A stretch of 64,000 bases of DNA from assembly GCA_030248135.1 (NCBI GenBank), contig JASANC010001184.1, positions 174,685 to 238,684 on the forward strand. Reading direction: 5' to 3'. Of this stretch, positions 1 through 64,000 are shown piece after piece. Positions within the stretch are counted from its first letter, which is position 1. Each line of letters starts with the position of its first letter. The stretch is from Theristus sp. LFF4_11 (taxonomy: Eukaryota; Nematoda; Chromadorea; Monhysterida; Xyalidae). The position numbers and the translations under genes were made by a program. The notes beneath the pieces are model-generated. The model saw only the letters and a list, made by a program, of their open reading frames with translations. It ran no database searches and was not told the DNA's origin.

Positions 1-790
1 GTTTTCTTGCGTCGACCAAAATGCGCTGCGCACCTGCATGTCCAAGTTCGGCGGAGTGAACGGACACTGAACATTCTACGAGCACCAGCTCAAAATGGCA
101 CAACTTGAACTTGCACCATGGTGTTCGGAATCAAAAATTCGTATCAAAGGTACGAGATAAAACACACAAATGCCAACAACAAAGCCAACGAATCACAGCG
201 ACTTGCGCTCACCGGGCACAGTGATTCGATAGAATCGATGCCGCAGCTGGTGTTTGTCGCCGTGGTAGCAATGTGAACAGAGGTCATAGTTGTCACAGTC
301 GGCGCATCGCCAGCGAATGCCAAAGATCGGCTTGCGACGACACGTGTCGCACATGCTGTTCAGGTGTTTCACGCCTGTGCAAAACGAAACCAATCCAACG
401 AATGCAGCACTTTTTGGAACCCGAAACTACGCAACAAAGCAAGGTGCTCTGGTAGACTAAAAGCGATCGGTTGGTTGACCTAGTGACTCTTTTCCACTAA
501 TGGGCGTGCCAAACAAATCAAGTGCAATCCAGACCTGTAGTCGCCAGATCCAAAATGCGCAGATCATAGGCTCCCGATGAGCGATAATTAGCAGCGGTGC
601 CGTTGTCCCACACAACGACCACTTCATCTTCACTCTCAAAACCACGCACTGTGCCCACGTGGCCTTCACCACCATCCTGTTTGTTCCACTTCCAGTCTGG
701 ACCCCGCACCACACGGGCGCCCACGCCTGCGTTCAAACATGAAATTTGCAAAACCCTGTTCGTTTTGCATGTCAACTCCGTTTCAGACAT
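1..790 (-). CDS. mib1: mind bomb E3 ubiquitin ligase, N-terminal exons (partial)
   Basis: Mind bomb ubiquitinates Notch ligands (Delta/Jagged) and drives their endocytosis in the signal-sending cell. Three exons are visible: 790-535, 374-213 and 66 to beyond base 1. The first starts at an in-frame ATG (790, MSETEL) and encodes a MIB/HERC2 domain ([43 protein letters not shown]). The second encodes a ZZ zinc finger with paired cysteines ([29 protein letters not shown]) and ends [10 protein letters not shown]. The third begins the linker ([10 protein letters not shown]) that precedes the second MIB/HERC2 domain in the family. Both introns are phase 1. Ankyrin repeats and RING fingers lie outside the window. 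The order MIB/HERC2 then ZZ with near-invariant motifs makes mib1 secure. The exact start is less so: an upstream in-frame ATG at 862 exists, and the third exon has extra residues before the conserved linker. Confidence 0.93.
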
Positions 791-1246
791 GCTTTCAGCT
801 ATTCTGCGCGGGGTGAGACATTCAAATGTCTGTGTTATGCACAGCCATCCGTTAAAAATCAATCCCTAATTGAAAGCCGGTCTGCAACGAAGTTTACACA
901 CTGATAGTTGAGTTGGTGTAGGGTTGGTTAAAAGCCGTTTTTATAACCGTTTTATTTCTCAATTTTCCCCAGCACCCAAGTATCTAGAACCTGGTCCCCT
1001 CCAATTAAAAATCAAAAATACAGTCGAAATTAGCACCTGAAGCTTCAAGAAAAGTAAATCTGATATGCATTTCACAAATCCAGTTTCACATAAATAAAAA
1101 TAGCTTAATTAAGCTTAAAACACGCTAAAATTAACGCGGAGGCCCTGCGTCTGCCGTTGGGGCACTGACCCGCAACGCCGTGGCAAATTACAACCACATA
1201 AATACGTGTTTAATCTACAGGGTGTTTCCGAAGTAGTGGGTAGGTG
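791..1246. other. Intergenic, upstream of mib1
   Basis: No coding exon or RNA gene seen. The stretch probably holds the mib1 5' leader and promoter, but no specific element could be identified. A short stretch near 920-950 (ggttaaaagccgtttttata) looks like transposon-end debris. Confidence 0.4.
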
Positions 1247-1988
1247 TTGAGATGTAAGGGTAAAAAAAACATTTTTTTTTAAATTAAAAAAAAGTAAAAA
1301 AAAATGAGCATTTTTTTAATTTTTTTTTTATTAAAAATTTTTGAAATTTTTTCTTTCATGTGCTCTGAAAATGCCGTTTTTGGCATAATTTTTCGAAAGT
1401 TCAACAAAAATTTTCTTTGACTTTACCTTGTCACTTAGTCTTCAACGCTGCAGGTGGTATTCTGGATTGATTTATCGACTGTTTTCAGCCTTGGTGAGTG
1501 ATGATCGACTCGCGCATTGAAGTACTTGAGCGTCGCAAAGGCTAGTTCAACAAATTCCGATGTCGCTAAGGTGAGATAGAAGCAGAGAACTCACATTTAC
1601 GCATCGTTTTTCAGGATCTCGAAAGGTCGAAATTGCACTGTCTGCCACTGCAAGCGTAACTTCGTTGGTTGCTCGTTGCTGTTTCGCCTCGTGTCGTCAG
1701 CATGATCACACCGGTTTGTTGTTGAACTTGTTTCCGTGTTATTTGAGGTGAATTGAGAGGCAAAACACGAGACGTGATGTCGTCGGTGGGAAAATGGGGT
1801 CGCCGAAACCAAGTCTGAAATTTTCACCCTCCTCCCATATGAGTGGGGGTCATATGGTAAGTCGGTGGCTCCTCAGATGGTGATATTCGGACTCCCTGAA
1901 AAATTCTGAACAACTTTCATTAAAAAAAATTAAAAAAAAAATTTTTTTAAGAAAAAAAATAGAAAATTTTTTTTTCTTGACATCTCTA
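1247..1988. mobile_element. hAT-like non-autonomous element, family A copy 1
   Basis: 742-bp element starting TTGAGATGTAAGGG (consensus TAGAGATGTAAGGG) and ending CTTGACATCTCTA. It is flanked by the 8-bp direct repeat ggtaggtg (1239-1246 and 1989-1996), the target duplication size of hAT transposons. The ends are A/T homopolymer-rich. The core contains a 76-codon ORF on the minus strand (1827-1597) that recurs in other copies. No transposase is present, so it is non-autonomous. Confidence 0.85.
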
Positions 1989-2357
1989 GGTAGGTGTAGG
2001 TGTTTGACGCGTTATTGCTCGAGTTGTATTGAACCATTGCTAACGAAAGTTTAGACAGTTGTTTGGGAAGACTTAACTTAAATTTGTGGGAAATTTCAGA
2101 CCAATTCATTTACCTGCACATGAATGACAGGGCAAAACACAAAGTTTCAAAAATGGACCAGAAAACGGATCATACGATACCACCAGACAACACTCAATGC
2201 AAACATTCAAAAGCACACTTCAAGATGGGTATGGCAATAACACGAAACATCCACAACAATGACAACAGTCAACTCAATCAAATTTCTCAGTGTCCACCAT
2301 GAGCCTCACGCATCGTTTGCACTTATCCGTCGCGGCCAAAATTGCCTTCTCGCGCAG

Positions 2358-3808
2358 GGGGGTTTGAAAAATTTTTTTTTCGTTTTTTTATATTTGAATT
2401 TTTTTACTTAAAAAAATTTTTACAAATTTTTTTCTTACTTTGCCGCTCAAAAGTTCGATTTTTGGCACAATTTTTTGAATGTTCAAACCAAATTTTCATC
2501 CCAACTTCCTTGTGTGCTTAGGTATATGTCATTATTTGGTCATTTTGACCGTCGTACAGGTACTCCATGATTTTCAATTTGGATGACTTCTAGGGTCAAT
2601 TTTAGCGTTGAAATGACTCAACTGAATTCAAATATCGTTTCAGAAATTGTTGTGTTGCAACTTATAACATGTTTTTCAGTCGGTAGGCCATGAGATGAAC
2701 ATGATATCTTGTTGTCTGGCGTAGGGTTAGGGGCTTTGAAAAAAAATTTTTTTCTTATTTTTTTCGTTTTTTTTTAAATTTGGATTTTTTTTCAAACTTA
2801 AAAAAAATTTGAAAAATTTTTCTTCTACTTTGCTCTGAAAATTCGATTTATGGCATAATTTTTTGAAAGTTCAAACCAAATTTTCTTCCCAACTTCTTTG
2901 TGTGCTTAGGTAAATGTCATTATTTGGTCATTTTGACCGACGTACTCCATGTTTTTCGATTTGGATGACTTCTAGAGTCAATTTTTAGCGTTGAAATGAC
3001 TTAACTGAATTGAAATATCGTTTCAGAAATTGTTTTCTTGCAACTTAGAACATGTTTTTCAGTCGGTAGGCCATGAGATGAACATGATATCTTGTTGATT
3101 GGCATATGTTATAGGTCTACAATGGAGTTGTGCGATATATTGTTAAACAATTGGAGCGGAGATGTTGGTTAATACCACATCACACGACCGTTTTTCAGAT
3201 ACCCGATAACATGGCCACATGTTAAAACTTGCGTGCTGAGCTAAACTAACGTGTTAAACTTGCGTCTGTCAGTTGCCCGCAACGTGATCGCGAAATCATG
3301 GTACGTGTTTTCGATACGATGATTTGAAGAGTGGGCTCTCGCCATGTGGCAGATAGCATAGCTGGTTGAACCTGAAAGTAAGTGTCTTGGGGGGGGCGAC
3401 CGGGTCGACAGGGGTTGCCGACTTAGCTACAGCAAACAGGAATTTTTGAACACAGTCAAATTTTGGTAATTTTCTAAAGAGGAACCACTAAGAACGGTTC
3501 AATATTCAAGTACACGTGAAAAATTGCCCTGTTTTACTGTTGAAAATGCAACTTTCCCTCTATGAAATGGACATAATTTCAATAAAACACGATTTTCGCT
3601 CTTATAGTTTTCCGGATCGTTCTGAAAATAGTCTAGATGAACTCAGCTCGACGAGACGCTTCGAACGAACCTAACTTGTAAAAAAAAATTAATTAAAAAA
3701 AAATTTACTTAAAAAAAAATCCGGATTTTTTTCCCTAACCCTGGCGTGTGTCATGCGTCTACATTGCAGTTGTGCGATATAACGTTAAGCAATTGGAGCG
3801 GAGGTGTC
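2358..3808. mobile_element. Truncated family B element (B0), split by B1
   Basis: 2358-2723 and 3741-3808 form one damaged family B copy: the sequence at 3741-3808 (gttgtgcgatataacg, caattggagcggagg) continues the family B order seen at 3110-3170. A younger copy, B1 (2724-3740), separates the two halves. Both pieces diverge visibly from B1, consistent with greater age. Confidence 0.65.
2724..3740. mobile_element. Family B element, copy B1 (~1.02 kb)
   Basis: Starts GGGTTAGGGG, ends CCCTAACC, with poly-A/T tracts just inside both ends. It lies inside B0 and is flanked by ctggcgta (2716-2723) and ctggcgtg (3741-3748), a 7-of-8 match that fits an aged 8-bp target duplication. A second near full-length copy in opposite orientation lies at 37,871-38,890. 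No transposase-like ORF is present. Confidence 0.7.
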
Positions 3809-3810
3809 TG

Positions 3811-4284
3811 CAGTCGAACTCAATAAAATGTGGAATCAGCTGAATGGTCGGCCGAGGGGAGGCTGCTCACACTCCGCACCCTTCTTTTTTCGTGGATCTG
3901 GATTCTATTGAAACGTGTTTCTTTTATTTTGAATGAGTGTGAATTTCCAGCAGCCTTTTCACGCTAAAAATAAACTGAAAATGTCAGAGACTGCAAAATT
4001 CAGATTTTTTTAAAAATCAACAGCTCAAAATGTATTTTTTGTTTGATGACGACGACGACGTCGTCGCTTAATTTTTGCGTGTGAACTGAAAGACAAAAGC
4101 TTGAAAGGAGTGCGCTTTACATGGTTTGTTGCGTGCACCAAGTAAATGAACACAGCAGCTTACCAAAAACAACTTGAAACGTTTCAATAGAATCCAGATC
4201 CACGAAAAAAGAGGGGTGCGGAGTGTGAGCAGCCTCCCCTCGGCCGACCAATCAGCTGATTCCACATTTTATTGAGTGCGACTG
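3811..4284. mobile_element. Mariner-type MITE with CAGTCGAACT ends
   Basis: Long inverted repeats: CAGTCGAACTCAATAAAATG at the left is mirrored by CATTTTATTGAGTGCGACTG-like sequence at the right, and the sub-terminal arms around 3838-3915 and 4160-4262 pair over more than 80 bp. The right end abuts TA (4285-4286); the left dinucleotide is TG, probably a mutated TA. A small minus-strand ORF inside is not convincing as a gene. Confidence 0.75.
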
Positions 4285-4612
4285 TAGAGACGGCACGTTA
4301 AAAAGATAAATCTGCCATTTTTGGTTCAAACATCGCTAATTTTTTAGCAACGTTGCCTCCCGCATCATTTTTTATGGAAAATGCTCATGTGGTCATTTTT
4401 TGGTCGCGTGAAAAATTGAAAAAAATACCGTAATTTTTCCGGTAAAATTTCGGAAATTTTTCACGAAAATATATTTTTCTGAAAAATTCCGTCTCTATTT
4501 CTGACCAAACAAGCAGCTTCTTTGCACAAAATATTCTGTATTTTACAAGAATTTCTGTGTTTTTCCAAAGCAATAATTTGGTATTACCCGTGCGATCCCG
4601 TGCAGGGTAGTG
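4285..4612. other. Non-coding AT-rich stretch
   Basis: No gene seen. It includes short imperfect palindromes of gaaaaattt/aaattttc type, probably old repeat debris. Confidence 0.4.
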
Positions 4613-6068
4613 TAGAGATGTAACGGTCAAAAAAAAAAATTTTTGGGTAAAAAAATAAGCATTTTTTTATTTTATTTTTATTAAAAATTTTTGAAATTTT
4701 TTCTTTAATGTGCCTTGAAAATGCCGTTTTTGGCATAATTTTTCGAAAGTTCAACAAAAATTTTCTTTGACTTTACCTTGCCACTTAGTCTTCAACGCTG
4801 CAGGTAGTATTCTGGATCGATTTATCGATTGTTTTCAGCCTTGGTGAGTGATGATCGACTCGCGCATTGAAGTACTTGAGCGTAGGGTTGTTAAAAAAAA
4901 CAAAAATCGTCATTTTTGTTTTTTTTTTAAAAAAAAAATTTTTTTTTTTTAAAAAAAATTTCAAAAATCAAAGTTGTGCTAAATCAATCAGGGAGTCCGA
5001 AGAACCACATATGATATGCAAGCGCCTCCCGAATGACACCCGTATGGCGGAACTTTGCAGATTTTGTTTTGGTGACCTCAATTACCCCTTTTCCAAACCG
5101 TCACCATGCCTCTTCTTGTGTTTTGACCTCCAAAACGTCACTAATTCTCCCCAGCTAAGCTAATGCTGAAGTGAAGACAAACATACCGCCTTGAAATTCG
5201 ATCAATTCTTCTGATGGTGTCGCGACGACACGAAGCAGCAACCAGACAACGTAGCGCTTGCAAACGGTGCAGCGAGCACAATCGGACGCTCTGCGAGGCT
5301 AATCGTCACCTTATCTGCATCGGAAATGGTAGGCTAAGCTTTGGGACGCTCAAAAACTTCATCGCAGATGTTGTCGAAGCCTAAAATCAGTCGGTAAAAC
5401 GGCCCAAAATCGACTGCTAAAGGTTTTACGAGGTATAATCAAAGAAAATTTTTGTTGAACTTTCGAAAAATTGTGCCAAAATTGAGGTTTTCAGAGCATA
5501 TTAGAGGAAAATTTTTCGAATTAAAAAAAAAAAAAAATTGGCATTTTTGTTTTTTTTTTTAATCACTTTTTTTTAAAAAAAAAAATTTTCATTTTTGTTT
5601 AACAACCCTACTTGAGCGTCGCAAAGGCTAGTTCAACAAATTCCGATGCCGCTAAGGTGAGATAGAAGCAGAGAACTCACATTTATGCATCGTTTTTCAG
5701 GATCTCGAAAGGTCGAAATTGCACTGTCTGCCACTGCAAGCGTAACTTCGTTGGTTGCTCGTTGCTGTTTCGCCTCGTGTCGTCAGCATGATCACACCGG
5801 TTTGTTGTTGAACTTGTTTCCGTGTTATTTGAGGTGAATTGAGAGGCAAAACACGAGACGTGATGTCGTCGATGGGAAAATGGGGTTGCCGAAACCAAGT
5901 CTGAAATTTTCACCCTCCTCCCATATGAGTGGGGGTCATATGGTAAGTCGGTGGCTCCTCAGATGGTGATATTCGGACTCCCTGAAAAATTCTGAACAAC
6001 TTTGATTTAAAAAAATTAAAAAAAAATTTTTTAAGAAAAAAAATAGAAATTTTTTTTTGACATCTCTA
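4613..6068. mobile_element. hAT-like family A copy 2, interrupted by C1
   Basis: Starts TAGAGATGTAACGGTC and ends GACATCTCTA, flanked by gggtagtg at 4605-4612 and 6069-6076 (perfect 8-bp duplication). The element is split at 4882/5611 by the family C element. The 76-codon minus-strand ORF (5913-5683) is intact; its three base differences from copy 1 are all synonymous. Confidence 0.88.
4883..5610. mobile_element. hAT-like family C element, copy C1
   Basis: 728 bp, TAGGGTTGTTAAAAAA at the left and TTTAACAACCCTA at the right, flanked by cttgagcg at 4875-4882 and 5611-5618 (perfect 8-bp duplication). Inserted into family A copy 2, so it is younger than that copy. The core matches copy C2 (40,825-41,527), including a stretch with gccgccatacgggt-type sequence. 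No transposase. Confidence 0.9.
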
Positions 6069-6701
6069 GGGTAGTGTGATGTGTGTGTGATCCCGCTTTC
6101 GCTACTGGTCCCTCCCGATAAATCGCCAAAAATTGGGTTCGATCCCTGCATGCTAGTGCAAAGCGTGATAACGTGATTGCTTTTTTTCTTTGCCAAAGTT
6201 CAGTCAAGATGTCAAAAAAAGTGAAAACAGAACAAGAGATCCAATATATCCAAACCAATTATCGGTTTCTGCGTGTTTTCAGTTGCTGCATTTGGCACGT
6301 TCCTGAGCGAACCGGTTGGAGTGGAACTGATGCTGACAGAAAATGAAGCAATTGAGTCTGCGGTTGAAACGACCACGACTTTGCCGCTGCCAACATTCAT
6401 TGCTGCAGCAATGCAACTTAGTTTGCTTGGCTTGACTGCAATTATGCAAAAAAGTTGTTGTTCTTCCAGTTCAGTAAAGAAAACAAAGAAGTGTTGATTA
6501 TTCCAATGGCGAAGCCTAGAACAACTATGCTACTCACTGACTGCAATTATTATGCAAAAATGTTGTTCTGTTGTTTTTCCAGTTCAGTAAAGAAAACAAA
6601 GAAATGTTGATTTTTCCAAGGGCGAAGCCTGGAACAACTATGGTACTCAGTTTTATAATAATGCCATATGCACACGTTTTAATAAAACTGACCACCATAC
6701 C
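6069..6701. other. Intergenic with a ~105-bp tandem duplication
   Basis: 6434-6538 and 6539-6651 are two diverged direct copies of the same segment (gactgcaatta, ttccagttcagtaaagaaaa, gcgaagcct, ggaacaactatg), the second with small insertions. A short ORF at 6273-6497 overlaps the first copy but shows no family signature. No gene is supported. Confidence 0.6.
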
Positions 6702-7860
6702 TAGGGGTGGTAAAAAACGGTTTTTTTCAAATCCATGTATATAAAACGGTTTTTTATACCGCGTCCGGTTCTTTATACCCGGTTTTTTTACCGACCCAGT
6801 ATTTGAAGAATCTTGTGATTGCGACAATTTCTGGTACTCTGATTTTACGCAAACCGCTGAATAATGAGTAAAAGACCACAATTCTAGCCAGAAACTGTAT
6901 GTGTTTCAATGGAAACGTATTCCAATCTTGATTTTATTTGAATCAGTGGCGCTTAGAGAGAATGCAGCATCAGAAAAATTATCAGATGCGAGTTTAAAAC
7001 AAAAAAAACTAACACAAGACAGATTGACATGTGCAACAGCAAGGAATGTGATACATGCAAATCAATTGAACTGACACGATCGAGAGATATGTAACTGCAC
7101 AACAATTTCACCGCGTTTCTAAACACAAAAGATCACCGAAAGACAAAAAGAATCACGAACCCGCACAGACGAAAGAAGTGAACCAAGAACAAAATTGAAA
7201 GAGCAAAAAAATCAGATAGAGATTCGGGTCACTATCACCAGTACAACAGCACGACGACATCACCAACAAAACTTTGAGCAATTTCCGAGTTCAAAGACAC
7301 AAAATTTCAGGAAATTTGACTGAATAAATATTAGTCATTCACCCGATTTTTGTCTATTCATCATCATCATCATGAGTATCATCAATGCAGCCGTCACCAT
7401 CATCATCAGTGAAGTCGTCATCAGAGCTGTCCACACAATTTGCCGATGCAAGCGCAGCAATGTTCTCAGTGGCAGCAGCTGACGCTGCCGACGGGGACTG
7501 CGAATCCGTGCTGTCGCAGTTTGACAGCAACGATTCCGTGCTGTTGCCAGCAACACTTGACACGGGTCTCAGGGTGCTTTATTTATACCAAGAGCGTGAA
7601 TTGTGTTCTCCGGAACATCAAGTTATGAAGTGGCGAAAATGAAAATTGAAATGGATATGCGGAATACAGTGCATTTTGAGTGATTTCAAAAATTGAAATT
7701 TGGGTCCTTCGGCGGTATAAAAAACCGGAAAAAAACCAAAATTTACGCGGTAAAATATCGGTAATTTATTTTGGCCATTTTTTGGCGCTGGTATAAAAAA
7801 CCGTTTTTTATACCGTTTTTTATACCGAAAAAAACCGTTTTTTATACCGACCCACCCCTA
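6702..7860. mobile_element. hAT-like element with acidic ORF
   Basis: 1,159 bp. The left end TAGGGGTGGTAAAAAACGG is mirrored by CCGACCCACCCCTA at the right, and both ends carry repeated accgttttttata motifs. Perfect 8-bp target duplication accatacc at 6694-6701 and 7861-7868. No transposase is recognisable. The interior carries a Ser/Asp-rich ORF on the minus strand, listed separately. Confidence 0.88.
7354..7563 (-). CDS. Small acidic Ser/Asp-rich ORF inside a hAT-like element
   Basis: 69-codon ORF starting MSSVAGNSTESLLSN and ending in an Asp-rich tail (DSSDDDFTDDDGDG). Family not recognised. The composition resembles a disordered acidic segment of a host nuclear protein, and the ORF lies wholly inside the TIR-bounded element, so it may be a captured host exon or may arise by chance from atc/cat repeats. 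No start-site or expression signal could be seen. Confidence 0.3.
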   Translation of the reverse strand: MSSVAGNSTESLLSNCDSTDSQSPSAASAAATENIAALASANCVDSSDDDFTDDDGDGCIDDTHDDDDE

Positions 7861-7868
7861 ACCATACC

Positions 7869-8336
7869 ACCGACCGTAAGCCTAATTCAAAAGTTGAATT
7901 TGAATTTCTTTTAAAAGTCTGACCAATTGACATTGCCGCGCGAAGGCGCACGGATCGCTGCGGTCTTGCAACGAAGGGTGTAGCGTTGGCAATAAATATA
8001 CTGTGCGAGCAAAAGTTTCTGACCGCGAGCATGTGTTTTAGCGTTGAAACACACTCAAATATTGCGATCAAATTGTCGTGTTCATGGCATACAGTACCAT
8101 GGCATTTTTTACATTTCGAATGCAAGCAGTTTCAAATTGAAACTGACTATCTATGCGCGCATTGTGCCACAGAACCAAAACAAAAGATACAGTATGGCTT
8201 TCAACTTTCAACGTTTATCGCACAAAATGTAGTGATTCAACCGGCTATTCATCTGCGGCATTTTTTTCAATAATTTTTTGAAATTTGTGGGCTAAAAATG
8301 AATGAAAAAAATCATAAGTGAAAAAAATATTTATTA
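7869..8336. other. Intergenic, no gene seen
   Basis: Overlapping short ORFs on both strands have no protein-family features. Nothing else supported. Confidence 0.4.
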
Positions 8337-8456
8337 CAGTCGAACTCTAAATTATAGGCAATCAGCTGATTGGTTGGTGATCACGTGACGCATGCTTTCT
8401 GTGCAGGCATAGCTGTGGAGAAAATCAGCTGATTGCCTAAAATTTAAGTTCGACTG
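8337..8456. mobile_element. 120-bp MITE with CAGTCGAACT ends
   Basis: CAGTCGAACTCTAAATT at the left and AAATTTAAGTTCGACTG at the right; internal aatcagctgatt palindromes are shared with the 3,811-4,284 element. The left flank is TA (8335-8336); the right is TG. This is a short relative of the same mariner-type MITE family. Confidence 0.75.
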
Positions 8457-9440
8457 TGGTTGATACAGAAATCTTTTTGCACCTTTTAAAAAAAAATCTC
8501 CTTGTGATACTTATTGTTGACGGTGTGTGGTCGTGGTTTGTTTTGCAGATGAATGAATGAATGGAAGATACTGCACATGTACATGGTTCTTCGGTTTTCT
8601 TTAAGATGTCAAATTTTAACAACAACCTGATGTTTCACACGCCCATTTTGAACTGCCGCATACAGTAATCTGAGATAACTCATTAGTTGCCGTATTTCAG
8701 TGCGCGTGAGAATGGTTTCCTGCAGTTTTCGATAGGAACGAGGTGCAAGAAAAATTCGGATTTTCCATTGGATTTTTGCGTGGGATGTGTGCTAATTGGG
8801 TTGGTGAGATTAAAACTGAAACAAAATCTTTTCTTGTCCGATTTAGATTTCGAAGCAATCGAACACAGCTTGTTGAACACACCCACCAGCACCAGCCTAA
8901 GCTCTGGCTCGAGCTGCGGTTGACGACAGTGTCGCATTTTTTTTGTGTTGCACTGTGACTGTGAGCTTTCCGCAGGTCAATGGAGCGACACCGACGTTGT
9001 GTTGTGCTTGCCAAAAAGCTGGTTTTGCTTGCTTGCAACCTTCATGTCACATGGACATGAGATGCCTAATCGTTTATTTTTGCTGGTTGTTCATATCATA
9101 CACAGGTAATATCATGCATCACGGCTTCAAATTCAAGTAATCAATGTTCGTAAAATCAAGATGGTGGTTTTTCATTCATCAAGCAATATAATCAGACTAA
9201 CTTTCAACAAACTTCATACAGTAACTCACTTTGCTCACACATTTTGCTTGCTTTCGCTTGTCGTTGGCAATGGCAAAAACGTTTTTAGGTTTAACAAACG
9301 TAATTTTCAAAATTTCGACCTGAAAAGCGGTTAAAAAAACGTATTTTTCCCCTTTCCGTTGTTTTCTTTTTTCTAGATTTTTTACTTTTGTTTGATTTTG
9401 CTATTTTCGCCGTTTCTCATTTTTATCATAAGTTCAGCAG
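8457..9440. other. Intergenic, no gene seen
   Basis: Several short overlapping ORFs near 8680-9140 on both strands, none with conserved motifs or matching splice phases. No supported feature. Confidence 0.4.
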
Positions 9441-10883
9441 TGGCCAGTTCTATAAAAATTGAACAGTTGAATAGTTGAACATTTTTATTCACTTTTTCAC
9501 TATTCAGCGAAAAAACGGGTTCTCTTAAAGTGAATAGTGAACAGTGAAAAGTGAACAGTGAAACGTGAATAGTGAGTAGTGTTTTGAACAGTGAATTTCA
9601 CTGTTCATTTTTGCTCAGTTCTATAAAAGACTCTTCAACTGTTCAACTATTCACAAAAATCTTACAAGTCAAAAGAGACTTGTAAAAAGTTTGAAAAGTC
9701 ATTTTTCCAGCAGATTTGAACTGACAAAAGGTAAAGTATTGTTTATTTATGTTTTTCTAACAAAAATTAAAAGCAGACGGCGTGAAATTTTGTGTCTCTG
9801 CATGGGTTTTAGTCTCGCTGTCATTCATCTGTTCTCCACATGATTTGTGGAGTGCAACACCCAAGCTTTATGTTGGTGGTGCACCATTTTTAGCCCATGT
9901 TTAATTTTTTGAGCAGATCAATGAATTTTTGTTGGTTTCAAGCTGTCAAAAAAAAAATTTAGTCAAAATTCAAATTTTTTACGAAGGAGTGAAAAACCAA
10001 AACTTGGCAAAACCAATTTAAAATGACTGTTAATGATGCAAATTTCCTGATTTTTAATTTCAAAACGATAAAAACATCAATTAAGACAAAGTCGCCAAGA
10101 TCAGTTGATCTAGTTAAAAATTGCACCCTGTCCAAAATATGCCCAGTTTTGTGAATTTGTAAAGTGAGAAAACTCACCTGCACAAGCACAACTGAGTTTC
10201 TTGTTGAAGAAACTCAAATTTCTTTGGCCATTTCGTCAAACAAATTCAGACTCCGCTCCATTCAGCAGTAAATGAAGTTCGTCGATTGATTTTCCATCGT
10301 ATGCGGTGGCGTTCTTGACAACAAAACTGGAACCGGCGTTATTGAGTTCAAAATTTTCAACAGATACAGTATGGCCGAATAAATGAGGCAGTTCATCAAG
10401 GCGGGATCAGCCGCAGACTAGGAGTTGTCTTTTTCAAAAAAGCCAACGTAATTCCCAATCAAGTGTACAAGGGATAAAGAATGAATAGAATAGCGCATAA
10501 TCCATTAGTTTAAAAAAACGCGTCAAATTTTGGCACACAATTCAGTTTCTGAACGTCTTTTTTCTTTCATTCAAAATTCGCGCGCTCCTTGCACCCTGAA
10601 AAAAGCTGCCATGTTTAACCGGCCATACCGCAAGTTGATCGCTCATTTAAAATTGCTCGAATCTTCGCAGAACCAAGAATCAACAAAAAGGAAACTGAAA
10701 GAAACACGTTTCTTTGTTTCTGTTTCTTTTCTATTCAACTATTCAAAATTCACTGTTCAGAATTTACTCTTCAAAATTTTACTGTTCACTTTTTTCCTTT
10801 ATAGAACACTATTCAACTATTCTGTTCAAAAATTCACTGTTCACTGTTCACTATTCAACTGTTCACTTTTATAGAACTGGCCA
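9441..10883. mobile_element. Family D TIR element, copy D1
   Basis: 1,443 bp with ends TGGCCAGTTCTATAAAA and TTTTATAGAACTGGCCA, flanked by CAG on both sides (9438-9440, 10884-10886), a 3-bp duplication. Sub-terminal DNA is packed with aatagtgaacagtgaa-type repeats on the left and their complement on the right. It carries a 254-bp MITE (E1). No transposase. A 3-bp duplication could fit the PIF/Harbinger group, but this is only a suggestion. Confidence 0.75.
10372..10625. mobile_element. 254-bp mariner-type MITE E1 (inside D1)
   Basis: Ends TGGCCGAATAAATGAGGCAG and CTGCCATGTTTAACCGGCCA, flanked by TA (10370-10371, 10626-10627). The second copy, E2 (25,157-25,410), has exactly the same length in opposite orientation. 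Confidence 0.85.
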
Positions 10884-11215
10884 CAGGTTCGTCAGACCAT
10901 CATCGCTTACTCGCAGCTGGCACAGCACCAAGTGGGTTTTGTGTGTGTATTTCCAAAAAAATCAACTTTCATGTGGCGCCGCGGCCGGCGTACTATGTTG
11001 GTCAAATACTTTAGTTTTGCTCGCTCCGTCCAGAACTATCTTGGTTTTTCCCTGTTTTTACGGTAAAATTTTGACGACCGATTTGACGTGAAATACGTTT
11101 TTCTCCAAGAAATTCGCTATTTTGTTGTTATATGTGGCTCTGTTCCGTCTCTGTGATAACTGACACTCCAGCGAGTCGAGAGTCGAGACAAACTTCTTTT
11201 GACCAGTTTTGAGTT

Positions 11216-11862
11216 TTGACTGTTAAAAAACAAAAAAATCGTCATTTTTGTATTTGTTTTAAAAAAATTGCAAAATGTTTTGGTGACCCTTTTTGGAAAC
11301 CGATTGACGTCACCCCACCACACGACACAAAACAGCAACCAAACGAAGCAGTACTAACATACAGCTCGGACGCTCAGAACTCAATGAGAAGTAAAATGTC
11401 ACCTTCTTGGATGCATTGGAAATGTTTAGCCAAGGTTTTGCGACGCTCAAAAACTTCATTGGTTCATTCCAAAAGTTGTTCAAGCTCAAAATCAATAGGT
11501 AAAATGGTCTAAAATTGACAAATGTCAGAAAAAAATTGTTGAACTTGATTGACTTGATTTTGTGAAATTCTGCTTTCTGGGTTCGCTGATGTTTTACCCA
11601 GACTACAAGGTCTGTCTGTGGCAAGACACCTTCGGCAGTTCTTTCTGCCTGGTGTCCGTCGTACTGACGAGCCGGGGGTCACCGCGGTATGCGTATGCGT
11701 CTACCTGGCGAGTGGCGACACAGCGAACTTCTTGTGTTTCCAAAAATTGTGCCAACATTTCAAAAAAAATTCAGAACAAATGAAAAATTTTTCGAATTTT
11801 TAAAAAAAATTAGCGTGTTTGTTTAGTTTTTCGTAAATTCGTTTTTGTTTAACAATTATACT
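11216..11862. mobile_element. Diverged family C element (C3)
   Basis: The left end (ctgttaaaaaacaaaaaaat) and right end (tttttgtttaacaattatac) resemble the family C termini but have decayed. It contains an insert-like segment (about 11,587-11,712) that is also present, inverted, at about 59,545-59,668. Confidence 0.5.
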
Positions 11863-12494
11863 TTGGACATTTTGCGCTCATTTTTTGTGTATTCTTCTCA
11901 GTTGTTACAATTTTACTAACCATATCTGATTTTTGATGTTTCTACTTTCTGCTCTCATTTTTTGCAGCTAACGAACCTCATTTTCATTTTTTAACCAACG
12001 ACAGATTGAATTTGTCATTCAAAAGCATCAACGCTGATCAACGTTGGTCGGATATCTTCGGACGCGATGCCTTCGAAATAAATTGGAATTGTATCAAAAA
12101 ATCACTTGCATGTGTGAGAATCAAATTTTGTTCAAAAGTGGTCTCAATTTGGTATTGGCTAGTTGTATTGTACGCAGTCATGTTTCCACCTTTTCAGTCA
12201 TTCAAAAAAAGCGAACACAATTATCTTACATGTTCAGTTCAGTTGTTGTTTTTGCCGTTTGTTCAGCCTTAGATCTGATTGTTCACTGTTTCTGAATTCA
12301 GCCAACATTAATCAACATCAAATGCGTTTGAGTTCTTTTTCACAGAACGCAACAATGCCAGTCAGCGGCAAGAAGGCAAGCACCATGTCTCTCAGGAAAC
12401 AATGATGCAACAAACAAGCATGATTTTATGATATAAACGAATTGAATGATTAGTGTGTGTTTAAATCAAAGCGACCAACTGCGCTGCATGCCGC
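11863..12494. other. Region upstream of NCOA6
   Basis: No conserved exon found. 12,320-12,405 has two ATGs and a splice-like context and could hold 5' leader sequence, but this cannot be settled from sequence. A stop lies in frame at 12,462-12,464, before the assigned start. Confidence 0.4.
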
Positions 12495-13977
12495 ATGAAC
12501 GGACAAAACGAACTGTCGGAGGCTGTCATTATTTGCCAGGGCGATTTGGGCGACCCTGCATTCTCACTGTACCTCGCCAGGGTCAAAGAGCGCCTGCAGT
12601 GGCTGCTGAAAGCAGGTCCGGCCGACTGAATGTTTTCGCAAGTGAATTGTTCTCACGTTGGAGCTCACCTGCGGTGAAACGTTCGCTATTTACTCGGTCG
12701 CATTTGTAATACCTTTTTAATGAAAAAGTGCGCTTATATGTACAGTATGTCTTTTAAACCTGTCATCATTTTAGTAAAATCAGAGCCCACGCACGAAAGA
12801 AGAATGAACGGACCGTGTTATAAAATTTAGAACGGGTTAGAAAAAGAACATATTTCGTCGCAAATGGGGTTCTTGAAAAGTTTCGCGGACGCATTCTGCC
12901 AAGGTGATAAATCTAGAGAAGTATACTGTAAATACTTTCTCATTATAATCAGTATTCGTTCGATGCAGATAAGGAAACGTTTCACGTGACCAACTTGGAG
13001 CGCTGGAACAGCGTCCGCGTGACATTCCATTTGCCGACGCCGGCAGCGGAGCGGCTGCGTTCATTGGCGCAACGCAATCCAAGGCTGCTCAGGGCGCTCG
13101 GCATATACTCGGTGCAGACGGATGCGAGCGACACTGTATCAGGTACAAACACTACAAACAACTGCAACACTCATTCGTTGCGCACGTTGGCATTTGGAGT
13201 ATGCAGAGAGGCACGTCACTGATCACGCTGCTAGGCACGCTGAATGGCCTTCTATCATACAAGCAAACGCCAACCTTCATACAATCGGATTGATTTGAAT
13301 CATAAATTGCGGCCTGGTCAGACCTGTTGTTCGTGCTGTAGTATTAGTTTCACTTTCAGTGTTGATCAGCGACGACAACGACGCCGGCGCATTAGCACAG
13401 ATTGCGAATGAGTTGGTCGCTGGAGCGCCGTGCTCGTCGGGGCTGCTGGGCGGCGTCAGTGGTGCGACGACGGCTGGACCGTCGAGCACGCCAGGCACTC
13501 GTGTACAGACTGGCTTCGCGGTGGCACAGCATCCAGCGTTGTCGTCATCATCCTCTTATCAACAACAGCAACGCTTCATCAACTACAATCATCCGTCGGC
13601 GTCCACTGCTGATGTGCCGCTGATTGACTCGCACTCAATTGCGTCAGCCGAGTCGCGCGTTGAGTCTGGACTCGGCTCGTCGCGGTTCGTTTCTTTTTGT
13701 TGTCAAATAATTTCAATGGTTCCGAATCTGTCTTCTGAAGAATCGACATCTGACAATTTTGCTGTAGACGCACACAATCAGTTTTTTTGTGCCTTCAGTG
13801 GCTCATCGGACGCAAACAACGGAGGCTGCAGCAGTAACAGCAACAACAACAATGGCACGCACGGTTACCATGCCAATCAACAACAACATCAACCAACTCA
13901 TATGGGCGATGGTGACATGATGCGACAAAGAGTGATGGACAAACAACAACAACAACAACAACAGGCACAACAACAGC

Positions 13978-14008
<31 letters not shown>

Positions 14009-14046
14009 GCAACAACAACAACAGGCACAACAACAGCAACAACAGC

Positions 14047-14083
<37 letters not shown>

Positions 14084-16862
14084 GGCACAACAACAGCAAC
14101 AACAGCAACAACAACAACAACAGCAACAACAACAACAACAGCAGCAGTACCAACAACAACAGACACACGTACAACCGTACGCTCATCATGCACATCAACC
14201 AGCGGTCTGGTCACGAACAGCCGGCTCTGCAGTGGCGCCACCGCCTCCGCCGTCGTACGTGGCGTCACCAACGAAATGCCCAACAATGACCAACAGCCAA
14301 CAGCCGCCGAACGCACCGGCGCAGCAGCAGCAGCAGCAGCAGCAGCTCAGAAATCCAGTCAGTGGCATGCAGCATCTCGTCTCTCAGGCGTCTACCGCAA
14401 CAGACAGTCCGTTGCTCGTCAATCTACTCAGGTGGCGCAGATGTGTTGATTTCGTAATTGACAGTCACATTGTTATCTGCAATCGAGTGTGTTGCCTGTT
14501 CGCATGTCAATCAATACAGTCGATCTGCAAATCATAGACAACAATCAATTGAGGAATCTGGATCACTGTTTGGCCCGACCAGCTTAATTCGGCAAATCAG
14601 CTTGCCAGATTCGAATGTCAACTACATTTTGACTGCAGATAGACTTGATGACTTGTGAAGCTTCCACAAGTTTGACACGTGCAAACATGGCATTGTGGAT
14701 TGGGTGTTTGCTTGCTGCATTTCATTCTACGAGGCAGCACACCGTTTCAGGTCGTCATCGCCACCGACAACGACAGGCGCCACGGTTGCCGGTTGTTCGC
14801 CAGCGGCGTCAGCAGCAGTTGCCAATACTGCTGGCAACCTGCCAACAAGCTCGCAACACGCCACGTCACTTTCGATGTCTGTCACTGGCAGCATAAGTAC
14901 AACAATGAACATGCAGCACAACAGTGCAACAATGCAATCCGACTATGGTCGCACGGGCCTAGCGAACAGTGCTGCAGCCGCACAATTTGCAGTCACCAGC
15001 AGCGCTGCAAGCTCCTACGCGGTGACCACGCACGCAAACGTGCCACCGGTCACGCAGCAAACGGTGCGTTTGCGTTTGTTTGTCAAAAATGCAGTAAAGC
15101 AACGTCATTCTGCGTTACATTTGCGAACATTGCTTTGCATTGCAGATGGGCGCGTCTGCTCAGGCAGTCAGCACGGCGACAGCGGCATCCACGAGTCTGA
15201 CAGCGAGCGCCGTGGCACCGCCGCCGCAGAAGAAGCAACGCCAACGACGTCTGAATGCGCCGCAGGCCGGCCGACGCAAGCAACAGCAGGTCCGTTTGCA
15301 CTGCACTCGCAAAGGGGTGGCCGGAAGTGAGGCGACCATGCGAGCTCGTGCGATCGGCAATGGCGCACTCAGTGCACCTCCTGCCTGACCCTTTCTCAAC
15401 GTGTTCCATGTGTTGATCTCCAAGTGCATTCGTGGTTCATTCAGGCAACATCGGCGTTGGTTGGTGGCAGCTCACAGTTTGACAACATGCCAATGCCGAG
15501 TTCATTGCCGCCAGCAATGATGCAACAGCAACAGGCTGAGCAACACCAACAGCAGCAGCATCAAGTGGACACTGGCCAACACGAGATGCAGCACATGCAA
15601 CAGAGTCATACGATCGATCAACAACAACAACAACAACATCATGCACAACAACAACAGCACCATCTACAACAACAACAGCAACAAATGTATTACCACCAGC
15701 AGCAGCAGATGAGACCGAGGGGTGGTGCCCCTCAACAGATGCAGCCGCCCAGACACGCGCATTATGCAATGTCACCACCTCAGCATCACAACTGGCATGC
15801 GCAACAGCAACATCCGATGCATGCCCATCCGCATCAACAACAGCAGCGAATGTTTGATGTGAGTGTCCAAAAAGTGGATGATGTCGAATTGAGTACGTGG
15901 GTGTACGTTTGCAGACGTTTTGTGTTCGCTTGTTTCCAGCCGCGCGCTGCTGCTGGCGCGTTGCCGATGCGTGCGAACGGGCAGCCGTCTGTGAACTATG
16001 CGCCAGTGGCGCCAGCTGCCAGCCAGCAGCAACAACAGCCAGTGTCAGCCGACAACGACAACAGCAACAGCGGCAGCACATCAAAGGACACCGATGCAAA
16101 GGACGCTGCTGCTGGCCCGCTCGTCGTGCATGATGACTTTTCGTCGTTGACCGAAGACGACCACGACAACTGCGGCACGGCCGATGGCGACACGTCCGCC
16201 GAAGGGACGCCCCTGTCCGCGCAATGCAGACAGCACATTGACGCGAGCATCGATGCGGTGCTGAACAATCAACGAACTGCTGACGCTCACAACATGGCCA
16301 CTGCTGCTGCGAATGTGCATCATCAAGTGCACCAGCACTCGCACTTCACTGAGTACCACCAGCAGCAGCAGCACGCCGCGGGCGAGATGACATACCAGCA
16401 GCAACAGCACTATGCTGCACAACGCCAACAGCAGTACAGAGTGCCCTCGCATGCTTATGGTTGGTTTAGTCGAACTTTAAAATTGCCAAGTATTTGAAAG
16501 ATGCTTTATAAGTTATACACAGCGATAACATGTGATCAGTATTGCAGGGACCAACAGTGGCCAACAACCACAGCAGCAACATGCCCAGTGGGTCTCACCA
16601 GCAGCACACGCTGACTACTCAATGCAGCACCGAGGCAACGTGCACCAACAACAACAACATCAGATGCACATGAATGCAGCGACACCAACAGGCGGCAGCA
16701 GTAATCAACAGTCAATGATGATGTCACAGCAGGGCATCAACATCAACAACAACAATGTTGCAATGTCAACAACACAGCCGATGATCTCAAATGCTCCACA
16801 GACCACACCGAGTGCCATGAATGTGAACGTGCAGCCGCAGAGAAGTGCACAAAGTGTCAATG

Positions 16863-16908
<46 letters not shown>

Positions 16909-18462
16909 GCTGCAGCAGTACGGCAGCGCTCAGCAGCCGAACACTAGCGAGCATCATCATCCATTCGACAGTAATAACAGTGCTAGCAAGCAAACTGATA
17001 ATACTACAGCAGGCCATACTCAGGGTGATTGTACAAGCGTTTCAATGCGTAGTAGTGCGAGTGCTGTAGCGGGCGGTGCAACGCAGAGGACTTCACGAAT
17101 GCGTCCGCCGGATGGCATGGCGGTCAGTGGTGTGAGCGCATCGGAGACAACCATAAAACAGGGCGACACCAGTGCAGCTACGTTGCAAGGCCACGAGAAG
17201 CAGCAAACTGCTAAACTGGCCGCCACGTTTGTACCGAATCACGTGCACAGGCTGAACAATGCCTCGGTCGAGTGGGACACTGCTGCTCGGCCGGACAGCA
17301 AGCCAACGCCAATCGCTGCGCTCGCACCATCGTTGCTGAATGGCGATCAATTGGTACTAGTGTAGCTGGAGAATGTTGTGGAACTTGATCAATCGCTTTA
17401 CTGATACAGTCCCACTGTAAACATGTTCAATTTGTGCACACTGGTATTCGCATCTGGCGCGCTAGTCATGCTAGTTGAACCCAATCAATAGCCCAACTCA
17501 AAAGCAGTCAATCAGCTGACTGCCAACGTGTTTACATTTCGACTGTAGTCCCAAATAACTCTGAAATTACGTGCAACCGATTTGCAAATTGTTCAGCACA
17601 AACCACTGGTGAACGGCGAAGCGAGCACTTCGGAACAGCATGCCGTACTGCCTGTGCAGCAGCAACAGTCCACTTGCACGATCGGCAGCTCCAACGGCAG
17701 ACAACAGCAGCAGCAGTTCGTTCGTCCAAGCGCTGGCCCGCTTGCAGGCGGTGCGAGTTCGTGGCCGTCAACCAGTGATGGCTCACAGGTACAAGCTGAG
17801 ACGTTTACTTTGTTTTCACTGCTTTGAACTGCTGTTGAATTGTGTTCATCTTCTTTCAGCCCTCTGACCCAGTACGGCGGAAGAAACGAAAGACCAACAC
17901 TGAAAAATCACAGTCGGCGCTGGCGCTGGACGACAGAATCAGCAGGACAGACGCAAACGAGTTGACGGCGGCGAAATTCGCAGTGAAGGAGGTTATTAGC
18001 GAAAGACAAAAAACTCTATGATTCGTGATAAAAATTTCATGCTTTTCGCTTGACTGATGTGCATTCTGGCAGCGAATGATCTCAAAAAACCGTTGTAGCC
18101 TCGACGACGACGGGACTCGAGCAACTCGTCGCGGGGCAGTCGCTCCGGTGGGGGCAACGTGGCAAGCACGGAGACTGCAGGCGAAATGGACAGCACGCCT
18201 GCTACGACAACGGCGTTTCCCGCATCATTGCACAATAACAGCTGTGATTTCAATGTGACGACTAAACGGAGTGCGTTGCGATTGGATTGACGTGGCATGA
18301 ACATGGGTGTAAACCTTGACAACTGCGAATGTAATTTCAGCAGAGCTGGACAAACTGCTTGATGAGACCGGTGAGCTGGCCGCGGGCGCGCGCCTCGACG
18401 ACATCACGGTGAACGTGAGCGCACTCTCTGCCGCCGCAAGCAGCAGTCCGTCGCCACTTTGA
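12495..18462 (+). CDS. NCOA6: Nuclear receptor coactivator 6 (NCOA6/ASC-2)
   Basis: NCOA6 is a scaffold that binds nuclear receptors and belongs to MLL3/MLL4 histone H3K4 methyltransferase complexes. Exons: 12495-12615, 12969-13142, 13360-13684, 13799-14431, 14751-15063, 15146-15289, 15445-15858, 15940-16459, 16548-17353, 17597-17788, 17860-17991, 18099-18270, 18341-18462. All junctions keep phase and the total is 4,068 nt (1,355 aa; human about 2,060). The N-terminal domain is diagnostic: ERWNSVRVTF, AAERLRSLAQ and LGIYSVQ near residues 54-87 match the vertebrate protein closely. The receptor box DSPLLVNLL (about residues 409-417) matches the vertebrate first LXXLL. Basic patches follow (PQKKQRQRR near 550; RRKKRK near 1220). 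Between them are long Gln/His-rich tracts. Weak points are the exon 1 donor (gtccgg) and the exon 12 acceptor, both chosen by frame. The first ATG after an in-frame stop is used. Confidence 0.9.
13943..14155 (+). repeat. Polyglutamine minisatellite in NCOA6 exon 4
   Basis: Coding CAA/CAG array. The phrase acaggcacaacaacagcaac recurs at 13961, 14021 and 14081, an exact 60-bp period, giving three 20-residue Gln blocks each marked by one alanine. This indicates expansion by duplication of a 60-bp unit as well as codon slippage. Confidence 0.9.
17407..17545. mobile_element. MITE in NCOA6 intron 9
   Basis: CAGTCCCACTGTAAACATG at the left and CGTGTTTACATTTCGACTG at the right, flanked by TA on both sides (17405-17406, 17546-17547). 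Contains aatcagctgac, as do the other CAGTCGAA MITEs. Confidence 0.8.
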
Positions 18463-21447
18463 CGCCGCTGCCCGTGTACTCCAAACAATTCATCAATCAA
18501 TCGTCGTTGCGCCGTTGTCTCCAGTTGTCTATTGTCATGTCCGCTGCTGTATGCCACTGTGCGAACGCTGTGCTCTGCTTTTGTTGTTCTTCTCCATCGT
18601 CGTACTCGAATTATAACAATTGGTTGTTCAAGACAAAACCAAAACCGTCACCGCACATTGTTTCGCTGCTGCTTATTCTCAGTTTCAACGATGTCACCCA
18701 CCATGCACAAACCGTTCACGTTATCCAACGTACAGTTCTATTTATTGGGTGTGCGACGATGTCCCTTTTCTGGGGCTCAATGCTACACGCTAGTGGGATG
18801 CAGAGTTCAAGTATCAAATCAAAGAACCCTGGGACAGTTTTCGGCCAACGAGCACGGTTGTTTGTTGTCGTATTCGGTCTCATTGCAAACTTACAGTAGA
18901 GTAGATCATCAAGAAAACCTTTAAAACTTTGTTCCGACTTTTGTTTCATCACTTTCCAAAATTTCTTCCTCCGATAAAGATGTGAGTAAGATCGTGTCAA
19001 GACCCAATACGATAGAAACACCTTCGTGGGCTAAAAGCTTGGCTTTTTTGTATGTTTGTGTAGCCAGTTAGCCAGTTTTGCCCCTACTTTTCAGCTGTCA
19101 ATCCAACGTAGCAAATACACGCGTAGATATTTTTATTATGCCCTTTCGATTGGAGAACTTGATTGTTATTGGTGGATTTGAATTTCCGTTTTTGTAATGG
19201 GGCATTGATAACAAAAAACTGCGTTTGTGTTGCAGAAAAACTCAATTGAAATATAGCCGCTTGTCACGTTTTTATTCGTATTTTGTGAATACTGTTAACT
19301 GTATTACTGGGAAATTTCTCAAAGTCTACTACAGTCTCCAACACTCGTTTGGACAATTACACATATTTTCGCTGCTTTGCTTGATTTCTTATTTTTTGAT
19401 GGCACAATTGAACTTGTGCGTTGAATTGAACACACAATTGATGATACAAACGTTTTGGTGTTGATAATGAACTGTATTCCCATTGTATTTTTTTTGTTGC
19501 GTACTACAACACAGAGTTGCCTGTGCCGATGATTTTTTTGTTGGTGTTGTTTTCATCTTGGTTTCGTTCGTTTGTGTCTCATGTGTAACTTGTGAAACAT
19601 TGTTATGAAATTGTACATGCGCATTGTTTTGGTCAAGTTTCAAATATATTACCTAATTTTATTTTACATACATTTTGTGTTGGACTGCAGCCATTTGTGA
19701 TCCCTGTTTTTTTCTGTTTGTAATGTTGAAACGCTTGTTTGACGCTTTTCTGTAGAATTTCGCTGAAGGTTGGCGTTTTTCCCTTGATTGATTTCATCTG
19801 TGGCATGACGCCTGTCAAGGCCAGTAAATGTGTGCGTGCTGCAATGCTGAATACGAGAACGTGGAGACTTCATGGATTAAAAAAGTAAGCATTTTTGTGC
19901 TGAAAAAAAACAAACAACTTGGTTTTCGGTTCAGTGTTTCAGTTCGTGTCAATAAAACCAGTCGGCCACCCGGTACGGTTTTTGTAGTAAATATGAACCC
20001 AAACAGTGAAACACCACCATTTGTGACTCCGGTTTCCACACGTCATTGTAATTGTTGTTGTTGCACAAACGTCGGGTTTCTGCTGTCTCATGTTTAGGTG
20101 GAAAATTTATGCAGTCAAAATTAGCAGTCATTGGCGTTTAAGCGTAAATGAAACGTTGGCTCAGCCGAAACCCGATTATGTAATTCATAGCTTTTCTGTT
20201 TCTTATTCGTTTTTGCTAAAAACTGTGACTTGCTGACAAACTGAAACGTTTTACGGCGAATCAACCTTTTTTCTGTAGAGTTTATGGCCGAATAATAAGA
20301 TAATGCTTTTATGGTGTGCCACTGAGAAACAAAACGTCGCAAATTTTCCAGTTTTACTACTAACCCGCTGGCGTATTTAGTGTCTTTTGTATCATTGAAA
20401 ATGACTTTGCTTGTTTTGTACGTTTTCGGTTTTTTTGGATTTTGCTTGTTTGTTACTAGTGATAGAAGGTTTCTCATTGATGCTTTTGTTTTTGGCTTAC
20501 CAACTCCCGTCAGAACATCGTTAGCCCTTGCAACACTGCTTTCGTTTTGCTTGACGTGTTTTTTACAGTGAATTTTAGTTCTCCACGACGTAGAACAGAT
20601 TTTTTCTGTTGTTGCTTGAAACTCGTTTTGAACACCACTTTGTTGAGTTTTCCAGAGAAGATTTTATAAGTTTGTTGCTGGTTTCAGGATATATTTGGTG
20701 ATGTTTTTGTTTGTTTTTTTCTCGCGAAATGAAGCAAAAAATTGTATATACTACCAATAATATGCCAATAACAACACTGTGTGTCTGTCTCATGTGTGCG
20801 TGCGCGTGTCCACAATTCACTACTGCTTGTAAAGCCCCATTAAGTTTGACGACAAAAGCTGTAGCTATATAAACTGTGGCATTTGTTTTTGTAAAACATT
20901 GCTTGTCATGTAGTCGTATGTGTTTGTTTCATACTTGCAAGATCTTCAGCAACAACAACAACACCCACTTCAACCAGTTCATACACCCGTACGTACACCT
21001 GTGTGCTTGATTGATACGCTGAATGTTACACACCCTACTAATTATTATTGTATTAATTTCACATAAAGATGTCATCCTTGATTTTAAAAACACAGACACA
21101 TGTTGCGTTTTGCGTTGCGTTGTTCACATGTTTTCAATTTTATCTCGTTTTGTTTCTCTTTGTTTTCAATATTGTCAGACCTTTACGGCGATATGTTCGT
21201 GTGTGTACATGTATACGTACTGTGCAGAAAGTAAAACACATATAGATTTACGGAATATCGGGTGAACTTGGCAGTGGATAAATTGCGGTTCGATCAATCA
21301 AGAAATCGACACGATCCAATCGAGAATGTGGGATCGGTATTTACCTGCAATATGTGAAGGAAAAAAGACGAATGATATGTGAAATTGTGAATGGCAAAAG
21401 ACAAATGATTGGCCATGCATCCAGTGATCATACAACAACAATAAAAA
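18463..21447. other. NCOA6 3' region and intergenic DNA to MRPL3
   Basis: No coding exon recognised. Short ORFs near 18,459-18,924 overlap each other and show no domain. The first part is probably NCOA6 3' UTR; a canonical AATAAA close to the stop was not found. The rest is AT-rich with no clear repeat. Confidence 0.45.
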
Positions 21448-24400
21448 ATGCAACGGACCGCACTGCAAGTATTGCGGTCAGTTTGTCTTTCAAATTTCGG
21501 TGAAAATACTGCCATCTACGGTTATCTAAGAAAACGGTTATTCTGCTGCATCCAGAAAGCGCAGATGTTGTCAACTTTGCCAAGTTCGCTTCACAAGACG
21601 AACCACAACGCCACCACCATGGATCGTTCAAGCTTATGAAAGTAGGTCACGCAAAATCCATAACTGCTGCAATGAATGCGGGGCGCACTGCATGAAGTGA
21701 ACTCATGGTAAAAGCGATCGATTTTACCCGAAATTTAACGAATGATTGAGGAAGGCTTATATTTTTTGTTCTTTTGTAACATTTTTTGTTTTAGAATCGG
21801 TAAAACAAAACCTAAGCCCTGAAAATCTCGAGTTTGTTGGTACAACCGCAAATGCGCAACAAACTGCCACCAGCCCACTGATCGAGCAACCGTGGGCGTA
21901 TCCGGAGTGGACGCAAAAGTTAGAAGCCTGCTAGCCAAAAGTTTATAAGCTGAAAAGCGCTTGTTGTTGACTGTTGTTTAGTAGTTATATGAATTTATGA
22001 AAATTTGCGCAGCCTTTTCATTTCGGGTTTTTGTGTCTTCTTCAGTTCCGTCCGAACAGGTTTGCTGGTAAAAAAGATTGGTGTGCACCCGATGTGGCTG
22101 CGCGATGGCAAACGCTGTCTCACGACGCTGCTGCAGGTTTGCGTTTTAGTGCGAATGCGCCTGCTGATCATTGCCGCCACTGTGGACAGGCGTTGCACCG
22201 GTGTTTTTTCGACCACCTTGGTCGCTGGTGCACCACAGCAGCCGATTGCTACTGACTCTTACAGCGATTCGAGATTCGAGTGCATTTGAGTTTGTGATTC
22301 TGTGTTGGTGCCACGTGAACGCGATGTTCAAGGGGCCACGTGTAGCTTGCTGCTTCGACTGCCAGGTGCTTGACAACCACGTGCTCAGCTACACCGACCC
22401 GCACTCTTGGTACCGCACGAGCAAGCTCGGCAAACGCAAGGCGTTCGGCACGTTGGGGCGTCGTGCCCGACTGACCGTGTGCGCCGAACGGGCTGATCCG
22501 CAGAAAGTTAGTCAGTGTGCTCGCGGAAGGGATCGGCGAGATTGAAAACATTGCAAAAGGCAATCTGCAGTCGAACTGTGAATCGTGGGCAAGCAGCTAT
22601 AGACGGCTCACTGATTCATTGTGTTCATCGGCTCGATGCAGCCAATCAGTGTGTCACATGCCATTCGCAAACTGCGCATGCTTCACAGTTGTTGCCCGGT
22701 TGCGAGTTGCTTGGTGTACACAACGTGTCTGCCTCGCTGCACAGCACCCAACAGCGCCGCCCCATTGCCTCGTTTCATTGCAGTTCACAGAGCAGTATCG
22801 TCATCGGTTCCAATCGATCGGCGTGCCCGTGAAAAGTCGTCTGGCTTCGTTTTCAATCACCGAGGACGCAAAACTCCAGCCGGGCACACGCCTCTATGCG
22901 AATCACTTTGTTGTCGGCCAGAAAGTCACCATCAGCGGCAAATCGTAGGTGTCGTTGACTTACATTGCACTGCGACTACGGCAAACAGGGCACTTGTGCT
23001 TGTTGTTTATTTTTGGTTGTGCAACTTTAATGCTTCTGAAGACACCGCATGCGTTTAGTTTCATGCGTGACGCGGCTATTCAAATCAACCAAGTTGTGAG
23101 ATGGTTCTTCCCTAAATTCCCTAAAGGCCTGTTCATACTGACGTATTGAATCGCAGAACCATAAGAAAAAAGCTTTTGTCATTGTAAACAGTGGCTGTGC
23201 TGTCTTTGCCATCCAGCCAGTTGCTTTTCTTCCGTCCATTCAGCAGCCGTGATCATGCAATTTTCGCAACTGCTTTCCAGGATCGACTGGGGCTTTGAGG
23301 GTGTAATGCACCGTTGGGGCATGCACGGTGGGCTGTCGGACCGACACGGCACCACAAAGTCACATCGCAGAGTCGGGGCAATCGGCACGCAGGGCGAGGC
23401 GAAAGTCTGGCCGGGACGACGACTCCCGGGACACATGGGCTGGGAGTGGGTTCTGAAAGCTGCGTTGACGGTGAATACAGGGTGGGCCAAAAAAAGGTTC
23501 CATTTTCAAACTGATGTCGCTGGCTGGTGTTTTAATATTATGAGCTGAAATTTTCAGCACTGAGAAAACATGTGATGCCATTTTACTGACAAAAAAATTT
23601 TCCGATATATAATTCCTAGCGCTCACTGTGGCAGATTTTCTAAAAAGCTCGAAAAATCAACCAATTGACTGAAATGAGTGCAAGAAAAAATTAGTATCAA
23701 GATGCGTGATTCAATTTTGAAACTGTTGCGAAGGTGACAAATGGGTCTTTTTGGATACCCGGGGTATTGATAGTTCAAATCATGCGCTCAGAGTGGAAAG
23801 GTCTCACACTTGAATTGCATTTGAGCAGCTAGAGCGAAATTCTGATGTTTCACAACGGACTCGAGTCAGCAGTCATGCGACTGCGACAGAAAGAATTGTT
23901 CAGTTTTACTTTTTGTTTTGTGTGTTGCTCTGTCTGTTAATTTGTTTCTTTCTTTTGAAAAGTTTTTCTGCGGTTTGAATAAAAACAGTGTTTCAGTTTT
24001 AGTTTTCTGCAGTTTCGTCATGGTTAAGTGGACAGCAGAACAACGGGTCTGGTGTGCTATCTGGTGGGAGCAATCTGAAAGTTTTTCTGCAGTGACTCGC
24101 CAGTTTCGGGTAAACTTCCGGACGAGAACTTTGATGATGATTTGGATGTCTATGAGCAATGATTCGTTGTGAAATTCTTGGTTAAAAATCCGTTTTTTTG
24201 AAAATTTGGGAATTTTTAAACATTGTGCTGTAAAACTGAATTTACTTGACCAAACTGGATAAAAATTTTGTCAGAAAAATGGCATCACATGTTTTATCAA
24301 TGCTGAAAATTTCAGCTCATAATATTAAAACACCAGCCAGTGACAGCAGTTTAAAAATGGAACCTTTTTTTGGCCCATCCTGTACATTCAGTTTTGACTT

Positions 24401-25551
24401 TTCAGTGCTTTTTTCATTTCTACTGCGACGCAATGTGTTCGCAGGTGGAACAAGACAGTTTCAATAATTATGCTCGATGCGGTAGTTCAAACGTGATTCA
24501 TTGCCTCCGTCGTATCTCAGGGACTGGGGTCAATTCAGCGATTTTGAATTGCCTGTCAAGCATGAAACGGATTTGCTATCCATGCGTGCACTCAGTAGCA
24601 GAAAAAGAAAATAATTTTTGGATGAATGTTCAGTTAAACTGCAATACACACGCAATTCGTGCATTCTGGCATTTATTTGAATTAGCATTCTGATTGGCTG
24701 CATCGAGCTGGGTTGTTTTATTCAGCACAATTCGGAAGCACCCACATCAGGTGATTGTTTATGATTCAACGTTCGACTGTGGAATTCAAGCGGGTCTGAA
24801 ACATTTTAGGTGCTACGAATCAATCGAAAAGAACAAGTGATCTACGTGAAAGGGCCTGGTGTACCCGGTGACACCGGCGAAGTGCTGCTGATGAGAGACA
24901 CCGAATTCGGGGAAGACAATAAAGTGCAGGTGAGGGGTAATGTTGATAAACTGTAAGCACGACAAGCAAGGTAAACTGCATTCGCAAGAGAACATCGGCA
25001 ACAATCAATGCTGGTTGTTCTCACCTTTTTCAGAATCCACCGTTCCCCACGTTTTTCCCTGTGAAGGGTAACGGCGAAGAGTTACCGGCAGAGTTGTATC
25101 ACGAGTCCATCCACCAATTTACGGTAAAAAAACCTGTTCGAAAATATTCTACGGTATGGCCGACTAAATATGGCAGCTTTTTTCGGGGTTCAAGGAGCGC
25201 GCGAAATTTGAATGAAAGAAAAAAGACGTTCAGAAACCACATTGTGTGCCAAATTTGTCGTTTTTTTAAACTAATGGATTATACGCGCTATTCTGTGCAT
25301 TCTTTCTCCCTGGCACACATGATTGGGAATTATGTTGGCATTTTTTGAAAAAGACAACTCCTAGTCTGCGACTGATCCCGCCTTGATGGACTGCCTCATT
25401 TATTCGGCCGTACTGTAGCATCAAATCGACAAGTGTGGTTGTTGTTCAGGAGCCATCAATACGCTACGATGTCGGTGAAACGGATGAGTACGCTGAGATG
25501 CTGTTCAGAAAAGACGACGTCAAAAAGCAGGCAAAGGCGAAACGCAAGTGA
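21448..25551 (+). CDS. MRPL3: Mitochondrial large ribosomal subunit protein uL3m
   Basis: Structural protein of the mitochondrial 39S subunit, placed near the peptidyl transferase centre. Exons: 21448-21499, 21531-21641, 21795-21918, 22046-22136, 22366-22506, 22784-22944, 23281-23470, 24810-24929, 25034-25123, 25450-25551; 1,182 nt, 393 aa (human 348). Conserved signatures in order: MWLRDGKRCLTTLLQ, HVLSYT, FQSIGVPVK, PGTRLYANHF, GQKVTISGKS, WGFEGVMHRWGMHG, HGTTKSHRRVGAIG, VWPGRRLPGHMG, LRINRKEQVIYVKG, PFPTFFP and a basic tail KKQAKAKRK. The GVM-RWG and H-R-GAIG motifs are typical of uL3. The first exon (MQRTALQVLRSVC) looks like a mitochondrial presequence. The 31-nt first intron is unusually short, so the first 17 codons are the least certain part; exons 3-10 are secure. 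Confidence 0.93.
23478..24382 (+). mobile_element. Degenerate mariner transposon in MRPL3 intron 7
   Basis: 905 bp. CAGGGTGGGCCAAAAAAAGG at the left and TTTTTTTGGCCCATCCTG at the right, flanked by TA (23476-23477, 24383-24384). The arms pair for about 130 bp. Inside, an ORF at 24020-24172 begins MVKWTAEQRVWCAIWW and runs on to VTRQFRVNF, the N-terminal helix-turn-helix typical of many arthropod mariner-type transposases. It stops after 50 codons and no DDD/DDE catalytic region follows, so the copy is non-functional. Confidence 0.85.
25157..25410. mobile_element. 254-bp mariner-type MITE E2 in MRPL3 intron 9
   Basis: TGGCCGACTAAATATGGCAG and CTGCCTCATTTATTCGGCCG ends with TA on both sides (25155-25156, 25411-25412). 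Same length as E1 and highly similar to it, inverted. Confidence 0.88.
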
Positions 25552-25576
25552 TGCAAAACGCATATGGATTTGTTTC

Positions 25577-25582
25577 ATTAAA
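25577..25582 (+). terminator. Candidate MRPL3 poly(A) signal (ATTAAA)
   Basis: ATTAAA lies 26 nt after the MRPL3 stop codon, followed by a T-rich stretch. It is the common variant hexamer; no cleavage site can be seen directly. Confidence 0.45.
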
Positions 25583-26566
25583 GCCGTTTTTGATTTCATG
25601 TAATTTATATTTTCCAAGTCATTTACCATATCGCTAATATGCAAAACAAAAACATTGAGAGCATTTCAATAAGTCAAATTGCAAATCAATCATATATCCC
25701 TAACCCAAACAGGTCGCAATTTGCCTTATAGACAAAACATTCTTTTTTTTAAATTTTGCATCAAAAAAAAACGAAAACAACACGAAAACAGAAAAAACAC
25801 AAAACTACGATTCGCTTTTTATGTTCGACCAATCAAATTATCATCAGCATCACCGGTAATAATCGTGAGAAACAAGTTAAAAACATCAAAGGATGTTTTT
25901 GAAACCACAAGACATTTGACAAAGACGCTGCATATTTACGGCCATTTCAAAAGTACACAGATCTACAACGCCGGGAGAGCGACGAGACGACTAGATCACT
26001 AAAAACGTTCACCCATGCCAAAACGACAATGCAAAAACATAATTTAGCTTTTCTCTCAAAAAGTAACCGGTTGTAGTGAAACGTAATTGTTGAATTCATT
26101 AAAAGACATTTTATAAAACGATTTACTAATAATTCATAGCAATATTTAGAAATCTGGGTTTAACAGTTCAACACCGTCATTTTCACTGGGCTTGCTCACA
26201 TTAACGTGCTGCCTTGAAATAACGCCATTAACAATCAACATTAAAAAATCAACAGAATTTGACACGCTACATAAAAACCAAGTGGTATTCAACGAACAAG
26301 AAAAGCATCAAAAACCAACTGAACTTTGCTTGTACAACTAGTCAAGCTCAACTAAGTTCATTGAAGACTTATTGTTTTGAACCCAAGAGATTATACATTA
26401 AAAAATCAAAAACACAGAGGGCACAAAAGCGGGCTATCAGCTACAGAAATAGCAGACGAGAGAACACAGATGGTGAAAGTGCCAGAACAGAACACGTCTG
26501 GCTGTTGCAGACGGTTGTTAGTGTGTGCGAATGCGTGCCGCTCAAGGTGCCTCGTTGTCGGTCGCA
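25583..26566. other. Convergent intergenic space, MRPL3 / pyruvate kinase
   Basis: The two genes end facing each other, so this stretch should hold both 3' UTRs. No exon, repeat or RNA gene recognised. Confidence 0.5.
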
Positions 26567-29500
26567 CTACGCCAGGATGATGCGCAGGGTGTTCGTGAAA
26601 CCGGCTCCTAAAGTGAAACTGTTCCATGTTTAACGAAATTGAGCACAAATGCGCATCATCAACTCAATCTGTACCTGTACAAAACTAGCGGTTTGTGATC
26701 TGTCAAAAATACAATGCACTGTGTTCAGAGGACTGAATAGAGCAGACTAGACTGAATGAGTAAAATCAATAACGAACCGGTGCGCCACCCGGTGACGACC
26801 ACCAGAAAGTCGCCGGTCTTGATGAATCCTCGCTCTTTGCCAATGTTCATGCCAAAGTCGATTCGACGATCCACATCGGTCGGCCAGTCAGGAAGGCGTT
26901 CTTCTGAAAAGACGTTCACACTTCACACATCGCAATACAGTTTGTCGTCCAGTCGCAAGTCTTCGCAACACATCAGCCGCACTGAAACGCACAAGCTTGA
27001 AGAACCAATCTGTTGTTTGCCCACAAATAGTAAAGTATGAAGTGCTACTATTCGAATGTGTCTGCTGACCGAAACGACGTCAACTGCTTGAAAACATGCG
27101 CTTCACGGGGAAAAACACGAAGAGATTTTTGGGCGATTTTAAACACGACATCATTTCAATCCGACAGGTTCGAATAAATATACAATCATTGTTATCATTG
27201 GCTTCCACAATCTGGACACGAAAATAATATTCAGCATGTTGATGAACATTTAATTTGGCTTCTGGCGTTTCGGTTTAATTCTTTACTATTTTTAGACTCA
27301 TCATTGGTTGATCAATCTCTGCGTTCTGATCTTTTCCCACCAAGCATAACAAGAACTGATTGTTAATAAAAGCCATGCAGAAACAGCACAAACTTATAAA
27401 GACACCGCAAACACAGTTTTCAAGGAAAGTCAACAAAATCAGCTCGGTATCAAACCGTGATAGAAAACTGGGAAGACTCCATAACGCAGGTGCATCTGTC
27501 GTGCTGCGATGCCGCTGCGTGTCACACCAATGATCGGGCACGGGGGCCGCAGACGCGAGATGAAACCGGCCGTTCTAAAAAAACACAAATACAAACACGC
27601 AATCAGCGCCAGTTCATAATTTGGATTTCTGAAACACCCACTAAACGAAAGTGAACAACAAAACGAAGCATAGTTTCTATGTCGATCATGCTGCACAGAT
27701 TAAAAACAGATGTTAGTTTGTTAGTTTTTTCATAACTGCATCAGTTAATGCACACAGGTCGGAATGGAAAATAACATAGAAACAGGAAAGCTGCAAACGC
27801 GAAACAACGCCAAAAGTACACTTTTCAAATTAGAGATCAAAATTTAGCCGGTTCAAGTCAAAAGAAAAAACATGATTGCGATACGTTTGTTTACTGAACA
27901 CAATATGCCATGCACAAAACCGACAACGCCTAGCGCAATGGTAATTAACACAAAGACAGCAGTTAGCTGTTCATTCATGCAACTCCGAATCGCCCAGATT
28001 AGCCACACATACACACCCAGTAGCAAGCACGGTGAAACCGCAGACGTCAGTTGACGTTTGCCAGGGACAAACGATCAGTCAGTGAGCGACTGTTCAGTGT
28101 CTTACCCTCGTAGCACACGGGGAACACGCCATAGTACAAATGCATCTGTCGCGACGATTTTGCGCGACGTGAAATGCCCATGATCGGACACGGCGGTCGG
28201 AACTGCGAAATGATGCGCGCTGTGCTGCAACCAGGGGGCGCGTTAAGCGGTTAAGCCAAACACACACAATGTCAGCAGCATTGTGCCGGTTAGCTGGTCA
28301 TTATGCACATTCTCGTTTCAATTAAAGGTATCAAAGAAATGCAATCGAGAACAGACAGTTGATCAACTTTCATATTAACCGGTCCCTGTTTTCATATTTT
28401 CAGGCTTACTTAAACCCACGAAACCGTTCATCAGTAACATTGTCAACCATCCACATGCATACGTTGCGAGAAAAATCACGCCTTTGCGAATCTTGTTTGG
28501 TCGTGGGAAAAGATGCTTTTTTGTATTCATGCGCTTATCGAGAGTAAGATTGAAAAAAGCAATGAGTTGTTAGCTGCCTCGGTGACTGTGACAATCAAAA
28601 GGCATGACCAAGGTCGTTGGCTGAATGCGCACTGCAAAGGCAAGAGCAAGAACAAAACTGCACTTGCAATGCTACTCAGCTACCCTCAGTTCGTTTCCAC
28701 TTGTATTGTGATATTTACCATTATCTGAAGCTCTTTGGAGCTTCGCACACGCAAAGAAAGTTATTAGAAATCACGAATCAAGTGAAACAGACAGAAAATA
28801 TCTCTCAATCTAACCAATTCAAACTTATTAGGTCGGTTGCGTGGCCTGTTAGTAAGCCAGCATCTGCGTCAATGTGTCTATTGGAACAATGAACACCGCA
28901 AAGAACGTAAGTGAAACGTGCCATCCTGAAAATAGCCGCAGGCGCAGTACACTTACGAACGGGGTACCAGACGGGGAACACGCCATAGTACAAGTGCATC
29001 TGGCGGGCAGCCCATTCATGCCGTGAGATGCCCATGATCGGACACGGCGGATGGCACGCACCGATCATGCGCGCTGTTCTGAACGCATTAACCGGCGTCG
29101 TAAACACTTTTACAATATTGCTGTTCGTAGTTGGTGGTTTTTAAGTTTTTGGTCGTCGCTTTAAAAGGTTGCATCATACAAGGCCTTATAAAGCAATACT
29201 GCTTTTCTCCAACACCTAGACGAATATGGTTGTTGGTCTCAGCGCCCCCTTCAAAGCGTCGTGTTGTTCTTTTTTCTCTAACGGAAAAGTCTAGAAGCAA
29301 AAATCAGCCGAGCACAAGCGTTAACGCCACACGTGGCACGTGCTGGTAGACCCCCGCACGCGGCATCATTCCATCGATCCAAGCTGTGCAAAATGCAGCA
29401 CAGCAGTGAGAAAAATATATTTCGTTGCAGCATTTATGAAGCCACACATACATTTTAGATACACACGCTTAGCAGTACGTTGACGCTGTGTGTTCACATT

Positions 29501-32500
29501 TAGGCCAGTTCCGGTATGTTTGTGTGTTCAACGCTGAAATTCTCACAAGCGATCAAGACCACACATATCACATCAGCTCAGGCAGCGTTTATTTTTCCAT
29601 TTCCAAACGCAAAGCTGCAGTAATTGGACACAACGTGCGTACGTGACAAAAATGACTCAACCAGCCGCACATCAGGCATATTTAAAAAAACACAGTTTTT
29701 GGGATCTGTTTTGCATTGTTTAGGTTGAAAAGTGGAAAACCAAAGACAGTGACAAATGTCCTGTACCACACACAAACGCCACACACACACACACACTCAG
29801 CTGAACACGATCGGTACAAGCACAGCTAAGCTGTTGTTTCCTTTTCTTCCCCTCGCCAGCCAGGTTAGGCTGCTGTTGGTTAAAAGACGCACGTTTTTTC
29901 TCAGCACAAAAGTCGTCGAGCTAGAATACAACTTTACACACGGCGCCGACCCAGCCGAACGTTTCACTCGTGCACACAGTGCAACGAGCGTCATTCGACA
30001 ACCGATGCGCTATGAAATTTTGCTGCAAGAGAAACTGCGCTGCTACGATAGAAAATTAACTGCTGAAACAAAAATGAGACTTTGCGAGGCGTATTTTGCT
30101 GTTGCTGGGCAAAACACACATTCGCTTAAGCGCATTATCGGTTGTTGTTTCACTGCAGAAAAATAGATCCATCAAACGATTATTTACCAAAACCGGCAGT
30201 GATTGCCAAAACAACAACAGTCAGCAACGGATGAATGCAAAGAGCGGAAAGGTGTGATGCAAAGAACGTTGTGTTGATTGGCGTTGCCATCATGCCTGGC
30301 CAGCGCCAATCAACCACATCAACCAAGTGGCCCCGCGCACGGCTGCAGTCTGCTGCGCTCACCGTCCAGTTGTCGTGATCAGCAGGATGGCGCTCGCATG
30401 GCAACTGACGGCAGCTGACGTCGCTGCAATGGCGATCGTGTGCGCCGTGTCGGTCGGGCGTGGCGTGATACGCTGCAGCTCCTCGAAGTAGCGCGTGTGG
30501 TAGACGGCTGCCTCGGCCTCGCGACAGATCTGCAATCACAACACAACACTCAGAGTGACGCGCGTCACCGTCGAGCAGCGGCTGCCAGTTTCCACCTCTG
30601 CTCAGGCCACAACTGTGCTGCAACGTGCTGACTCTGCCACGCTGCACGGCACATTGGCGCCAGTTCAGGCTGCGTGCTCATGGCGGCACATTCATCACGT
30701 TCTCCAGCGCACCGTCGCACACGCATCAGATAAAATGTTGCACTGCCCACCGGCGAAGTTTAAATCCGGAAACGCAAATCAGAATGTCCCAGAGAAAGCA
30801 CGAAATGAGCCGAACCGAAACAGACATACGTGATGCATGATGCGCACGGACTCGAGCGGGTAGTCGCCCTTTGCGGTCTCGCCACTGAGCATCACACAGT
30901 CGGCGCCGTCGAGCACTGCGTTCGCGACGTCACTCGCTGTGAACAACACAAACTGAAGCTCGTGCCAGAGCACACAACAGCGACTTGTGAACCGATCGCA
31001 CAGAAATATTCAGCACAACGCCAAAAAACGCGACTTTTTCCATATACGAATGATAGAAACGGGCAATACAGAGCACAGTCTGACTTTCAGCGCGCGTCGG
31101 CCGCGGCTTGTCGGTCATCGACTCGAGCATCTGCGTCGCGCAGATCACTGGCTTGCCAGCCTTGTTGCACTTTGCGATCAATGTCTTCTGTGCAAGGAAC
31201 ACCTTCTCTGGCGGAATCTCGATGCCCATGTCGCCGCGCGCCACCATCACACCGTCAGACTCTTCGATGATGTCGTCGGAGCTGAGAAAAACACGCTCAA
31301 CAGCACTGTTGCTTGTTGCTTTTGTTAGCGGTCATAATTGACATGCAAGTGTAGTGGTAGTGTAGTTGAACATGACGTCACATTTGAGTTTCATGTTCGC
31401 AATTTAGCTTGTGTGACTGTTTATAACTGTCTTCAACTTTGATGCCTCCAGCAAGAACAACGCAACAACAGCGACCTATCGTTGCGCGCTCACTTTGTGA
31501 TTCCCTCCTGGTTCTCAATCTTCGAGATGATCTTGATGTCCTTGCCCTTTTCGCCGAGTATCTCGCGTATGGCGCGCACGCCGTCGCCGGTGCGAATGAA
31601 CGATGCGAACACAATGTCGACGCCCTGCTCGACGCCGAACTGCAGGTCTGCCTTGTCCTTCTCGGACACCGCCGGCAAGTCCACTGGTGTGCCCGGCAAG
31701 TTGACGCCTTTGCGACTGCCGAGTTTGCCGCCGTTCTCCACCTCACAGATCACTGCTTTGTCGTCTGCACAGAAACGTTCAGTGCTTGCTTGGTGAACTG
31801 ACCAGTGAGCCACTTCTCTATGTCTAATGAATGATGGCCAGCATTGAATGCAGAAAAGCCCGCTGCACAACTCGGCTGCTTTGATTGTGCTCAGCCAGAT
31901 TCAAAGACAGATCAAGCGGTCACGTGACTAACAACGCAGCCGCTGTAAGCGACCAACATTCAAACGACACACACCGATTTCCTCCACAATCAAACTGATC
32001 AATCCGTCGTCCACAAAGACACGCGAGCCAGGACTGAGCACTTTGACGATGTTCTTGTAGTCGACGTAGAGGTTGGTCGCCGTGCACGAGTCTTTGTACG
32101 AGTCCTCCGTGGTCATGCGGATCTTGTCGCCCTTTTTCAGCTCCACTATCGCGTTCGTGCCCTAAGATCGCTCAAAAATTGACTAAAAACAAAAAACGCC
32201 AAACACCTGAAGGACAGTTCAAAAGTTGCTTTAATAATAGTAAAAATGCATTTGACTTTTCTGCAAAACAAACCAACCGCTGCGAGAACGCCGGTTCGAA
32301 TCTCTGGGCCTTTTGTGTCCAGTGCGATCGCCACGATGCGAGGCTCGTGGAAATTCTTCACAGCCTGGCGAATGTTCGCAATCGTTCCACCGTGGTACTG
32401 TAATGTAAATACAGTTTTTATAGGACGATATTTGGGTCCATATTTACGCGATACTTACAGCCCAAAATCCTTATTTATGCTCTGAGAATCGCTGTAAGAA

Positions 32501-33286
32501 ATGGTATTTTTTTGTAAAACTAAAAAGATTATCACCTCGTGCGTTCCGTGGCTAAAATTCAAGCGAGCAATGTTCATGCCGGCCAATATCATATCCTCCA
32601 ACATTTTGACGTCACGACTGGCCGGACCTGAAAATATAAATGTAAAACTGTACTACAAAGGCACACAGTTCACTCCGCCGAGTATATGCAGATATCACCA
32701 AGCAACCGTGAACCGACCGATGGTGCAGATGATGCCTGTTTTTCTGACGAGATGCGGTTCATCTTGAATGTTCAAGTTGGTCAAGTGCTCCAAATAGGTG
32801 GCGTGCGGCACCATTTGCAAACGTTGCACCTGCAGCGCAATCATCAACGCCATCAGCAACACAAAGCCCATCGGCACAGAATCACTTTTTGACATAGCCT
32901 ATTTTCCAGAGTCTAGTATCTGATTTCTGGTTCTGCGACACAATACACGCGTTCTATAAGAAATCAGTGGCATTCTGCACGCGGCAGTTCAAAATTGCTA
33001 AGTGACCCGGATCGCTGAGATGAGATACAGAATCACTAATGCAAGCTTGAATTGCCACATCAAGCTTATATAGAGCCTAACTTGCCATCAACGTCTGCTG
33101 CCGTGTTGTGCCGCGTAAACATCAAAAAAGCGCGTGCCGAACCTGTCTGAAGTATTCGCCCTGGTGCTCCTCCTCCAACGTACGTCGCCGTTGCATGTGT
33201 CCACGTCGTTGTGCCACCAATTTTGCGCCACTCGCCGACAGCTGGTTCGGCTCCGGACCCTTGTGCAACGTCACCACCGGCTGCAT
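26567..33286 (-). CDS. PK: Pyruvate kinase with three alternative C-domain exons
   Basis: Last step of glycolysis: phosphoenolpyruvate + ADP to pyruvate + ATP, cytosolic tetramer. Exons, 5' to 3' on minus: 33286-33143, 32829-32718, 32627-32536, 32397-32278, 32161-31975, 31764-31494, 31281-31085, 30936-30830, 30529-30363, then one of 29078-28957, 28224-28106 or 27574-27456, then 26903-26778 and 26607-26567. Phases agree throughout; 560-561 aa. Signatures: [31 protein letters not shown] (K+/Mg2+ and substrate); [16 protein letters not shown] with catalytic Lys about 300; [12 protein letters not shown] (metal Asp about 326); [26 protein letters not shown]; final TGWRT plus [12 protein letters not shown]. 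The first exon is open upstream to a good acceptor at 33325/33326, so the protein may begin further upstream. The gene is convergent with MRPL3. Confidence 0.95.
27456..27574 (-). other. PK: Pyruvate kinase alternative exon C (119 nt)
   Basis: Acceptor ttttttag after a long pyrimidine tract; donor gtttgata, weaker than those of A and B. Reads (R)[18 protein letters not shown], then [27 protein letters not shown] is closest to the usual pyruvate kinase PIIAVTR, so C may be the ancestral form. Confidence 0.9.
28106..28224 (-). other. PK: Pyruvate kinase alternative exon B (119 nt)
   Basis: Acceptor ggttgcag, donor gtaagaca. Reads (R)[18 protein letters not shown], then [20 protein letters not shown]. 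Same start phase 2 and end phase 1 as A and C. Differs from A mainly in the first third and at the RRAKSS stretch. Confidence 0.9.
28957..29078 (-). other. PK: Pyruvate kinase alternative exon A (122 nt)
   Basis: Acceptor gcgttcag, donor gtaagtgt. It completes the split Arg codon (CG|A), then reads [18 protein letters not shown] and ends [18 protein letters not shown]. Corresponds to the mammalian segment after the FBP loop (ARYRPRAPIIAVTR through RQAHLYRGIFPVL). Exon A has CHPP where exons B and C have an RPP motif, and one extra codon at its 3' end. Confidence 0.9.
32459..32491 (-). other. PK: Candidate 33-nt poison cassette exon in pyruvate kinase
   Basis: Within intron 3 (minus), preceded by tttcttacag and followed by gtaagtat, both near-consensus. 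It would join in phase 0 and read RFSEHK then TAA, truncating the protein after the GTHE motif. Predicted only from splice-site quality; it could be chance. Confidence 0.35.
32830..32895 (-). other. PK: Possible alternative first exon / N-terminus of pyruvate kinase
   Basis: The frame of exon 2 stays open upstream of its acceptor to an ATG at 32895, encoding MSKSDSVP then a hydrophobic run [13 protein letters not shown]. An internal promoter here would give pyruvate kinase a membrane- or signal-like N-terminus. The acceptor gcgctgcag lies at the end of this stretch, so it may simply be intron. Confidence 0.35.
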
Positions 33287-33325
33287 GTTTAATTCGATGC
33301 CCCCGTTTGCTGAGTCGTTCTCTGC

Positions 33326-33938
33326 CTGAAACTTCGGTTCACTTTTGTATCGCTTTTGACAACACAAATGGTCTTCGGTGCTAATTGGTCGCACCCACCA
33401 TCAGACGTCAAAAACAAGCAAGCTTCAGAAACAAGCAAACTGTATTTCAGAAAATGGTATTAGTAAAAAATTTGGTGTTGAATGTTGCAGACTTTGTGGG
33501 ACGGTTGGAAGCAAAATAAAATTCCCAACTGCCCGAAAAAAATTTGTCTGTCTGTCTGAATTTACAATGAACACTCAGCGAAACACTCAAGGACTTTTGC
33601 TCAGTACAAGCAAAACACTGCGTACGATCACACAAAGAAATGACAACGTGAGTAATTCAACAACTAACACAAAAGAAACACAAAAAAGAAGGAGTCAATT
33701 GAAAAACGTGGCTTTCATACTAGAAGACAGACAGATAATATACAAACATAACTAGCCAATTGACCCGAGCGTATGTGGCTTAATCAATGCCAAGCCTTTT
33801 TGGTGAAGTGGCATTGACTTAGAAAGAAAAAACAGTAACGTTTACTGAATAATAACCCTGAAGAAAATTTTCCTTGTGCTGCCGTGAAGTCGCCTACAAT
33901 ACAATATTTTTTAATGTATTTAAATAAATAAAAAATGC
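33326..33938. other. Upstream of pyruvate kinase exon 1, no exon identified
   Basis: Probably contains a further 5' exon or the promoter of the pyruvate kinase gene. No clear splice partner for the acceptor at 33326 was found. A short plus-strand ORF here is unremarkable. Confidence 0.4.
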
Positions 33939-34490
33939 GAAGTTTATGATTTTGCTATTTTTACCCGTTCACCCTAACCGAAGGCAAGCCTTTTTGTAAG
34001 TGAAGTAAAATTGAATAAAAAAATATAAAAACTAACGTTTTTTAATTTACCCGTTTTAAAAAGCTAATGCTTTTTTACACGTTTACCTAAGCCAAGCCTT
34101 TTTTGTAAAGTGAAAATGCGAAGTTTATGATTCTGCCATTTTTTACCCGTTCACCCTAACCTAAGTCAAGCCTTTTTGTATGTAAAGTAAGATTGAATAA
34201 AAAACATAAAAATTAACGTTTTTTACAATTACCCGATTTAAAAAGCTAATGCTTCTTTTACCCGTTTACCTAAGCCAAGCCTTTTTGCAAAGTGAAAATG
34301 CGAAGTTAATGATTTTGCTATTTTTAACGTTCACCCTAACCTAAGTCAAGCCTTTTTGTAAGTTAAGTAAGATTGAATAAAAAATATAAAAATCAACGTT
34401 TTTTCATAAAAAATACCCGTTTTAAAAAGCTAATGCTTCTTTTACCCGGTGACCCTAACATAAGCCAAGCCTTTTTTGTAAAGTGAACAT
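33939..34490. repeat. Tandem repeat, ~180-bp unit, about 3 copies
   Basis: gcgaagtttatgattttgc (33939), gcgaagtttatgattctgcc (34118) and gcgaagttaatgattttgc (34301) mark successive units. Each contains acccgttcaccctaacc, aagcctttttgta, aaaaagctaatgcttc and aagccaagcctttt. The same aagccaagcctttttg motif reappears near 42,013, 49,290 and 57,665. Confidence 0.8.
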
Positions 34491-35696
34491 GCATAGAAGA
34501 AACAAAAAAGTGACGTTTATAATTTCGTTTTGCAGTTTTGGTTCTTTTTACCCGTTCACCCCAACATGACCCAAACATGTTGCAAAGTGAAAATGAATGG
34601 TAAATACCATTTCGACCCAATTAAAAAACTAACTTTTTTCAGAGGCAGTTTTGTTACATCTTTCGCAGTCGCTCGTCAAGTTTTGAGCAGCAAAAATTGC
34701 CAGTTGCCCATCGTGCGTTACGTTGAAATTATCGCTCATAACCACGGAGTATCAATTTGAAAATGAAACATGGAGTATCAATTTCAATGAAATTTACTTG
34801 TTTTGAACCCAAAGTGCAACTTGCAATGCCGATGTCGATGTGCGTTTTGCAACCCGATTTTTAAAAACAAAAAAGTTCAAACTTTTTTCAAAGACGGTTT
34901 TGTTACATCTTTCCCAGTCTATCATCAAGTTTTGATCAGCCACGCTTCCATTTACCTATGCTGCGCTGAACTGTCTCTGTTGACCAAAGAGTATCATGAT
35001 GACTGCAGCTATGAAGAGCGACGTTTTGAGAAAACAATCTCAACTGGTGTTAATAAAAAAATAGGTTAAGGAAATTGAGATGGAGTTTTCTTAAATAGCA
35101 AAAATGGGCGCCAATTCAAATTGCAAAAAAGTGCCACACACGCACACACGCACAGACACTTTGTAAATTTAATAATATAGATGCTAGTCAATAAATAGGC
35201 GTTTTGTATGATGCCCAATCAACAATGTACACACTCACTTTACCTTCAGCCTCAGCGTCTCCTCCAATCAGACGTTGAAAATGAAAAAAAACACTTCAAA
35301 ACGATTTCTGTTGTTTCGATGCAACGACTGACAAACGGTATAATGGAAAGAAACAAAAAAACTTTTCAGAGCTGTACAGAGCTGGCAGACAGACTAAGGC
35401 ATTAAAAAGAAACCGAAAAGCGATGATGACGCTATCAGTTTTTATGCGGGTGAAAACTAATGAATGAGCGTATAAGAAACCCTCAACATCGCACAAGCAA
35501 AGCAACAAACAATTAATGACATTATCAAAAAGTCAAAAACCGACCATGGTGCTCAGATCAGTAGCTCGTTGATTTTTTGAACAAATTCCGCAACAATGCT
35601 TATATGGACTGAGCAGCGATGAAAAGGCGCGTCTGCAAGAAGCCAGGCCAGCACTGCTCCCACTTTGGTTGCACTCTGAAAAACACATACTTGCAT
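34491..35696. other. Non-coding; diverged duplicate segment
   Basis: 34,620-34,700 (ttttgttacatctttcgcag) and 34,880-34,950 (ttttgttacatctttcccag) share a ~60-bp degenerate segment, so part of this stretch is an old duplication. No gene supported. Confidence 0.45.
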
Positions 35697-36135
35697 GAAT
35701 CATAGTTGTTCCAGAGCTGGGGGTTTGGGGGACCGATCAGCACCGAAGACGTAAGGGGAGGGGGGGGGGGGTGGTACACCCCTCCAGAGCACCCGAGACC
35801 TCTGCGTGGGGGGGGGGGTGGGGGGTCACGCGACCGACACCCACCCGCTAAAACCTGACACTGGACCATACACACCCCCCCCTTCGGAATTTCCCAGACA
35901 CCCCCCCCCCTACACGGACCTAAGTTACAGTGACACCCCCAAAAAATTTTCCGGACCACCCAAAAATCATGAACTTTTGCTCAAATATCATGATTTTTTG
36001 TCTCTAAAGTCCATAATATAAGCTGAATGTATGATAACTTGACATTCTTCATTGTAATTTCAAAGATTTTGCAGCAAAATTTAGCGTTTTTCCTTCAAAA
36101 TTTAAGCGAAAAAATATGATGGGTGGTGGGGGGTG
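35697..36135. repeat. G/C homopolymer-rich element fragment
   Basis: Starts CATAGTTGTTCCAGAGCTGG, as family F elements do, then runs into G(>=10) and C(>=9) tracts and a segment (aaatcatgattttttgtctc) shared with 43,200-43,290. The right boundary is unclear; two family A copies follow. Confidence 0.5.
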
Positions 36136-36893
36136 TGGAGATGTAAGGGTCAAAAAAAATTTTTTTTTAATTTTTTTTTAAAAAAGTAAAAAAAAAGCAT
36201 TTTTTTTTATTTTTTTATTAAAAATTTTTGAAATTTTTTCTTTAATGTGCCCTGAAAATGCCGTTTTTGGCATAATTTTTCGAAAGTTCAACAAAAATTT
36301 TCTTTGACTTTACCTTGTCACTTAGTCTTCAACGCTGCAGGTGGTATTCTGGATTGATTTATCGACTGTTTTTAGCCTTGGTGGGTGAGTGATGATCGAC
36401 TCGCGCATTGAAGTACTTGAGCGTCGCAAAGGCTAGTTCAACAAATTCCGATGCCGCTAAGGTGAGATAGAAGCAGAGAACTCACATTTACGCATCGTTT
36501 TTCAGGATCTCGAAAGGTCGAAATTGCACTGTCTGCCACTGCAAGCGTAACTTCGTTGGTTGCTCGTTGCTGTTTCGCCTCGTGTCGTCAGCATGATCAC
36601 ACCGGTTTGTTGTTGAACTTGTTTCCGTGTTATTTGAGGTGAATTGAGAGGCAAAACACGAGACGTGATGTCGTCGGTGGGAAAATGGGGTCGCCGAAAC
36701 CAAGTCTGAAATTTTCACCCTCCTCCCATATGAGTGGGGGTCATATGGTAAGTCGGTGGCTCCTCAGATGGTGATATTCGGACTCCCTGAAAAATTCTGA
36801 ACAACTTTCATTTTGTATTTTAAAAAAATTTAAAAAAAAAATTTTTTTTTAAAGAAAAAAATTAAAGAAAATTTTTTTTTCTTGACATCTCTA
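36136..36893. mobile_element. hAT-like family A copy 3
   Basis: Starts TGGAGATGTAAGGGTC, ends GACATCTCTA. The left flank ggggggtg (36128-36135) is not repeated at its own right end but is repeated at the right end of copy 4 (37664-37671). Carries the intact 76-codon ORF (36718-36488, minus). Confidence 0.85.
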
Positions 36894-36924
36894 TCTCTGG
36901 TGCTCTGGGGGGTGTACGTGTACC

Positions 36925-37663
36925 TAGAGATGTAAGGGTCAAAAAAAATTTTTTTTAATTTTTTTTTAAAAAAAAAGTAAAAAAAATGAGCTTTTTTTTA
37001 TTTTTTTATTAAAAATTTTTGAAATTTTTTCTTTAATGTACCCTGAAAATGCCCTTTTTGGCATAATTTTTCGAAAGTTCAACAAAAATTTTCTTTGACT
37101 TTACCTTGTCACTTAGTCTTCAACGCTGCAGGTGGTATTCTGGATTGATTTATCGACTGTTTTCAGCCTTGGTGAGTGATGATCGACTCGCGCATTGAAG
37201 TACTTGAGCGTCGCAAAGGCTAGTTCAACAAATTCCGATGTCGCTAAGGTGAGATAGAAGCAGAGAACTCACATTTACGCATCGTTTTTCAGGATCTCGA
37301 AAGGTCGAAATTGCACTGGCTGCCACTGCAAGCGTAACTTCGTTGGTTGCTCGTTGCTGTTTCGCCTCGTGTCGTCAGCATGATCACACCGGTTTGTTGT
37401 TAAACTTGTTTCCGTGTTATTTGAGGTGAATTGAGAGGCAAAACACGAGACGTGATGTCGTCGGTGGGAAAATGGGGTCGCCGAAAAAGTCTGAAATTTT
37501 CACCCTCCTCCCATATGAGTGGGGGTCATATGGTAAGTCGGTGGCTCCTCAGATGGTGATATTCGGACTCCCTGAAAAATTCTGAACAACTTTCATTTTT
37601 AAAAAAAATTAAAAAAAAATTTTTTAAGAAAAAAAATAGAATTTTTTTTTCTTGACATCTCTA
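36925..37663. mobile_element. hAT-like family A copy 4
   Basis: TAGAGATGTAAGGGTC to GACATCTCTA. Separated from copy 3 by 31 bp (36894-36924) that resemble host-like DNA at about 43,952-43,980 (tctctggtgctctgggg). Its ORF is damaged by a small deletion and substitutions. Confidence 0.85.
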
Positions 37664-37675
37664 GGGGGGTGTGCA

Positions 37676-37775
37676 TAGGGTTTGGGAAAAAAAATCCGGA
37701 TTTTTTTTTAAATTAAAAAAAAAATTATTATTTTTTTAAATTTTTTTTTACAAGTTAGGTTCGTTCGAAGTGGCG
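37676..37775. repeat. Family B end fragment (B3)
   Basis: agggtttgggaaaaaaaatc followed by A/T tracts and caagttaggttcgttcgaag, a terminal fragment of family B. The remainder is missing. Confidence 0.6.
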
Positions 37776-37870
37776 CATAGTATCAATAGCGAACTGGAGA
37801 AAAAAGAACCGGTTAGCCTGCACTTTTATTTGTTTTATGTAAAAAGCGTGAATTAGTATTACCCAGACTA

Positions 37871-38890
37871 GGGTTAGGGGAAAAAAATCCGGATTTTTTT
37901 TAAATTAAAAAAAAATTAAAAAAAAATTTTTTTTTACAAGTTAGGTTTGTTCGAAGCGTCTCGTCGAGCTGAGTTCATCTAGACTATTTTCAGAACGATC
38001 CGGAAAACTATAAGAGCGAAAATCGTGTTTTATTGAAATTATGTCCATTTCATAGAGGGAAAGTTGCATTTTCAACAGTAAAGCAGGACAATTTTCGACG
38101 TGTACTTGAATATTGAACCGTTCTTAGTTGTTCCTCTTTAGAAAATTACCAAAATTAGACTGTGTTCAAAAATTCCTGTTTGCCGTAGCTAAGTCGGCAA
38201 CCCCTGTCGACCCGGTCGCCCCAATCAAGACACTTACTTTCAGGTTCAACCAGCTATGCTATCTGCCACATGGCGAGAGCCCACTCTTCAAATCATCGTA
38301 TCGAAAACACGTACCATGATTTCGCGATCACGTTGCGGGCAACTGACAGACGCAAGTTTAACACGTTAGTTTAGCTCAGCACGCAAGTTTTAACATGTGG
38401 CCATGTTATCGGGTATCTGAAAAACGGTCGTGTGATGTGGTATTAACCAACATCTCCGCTCCAATTGTTTAACAATATATCGCACAACTCCATTGTGGAC
38501 CTATAACATACGCCAATCAACAAGATATCATGTTCATCTCATGGCCTACCGACTGAAAAACATGTTCTAAGTTGCAAGAAAACGATTTCTGAAACGATAT
38601 TTCAATTCAGTTAAATCATTTCAACGCTAAAAATTGACTCTAGAAGTCATCCAAATCGAAAAACATGGAGTACGTCGGTCAAAATGACCAAATAATGACA
38701 TTTACCTAAGCACACAAAGAAGTTGGGAAGAAAATTTGGTTTGAACTTTCAAAAAATTATGCCATAAATCGAATTTTCAGAGCAAAGTAGAAGAAAAATT
38801 TTTCAAAATTTTTTTTAAGTTTGAAAAAAATCCAATTTTAAAAAAAACGAAAAAAAATAAAAAAAAATTTTTTTTTCAAAGCCCTTAACC
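37871..38890. mobile_element. Family B element, copy B2 (~1.02 kb)
   Basis: Near full-length, in opposite orientation to B1: caagttaggtttgttcgaag, ttcagaacgatccggaaaac and ggcctaccgactgaaaaaca match the complement of B1 in reverse order. Ends GGGTTAGGGG and CCCTTAACC. No convincing target duplication. Internal ORFs are short. Confidence 0.8.
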
Positions 38891-39005
38891 CTAGGTGTGC
38901 ACCCCCCAGAAATTTTTCTACAATAGTGCACCCCCCATGGCCCACGCATGGGGGGTGTCACTACTGCATAGTTGTTCTAGGGGGGGGGGCTGTCAAGTAG
39001 TGTAG

Positions 39006-39175
39006 ATGTCAAATAATCGCGGTCGAGGCAGCACAAGAGGACGCGGCCGTGGCGGCCGTCACATTCAAAGGCCGAATTTGGATCGTGGTGCATTCGAGCA
39101 GGCTTCGAAACGACAGTTGACACCAGCCAAGAGCATGAAGGCGACTACGACTCGGCATACGAAGAGGAACAGGTG
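39006..39175 (+). CDS. RGG-rich ORF fragment, possibly a captured exon
   Basis: ATG at 39006 opens MSNNRGRGSTRGRGRGG, then RHIQRPNLDRGAFEQASKRQ. RG/RGG-rich segments are typical of RNA-binding proteins. The segment ends at a possible donor (aacag|gtgtgc, 39172). It lies between transposon copies, so it may be a fragment carried or stranded by an element. The parent gene is not recognised. Confidence 0.35.
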
Positions 39176-39290
39176 TGCTTTCAGCAGTAACGGGAGTTTT
39201 TATGGTTTAAGAGCAAGGGAAAGTTCAGCAAATTGAGATGATACGTTTTAAATCTGGTATTCTACAATCCTTCTTCAACTGGGGCATAGT

Positions 39291-40040
39291 TAGAGATGTA
39301 AGGGTCAAAAAAAAATTTTTTTTTTAATTTTTTTTTAAAGTAAAAAAAATGAGCATTTTTTTTATTTTTTTTATTAAAAATTTTTGAAATTTTTTCTTTA
39401 ATGTGCCCTGAAAATGCCGTTTTTGGCATAATTTTTTCGAAAGTTCAACAAAAATTTTCTTTGACTTTACCTTGTCACTTAGTCTTCAACGCTGCAGGTG
39501 GTATTCTGGATTGATTTATCGACTGTTTTCAGCCTTGGTGAGTGATGATCGACTCGCGCATTGAAGTACTTGAGCGTCGCAAAGGCTAGTTCAACAAATT
39601 CCGATGTCGCTAAGGTGAGATAGAAGCAGAGAACTCACATTTACGCATCGTTTTCAGGATCTCGAAAGGTGGAAATTGCACTGTCTGCCACTGCAAGCGT
39701 AACTTCGTTGGTTGCTCGTTGCTGTTTCGCCTCGTGTCGTCAGCATGATCACACCGGTTTGTTGTGGAACTTGTTTCCATGTTATTTGAGGTGAATTGAG
39801 AGGCAAAACACGAGACGTGATGTCGTCGGTGGGAAAATGGGGTCGCCGAAACCAAGTCTGAAATTTTCACCCTCCTCCCATATGAGTGGGGGTCATATGG
39901 TAAGTCGGTGGCTCCTCAGATGGTAATATTCGGACTCCCTGAAAAAATCTGAACAACTTTCATTTAAAAAAAAAATTAAAAAAAAAATTTAAAAAAAATT
40001 AAAAAAAAAATAGAAAAATTTTTTTTTCTTGACATCTCTA
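39291..40040. mobile_element. hAT-like family A copy 5
   Basis: TAGAGATGTAAGGGTC to GACATCTCTA, flanked by ggcatagt at 39283-39290 and 40041-40048 (perfect 8 bp). Inserted in the CATAGTTGTT end of a family F element. Its ORF has two amino-acid changes and a frameshift at the 3' end. Confidence 0.9.
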
Positions 40041-40042
40041 GG

Positions 40043-40496
40043 CATAGTTGTTCCAGAGCCGAGGGGTTGGGGGGGCCGATATAGATAGCTGGAGCAATTT
40101 TTCTAGATAGATAGATAGCTGGAAAATTTTGGGGGGGGCGCGGGGGGGGGGGCACGTGACTTTGGGGGTGGGGCGGTCAAAATTTTGAAATTTGATAGAT
40201 AGATAGTTAAACGCTAAAAAGCTATAAAAACAGCAAAATAATGCTAAAAATACACTAAAAATCAAGTATAAACGCGTATTTTACCTAAAATTAGCGAAAT
40301 TTTCAAGAATTACGGGCAAAAATGGTCAATTTTGGTCAAAAATTGACTCATTTTATGTTTTCGAAGACAAAAATTTTCAGATAGCTGGCTGAGAAAATTT
40401 TTGATAGATAATAGCTGAGCCGAAGAAACCTGTTTGATAGAGATAGATTCGAAATTTTTTTGGGGGGGCCGCCCCCCCCCCCCAAGAACAACTATG
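40043..40496. mobile_element. Family F element F1 (G/C-run element)
   Basis: CATAGTTGTTCCAGAGCCG at the left and AAGAACAACTATG at the right. Inside are gatagatagatagctgg repeats, a GGGGGGGG/CCCCCCCC core and the segment aaaacagcaaaataatgcta shared with F2 and F3. Non-coding. Confidence 0.75.
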
Positions 40497-40530
40497 AACT
40501 GGGGGAGGGCGGGGGGGGGGAGCCGGCCTA

Positions 40531-40823
40531 TGGTCAGTTCTATAAAAAGTGAATAGTGCTTGAAAAGTGAATTAGTTCTACTCCAGGGTGTCCCAAAATT
40601 TAGACCTTGACAAATTCCGGTTCAATACTTGAACCACAAGTTCATCTTTGACCGAAGTTTCCCATTGATTGGATTGATATTTCTAATTTCCACGCAAAAC
40701 TGTTTGTCTTTGAAACTCATATCTCCATTATTTTTTCAGAATTTCTCAAAGACTAACTTTTGGAACACCCTGGAGTAAAAATGTTCACTTTTCAAACACT
40801 ATTCACTTTTATAGAACTGACCA
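40531..40823. mobile_element. Family D element, copy D2
   Basis: 293 bp, TGGTCAGTTCTATAAAAAGT to ACTTTTATAGAACTGACCA, flanked by CTA on both sides (40528-40530, 40824-40826). Inserted exactly at the left tip of C2. Hosts a 195-bp MITE. Confidence 0.88.
40581..40775. mobile_element. 195-bp MITE inside D2
   Basis: CTCCAGGGTGTCCCAAAA at the left and TTTTGGAACACCCTGGAG at the right, flanked by TA on both sides (40579-40580, 40776-40777). Mariner-type. Confidence 0.85.
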
Positions 40824-40824
40824 C

Positions 40825-41527
40825 TAGGGTTGTTAAAAAAACAAAAATCGCCATTTTTGTTTTTTTTAATTTAAAAAAAAATTCAAAAATCAAAGTTTTG
40901 CTAAATCAATCAGGGAGTCCGAAGAACCACATATGATATGCAAGCGCCCCCCGAATGACTCCCGTATGGCGGAACTTTGCAGATTTTGTTTTGGTGACCT
41001 CAATTACCCCTTTTCCAAACCGTCACCATGCCTCTTCTTGTGTTTTGACCTCCAGAACGTCACTAATTGTCCCCAGCTAAACTAATGCTGAAGTGAAGAC
41101 AAACATACCGCCTTGAAATTCGATCAATTCTTCTGATGGTGTCGCGACGACACGACACGAAGCAGCAACCAGACAACGTAGCGCTTGCAAACGGAGCAGC
41201 GAGCACAATCGGACGCTCTGCGAGGCGAATCGTCACCTTATCTGCATCGGAAATGGTAGGCCATTTGGGCTTTGGGACGCTCAAAAAAAACTTCATTGCA
41301 GATGTTGTTGAAGCCTAAAATCAGTCCGTAAAACGGTCCAAGATCGACTGCTAAAGGTTTTACGAGGTATAATCAAAGAAAATTTTTGTTGAACTTTCGA
41401 AAAAATGTGCCAAAATTGAGGTTTTCAGAGCATATAGAGGAAAATTTTTCGAATTTTTTTTAAATCGGCATTTTTGTTTTTTTTTAATTACTTTTTTTTC
41501 AATTTTCATTTTTGTTTAACAACCCTA
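40825..41527. mobile_element. hAT-like family C element, copy C2
   Basis: TAGGGTTGTTAAAAAAAC to TTTAACAACCCTA; target duplication agccggcc at 40521-40528 (now separated by D2) and 41528-41535. The body matches C1 closely. Inserted in a family F element. Confidence 0.9.
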
Positions 41528-41535
41528 AGCCGGCC

Positions 41536-41850
41536 CCCCCCAAAAAAATTTGAATCTATCTCTATCAGACCAGACAGGTTTTTTCGGCTCAGCTATTATT
41601 ATCTATCTAAAAAAATTCTCAGCCAGCTATCTATCTGGATCTGGATATCTGAAAATTTTTGTCTTCGAAGACATAAAATAAGTCAATTAAATGACCAAAA
41701 TTGACCATTTGTGCTCGTAATTCTTGAAAATTTCGCTAATTTTAGGTAAAATACGCGTTTATACTTAATTTTTAGTGTATTTTTAGCATTATTTTGCTGT
41801 TTTTATAGCTTTTCAGCGTTTCAGCTATCTATCTATCAAATTTCAAACAA
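41536..41850. mobile_element. Family F fragment F2
   Basis: Continues the family F element interrupted by C2 (aatctatctctatcagac, ggctcagctattat, agctatctatctatcaaat). Truncated on the right: F3 continues beyond the point where this copy stops. Confidence 0.7.
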
Positions 41851-41964
41851 CTGTGTGTCACTGTACCAACCACGTGACGACGACGACACCCCCCCCCCCC
41901 CTCGAGAAGATTTGTATACATTCTTAAAAGTGATTTTTTTGATTTTTGATCTGAGGTTGCTTGT

Positions 41965-42572
41965 AATGAGTCGTTGTAGGTTCCTAATCCTAAACCTAAT
42001 CCTAATCCTAAGCCAAGCCTTTTTGATAAGGTGAAAATGATCAATTTATTTTATTTTTTATTTATTTATTTGTACGCGCGCCGGTTCCGGAAACCCGAAG
42101 GTACCAAACTCCGGCGGAGACGGGCAATACTGCCCCGAGCCCAATTTTACCCTCGGCTCAGGAGGGAATAGACCATTAGATGTTCATTGGTCACTCTAAT
42201 TTTCCACGAGTATGTCTTGTCCACAGCGAGGTTCGAACCCCGTACCTACAGAACTGTAGGCCGAAGTTCTACCGCTACGCCACGGACGCGACACACTTTA
42301 ACTTTTGCATTTTTTCTTTCCTGTGTTATGGAGGAGGAGCACCGGAACTGCAGATGCAGCTGTTTCGTAGAACTACAAAGCTAAACCGTAGCTGGAGCTG
42401 ATCCCTGATCCCAATGTTTCACCCCTTTAACAAAGCTCTGTCAAACAAGGCACTTTCACTTTTTTAAAAAGGCTTCACTTAGGATTAGGATTAGGTTTAG
42501 GATTAGGAACCAACAACGACTTCATCAGGATTAGGATTGGGCTTAGGATTAGGAACCTACAACGACTTCATT
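41965..42572. mobile_element. Inverted-end repeat with telomere-like tracts
   Basis: The left arm (gtcgttgtaggttcctaatc, then cctaatcctaagccaagcct) is mirrored by the right arm (ttaggattaggattaggttt, then ggaacctacaacgactt), which is itself duplicated. TTAGGA/TTAGGT units resemble animal telomere repeats but are few and degenerate. A SINE sits inside. Confidence 0.6.
42035..42293 (-). mobile_element. tRNA-derived SINE
   Basis: Read on minus, the head carries an A box TGGCGTAGCGG (42282-42272) and a B box GGGTTCGAACCT-like stretch (about 42241-42230), spaced as in tRNAs. A ~150-bp unique body follows (containing gtctccgccggagtttgg) and ends in an A-rich tail aaataaataaataaaaaata. Head, body and tail order is that of a complete SINE. 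The source tRNA and family are not identified. Confidence 0.8.
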
Positions 42573-43455
42573 GAAACCGAACTAAAACAACAAAACAGAC
42601 TGTAAACTTGGCTTTGGTTTAGTAATGTAGGCAAAGCCAGCTGTTTTAATAATGATGCATTACGCTCGAGATTCCCGATTTAAAAAAAATAATTTTTTAA
42701 TCAATTAAAAAACTTTTCAAAATGCCCGAGGAAAATCCGATGGTGAACAATAAAAAATAGGTGCATTCGAACCGCGCTCAGTACCGTGGGCCCAAAAAGA
42801 AATTTCGTATGGTGCCGTGGGGGAGTGTCGACCAAAAAGTCCAAACTATGGTAACGTGGGACCCACCCATAAGGGTCCCATGGGGGGTGCATTTTTTCAA
42901 AATTTTCTGTGGGGGGTCCACCCCCCCCCCCCCCACCAGTACCGAAGGCGAAAGCAAATTTTCGAGGGGGGGTGTCGTCACGTGGGGGGGTGCCGAAAAT
43001 TTTTCAGTGGGGGGGTGTCAGTCATGGTACAGTGACACCCCCCCAGGCGTGGGCCATGGGGGGGTGCACTATTGTAGAAAATTTTCTGGGGGGGGTGCAC
43101 TATTGTAGAAAATTTTCTGGGGGGGGGTGCACACCCCCCACCCCACCCATGAGATTTTTTCGCTTAAATTTTGAAGGAAAAACGCTAAATTTTGCTGCAA
43201 AATCTTTGAAATTACAATGAAGATGGTCAAGTTATCATATATTCAGCTTATATTATGGACTTTAAAGACAAAAAATCATGATTTTCGAAAAAAATTATAG
43301 GGTGTGCAGAAAATTTGGGGGAGGGTCTCCGCCAGACAAAATTTCATAGGGGTGTGGGGGGTGTCGGCCAAATTTTCGAGGGGGGGTCCGTCCGATGGGG
43401 GGGGGGGGGGGTGCCCGGTTTTAGGGGGGTGGCACTGTGCCCCCCACCCCCCACC
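42573..43455. repeat. G/C homopolymer repeat block
   Basis: Alternating poly-G and poly-C runs, with the unit ctattgtagaaaattttctggggggg occurring twice (43,068-43,130) and tgggccatggggggg also seen inverted near 38,935-38,955. No coding content; the long apparent frames are Gly/Pro readings of homopolymers. Confidence 0.55.
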
Positions 43456-43935
43456 CATAGTTGTTTTGGGGGGGGGGGGGGGGGGGGGGGGGGCCGCCCC
43501 CCCCAAAAAATTTTCGAATCTATCTCTATCAGACAAGTTTTTTCGGCTCAGCTATTATCTATCTAAAAAATTTTCTCAGCCGGCTATCTATCTGAAAATT
43601 TTTGTCTTCGAAGACATAAAATGAGTCAATTTTTGACCAAAATTGGCCATTTTTGGTCGTAGTTCTTGAAAATTCCGCTAATTTTAGGTAAAATACGCGT
43701 TTATACTTGATTTTTAGTGTATTTTTAGCATTATTTTGCTGTTTTTATAGCTTTTTAGCGTTTTAGCTATCTATCTATCAAATTTCAAAATTTTGACCGG
43801 CCCCCCCCCCCCAAAGTCACATGCCCCCCCCCCGCGGCCCCCCCCAAAAATTTTCCAGCTATCTATCTATCTGGAAAATTTGCTCCAGCTATCTATATCG
43901 GCCCCCCCCAATCCCTCGGCTCTGGAACAACTATG
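43456..43935. mobile_element. hAT-like family F element F3 (complete)
   Basis: 480 bp, CATAGTTGTTTTGGGG to CTGGAACAACTATG, flanked by cccccacc at 43448-43455 and 43936-43943 (perfect 8 bp). Contains a G run of more than 25 followed by GCCGCCCCCCCC, then a tandem ctatctatctat segment. The best-bounded member of the family. Confidence 0.85.
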
Positions 43936-44213
43936 CCCCCACCCGACGGTCTCTGGTGCTCTGGGGGGTGTACCCCCCACCCCCCCCCCCGCCCACGGTA
44001 CTGACCGCGCTGTCGCGCTGAATTCATTATTTCACGATATTTCAATTCAGTTAAGTCATTTCAACGCTAAAAATTGACCCTAGAAGTCATCCAAATCGAA
44101 AAACATGGAGTACGTCGGTCAAAATCGGTCTAAATGACCAAATAATGACATGTACCTAAGCACATAGAAGTTAGGAAGAAAATTTGGTTTGAAGTTTCAA
44201 AAAATTGTGCGGC

Positions 44214-46180
44214 GCTATCCTATTTTAGAGTAGCTTTCAAAAAATAAAGTAGCAAAGAAAAAATAAAGTATGGCCCACAATAGCAAAGAAAAAATAAAGT
44301 AGCTTTCAAAAAATAAAGTAGCACAGAAAAAATAAAGTAGCAAAAAATTTTTATATGAATAATACGCTGTCCTATTTTAGAGTAGCAACGATATAACAAT
44401 CATACACTGTCCTATTTTAGAGTAGCAACACTATCCTATTTTAGAGCAGCAACACTATCCTATTTTAGAGTAGCAACATATAAACAGCTCATTAAAAGCT
44501 ATTTCAGCCGCGAAACTTTGTAAACCTACGTTATTTTGCACGGAGATTTCAAATTTTGACCTTGTGGGTTACGGTAACGCCCGGTTTGGTCCCAACACGA
44601 TCTTAGTTTTGTCAACAATCCACAAACAGCTTGGTAACCGCAACCAAATCGGTGAAACATGCTAGATTGAGGTTATTTTGCACGCAGATTTTGAATTTCA
44701 GCTCTCTGGATTACGGTAACGCGTGTTTTGGTCTCAACACAATTTTAGTTTTAAGCACAGCGTACACACACGACAACACACAACAAGACACACATACGCT
44801 CAAATGCTAATTGTTTGGGATTGGGTTAGAGTTGATTATCGGATAATTGTCGTAATTATAGTGATTATTAGTGATTTTCCATCATTACTGATTCCTTTAT
44901 AACCACCGTATTTGTGATTTATGGGTTGTTCTATATTACTCGTCTGCTCTCTATCTTCGATAAACTCACCACTTATTTCAACTGGTGAGCCCTCCGGTTG
45001 ATCATCGTATACCTTCAGGAGTCTCAGTGCCGTCGGTCAGTTCACAATCGAGTGTGATGACCAAAGGTCGGTTGTTTCGATTGGTGCAAAATATCGAAAA
45101 ATTTCGCGATCGTGAAACTTTGAACAGACTGTGCAGGACGCTAAAGCAGCAGTACGAATTGCGTCACCATGAGCTGTACAAGATGCAAAACAGGGTTGCA
45201 CCGTCGAACAAGTTGTCGTTCAAGAAGCTGCTGTACAAAACTCGGGCGTTCATTCTGGAGTACTTCGAGTACTTCTCAACCATGTCTTTGGAGGGCGACT
45301 GGCACATCCATCGTTGTTCACAGGTGTCTTTCAGGTCAAGTGTGCTGATGTCTGGATTGTTTGGAAGCGCATTTCGTGAATGCTTGTTGTCAGCGGGTGC
45401 CAGAAACTGTGCATCTCATCAGATTGCACCACACAGCGTTTCTATGTGCAACATTTCACATTGGCAACTAAACGGCGTTCCCAAACAATTAGCACACGGG
45501 ATCAATAGACTAAAAGAGCGTGGGTGCGTCACTACAATTGAAAGTCTCTTGGTCTAACCCAATCCCAAACAATTAGCATTTGCGCGCGTGTGTGTGTGTT
45601 GTTGTGTGTTGTCGTGTGTGTACGCTGTGCTTAAAACTAAAATTGTGTTGAGACCAAACACGCGTTACCGTAATCCAGAAAGCTGAAATTCAAAATCTGG
45701 GTGCAAAATAACCTCAATCTAGCATGTTTCACCGATTTGGTTGCGGTTACCAAGCTGTTTGTGGATTGTTGACGAAACTAAGATCGTGTTTGGACCAAAC
45801 CGGGCGTTACCGTAACCCACAAGGTCAAAATTTGAAATCTCCGTGCAAAATAACGTAGGTTTACAAAGTTTCGCGGCTGAAATAGCTTTAAATGAGCTGT
45901 TTATATGTTGCTACTCTAAAATAGGATAGTGTTGCTACTCTAAAATAGGATAGTGTTGCTACTCTAAAATAGGATAGTGTTGCTACTCTAAAATAGGATA
46001 GTGTTGCTACTCTAAAATAGGACAGTGTATGATTGTTATATCGTTGCTACTCTAAAATAGGACAGCGTATTATTCATATGAAAATTTTTTGCTACTTTTT
46101 TTTTTTTTTTGCTTTTTTTTTTTGGTTTTTTTTTTTGTTCTTTTTTTTTTTTTGTTTCTTTCTCTTTTTTTTTTTATAAA
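44214..46180. mobile_element. Foldback element J with ~500-bp inverted arms
   Basis: The left arm (to about 44,830) and right arm (from about 45,553) are reverse complements: aatgctaattgtttgggatt pairs with aatcccaaacaattagcatt, and the taacg/ttattttgcac modules pair in order. Each arm contains two related sub-modules (ttattttgcac, gattacggtaacgc) and 4-6 tandem copies of a ~25-bp unit (cctattttagagtagcaac). A ~720-bp loop carries an ORF. The outermost limits are blurred by poly-A/T runs. Confidence 0.8.
45057..45557 (+). CDS. ORF in the loop of foldback element J
   Basis: 166 codons from ATG 45057 (the frame is open from 44985). Begins MTKGRLFRLVQNIEKF, continues with charged helical sequence (RTLKQQYELRHHELYKMQ; KLLYKTRAFILEYFEYF), then a Ser/Cys-rich second half. 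The first ~90 residues have the composition of a real helical protein; the rest looks less so. Family not recognised. No transposase motif. It could be an element-encoded protein or a captured host exon. Confidence 0.4.
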   Translation: MTKGRLFRLVQNIEKFRDRETLNRLCRTLKQQYELRHHELYKMQNRVAPSNKLSFKKLLYKTRAFILEYFEYFSTMSLEGDWHIHRCSQVSFRSSVLMSGLFGSAFRECLLSAGARNCASHQIAPHSVSMCNISHWQLNGVPKQLAHGINRLKERGCVTTIESLLV

Positions 46181-48802
46181 AACTCAAAAAAAGAAGACGC
46201 GGCTATTACCAACACAAATCTTCTCGGGAGAGAAGAGAAGGAGAAAATTTTTTTTTTTTTTTCAAATTTAAAAAAAATCTAATTTTTTTTAAAACTAAAA
46301 AATTAAAAATAAAAAAATTTTTCAAAGCCCCTAACCGTACCCCCACGTCTTCGGTACTGCTCTTGACCCTCCTACCGTCCATACCCCAGTCTCATCCCTT
46401 TCCAATTTTTTTAAAAAATTTTAAACAATTTTCCAACAACGATTTTTGTTTTTTAACAACACTGGACTGGTCTTAAGCTTGACCCCTGACTAAAATACTC
46501 ATTTTATTTTTTATTTTTACCAGTTGGGATACAAATTCGGAATACAAGGGAATGGGAGTACAAATCTTCGACACAATTTCTTGACTCAAGAAAGTGTAAA
46601 CTTTCGCACTTCAAGCGTCATAGTAAAAGGAAATCGAAAAGGAACACAGAATAAGAAAAATCGATGGAGCGCCAACCTGCCCCCGCTGACGAGTCCACCG
46701 TGGTAACCTTGGTGACGACACAAGATTGCAAAAGGGCCACAAATCAAATTGTTGTTTTTCACAGTCAAGCAACGAAACATGTTTTTATTGTTTCGTTCCA
46801 AATTTATTTCTAATTGCACGCATTTCAGCTATGACGTTTAGTGCGTATGCAGGAAATCAACCAATACGGTTTACTGGCGTCGGTTTGTGTCTTAACGTCT
46901 TAAGGGCAAGGCACATTCATGAAACAGTATTTTAGTGACGCGTAACTATGTTAAAACATGGCTGCGCGGTCACTAAATACTGCTTTAAGAATGCACTTTT
47001 AGCCGTTCTAAAACGCGCAGTCGTCAAAGAAATCAAGCACACCTAGGTACCTACCAACAAAACTACACAACATGATTTTCTATATTGTGACGATCTTTGA
47101 GTGTCGTTTCCGTGGTGTTGTTCAAATATTAAGTAGGTCCTTAACAAGACTTAGACATACATATATTATCACATGGGAATTGTAGCGTGTGCCGTGTTTC
47201 TGCCTGCATACGTACATGATATATCACTGATTAGCTTCGTCACTCACTAACCCCACGCCTCATTTGTGCCTCAGCAGCTTAGTAGTTGAAGCATTGAACT
47301 TTATTTAACAACTAACGTTTGAACAGCACGGAAACTCATTTAAATTTTGTTTCATCCCAATGCCCGACAACATAATCGTGATTTCATCAGCTGTCATGGA
47401 AACGGAGAAGCGGTGATAAATAAAAGTCTTCGACGCAATAAATGATAACGTCCTCTAACCGATGATGAACAATTACAGAAAAAAGTCACAACCACAGTGG
47501 AAATAAAGATACGAAAAATTGCTGTATAAATAAAACTATGTTTTCGTGTGATATGTTTTTTTTCAAATTGCAGTCAAGGTTGCCAATGCGTGTATAAATC
47601 ACATCTGTGCATTTTTACACTGAATTTACAAGCATATGTATGAACAACAGATTGGGAGACCAGACCACTGCATGCGTAACATTCATGTATCATCAATGTT
47701 GGCTGTAGGCTCTGTGCATTGCCACTACGACCAAACCACCGAAAAAATAAAAAAAAGTGTAATTTAGTCATATACCCAAATGTAAGATGTAAAGCTCGGT
47801 GAAGCAAATTTTAAATCAGTTCAACTTTATTCACATTTTTTAACGTTCGCTGACAACTAAACCCCACTGCATTACACAGTTACACAGTGCCCATGGAAAC
47901 TAAAAAGTGTCTTTTTTTTAAATAACTTCAAATTTATATAAACTCTCGTAAAACTGATTCGTGATTCTTCATTCGACACGCAGCACGCACAAAGGGCAAA
48001 ATCAAATGTGATTACCGATCATGATCATGATCAATTATGATTTATTGCTGTTCGCTGATTTGGAAAGTTGAAACGCTCATAATTATTATTGTATTTTATT
48101 ATTAAACTAAAATAACATAAATTTCGCCTTGTTTTATAATTATTTGCAATAGTTTGCTTTTTAACACAAAATAGACAACAAATGCCGAAAATTGACAGGT
48201 TATTGTTTTCCGGTTGACCAAAAGTTTCTTAATACGGTTGTATTCTTATCTGATTTTTATCACGCCAATCGTAAAATAAAATTGCAGTAAAAATGAAAAA
48301 CGTTCCAAAACAATGAAAAACGTTCCAAAACTGTGTTGTGTTTTGTTGTGATGGCAAATTTTCATGTTTTACATGTTCGTTTCCAGTTCGTCCAATAAAA
48401 CTTGTTTGTTGTTTTTCGTTTTGCACAAGTCGACATGCACATGAACGTGCACGAACAATTCCTGGTATCAGCCAGCTGCCACTGTGTTTTCGGTGCGCGC
48501 ACACAAACTAAATGCACAATGTGTGCAGTGCAGATCACTGTGCCCAATAAATTTTGTGTTAAAACTTGTCAAAATATCGCACCATCGTGTCGCCCGTTTG
48601 TTTTCTCAATTTGTCGTTTTTTAACATGATTCGATTTATGCACACTATGTTTGTTCTGCGTGTTCTCTTCCATCCAACTTCTATTGCGAATGATGTGAAG
48701 TGAACATGTTTGTATGTTATCTCACTTTGATTGAAAAATAATAAATTGTCACGAGAGATGCAGACCTTTTTTGGCGGCTTTTTTGTTCTTATCATGACAG
48801 GA
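46181..48802. other. Non-coding region
   Basis: No gene recognised. 46,909-47,003 forms an imperfect ~95-bp hairpin (gcacattcatgaaacagtat / atactgctttaagaatgcac), probably a small MITE; a related segment lies near 54,007-54,055. The rest is AT-rich. Confidence 0.45.
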
Positions 48803-48935
48803 AACAAAGTTTAGAAACGAAATACGAAATAGGAAGTAAGGTCCCCCTTCCACCTGTTCTCTTCTCAGAATTACTTAAAGCCTGTGTGTTTCGGGTGTTT
48901 AAGTAACGGACACACCATACTCCTGTGGTTGGCCT
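48803..48935. repeat. Repeat M, left copy
   Basis: ~133 bp, including acctgttctcttctcagaat and gcctgtgtgtttcgggtgtt. Its reverse complement lies at 54,056-54,193 with scattered mismatches. Confidence 0.75.
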
Positions 48936-49026
48936 ACAAGTCACAAAATAGGTATGTAGGGCGTTAATTAAAGTTAGCTTCACGCTCTTTACTGGTTTCT
49001 TCTTCTTTGCCCGTTTTTCTTGGTAT

Positions 49027-49520
49027 CATTGCGGCCCCGTTCGATTCCTGTCCAAATATTTTTGGCCCGGACAATTCCCGCCCGAATATTTCCGGTCCGG
49101 ACGATTCCGGCCCGGCGAATTTTTTCTCGAACGACCAATAAACTGCTGGGGGTTGGGAGGACTGATTTTTTCGCATTCCACAATCAACTAACGCAATCGC
49201 AGATTTTAAAATGATTGCAAAAGAGAAAATAAACTTCGGCCAAATCCAATCCCAAAACTAAGTTGTTGTAGGTCTCCTAAGACAAGCCTATCACATAAAG
49301 GCTCTTCGGAAACGTGAGTTTTTGAAAAAAACTGCTTTGCCGTGATTTGTTTGAGTTTGCACTTATCGAAGATCACGAAAACGGTACAGGTGGTTTACTA
49401 TTGCTCGTGAAACATTCGCCAGGCCGGAATCGTCTGAGCTCGAATTCTCCGGGCCGCAATCGAACGGGCTGCAATGAGCGGGATGCAACTGTTCAGGTCG
49501 CAATTAGAGAGCCGCAACTG
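49027..49520. mobile_element. Hairpin element K2 (GAATTCCGGCCC repeats)
   Basis: The left arm (49,027-49,125) has ggcccggacaattcccgccc-type units; the right arm (about 49,405-49,520) carries complementary ggccggaatcg / gaattctccgggcc units. The middle contains ttgttgtaggtctcctaag and aagcctatcac, related to the centre of K1. An older relative of K1. Confidence 0.6.
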
Positions 49521-52500
49521 AACATACGTCAGCGTGAATTGGTGCAAGTGGGCTGAGTTTTGTCTTATTGGATTCGGATTTCACATTCTCTCATTCCCAT
49601 TCCGTGACTATGAAGCTTCACGTACTCCTGTTGGCCACCGTGGTTGTGCCGGAGACAAGCCACACCTAGAAACAGGTGTACCCAAATTCATCAGCGTCAC
49701 ATCATCATCAGGAGTCCACTTAAAAATAACTGACCTAACTACTAAAAATAACGTACCGGTAATATCTTTTATTTTGGTCCCGCGTCTCAATGCGCGCATA
49801 CAAGCAGATGGGTAAGATGGGTAAGCAGTTTCATGCACGACGCGGGAATTCAAAATTAGGAAAGGGATCCGAGTCCCCTAAATAAGGCCGGGTGACTTAG
49901 CAATTCTGAATTTACAGATTGAAACTACAATGTTGTTTTCTTTTACGTCCACAACCGCATTGAGTCGCAGGTCTTAAAGAAAAGGTAATAGCTAAGAGTT
50001 TAGTTGGAAAACTTAATAATAAGGGCCAAAAAAGCTGAGAAAGCACCTCTTCATTAGTGATGCGTTTGCGTTTCTCGCCTCTACGCACACTAGTCGGTGG
50101 CGGCATTGTGTCTTCTTCACCGGACAACTCTTCCGAAGATGACGACGACGAAGCCAGAGCGTGAACGACCGACGACCGACGTTGTAGATATTGGTGAAAA
50201 AAGCAAAGTCCAAAGAAAACGACGCAGAAAAACAAAATCTCAGCTGAGCTATATTGGTATTTAACTTTTTTTTATTTCAAGTGACCGAAACATATGAATG
50301 GACCAGTCCCAAAACAATGGGTAAAAATAATAATTGCAAAATTATCTGCACCATGCATTGGTTTCTAAATTTTCAACATCAAATGGTTTCGAACACGCAA
50401 CACAGCATTTTCTGGTCAGTGCAGTATTTGTTTTGTTTGCTCGCTCAGGCACGAATATTATGATTATTATATTTCAGTTTGATTTTGCGGCGAAAAGTAA
50501 AACATTTGACACACTAGACTGACTGGTTGTATTTTCACAAATTGCCGTTTTGACACAACAACCACAGCAAGCATTATAAATGTTATAGGTGTTGTTGTTG
50601 TTGTTATAAGTTTTAACTTCTAACTTTCCTGTGTGCCTTGCTTGCCCTCGTGACAAGCACAAGCGCAGCTGCCGTTGCCACCACATCAAAGTTTTGCTAA
50701 CACTTTTGAGATGTTTACTTTAGCGTGTCTCTCTCAACAATGCTGTGTGTGTGTTTCCCTGCGATTATGACCACGCTATTTCAACAAAATGGTGCAGTAT
50801 TCACGCCTTATAAAAAACTGACGAATTATGGTTATCTTCTATCTTTTGAAGCTACCTTTTCAATGTAAACATTGCATCTCCGTGTTTTTTCGGCGAATTG
50901 AGCGGCGACCTTTATTCGCACATGTGTTTTGAAAGTTTCCGGTTGAAACCATACATCTAAAAGTTTTGCTAAAATCCAACTTTACGCCACTAAATATGGT
51001 GTTCCTGCTAACTGTAGCCTACAGCCTGTAGGTCGTAAAAATGCCGTTGTTAGAAAACGTGTCGAAGGCAGCGTTTGAAAAAAAGAAAACATTTCAGCAG
51101 TAAAGCGCATCCAACAGTGTTGTCAATTTGTTTACCACCGTCTGGCACTTTGCGGTGGCATGTTTTTTGGTAAAGGATTCAGTTTGGCGTTTTTAGACAA
51201 TAACAGGCACAGTAGAACCACATTACCGCTCTAACCTTTGCATCACCCATCCACGCGGAAGTTCCCCAGATGAAAACCATATATTATTACAAGCAAAAAT
51301 TCGTTTTGCTTATGCGCTTCGTGCGTTTTGTCACATAAAAGTCAGCGGCCGTTGGGCTGATGTATCAGCCATCATATCCGTCGCTTCAAAAATGCGCTTC
51401 TTTTAACAACATACCTTTTAAAAAGTGTTGACACGTGATGCTTTCTAGGATTGTGTTTATACGGAACCTGTAATAATGTCTCGGCCCATCATTTTTGAAC
51501 AATTAAAAAATATCTGGAACAATTTCAAAAAAAATACCTTCATTGCTTATTTCACTTTGCAAACGGATCGACGCTTCAAACTGAAGTATTTTAAACAAAC
51601 CCATTGATTTTTTAATTGCAAAACCGTTGTTGCAACTTTGGAACCTGATTGTGGGCATGTTGACAATCTGCTAAAAAAATCCGCACTGGAGTGACATGGC
51701 AACATAAAAAAGCGACGGTGTCAGTGAAAGGAGTGCGCGTATTGCCGGGGCGCAGCCGATACACGGCAACTATAAAACACACGAACGCGATGGATGCGCC
51801 GCTCACATTGCGCGGCTGGTATAAAGAGACGCATCGCGGTTGTCAGCACACATCGCCAGCTAGATCGCTCCATCCACAGGGAAGCATGTCAGCCTGCGCA
51901 TAAATGCCAGCGCCTCCTCTCTGTCCGGTAACAACTTGGCTAGCTGCATACACATTTATGCGCTTATGCAAGTCGCGAACAAGCATCGAATGCAATCCAA
52001 AAGACGTTTTGACATTCGTCGCCGTCGTACACTGTTGCACGTCAGCTAATACATTTCGCACAGACGCACTGCTAAGACACGCAGGCACTGGCGCAAAACA
52101 TGCTGCTGCTACACACAAGAACACTTTTTGCCAATACTTAGCTGGTCGCAAGCACGTACGGTGCTTTCTGTCCGAGCTTAAGCAATGCAAATGTGTCTGT
52201 TGTGTAGTCACACGAGCCACTCGGTGCGTGCGCTCGAATGTCTAGCTGTTGAAAGTTATATTTTTGTGTATTCAATTTCAATTGATGACTGTTTAGCTTT
52301 TTACAAGAGACTTTAAATGATAACTGTAATGTGATTTGATATTGTGCACTGTTGAAATATTGTTTGTTTGCGTTGCGGTGTATTTATTAAACGATTGTAC
52401 AGTGTATTTCCAATGACATTGGAACTTGAGAGTCTGGCAAATGTGCAATCTTAAAAATTGTTTTTATGTTCAATAAAACCTCAAAAAACTATCCAAAACG

Positions 52501-54055
52501 TGTTTTTAAAACTTCGTCAAATTTACGTTGGTAACTGTGTCCTATTTGAATAACAAATGAGATATCTACAATGTATAAGAATGATCGGCGTCAGCAAACT
52601 GCACCAGAAGCCTGTTTGTTTCACGCTCACACGTCTATTTCCGTGTCATTTCTATGAAACGCGCCCATGATGATACAAACGCTCAAAAAATATTGATCCA
52701 TGACGGATAGTTAGCAAACGCACAATGTGCCTTCCTTCCAGTTTTATACAAAACACGCGCACACACACAGTCAAACCATAATCTTAGTCGCCGTGAAAAA
52801 GCTGCGATCTGCATCCAGCAGTTGCTCTCTTGTTTTTGGTTATACCTTTTTCTCATCTCTGTTGCTTTCTGTAGCCATCGCGGTCGTTTGTACAAAAAGC
52901 TTGTTATGTTTCTTGTATGATGCTTTTTGCTTGCATGAACTGTGTAGCTATAAAGCTCAAGCAGGCGCAAATTCGAACAGCTGAGTGTAGCCAGGCTTTT
53001 TTGCCACAGGCGCCCCGGGCAACCCGATGTAATTTATGAAGCAAGGGCTTCTCAATCCTGCCTTTTGTGTCATATCGTGCGACTTGGTCGACCACAGACG
53101 CCACGCTTTCGTTGCAATACGCAGCGATTCACTTGGTTTTTTTGTTCACCAATGTTGTACTAATGGCTGTCAGCTCATTTTAAACGGACGATATTCTATC
53201 CGTTTTTTCGTGAAAAAATCATTGTGTATTATTTCTCATATTTTGTTTTCTTCTCAGCTATTTGAAGTTAACCGTGGCCTGCTTGATTCGTGTACCACTC
53301 ACTTATTAGATGGTCACACTCACTTTGTGTCCTATATTAGTGCGTTCCCGATTCGTTTGATTAGTGCGTTCCCGATTCGTTTGTGTGATTTTAGGTTAAG
53401 TTTGTACGTGTGATGCAGTCTTGATGTTTGGTGTCGGGGCAACAGCCTTTTTTGGTGAGCCCAACGTGACCTTTGCTAGTGGACAATCGTGAAAAGCGGT
53501 GCGAAATCATTGCAAAAGGCATCATTCTGAAAGAAAAACAGACACTGATGCCTCACAGCTGAAGTTTTGCAGCGTTTTCCAACTGCTCAACCGCTGATCG
53601 GAAATGACTCAGCAGATCAAAGATTACTTTACTGTGCAAGCTGTGCAGCATGCCACAGTAGCAGTGAGAAACTACCGTTGTCACCCACGCCACCAAATCA
53701 ACCTCGAAAACGTTGGCATTTGGATTTCTTTGGCAGCAACGCAAAACGAAATAATGGTCTCGTTGCCATTTTGATGCAACGCCCCGCTGGATCGAGGCAA
53801 AAACGTCTGAGAAAGTGCTACAGACGTGTGGAGCATTCTATCATGCAAACTGATACAAAGCAACGGAGTGCTAGAAGAAATCGTAACTGACACAGGACTT
53901 GCATAAAGTTGTTTGTTGTGAAAGTTTGTACTGAGGTGTTCTTGGTGTCCGTAGCTGAAGGCAACATCCTTTTCTTTAATTATCTATAAAATTCAATTTG
54001 CGCTTAGCGGCGTTCATGAAGCGGTAGTTAGTGACGCGTAGCTGAGTTAAAACAT
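49521..54055. other. Non-coding region
   Basis: 4.5 kb without a recognisable gene. Overlapping ORFs at 51,843-52,245 on opposite strands and at 53,036-53,413 and 53,567-53,890 show no domain or splice logic. 53,337-53,385 holds a small tandem repeat (agtgcgttcccgattcgttt twice). Confidence 0.45.
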
Positions 54056-54193
54056 AGTCACGGGCGGTCCACAGGACAGGAGTATAGTGTGTCCGTCACT
54101 TAACACCCGAAACACACAGGCTGTAAGTAATTCTGAGATGAGAACAGGTGGGAGTGGGACCTTTCTTCTTATTTCGTACTTCGTTTCTTGTTA
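54056..54193. repeat. Repeat M, right (inverted) copy
   Basis: Inverted partner of 48,803-48,935. Preceded by a segment (cgttcatgaagcggtagtta) related to the hairpin at 46,909. Confidence 0.75.
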
Positions 54194-57100
54194 CTAAATA
54201 ATGCGTCGTGATCATGAATGACCCTTAATTCTTTAGTTGCTTCTGCAATTGTTTTTGCAGGTTCCGCGTTTTTGTCTGTCAATTACAACTGGTTCTGGAT
54301 TCTTCTGAGGCAAAATATACATGTAGGTGAATGAAACGCGATTGAAAAGTTTGATTGCGTGACTATAACGTTTTCGTGTTCACATTGAAAATCATTTGTG
54401 TGTGTATGTGTGTGTGTTGTATAATTTGAAAGTGTCATGACAAACAGCACACATAAGTTTATATTGCCAATCAATTTATCCGTTTTGCAACACATTATAT
54501 GTTCACTCTTGCATTTGATGGAAACCAATGTAATTCCAACACTTGCGAGAACAAATTTGCATGCAATCGTTGGTGCTGTCGTTTATGACCTTTTCTCTTC
54601 GCAGTCAGTAAAGTGGTGATAAAGCTGTGTCGTCGGTGCACGTGCGTGTCTATGCGTTTCAATAATTCCGGTGTGTCTGTGTGTGATTGGACGCAAGAGG
54701 CCACTGCGTGTATCATTACATGCACACACACAAAGCAAACACATTCAAAGAGTCGCTGAGCTCTCTGTTTCTGCCATTATTACTCAGCGCAGTGTCAAAT
54801 GGCATTGGTCTTCGTTTTGGTATACATATGTACACTCGTGTGTACAGAATCAGTCGTACATTTACTGCTTTTGTGCGTGCGAGCTTTATGCCACTATTAT
54901 TATTATATTATTTTCGTGCGGTGTGTGTTTCTGTGCGTGCGCGCATTGATCGGTTTGTGCTGGCTGTGGTTTCGATGTGCGTATAACACACACACGCTCA
55001 GACAGACACACACTCAGTGCACCCGGGCTTGCCCTTGTTCTCTCTCTCGGTTGTTGTTGTTGGCGTTTGTACAATGTTTTTGTGTTCTCGCCACACACAC
55101 ACAGTGCGACCGATTGATCCCGGGCCATTTGCGTCTGTGGACACGCTGAAAAGACACAAATGCGCCAATATGTCATGGAATGGCGGTTGCGTGCAGAGCG
55201 CTGATGTACGCGGTGTGTTGTGCCCTTTCAGTACACGTTTCAGTGTTGTTGTTTCTGAGTGCGCTGTCGTGTCGTTTGTGCAGCCACATATCACACTTGT
55301 ATGCACATTCGCACATTGACTCCTGCAAGAATGGTTGCCATCATGTGCGTCTCTGTGTGTGTTTGTTGCCCATTTTCATCATTTTCCATCGTGTCTGTTT
55401 CTTGTGGCAGCGTCACACCGCTTGCTATTATGCCCGTCCGTGTTTATGCGTGTGGTTTTATGATTTAGTTTGCTGCTCTCGCCGCATACACGACGCATTA
55501 TGTGCTCTCTTTTAGATGCTTTATTGAATATGTAAGAAGCATTAAAAACCAAGGAACGTATATTATGTGTTCTCGTTGTGTTTCTCGCTCGCATTGTGGT
55601 TTAATGCAGCAGTCGTTTTGCGTTTTCTCTCTGTGTCTGTTTTGTGTATATCATCCCGCTTTTTTACAATCGCCACTCAGCGATATATTACAAAGTGCAC
55701 CAGTGGTACGTATTTTGTTGGCATTTAATCGCGCTAGATCTGTTGTATTCTGGCGACAGTTTTTACACTATTGTGAAACAATTTCTCACACTTTGAAGAT
55801 TATCTGCTGTAAATTGAGCAGCAACAATTTATCACCCTGCTGCACTGTTGCCTATTTATTACATTGACGATTTATTTTTTCAGTTATGGTCAATTATGAT
55901 GTCCGTTATTAATTGAAATGACATTGTTGGCGTCATTTTTCAAACAAATCCCCCAAAAAAACCGCTGAACTTAAAATTGCTTTCGTCACAATTTGAACCA
56001 TATCATGTGCACAGTTCAAAATTGTTTCACCGCATTTGGCCTTCTAGAAACGAGCGCGTAAAGTCAAACACAGCCCAATATGAAAATTGACATCATTTGA
56101 ACACATTTGAACATTGCACATACGCACGCACGCACGTGAAAGCAAAGCGACCGACCGGTTTTGCTTGGGCGTCTATTCTTTTTCGTTATTTTTTGTGTTT
56201 TCAAAACCCACGTTTCGACTGCTCGGCAGCAATAAAACGGTGCTCAGTGAGTATATTTTTTCATTTTTGCTGCTGCTCATTTTGCAGATGGTTTAACCGA
56301 ATCATAAAAATACAATCATAATAACAAGACAGCCAATAAACACGGCCGTTTTTTGCTTTCTCTGGTGATGGTGCGCATGAAATGTTCGTTGTTGCCGCCA
56401 TATGCTTCAGTCATGCACACACACTCATCATCACATTTTCCGCCTGTTTTTCATGCGACAGAAAATTTTCTCCGCATCAGTTTTTTGTTGTTGCTGCTGC
56501 GCTGTGATCAAGCACGCACTCCGGGTGGTTGATATTATAATTTTCAATGCAATATGATTGAATGTGCCTGATTCATAAAAATCGTTTCATATGTTTCACT
56601 ATTTCACATTTCAATTTTGAGTATGAATGACTGATGATTGAAAAATTGAGCTCCTAAAGTTTACTCAATGCCACTGTCGGTTCGCGTTTTTCGGGTCGCT
56701 ATGGCAATCTTGAATGTGTGCCAGTGTCCACGTTGGTGGCCATGTTCAGTTCAACCATTCATTTATTCGGTTTTACCATTTAGTGTAGCAAAATTTGTCA
56801 TATACCAAAAGCGGCGTGTCGGCATAAGGTCGCATTGAGAAAGAGAGAGACATTGCGAAAGAAAGAAAAAGTGATTATTGATTAATGCTCATGTCATAGC
56901 CGGTCTAAAAGCCGATTATTCATGCGTGCCACAAGCATGAACTATCATTTTGTACGATACAATTTCGATTCAGACACTTACGCGTGTCCGTAGTCTTGCA
57001 CCAGTAGCTGCTGCTGCGGTCAGGAGGAATAAAACGTTTGCGAAATCGATGCCGATTTATATCGTGCCCGTTATGATAAAATGGTTCAAGTCCATGCTGG

Positions 57101-57333
57101 TTCGCGCAAGTTTAATGCTAAATTACCTCACTGTGAAACATGGCTAGACGGCAAATAACAAGTTATTTTCTGACAAGAGAACGCACGCGAACGCATTTTA
57201 TACACAAGGCTGGTGCTCACATTATCATGTCCATTCGCGAGCGAAGCGCAGCGTAGCGGACAGCGGATGAGACATAATATGGCCCGTCAGTCGCTCGCGC
57301 TAAAATTCCAAACTTGCTGTGCCTCTCATTGTG
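54194..57333. other. CA/GT-rich non-coding region
   Basis: Many short cacacaca / gtgtgtgt tracts, especially 54,395-55,100, and Cys/Val/His-rich readings that come from them. No gene or structured element supported. Confidence 0.5.
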
Positions 57334-57915
57334 GGGGGGGGTACAATTCCGGCCCGCTAATTCCGGCCTGAAGAATTCCGGCCCGCTCATTCCGGCCCGA
57401 AGAATTCCGGCCCGAAGAATTCCGGCCCGGAGAATTCCGGCCCGAAGAATTTTCGCCAGCACGAGCAATATTAAACCACACGAAGTGATTTTGGTAATGA
57501 AATAATAAAATAAAAATATCGATGTTCACATGTTCCAGTGTATTTTCAATGATGTTCGTCCTGTTTGCTTTTTTGGAAAGTGAAACCTTTTGGAAAAAAG
57601 AAACTACAACTAAATTTTTAAATTTTTTATCATGAACAGGATTTGTGACTCTTTTACCTTATCAAAAAGGCTTGGCTTAGGATTAGAAACCTACAACAAG
57701 TCACTGCAAGCAAGTTCTAAACAAAAATGAAAAATCACTTTAAATTTATTTACCAAAAATCACTTCGTGTGGTTTAATATTGTTCTTGCTGGCGAAAATT
57801 CTCCGGGCCGGAATTCTCCGGGCCGGATTTCTTCGGGCCGGAATTCTTCGGGCCGGAATGAGCGGGCCGGAATTCTACGGGCCGGAATTTCGCGGGCCGG
57901 AATAGTACACGAGCC
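57334..57915. mobile_element. Foldback element K1 with 9-bp target duplication
   Basis: The left arm (57,334-57,490) is a tandem array of ~15-bp gaattccggcccgaa units followed by ttcgccagcacgagcaatat; the right arm (57,757-57,912) is its reverse complement. Flanked by ctcattgtg at 57325-57333 and 57916-57924, a perfect 9-bp duplication as in Foldback and Mutator-like elements. The loop holds a caaaaaggcttggcttagga motif. No ORF of note. Confidence 0.85.
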
Positions 57916-58419
57916 CTCATTGTGAGCATAAAAGGAGTTGAGAATTTTTTCTGCGGCACACAGGCAGACAATCCACAGATACACTGTGTGCACGAGAAAT
58001 TTTTTCGTGGTGATCTTCTACACACGCTGTGTGCGTATTTTATCAATTCTGAAAGTGAAAAAAATTATTCTTGTTTACCCCTTTTTTTTCGGCTATGTCA
58101 TCAAATGTGTTCGCAGTTTCAGTGATATAAAGAAATTTCTGACTGTTATAAGAAAAACATTTTCTAGGGTAAAAATCTTCGGGATTTTCAAATTTCGCAT
58201 TCATTTTTTTCTCCGATGCTTTCCAAGGCTCAAAATTGAGCTTGTTTGTACAAAATTACGAAAAAGGCTTATTTTGAAGTGTATTTGCGATTTCTGCGCG
58301 TGAAACAAACCGTTATTTGACGAATAAAAAAGTTTCTAGGGGTAACCAACAACGGAGAGTTTGAATTTGACCTTTATTTAAAAAAAATCAAAGGAATAGC
58401 TGTTAAATAACCAAAATCG

Positions 58420-59190
58420 TGATGATTTCGGGCAAATCGGCTTTCCGGGGTAATTCAATGCGCTGATCACGGATTTCGGGTTAGTTTTCTTATGTGAGCA
58501 ACGGTACATACTGCATCGTGACGATTTCGGGCGAATCGGCCGTGGAAATTGGCGAAATCGGTCCAAAAACAAAAAATGAGAAACTGGTGTAGCCCGGGGT
58601 AACTCAATGCGATGATCACGAATTTTGAATTAGTTTTCTTATGTGAGCGCTCTACAAACTGAATCGTGAGATTGGGGAATCGGCCGTGGTTGGCGAAATC
58701 GGTAAAAACAAAAAAATGAGAAACGGTGTAGTCAGGGGTAATTAATGCGCTGTTACGTATTTTGGATTAGTTTTTGATGTGAGCAACTCTAGATACTGAA
58801 TCGTGACGATTTCGGGCGAATCGGCCGTGGAAATCGGCGAAATCGGTTCAGAAATGAAAAACAAGAAAATGGTGTTTTCCGGGATAATTCAATACGCTGA
58901 TCACGGATTTTGGATTCGTTTTTTTATGTGAGCAACTCTAAATGCTGAATAGTGACGATTTCGGGCGAATCGGCCGTGGAAATTGGCGAAATCGGTCCAG
59001 AAACGAAAAACAAGAAAACGGTGTTTTCCAGGGCAATTCAGTGCGCTGATCACGGCTTTTGGGTCAGTTTTCTTATGTGAGCAATTCTAGGTACTGAATC
59101 GTGACGATTTCGGGCGAATCGGCCGTAGAAATAGCATAGGCGAATTCGGCCCAAAAACGAAAAATGAAAAACCTGAGTTCTCCGGGGTTT
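58420..59190. repeat. Satellite-like tandem repeat, ~145-bp unit
   Basis: Five to six units. gctgatcacg or its variants occur near 58464, 58611, 58750, 58896 and 59046. Each unit has gtgacgatttcgggcgaatc, ggccgtggaaattggcgaaa and a ttcttatgtgagcaac segment. Units are diverged, so the array is not young. Confidence 0.85.
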
Positions 59191-59256
59191 AGAAGAATGT
59201 GTGACCAACGAATTGTGAATTTGATTTGACCTTCGCGGCTTATGTAAAAGTCAGAT

Positions 59257-60172
59257 TTATCTAAAAGGCGGGAGACGACATAAAAGGAGGAATATGGCTT
59301 TGCGTAAGCAGTGACGACTTGGCTCGACAACACTTTTCAAGTATCTGATGTGGTACACACGGATACAAGTACATAAGAGCCATATTTTTGCGCTGTTTAT
59401 TCATTAAATTCGGTTGCACATGGCAACCCTTGTACTTTGTTTGTAGACAAATGAAACTTTCACATTTGCGGTATTTCGGGCATTTAGCGACCACTAAAAA
59501 CACTAAAACAACGATCAATACATAATGTCCGCTGTTTGCGGTTTCGCCAGGTAGACGCAAACCGCGGTGTCCCCTGGCTCGTCAGTGCGACGGACACCAG
59601 GCAGAACTGCCGAAGGTGTTTTACCACAGGCAGATCTTATAGTCTAGGCAAAACATCAGATCAGACTTTGGATCGCTGACACTGCTTTGCCCAGGACAAA
59701 GTGTATCGCAGAGGTATATCGGAACGCAAGGTTTCCTTCTGTGGCAAAGGCAATGACTCACGGGACAGACGGTTTATCCTACCACAAGAGTTTGGTAAAA
59801 AGGGTGAAAATCAACGGCAGACAACACCATTCTGTCACTGGTTCTGGTGTGTACACAGCGGTGCGTACGTTAGCAACAACGATAAAGCTACATGCAGCAA
59901 TGTTTTGCAATCTCTGATTTTTCTGTTTTGCACAGAATTTGCAGAATTTCGCACATGGTGTGATTTAAGACTAAACTGACGAGGACAATTTAAAAAAATT
60001 AAAGTTTTTACGCTTTTCTGGAAAACAAACGCGGCGCAAAAATATAGCTCTTATGTACTTGTATCCGTGTGTACCACATCAGAGACTTGAAAAGTGTTGT
60101 CGAGCCAAGTCGTCACTGCTTACGCAAAGCCATATTCCTCCTTTTATGTGCGTCTCCCGCACTTTTAGATAA
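59257..60172. mobile_element. TIR element L (~0.9 kb)
   Basis: Arms of ~135 bp: aaaggcgggagacgacataa, tggctttgcgtaagcagtga and gtggtacacacggatacaag at the left are mirrored at 60,034-60,172. The interior contains the segment shared with C3 and ORF remnants with Trp/Cys-rich readings. No transposase recognised; target duplication not clear. Confidence 0.7.
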
Positions 60173-61565
60173 TTATTATAATGCAAGCAGTGCGGTTCCG
60201 ATGTGTATGCGGCCGGCTGTCCGGATTTGCAAATATTCCGCAGACATACTGCGATACGGCGAATCAATTGCGAAAGATATAGACACTGGCTGAATGTGAA
60301 TACATGTATGCGGACACGCGTTGCTGTAAATGTATGACTTCGCTTGGCCACACAGGGTGGACACACTCATCGAGTGCACTGATCGCAAAATGTTACTGGT
60401 CTATTTATTGCATATTTTCGGCAATTATACATATCTGTATATAACGATATATGTACTTTCAAATAAGTTGTACAAACAACTACTTTTCGTAAAGTTATCC
60501 CTGATTTGGAAGTTTAAAATTCCCCAAAAAATATCAACACCGTTTAAACAAATCATATAAAAGTTGAGTCAAATTGAGGTTCAAAAATTAGCAACCAACA
60601 GCCAATAAACAACCCTGTAGAAGAAAACAACAGTGAGCAAAGCGGGGCATAAAGCAGCGCTGAGAGAGTGAAAGCTCGTTCGTGGACGCGCGTGTGCCAC
60701 TTATGCGCATTGTACGTATGTTTGTGGTGTGCCAGCCAGATAGCTGTCCAGTTTCAGAGCGGCTTTCATGCTTTCCACTGGTGCGCACAGTCATTTTGCT
60801 ACGAAGCGCGCACGCACACAGACACATCGCAGCACTTGCTGGCGTAGTTACCGCGACGGAAACCGAAGGGCGCGCGCGCCGCTCATGCACCGCGCTGGTA
60901 CGGACCAACCGAACAAGCGAGCAAACTATAACGGACAGTTCACTTTGCTTGCAAGCACGCACACACAAGCGCGTCAGGTTTGCGTCATGTGTTAATCGAA
61001 CGTCGCAGTGCCCTGGCGATAGCTGCTGTTGTACGCAGGCACCACTCTCCATTTGCCACTATATCTGGCTGAGGATATATGGCGCGGGCGTGTGCGCTCT
61101 GTTTATGTGCGCTTGCTTTATGTGCTTTTGCTGCAAGCTCACACACTCCCCCTCTCTCTTGTTGTTGGCCGCGATAAGTGATTTAGTGGGCGCTATATGC
61201 TGTAATACGCCACTCCGGCCGCCGTTTTTATATTATCATTTCTCCAGTGTGGCTTTTTTGCTGTCCGTTTTTTCGTAGTTTCATCCCGGTTCTTTACTTT
61301 TTCATCTGCTGTTACATGCTGATACGCATTGTTGTTGTTCAGCCCAATTAAATAAAAACCCATGTAATCGCCTGAGCGCTAAAAACTGCAATCAGAGTTG
61401 TCACCAGTCCCTCATATCGTATTTGAAATGTGAATCGTGCCCTTCTTTCTTACTCCGTCATAGCACCCTGCACGTAACGTTCACACAAATCTAACTATTT
61501 CGTTTTTTTTTCAACTTTTCAGCTGTCATCATATATACATTTAATACATTCTGAGATATTTGCAA
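60173..61565. other. Upstream region of the right-end gene
   Basis: GC-richer around 60,660-61,230 with overlapping ORFs on both strands that lack protein character; plausibly promoter and 5' leader. A strong acceptor (tttttttcaacttttcag) ends at 61,522, 43 nt before the assigned ATG, so a 5' UTR intron or trans-splice site is likely. Confidence 0.45.
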
Positions 61566-64000
61566 ATGAGCAATCGATCTACGAGCAGCAGTCATTCACC
61601 GGCAGCAGCAGTGGTTTGTTCGTCTGCTCAGCTGTCAGCATCGTCCAGCGTCAACCTGGAGGCCGTGCCATGCATGCTCCGGAACGCGGACGGTGCAACC
61701 GGCGTCGTGGGGCTGTTGATCCGACCAGCCGTCTGCAGCACGACGCGCTCAGCTGCGTCAACGGGCGCCACCAGCGTGCCTGCTGTGCTGAAACAGTTGC
61801 CAGCGACAGTGCTGCTGCCAGCCAGCTCGAGCAACGCACTCACGACGTCAACGGCCGGTCAGCAGTCGCACTTGGCACCGTTGAGGCCAAAGATCACGCC
61901 GTCGAACAACAACAACAACAACAACAACAACATCACGCTGGCGCCAAATCTGCACTTTGTGACGACATCGAGCTCGGCAAACTGTACGTCATCTCAGTCG
62001 TCAGTGGCCGCCACGTTCGCAGTGCCTTCATGCTCGTCGACGTTGACCGCAACGGACGCTGCTCTACAATCGTCAGCAGCGCAACAGTCGCAACAGGGTG
62101 GCTACGTTGCTGGCAGCACTGCTATGCCGACGTACCATCATCAGTCAACATCAGCGTCAACATCAATTTATGCATCAACGTCCACATACTGTGATGCCTC
62201 TCTGAGTTCGTCGGGCGTCACAAACATGCACACGGTGTCAGGCGATCAATCAAACGCAGCGCTGAGCGCCATGCTCGATGAGTTTCCCCAGTCGGATTTA
62301 GCGCGACTGCTGAGTGAATCGGAGTCGTTGCTTGCGACCGACGATGATGTGCAACAGATGCCGATGCTGGCAACGCCATCGGCGTCAACGTCTGCAGCAG
62401 TTCCACCAGTGCCAGTCTCATATCACCATTCAAACAACACCGACTACACGGCCTATGCCAGCACTTCAACCCAAAATTACACTGATCGAGCGTCTTATCC
62501 GCAACAACAGCAGCAGCAACAACCGCAACATGACACGTCGCTTCACGTGAATGTTGTTGTTTCATCACAATCAAATGTGATCACAGCAGATGCGCAGGTA
62601 TAAAAGTTCTGGTTTTATTGTTTTATTATTTTCAAACGTTCCAGCGGTGCTTGCAATTTTTATCTATATGCCAATGACTAATAATCAACCAAACACGACA
62701 TGCGTTCGCTGTTGCAGCATTCATCAACGAGCACAAACAGCACCAGCCGATCAGCATGCCGATATCAACAACAAGCATCAATGCCTGTCTGGCATGGCAA
62801 CGCACAGCCATTGCGACAACCGTCACTTCATCCGATGCTCGACTGGGAACGCCCAGCGAACGAATCATCAGGTACACCGGACAGCGGCGTGCACAGTATT
62901 GCTGGCTCTCCGCAGATGTACACACCGCCACTGACATCGCCATCAAACGGTCACAACGTCAATCAACAGCATCACCATCAACATGTCAGACATGTCAACA
63001 ATGGAGGATTGCTCTATCAGCAGCCATCGACCAGTTACAATCAAGTCAGACCAACGAATCAACGCGCATCAACTAGCAGACATCAGCGGCCTAGTCAACA
63101 GAAACCTGTTGGCCATTCGTGTGACGAAATTCAAGAAACGCAACAGTCGGCGGCAGCGATTTCATCAGATCACTCAAGCACGTTAAACAACGACATGTTT
63201 TACGAGCCGGCGCCGTCCGGCTACGCAGAACCGGAGTACTCTGCAGCAAACGTGCCGACGTCATCCACTACGCAGCCGGTCAACAATGCAGCGCACTCCG
63301 TGAATACAGCGTCGTTACACTATCATTGCCAAGCGGAGCCGATTTCACCAGTCGTGCACGATGAGCGACCGACGTCTTCGTCAAGTAGTGCGACACGACC
63401 AGAGCCAGACGCCGAAGTTCATTCGGACGCCGCAAAGAGGGCAGCTGCCAGTCAACAGAGGCAGCGCGTGAAGCGACTACGAAAACGTCGGCCTCGAGTG
63501 CGAGCGGACACGTTCGACGACATGCCAAAGCTGACGCCGGCCTGCAGGACCACGATGAGCGCGAGTAAGAAAAGAACAGACAAAAATGGTTCAACAAATT
63601 ATGAGAAGTCTGTGAAAAAAACTGTCAAACCAGTTGCTGATAAAAACGGCGACAACAAAAAACCGGACGAACAGGAAACGTCAACCATAGTCGACAGATT
63701 CAATGAAGTATATGAGGCAGTGGTTGGCGCGTCGCAGAAACAACAACAACAACAACAACAACAACAAAAGAAACCACCGCATGCGATTCAATCGACGCCA
63801 CCCTCTGCATCTTCGGTAGAAATCACGCATTCCCCATCGGAGGCATCAGCCCACGAAACGATCTGCAGCCCCACGCCATCATCCGCATCGTTCTCAGCAT
63901 CGGTCGTTGATCTGGCGGACAAAATTGTTGTTGAGCGAGACCCGAACGCACTGGCAAACAGCCTACTGCAGAATTTGGATGCAAAACAGCTGAAGCAGTT
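61566..64000 (+). CDS. Large Ser/Thr/Gln-rich nuclear-type protein, N-terminal part
   Basis: Exon 1 is 61566-62597 (344 codons, MSNRSTSSSHSPAA), donor CAG|gtataa. The intron is 120 nt. Exon 2 starts at 62718 after gttgcag and stays open for 1,283 nt to the window edge. Visible features: Ser/Ala/Thr-rich start, an Asn run (about 116-124), an acidic hydrophobic patch ALSAMLDEFPQSDLARLL, LATDDDVQQMP, a motif TPDSGVHSIAGSPQMYTPP, a basic cluster QRQRVKRLRKRRPRVR (likely nuclear localisation), a later Lys-rich stretch, a 9-residue polyQ and a final segment VVDLADKIVVERDP. It looks like a disordered transcriptional or chromatin regulator. Not recognised; the diagnostic domain is probably beyond the window. 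A gtaaga inside exon 2 (63,564) could be an alternative donor. Confidence 0.75.

Follow-up and report, generated by a model that had tools for sequence, protein, structure and literature searches.

The window analysed here, a stretch of 64,000 nucleotides, carries one pyruvate kinase (PK) gene on its minus strand, which was also the sole PK locus reported by a Pfam profile search of the whole 159-Mb assembly, the genome-wide match counts being lower bounds. For PF00224, six exon matches above the cut-off were obtained (best 2.8e-34), all of them at the PK locus, and the three matches of PF02887 (PK_C) above the cut-off genome-wide were the exons termed A, B and C in the following. Both models used to recognise the PK family were matched in this way and are ordered along one gene. 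The gene model was built by hand and runs from 32829 to 26567 on the minus strand with 13 exons including three alternatives and GT-AG at all junctions; it starts at the exon 32718..32829, and the part with the start codon lies upstream, outside the model. As modelled, without the N-terminal exon, the isoforms have 513 (A), 512 (B) and 512 (C) residues, and each is open without internal stop down to the terminal TAG. The protein P0002 is 79% identical to the window PK over 99% of the sequence. In a tree of the PK core, the window sequence groups with P0002 (99/97; 80% identity) and then with P0009 (96/87), and the remaining 32 nematode rows form the adjacent group (94/85). A 182-base tandem repeat is present in three copies (33932-34492) upstream of the gene as modelled. 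The exons are the following:

32718..32829, minus strand: first modelled PK coding exon, LEHL...GIICTI, from the in-frame GT-AG model
32536..32627, minus strand: PK coding exon, from the in-frame gene model
32278..32397, minus strand: PK coding exon, from the in-frame gene model
31975..32161, minus strand: PK coding exon, from the in-frame gene model
31494..31764, minus strand: PK coding exon, from Pfam PF00224 and the gene model
31085..31281, minus strand: PK coding exon, from Pfam PF00224 and the gene model
30830..30936, minus strand: PK coding exon, from Pfam PF00224 and the gene model
30363..30529, minus strand: shared exon 5' of the trio, 167 nt, closing on two bases of the Arg codon of TTTGR, from the gene model
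28957..29078, minus strand: alternative exon A, 122 nt, 41 residues and (Q), PK_C 9.0e-7, acceptor ttcag, donor gtaagt, in frame
28106..28224, minus strand: alternative exon B, 119 nt, 40 residues and (E), PK_C 2.6e-8, acceptor tgcag, donor gtaaga, in frame
27456..27574, minus strand: alternative exon C, 119 nt, 40 residues and (E), PK_C 5.0e-6, acceptor tttag, donor gtttga, in frame
26778..26903, minus strand: shared exon 3' of the trio, opening with a stretch of 13 residues and reading on to VTGWRT, from the gene model
26567..26607, minus strand: last coding exon with the stop TAG, from the gene model

An earlier note on this DNA had described A, B and C as three tandem alternative exons for one segment of the enzyme, and its coordinates proved to be exact, including those of the junctions at the upstream exon end (30363) and the downstream exon start (26903). 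All three exons can be joined to the same neighbouring exons on either side with the frame kept. The motifs described as shared were also found, namely PPCPI in A, B and C and a second one read as 12 residues in A and 13 in C. Properties of a mutually exclusive exon cluster are seen at the sequence level: the exons are homologous and arranged in tandem between the same two constitutive exons, each has its own GT-AG sites, and they have identical phases and near-equal lengths (122, 119 and 119 nt, all 2 mod 3). Exon-versus-exon matches inside the window gave E-values of 4e-16 to 9e-14, a similarity far beyond chance. When the eight possible inclusion combinations were modelled, A, B or C alone led to the natural stop; inclusion of none, AB, AC, BC or ABC (five of five non-single combinations) led to a premature stop 69-192 nt before the last exon junction. 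Since single inclusion alone reaches the natural stop, just one-at-a-time inclusion makes enzyme, and we infer that the premature-stop products are degraded by NMD. Very probably, the trio is a mutually exclusive cassette.

The window contains one copy of the shared exon that precedes the trio. An Arg467-type fourth exon (see below) was not found in the window with the Plectus and C. elegans versions as query, nor in the genome with the Plectus version; meaningful E-values were obtained for A, B and C alone, plus the next exon in the genome search. An assembly or haplotype duplicate was ruled out as the source of the three copies, as the exons are 60-76% identical at the DNA level over 38 shared codons, the flanking introns are unrelated and no further genome copies were reported. 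Among these introns there are short weak matches at most, and the best match between different introns has an E-value of 0.056.

For placing the segment in the enzyme, PKM numbering was taken from PDB chain 8x4r (PKM, 531 residues), in which chain residues 436-528 correspond to query residues 1-93 at equal lengths. As the earlier note had it, the switched segment begins at the Arg of the TGR loop, its first residue being PKM R436. It spans from R436-S437 of the fructose-bisphosphate (FBP) site to H464-P471 of the amino-acid site. Between PKM 436 and 473, A, B and C agree at 22 positions and vary at 16. The constant ones include 436 and 437 on the FBP side and 464, 470 and 471 on the amino-acid side, and all three exons differ from each other at seven positions (440, 443, 444, 456, 457, 458 and 473). 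In PKM2, the exchange S437Y abolishes FBP binding and H464A abolishes serine binding (PMC4072945); two further articles ascribe a role in FBP signalling to R436 (PMC10004559) and count the main-chain carbonyl of P471 as part of the amino-acid pocket (PMC7979715). Position 443 corresponds to PKLR 486 (PKLR chain 9w4q, 574 residues, matching from 479), and R486W is the name of a solved erythrocyte PK mutant structure. At position 467, A, B and C all have Tyr, and 165 of 186 segments extracted from the matches listed have Arg. In the same 9w4q-based numbering, the human counterpart of this position is PKLR Arg510, a disease residue, for which the exchange R510Q, according to PMC4677815, leaves kinetics and regulation as in the wild type and lowers thermal stability. 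A literature search aimed at PK-deficiency mutations within the segment gave no match, and R510Q came from a broader one.

The segments were collected from 240 listed proteins of two homology searches, of which 194 gave 197 segments, 187 of them with 39 residues; the set of 186 consists of the 39-residue segments minus the shortened first copy of P0063. As the homologue database was clustered at 90% identity and the best 120 proteins per search were listed (one search scored 7989), isoforms within one species are mostly hidden in this set. A search with 51 residues around exon A gave one candidate and no hit, which on so short a query does not count as absence. Thirteen of the 21 segments without Arg467 are from Steinernema (4), Trichinella (4), Trichuris (2), Plectus, Meloidogyne and the tapeworm Rodentolepis. 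The four Steinernema versions among them (P0003, P0029, P0049 and P0062) have Gln where PKM has H464, and judged from this exchange they may lack amino-acid sensing. Non-Arg467 versions also occur in P0002, P0005, P0009 and P0042, whose contigs (1841-2377 bases) contain them in full-length ORFs, as spliced transcripts would.

Two versions of the same segment were observed in other nematodes. In Plectus sambesii, the proteins P0125 and P0126 (A0A914X5H6/A0A914X667) are identical at 220 of 241 aligned residues, and all 21 mismatches as well as all gaps are inside the switched segment. Three of the 194 proteins contain two segment copies, i.e. P0003 of Steinernema hermaphroditum, P0049 of S. carpocapsae and P0063 of Trichinella; most likely, these result from gene-model errors that fused a pair of alternative exons. 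Of the Trichinella copies, the one placed first clusters with Trichuris muris (96/85) and the other with Trichuris suis (100/100), and by this cross-genus pairing both versions appear to be older than the split between Trichuris and Trichinella. The two Trichuris species show one version each, and no single Trichuris protein with both versions was found among the matches listed. For C. elegans, one version (P0039) was found among the matches listed, and a second version may exist. In the window PK, Plectus, Steinernema and Trichinella, the segment starts directly after TGR. The earlier note had taken this switch for an independently evolved way to tune allostery or tetramer contacts. The position itself is not private to the species, as Plectus, Steinernema and Trichinella have two versions and the two Trichuris species one each. 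From these comparisons, the switched position can be regarded as a nematode feature, which appears here in three-exon form.

AlphaFold models of both Plectus fragments show the order helix 146-153, strand 160-164, helix 167-173 and strand 179-183 across the segment. For the segment block, pLDDT was 91-94 in P0125 and 91-95 up to residue 180 in P0126, with 76 in the following block. The N-terminal half, which is cut off in these fragments, was modelled poorly, and the overall mean pLDDT was 73.8 (P0125) and 71.9 (P0126). The best PDB match of P0125 was human PK with a TM of 0.57 by query length and an rmsd of 13.4, so that the C-domain part alone is usable. As predicted structures, both Plectus versions fit the PK fold, and the models are silent on a functional difference.

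Regarding the origin of the trio, it may have arisen by local duplication in its own lineage, in which case the switch would not be homologous to the Plectus, Steinernema and Trichinella switches, and the same position would have been hit repeatedly. We regard this as having somewhat less than an even chance, and it is compatible with the explanation preferred below. It is in line with the sharing of PI(M/I)G, RQMHL and Tyr467 by A, B and C, and also with the segment tree (39 columns, 46 rows chosen from the matches), in which A, B and C as one clade were neither shown nor rejected (p-AU 0.483). At its deepest split, which is weakly supported (57/77), this tree divides the non-Arg467 from the mostly Arg467 versions; Plectus version 1 stands on the other side of it, apart from the other non-Arg467 versions, which again suits repeated origins. 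However, the non-Arg467 versions of the window, Steinernema and the Trichinellida lie together on one side of the same split, weak as it is over 39 columns, and TGR immediately precedes the segment in every case.

For the function of the trio, we consider it highly probable that it is a frame-enforced mutually exclusive three-exon cassette retuning allostery or tetramer contacts, where regulated splicing, NMD and the functional effect are what we infer from the sequence. In this explanation, the splicing machinery would pick one of A, B and C, the reading frame would enforce the single choice, and any other exon number would give a premature stop with expected destruction of the mRNA. Each choice would supply the helix-strand-helix-strand block of the C domain that reaches from the FBP loop to the amino-acid pocket, with the ligand-site residues at both ends of the block kept and many helix residues in between changed. 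The forms would then share the same chemistry and differ in allosteric coupling or tetramer stability, and tissue, stage or oxygen supply might decide which isoform is made. The enzyme thus probably comes in three tunable forms.

Constancy of the ligand-site positions counts against retuning, since the isoforms might be functionally equivalent. The exons could accordingly be expressed alternatively with equivalent protein forms, the trio serving to regulate the amount of PK via premature stops and mRNA decay. Besides the constant positions 436, 437, 464 and 471, the premature stop in every non-single combination agrees with such a role, but the seven positions that differ across all three exons and the conservation of each of two distinct versions across Trichuris and Trichinella do not, and we consider a role in PK amount with equivalent proteins to be unlikely.

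Selection on the three exons was analysed over 38 co-linear codons (114 bases) per exon pair. A and B differ at 27 of the 114 bases (71% amino-acid identity), A and C at 46 (63%) and B and C at 39 (63%), with third codon positions being the most changed. Pairwise pN/pS values were 0.17/0.46 for A-B, 0.29/0.73 for A-C and 0.20/0.75 for B-C, and in neutral simulations (six runs of 5000 each) at most 0.4% retained as many residues without a stop. The trio has diverged under overall purifying selection. As synonymous change is near saturation for A-C and B-C, C has been kept long, and its separation is taken to be the oldest one. When C is used as outgroup, A receives 12 changes (3, 4 and 5 at the first, second and third codon positions) and B receives 5 (2, 0 and 3). 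Exon A could be relaxing or adapting, its own changes being without proof of constraint. That one or two exons are used and the remainder, most likely A or C, are decaying duplicates would fit the missing third-position bias of the changes in A and the donor of C, the weakest of the three, but is quite improbable given that frame, phase, splice sites and ligand-site positions are kept in all three exons, pairwise change is constrained, the near-saturated synonymous change to C means long retention and A has the donor gtaagt.

In comparison with known systems, the frame-enforced cassette proposed here is located next to a familiar one. The PKM1/PKM2 pair is the standard example of splicing that retunes a metabolic enzyme, and the exon switched in mammals is the one that the earlier note places at PKM 389-433. 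That the trio directly follows this exon, as stated in the earlier note, was borne out by the upstream exon, whose 167 nt (55.7 codons) compare with the 56 residues each of PKM exons 9 and 10 given in PMC8052847. The mammalian switch comprises 21 residue changes in a two-helix region at subunit contacts, according to a review (PMC4059968). The proposed cassette resembles it in belonging to the same gene family and in placing its mutually exclusive exons in the C domain of PK. However, in PKM1/PKM2 (exon 9/exon 10) the 56-residue exon is switched with two choices, whereas in the window this exon is single-copy and the next one, beginning at PKM R436, is tripled. In Plectus, Steinernema, Trichinella and Trichuris PK, the same segment with the same start occurs in two versions instead of three; Arg467 is present in one of the two versions and absent from the other in Plectus and Steinernema, whereas all three window exons have Tyr467. 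The closest published analogue in kind that was found is exon 6a/6e of coq-2 (PMC7434440), which likewise represents equal-length mutually exclusive exons altering a nematode metabolic enzyme, although it is another gene, in which the enzyme core near the substrates is remodelled in connection with rhodoquinone. In Daphnia pulex, PK is also subject to alternative splicing, but there, according to PMC7318467, a single exon (exon 9) is skipped under copper, in contrast to the choice among homologous exons proposed here.

Molluscan PKM-like isoforms of Saccostrea echinata and Mytilus trossulus show C-domain differences like the window PK, but these lie after the segment and extend through the C-terminus, in the Mytilus pair also with differences at the N-terminus. 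The pairs P0080/P0089 (Saccostrea echinata) and P0086/P0103 (Mytilus trossulus) are the same up to the segment end, the Mytilus N-terminus apart; P0085/P0094 of Crassostrea angulata/gigas have the same pattern, but come from two species. A molluscan switch at the same exon was ruled out for the same-species pairs of Saccostrea and Mytilus, in which the differences start after the segment; probably, the molluscan isoforms arise from alternative last exons. Three consecutive stretches of the PK C domain might have become alternative independently in different animals, i.e. 389-433 in vertebrates, 436 to about 475 in nematodes and the next stretch in molluscs, and the nematode switch including residue 467 might shift PK between aerobic and anaerobic (PEP-sparing) operation, as coq-2 does for quinones, with three settings in the present species. 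We put this forward as a speculation that is more doubtful than probable.

Among the papers listed, which in three of the listings were 20 of 41, 20 of 900 and 25 of 52, titles and abstract openings yielded no paper on a nematode PK exon switch, and earlier notice in C. elegans exon lists is possible. Pyruvate kinase is absent from the main texts of PMC3923563 and PMC7434440, which deal with exon choice in C. elegans or across species, and of PMC13247117. A second PK switch in another phylum, adjoining the mammalian one, would provide three natural versions of the stretch linking two allosteric sites, and thereby a ready comparison set for signal transmission in pyruvate kinase. It also suggests that worms, parasitic ones included, may use splicing to set the flux through the PEP branch point, of which no test was found in the literature listings searched.

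As to how one exon might be chosen, the introns around the trio measure 1284, 732, 531 and 552 nt, and with at least 531 nt each, crowding is unlikely as exclusion mechanism. A search for competing RNA pairing gave four inverted pairs of at least 14 nt, none of them exon-specific. An 18-nt pair with 78% complementarity between the downstream and upstream introns (27053-27070 and 30107-30124) would loop out the trio and may be due to chance. The following element was ranked second of 107 scanned windows:

30262..30325, minus strand: stable hairpin (-27 kcal/mol, z -3.5) in the intron, bases 38-101 past the shared 5' splice site

Its one genome match was itself, and it is a lead only for the exclusion mechanism. 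The donors of A (gtaagt), B (gtaaga) and C (gtttga) differ as listed above, and the acceptor of C is T-rich. Unusual donors are also present in shared PK introns (gtcggt, gttggt, gtcaga and gttcgt), so that weak donors are normal in the window PK gene.
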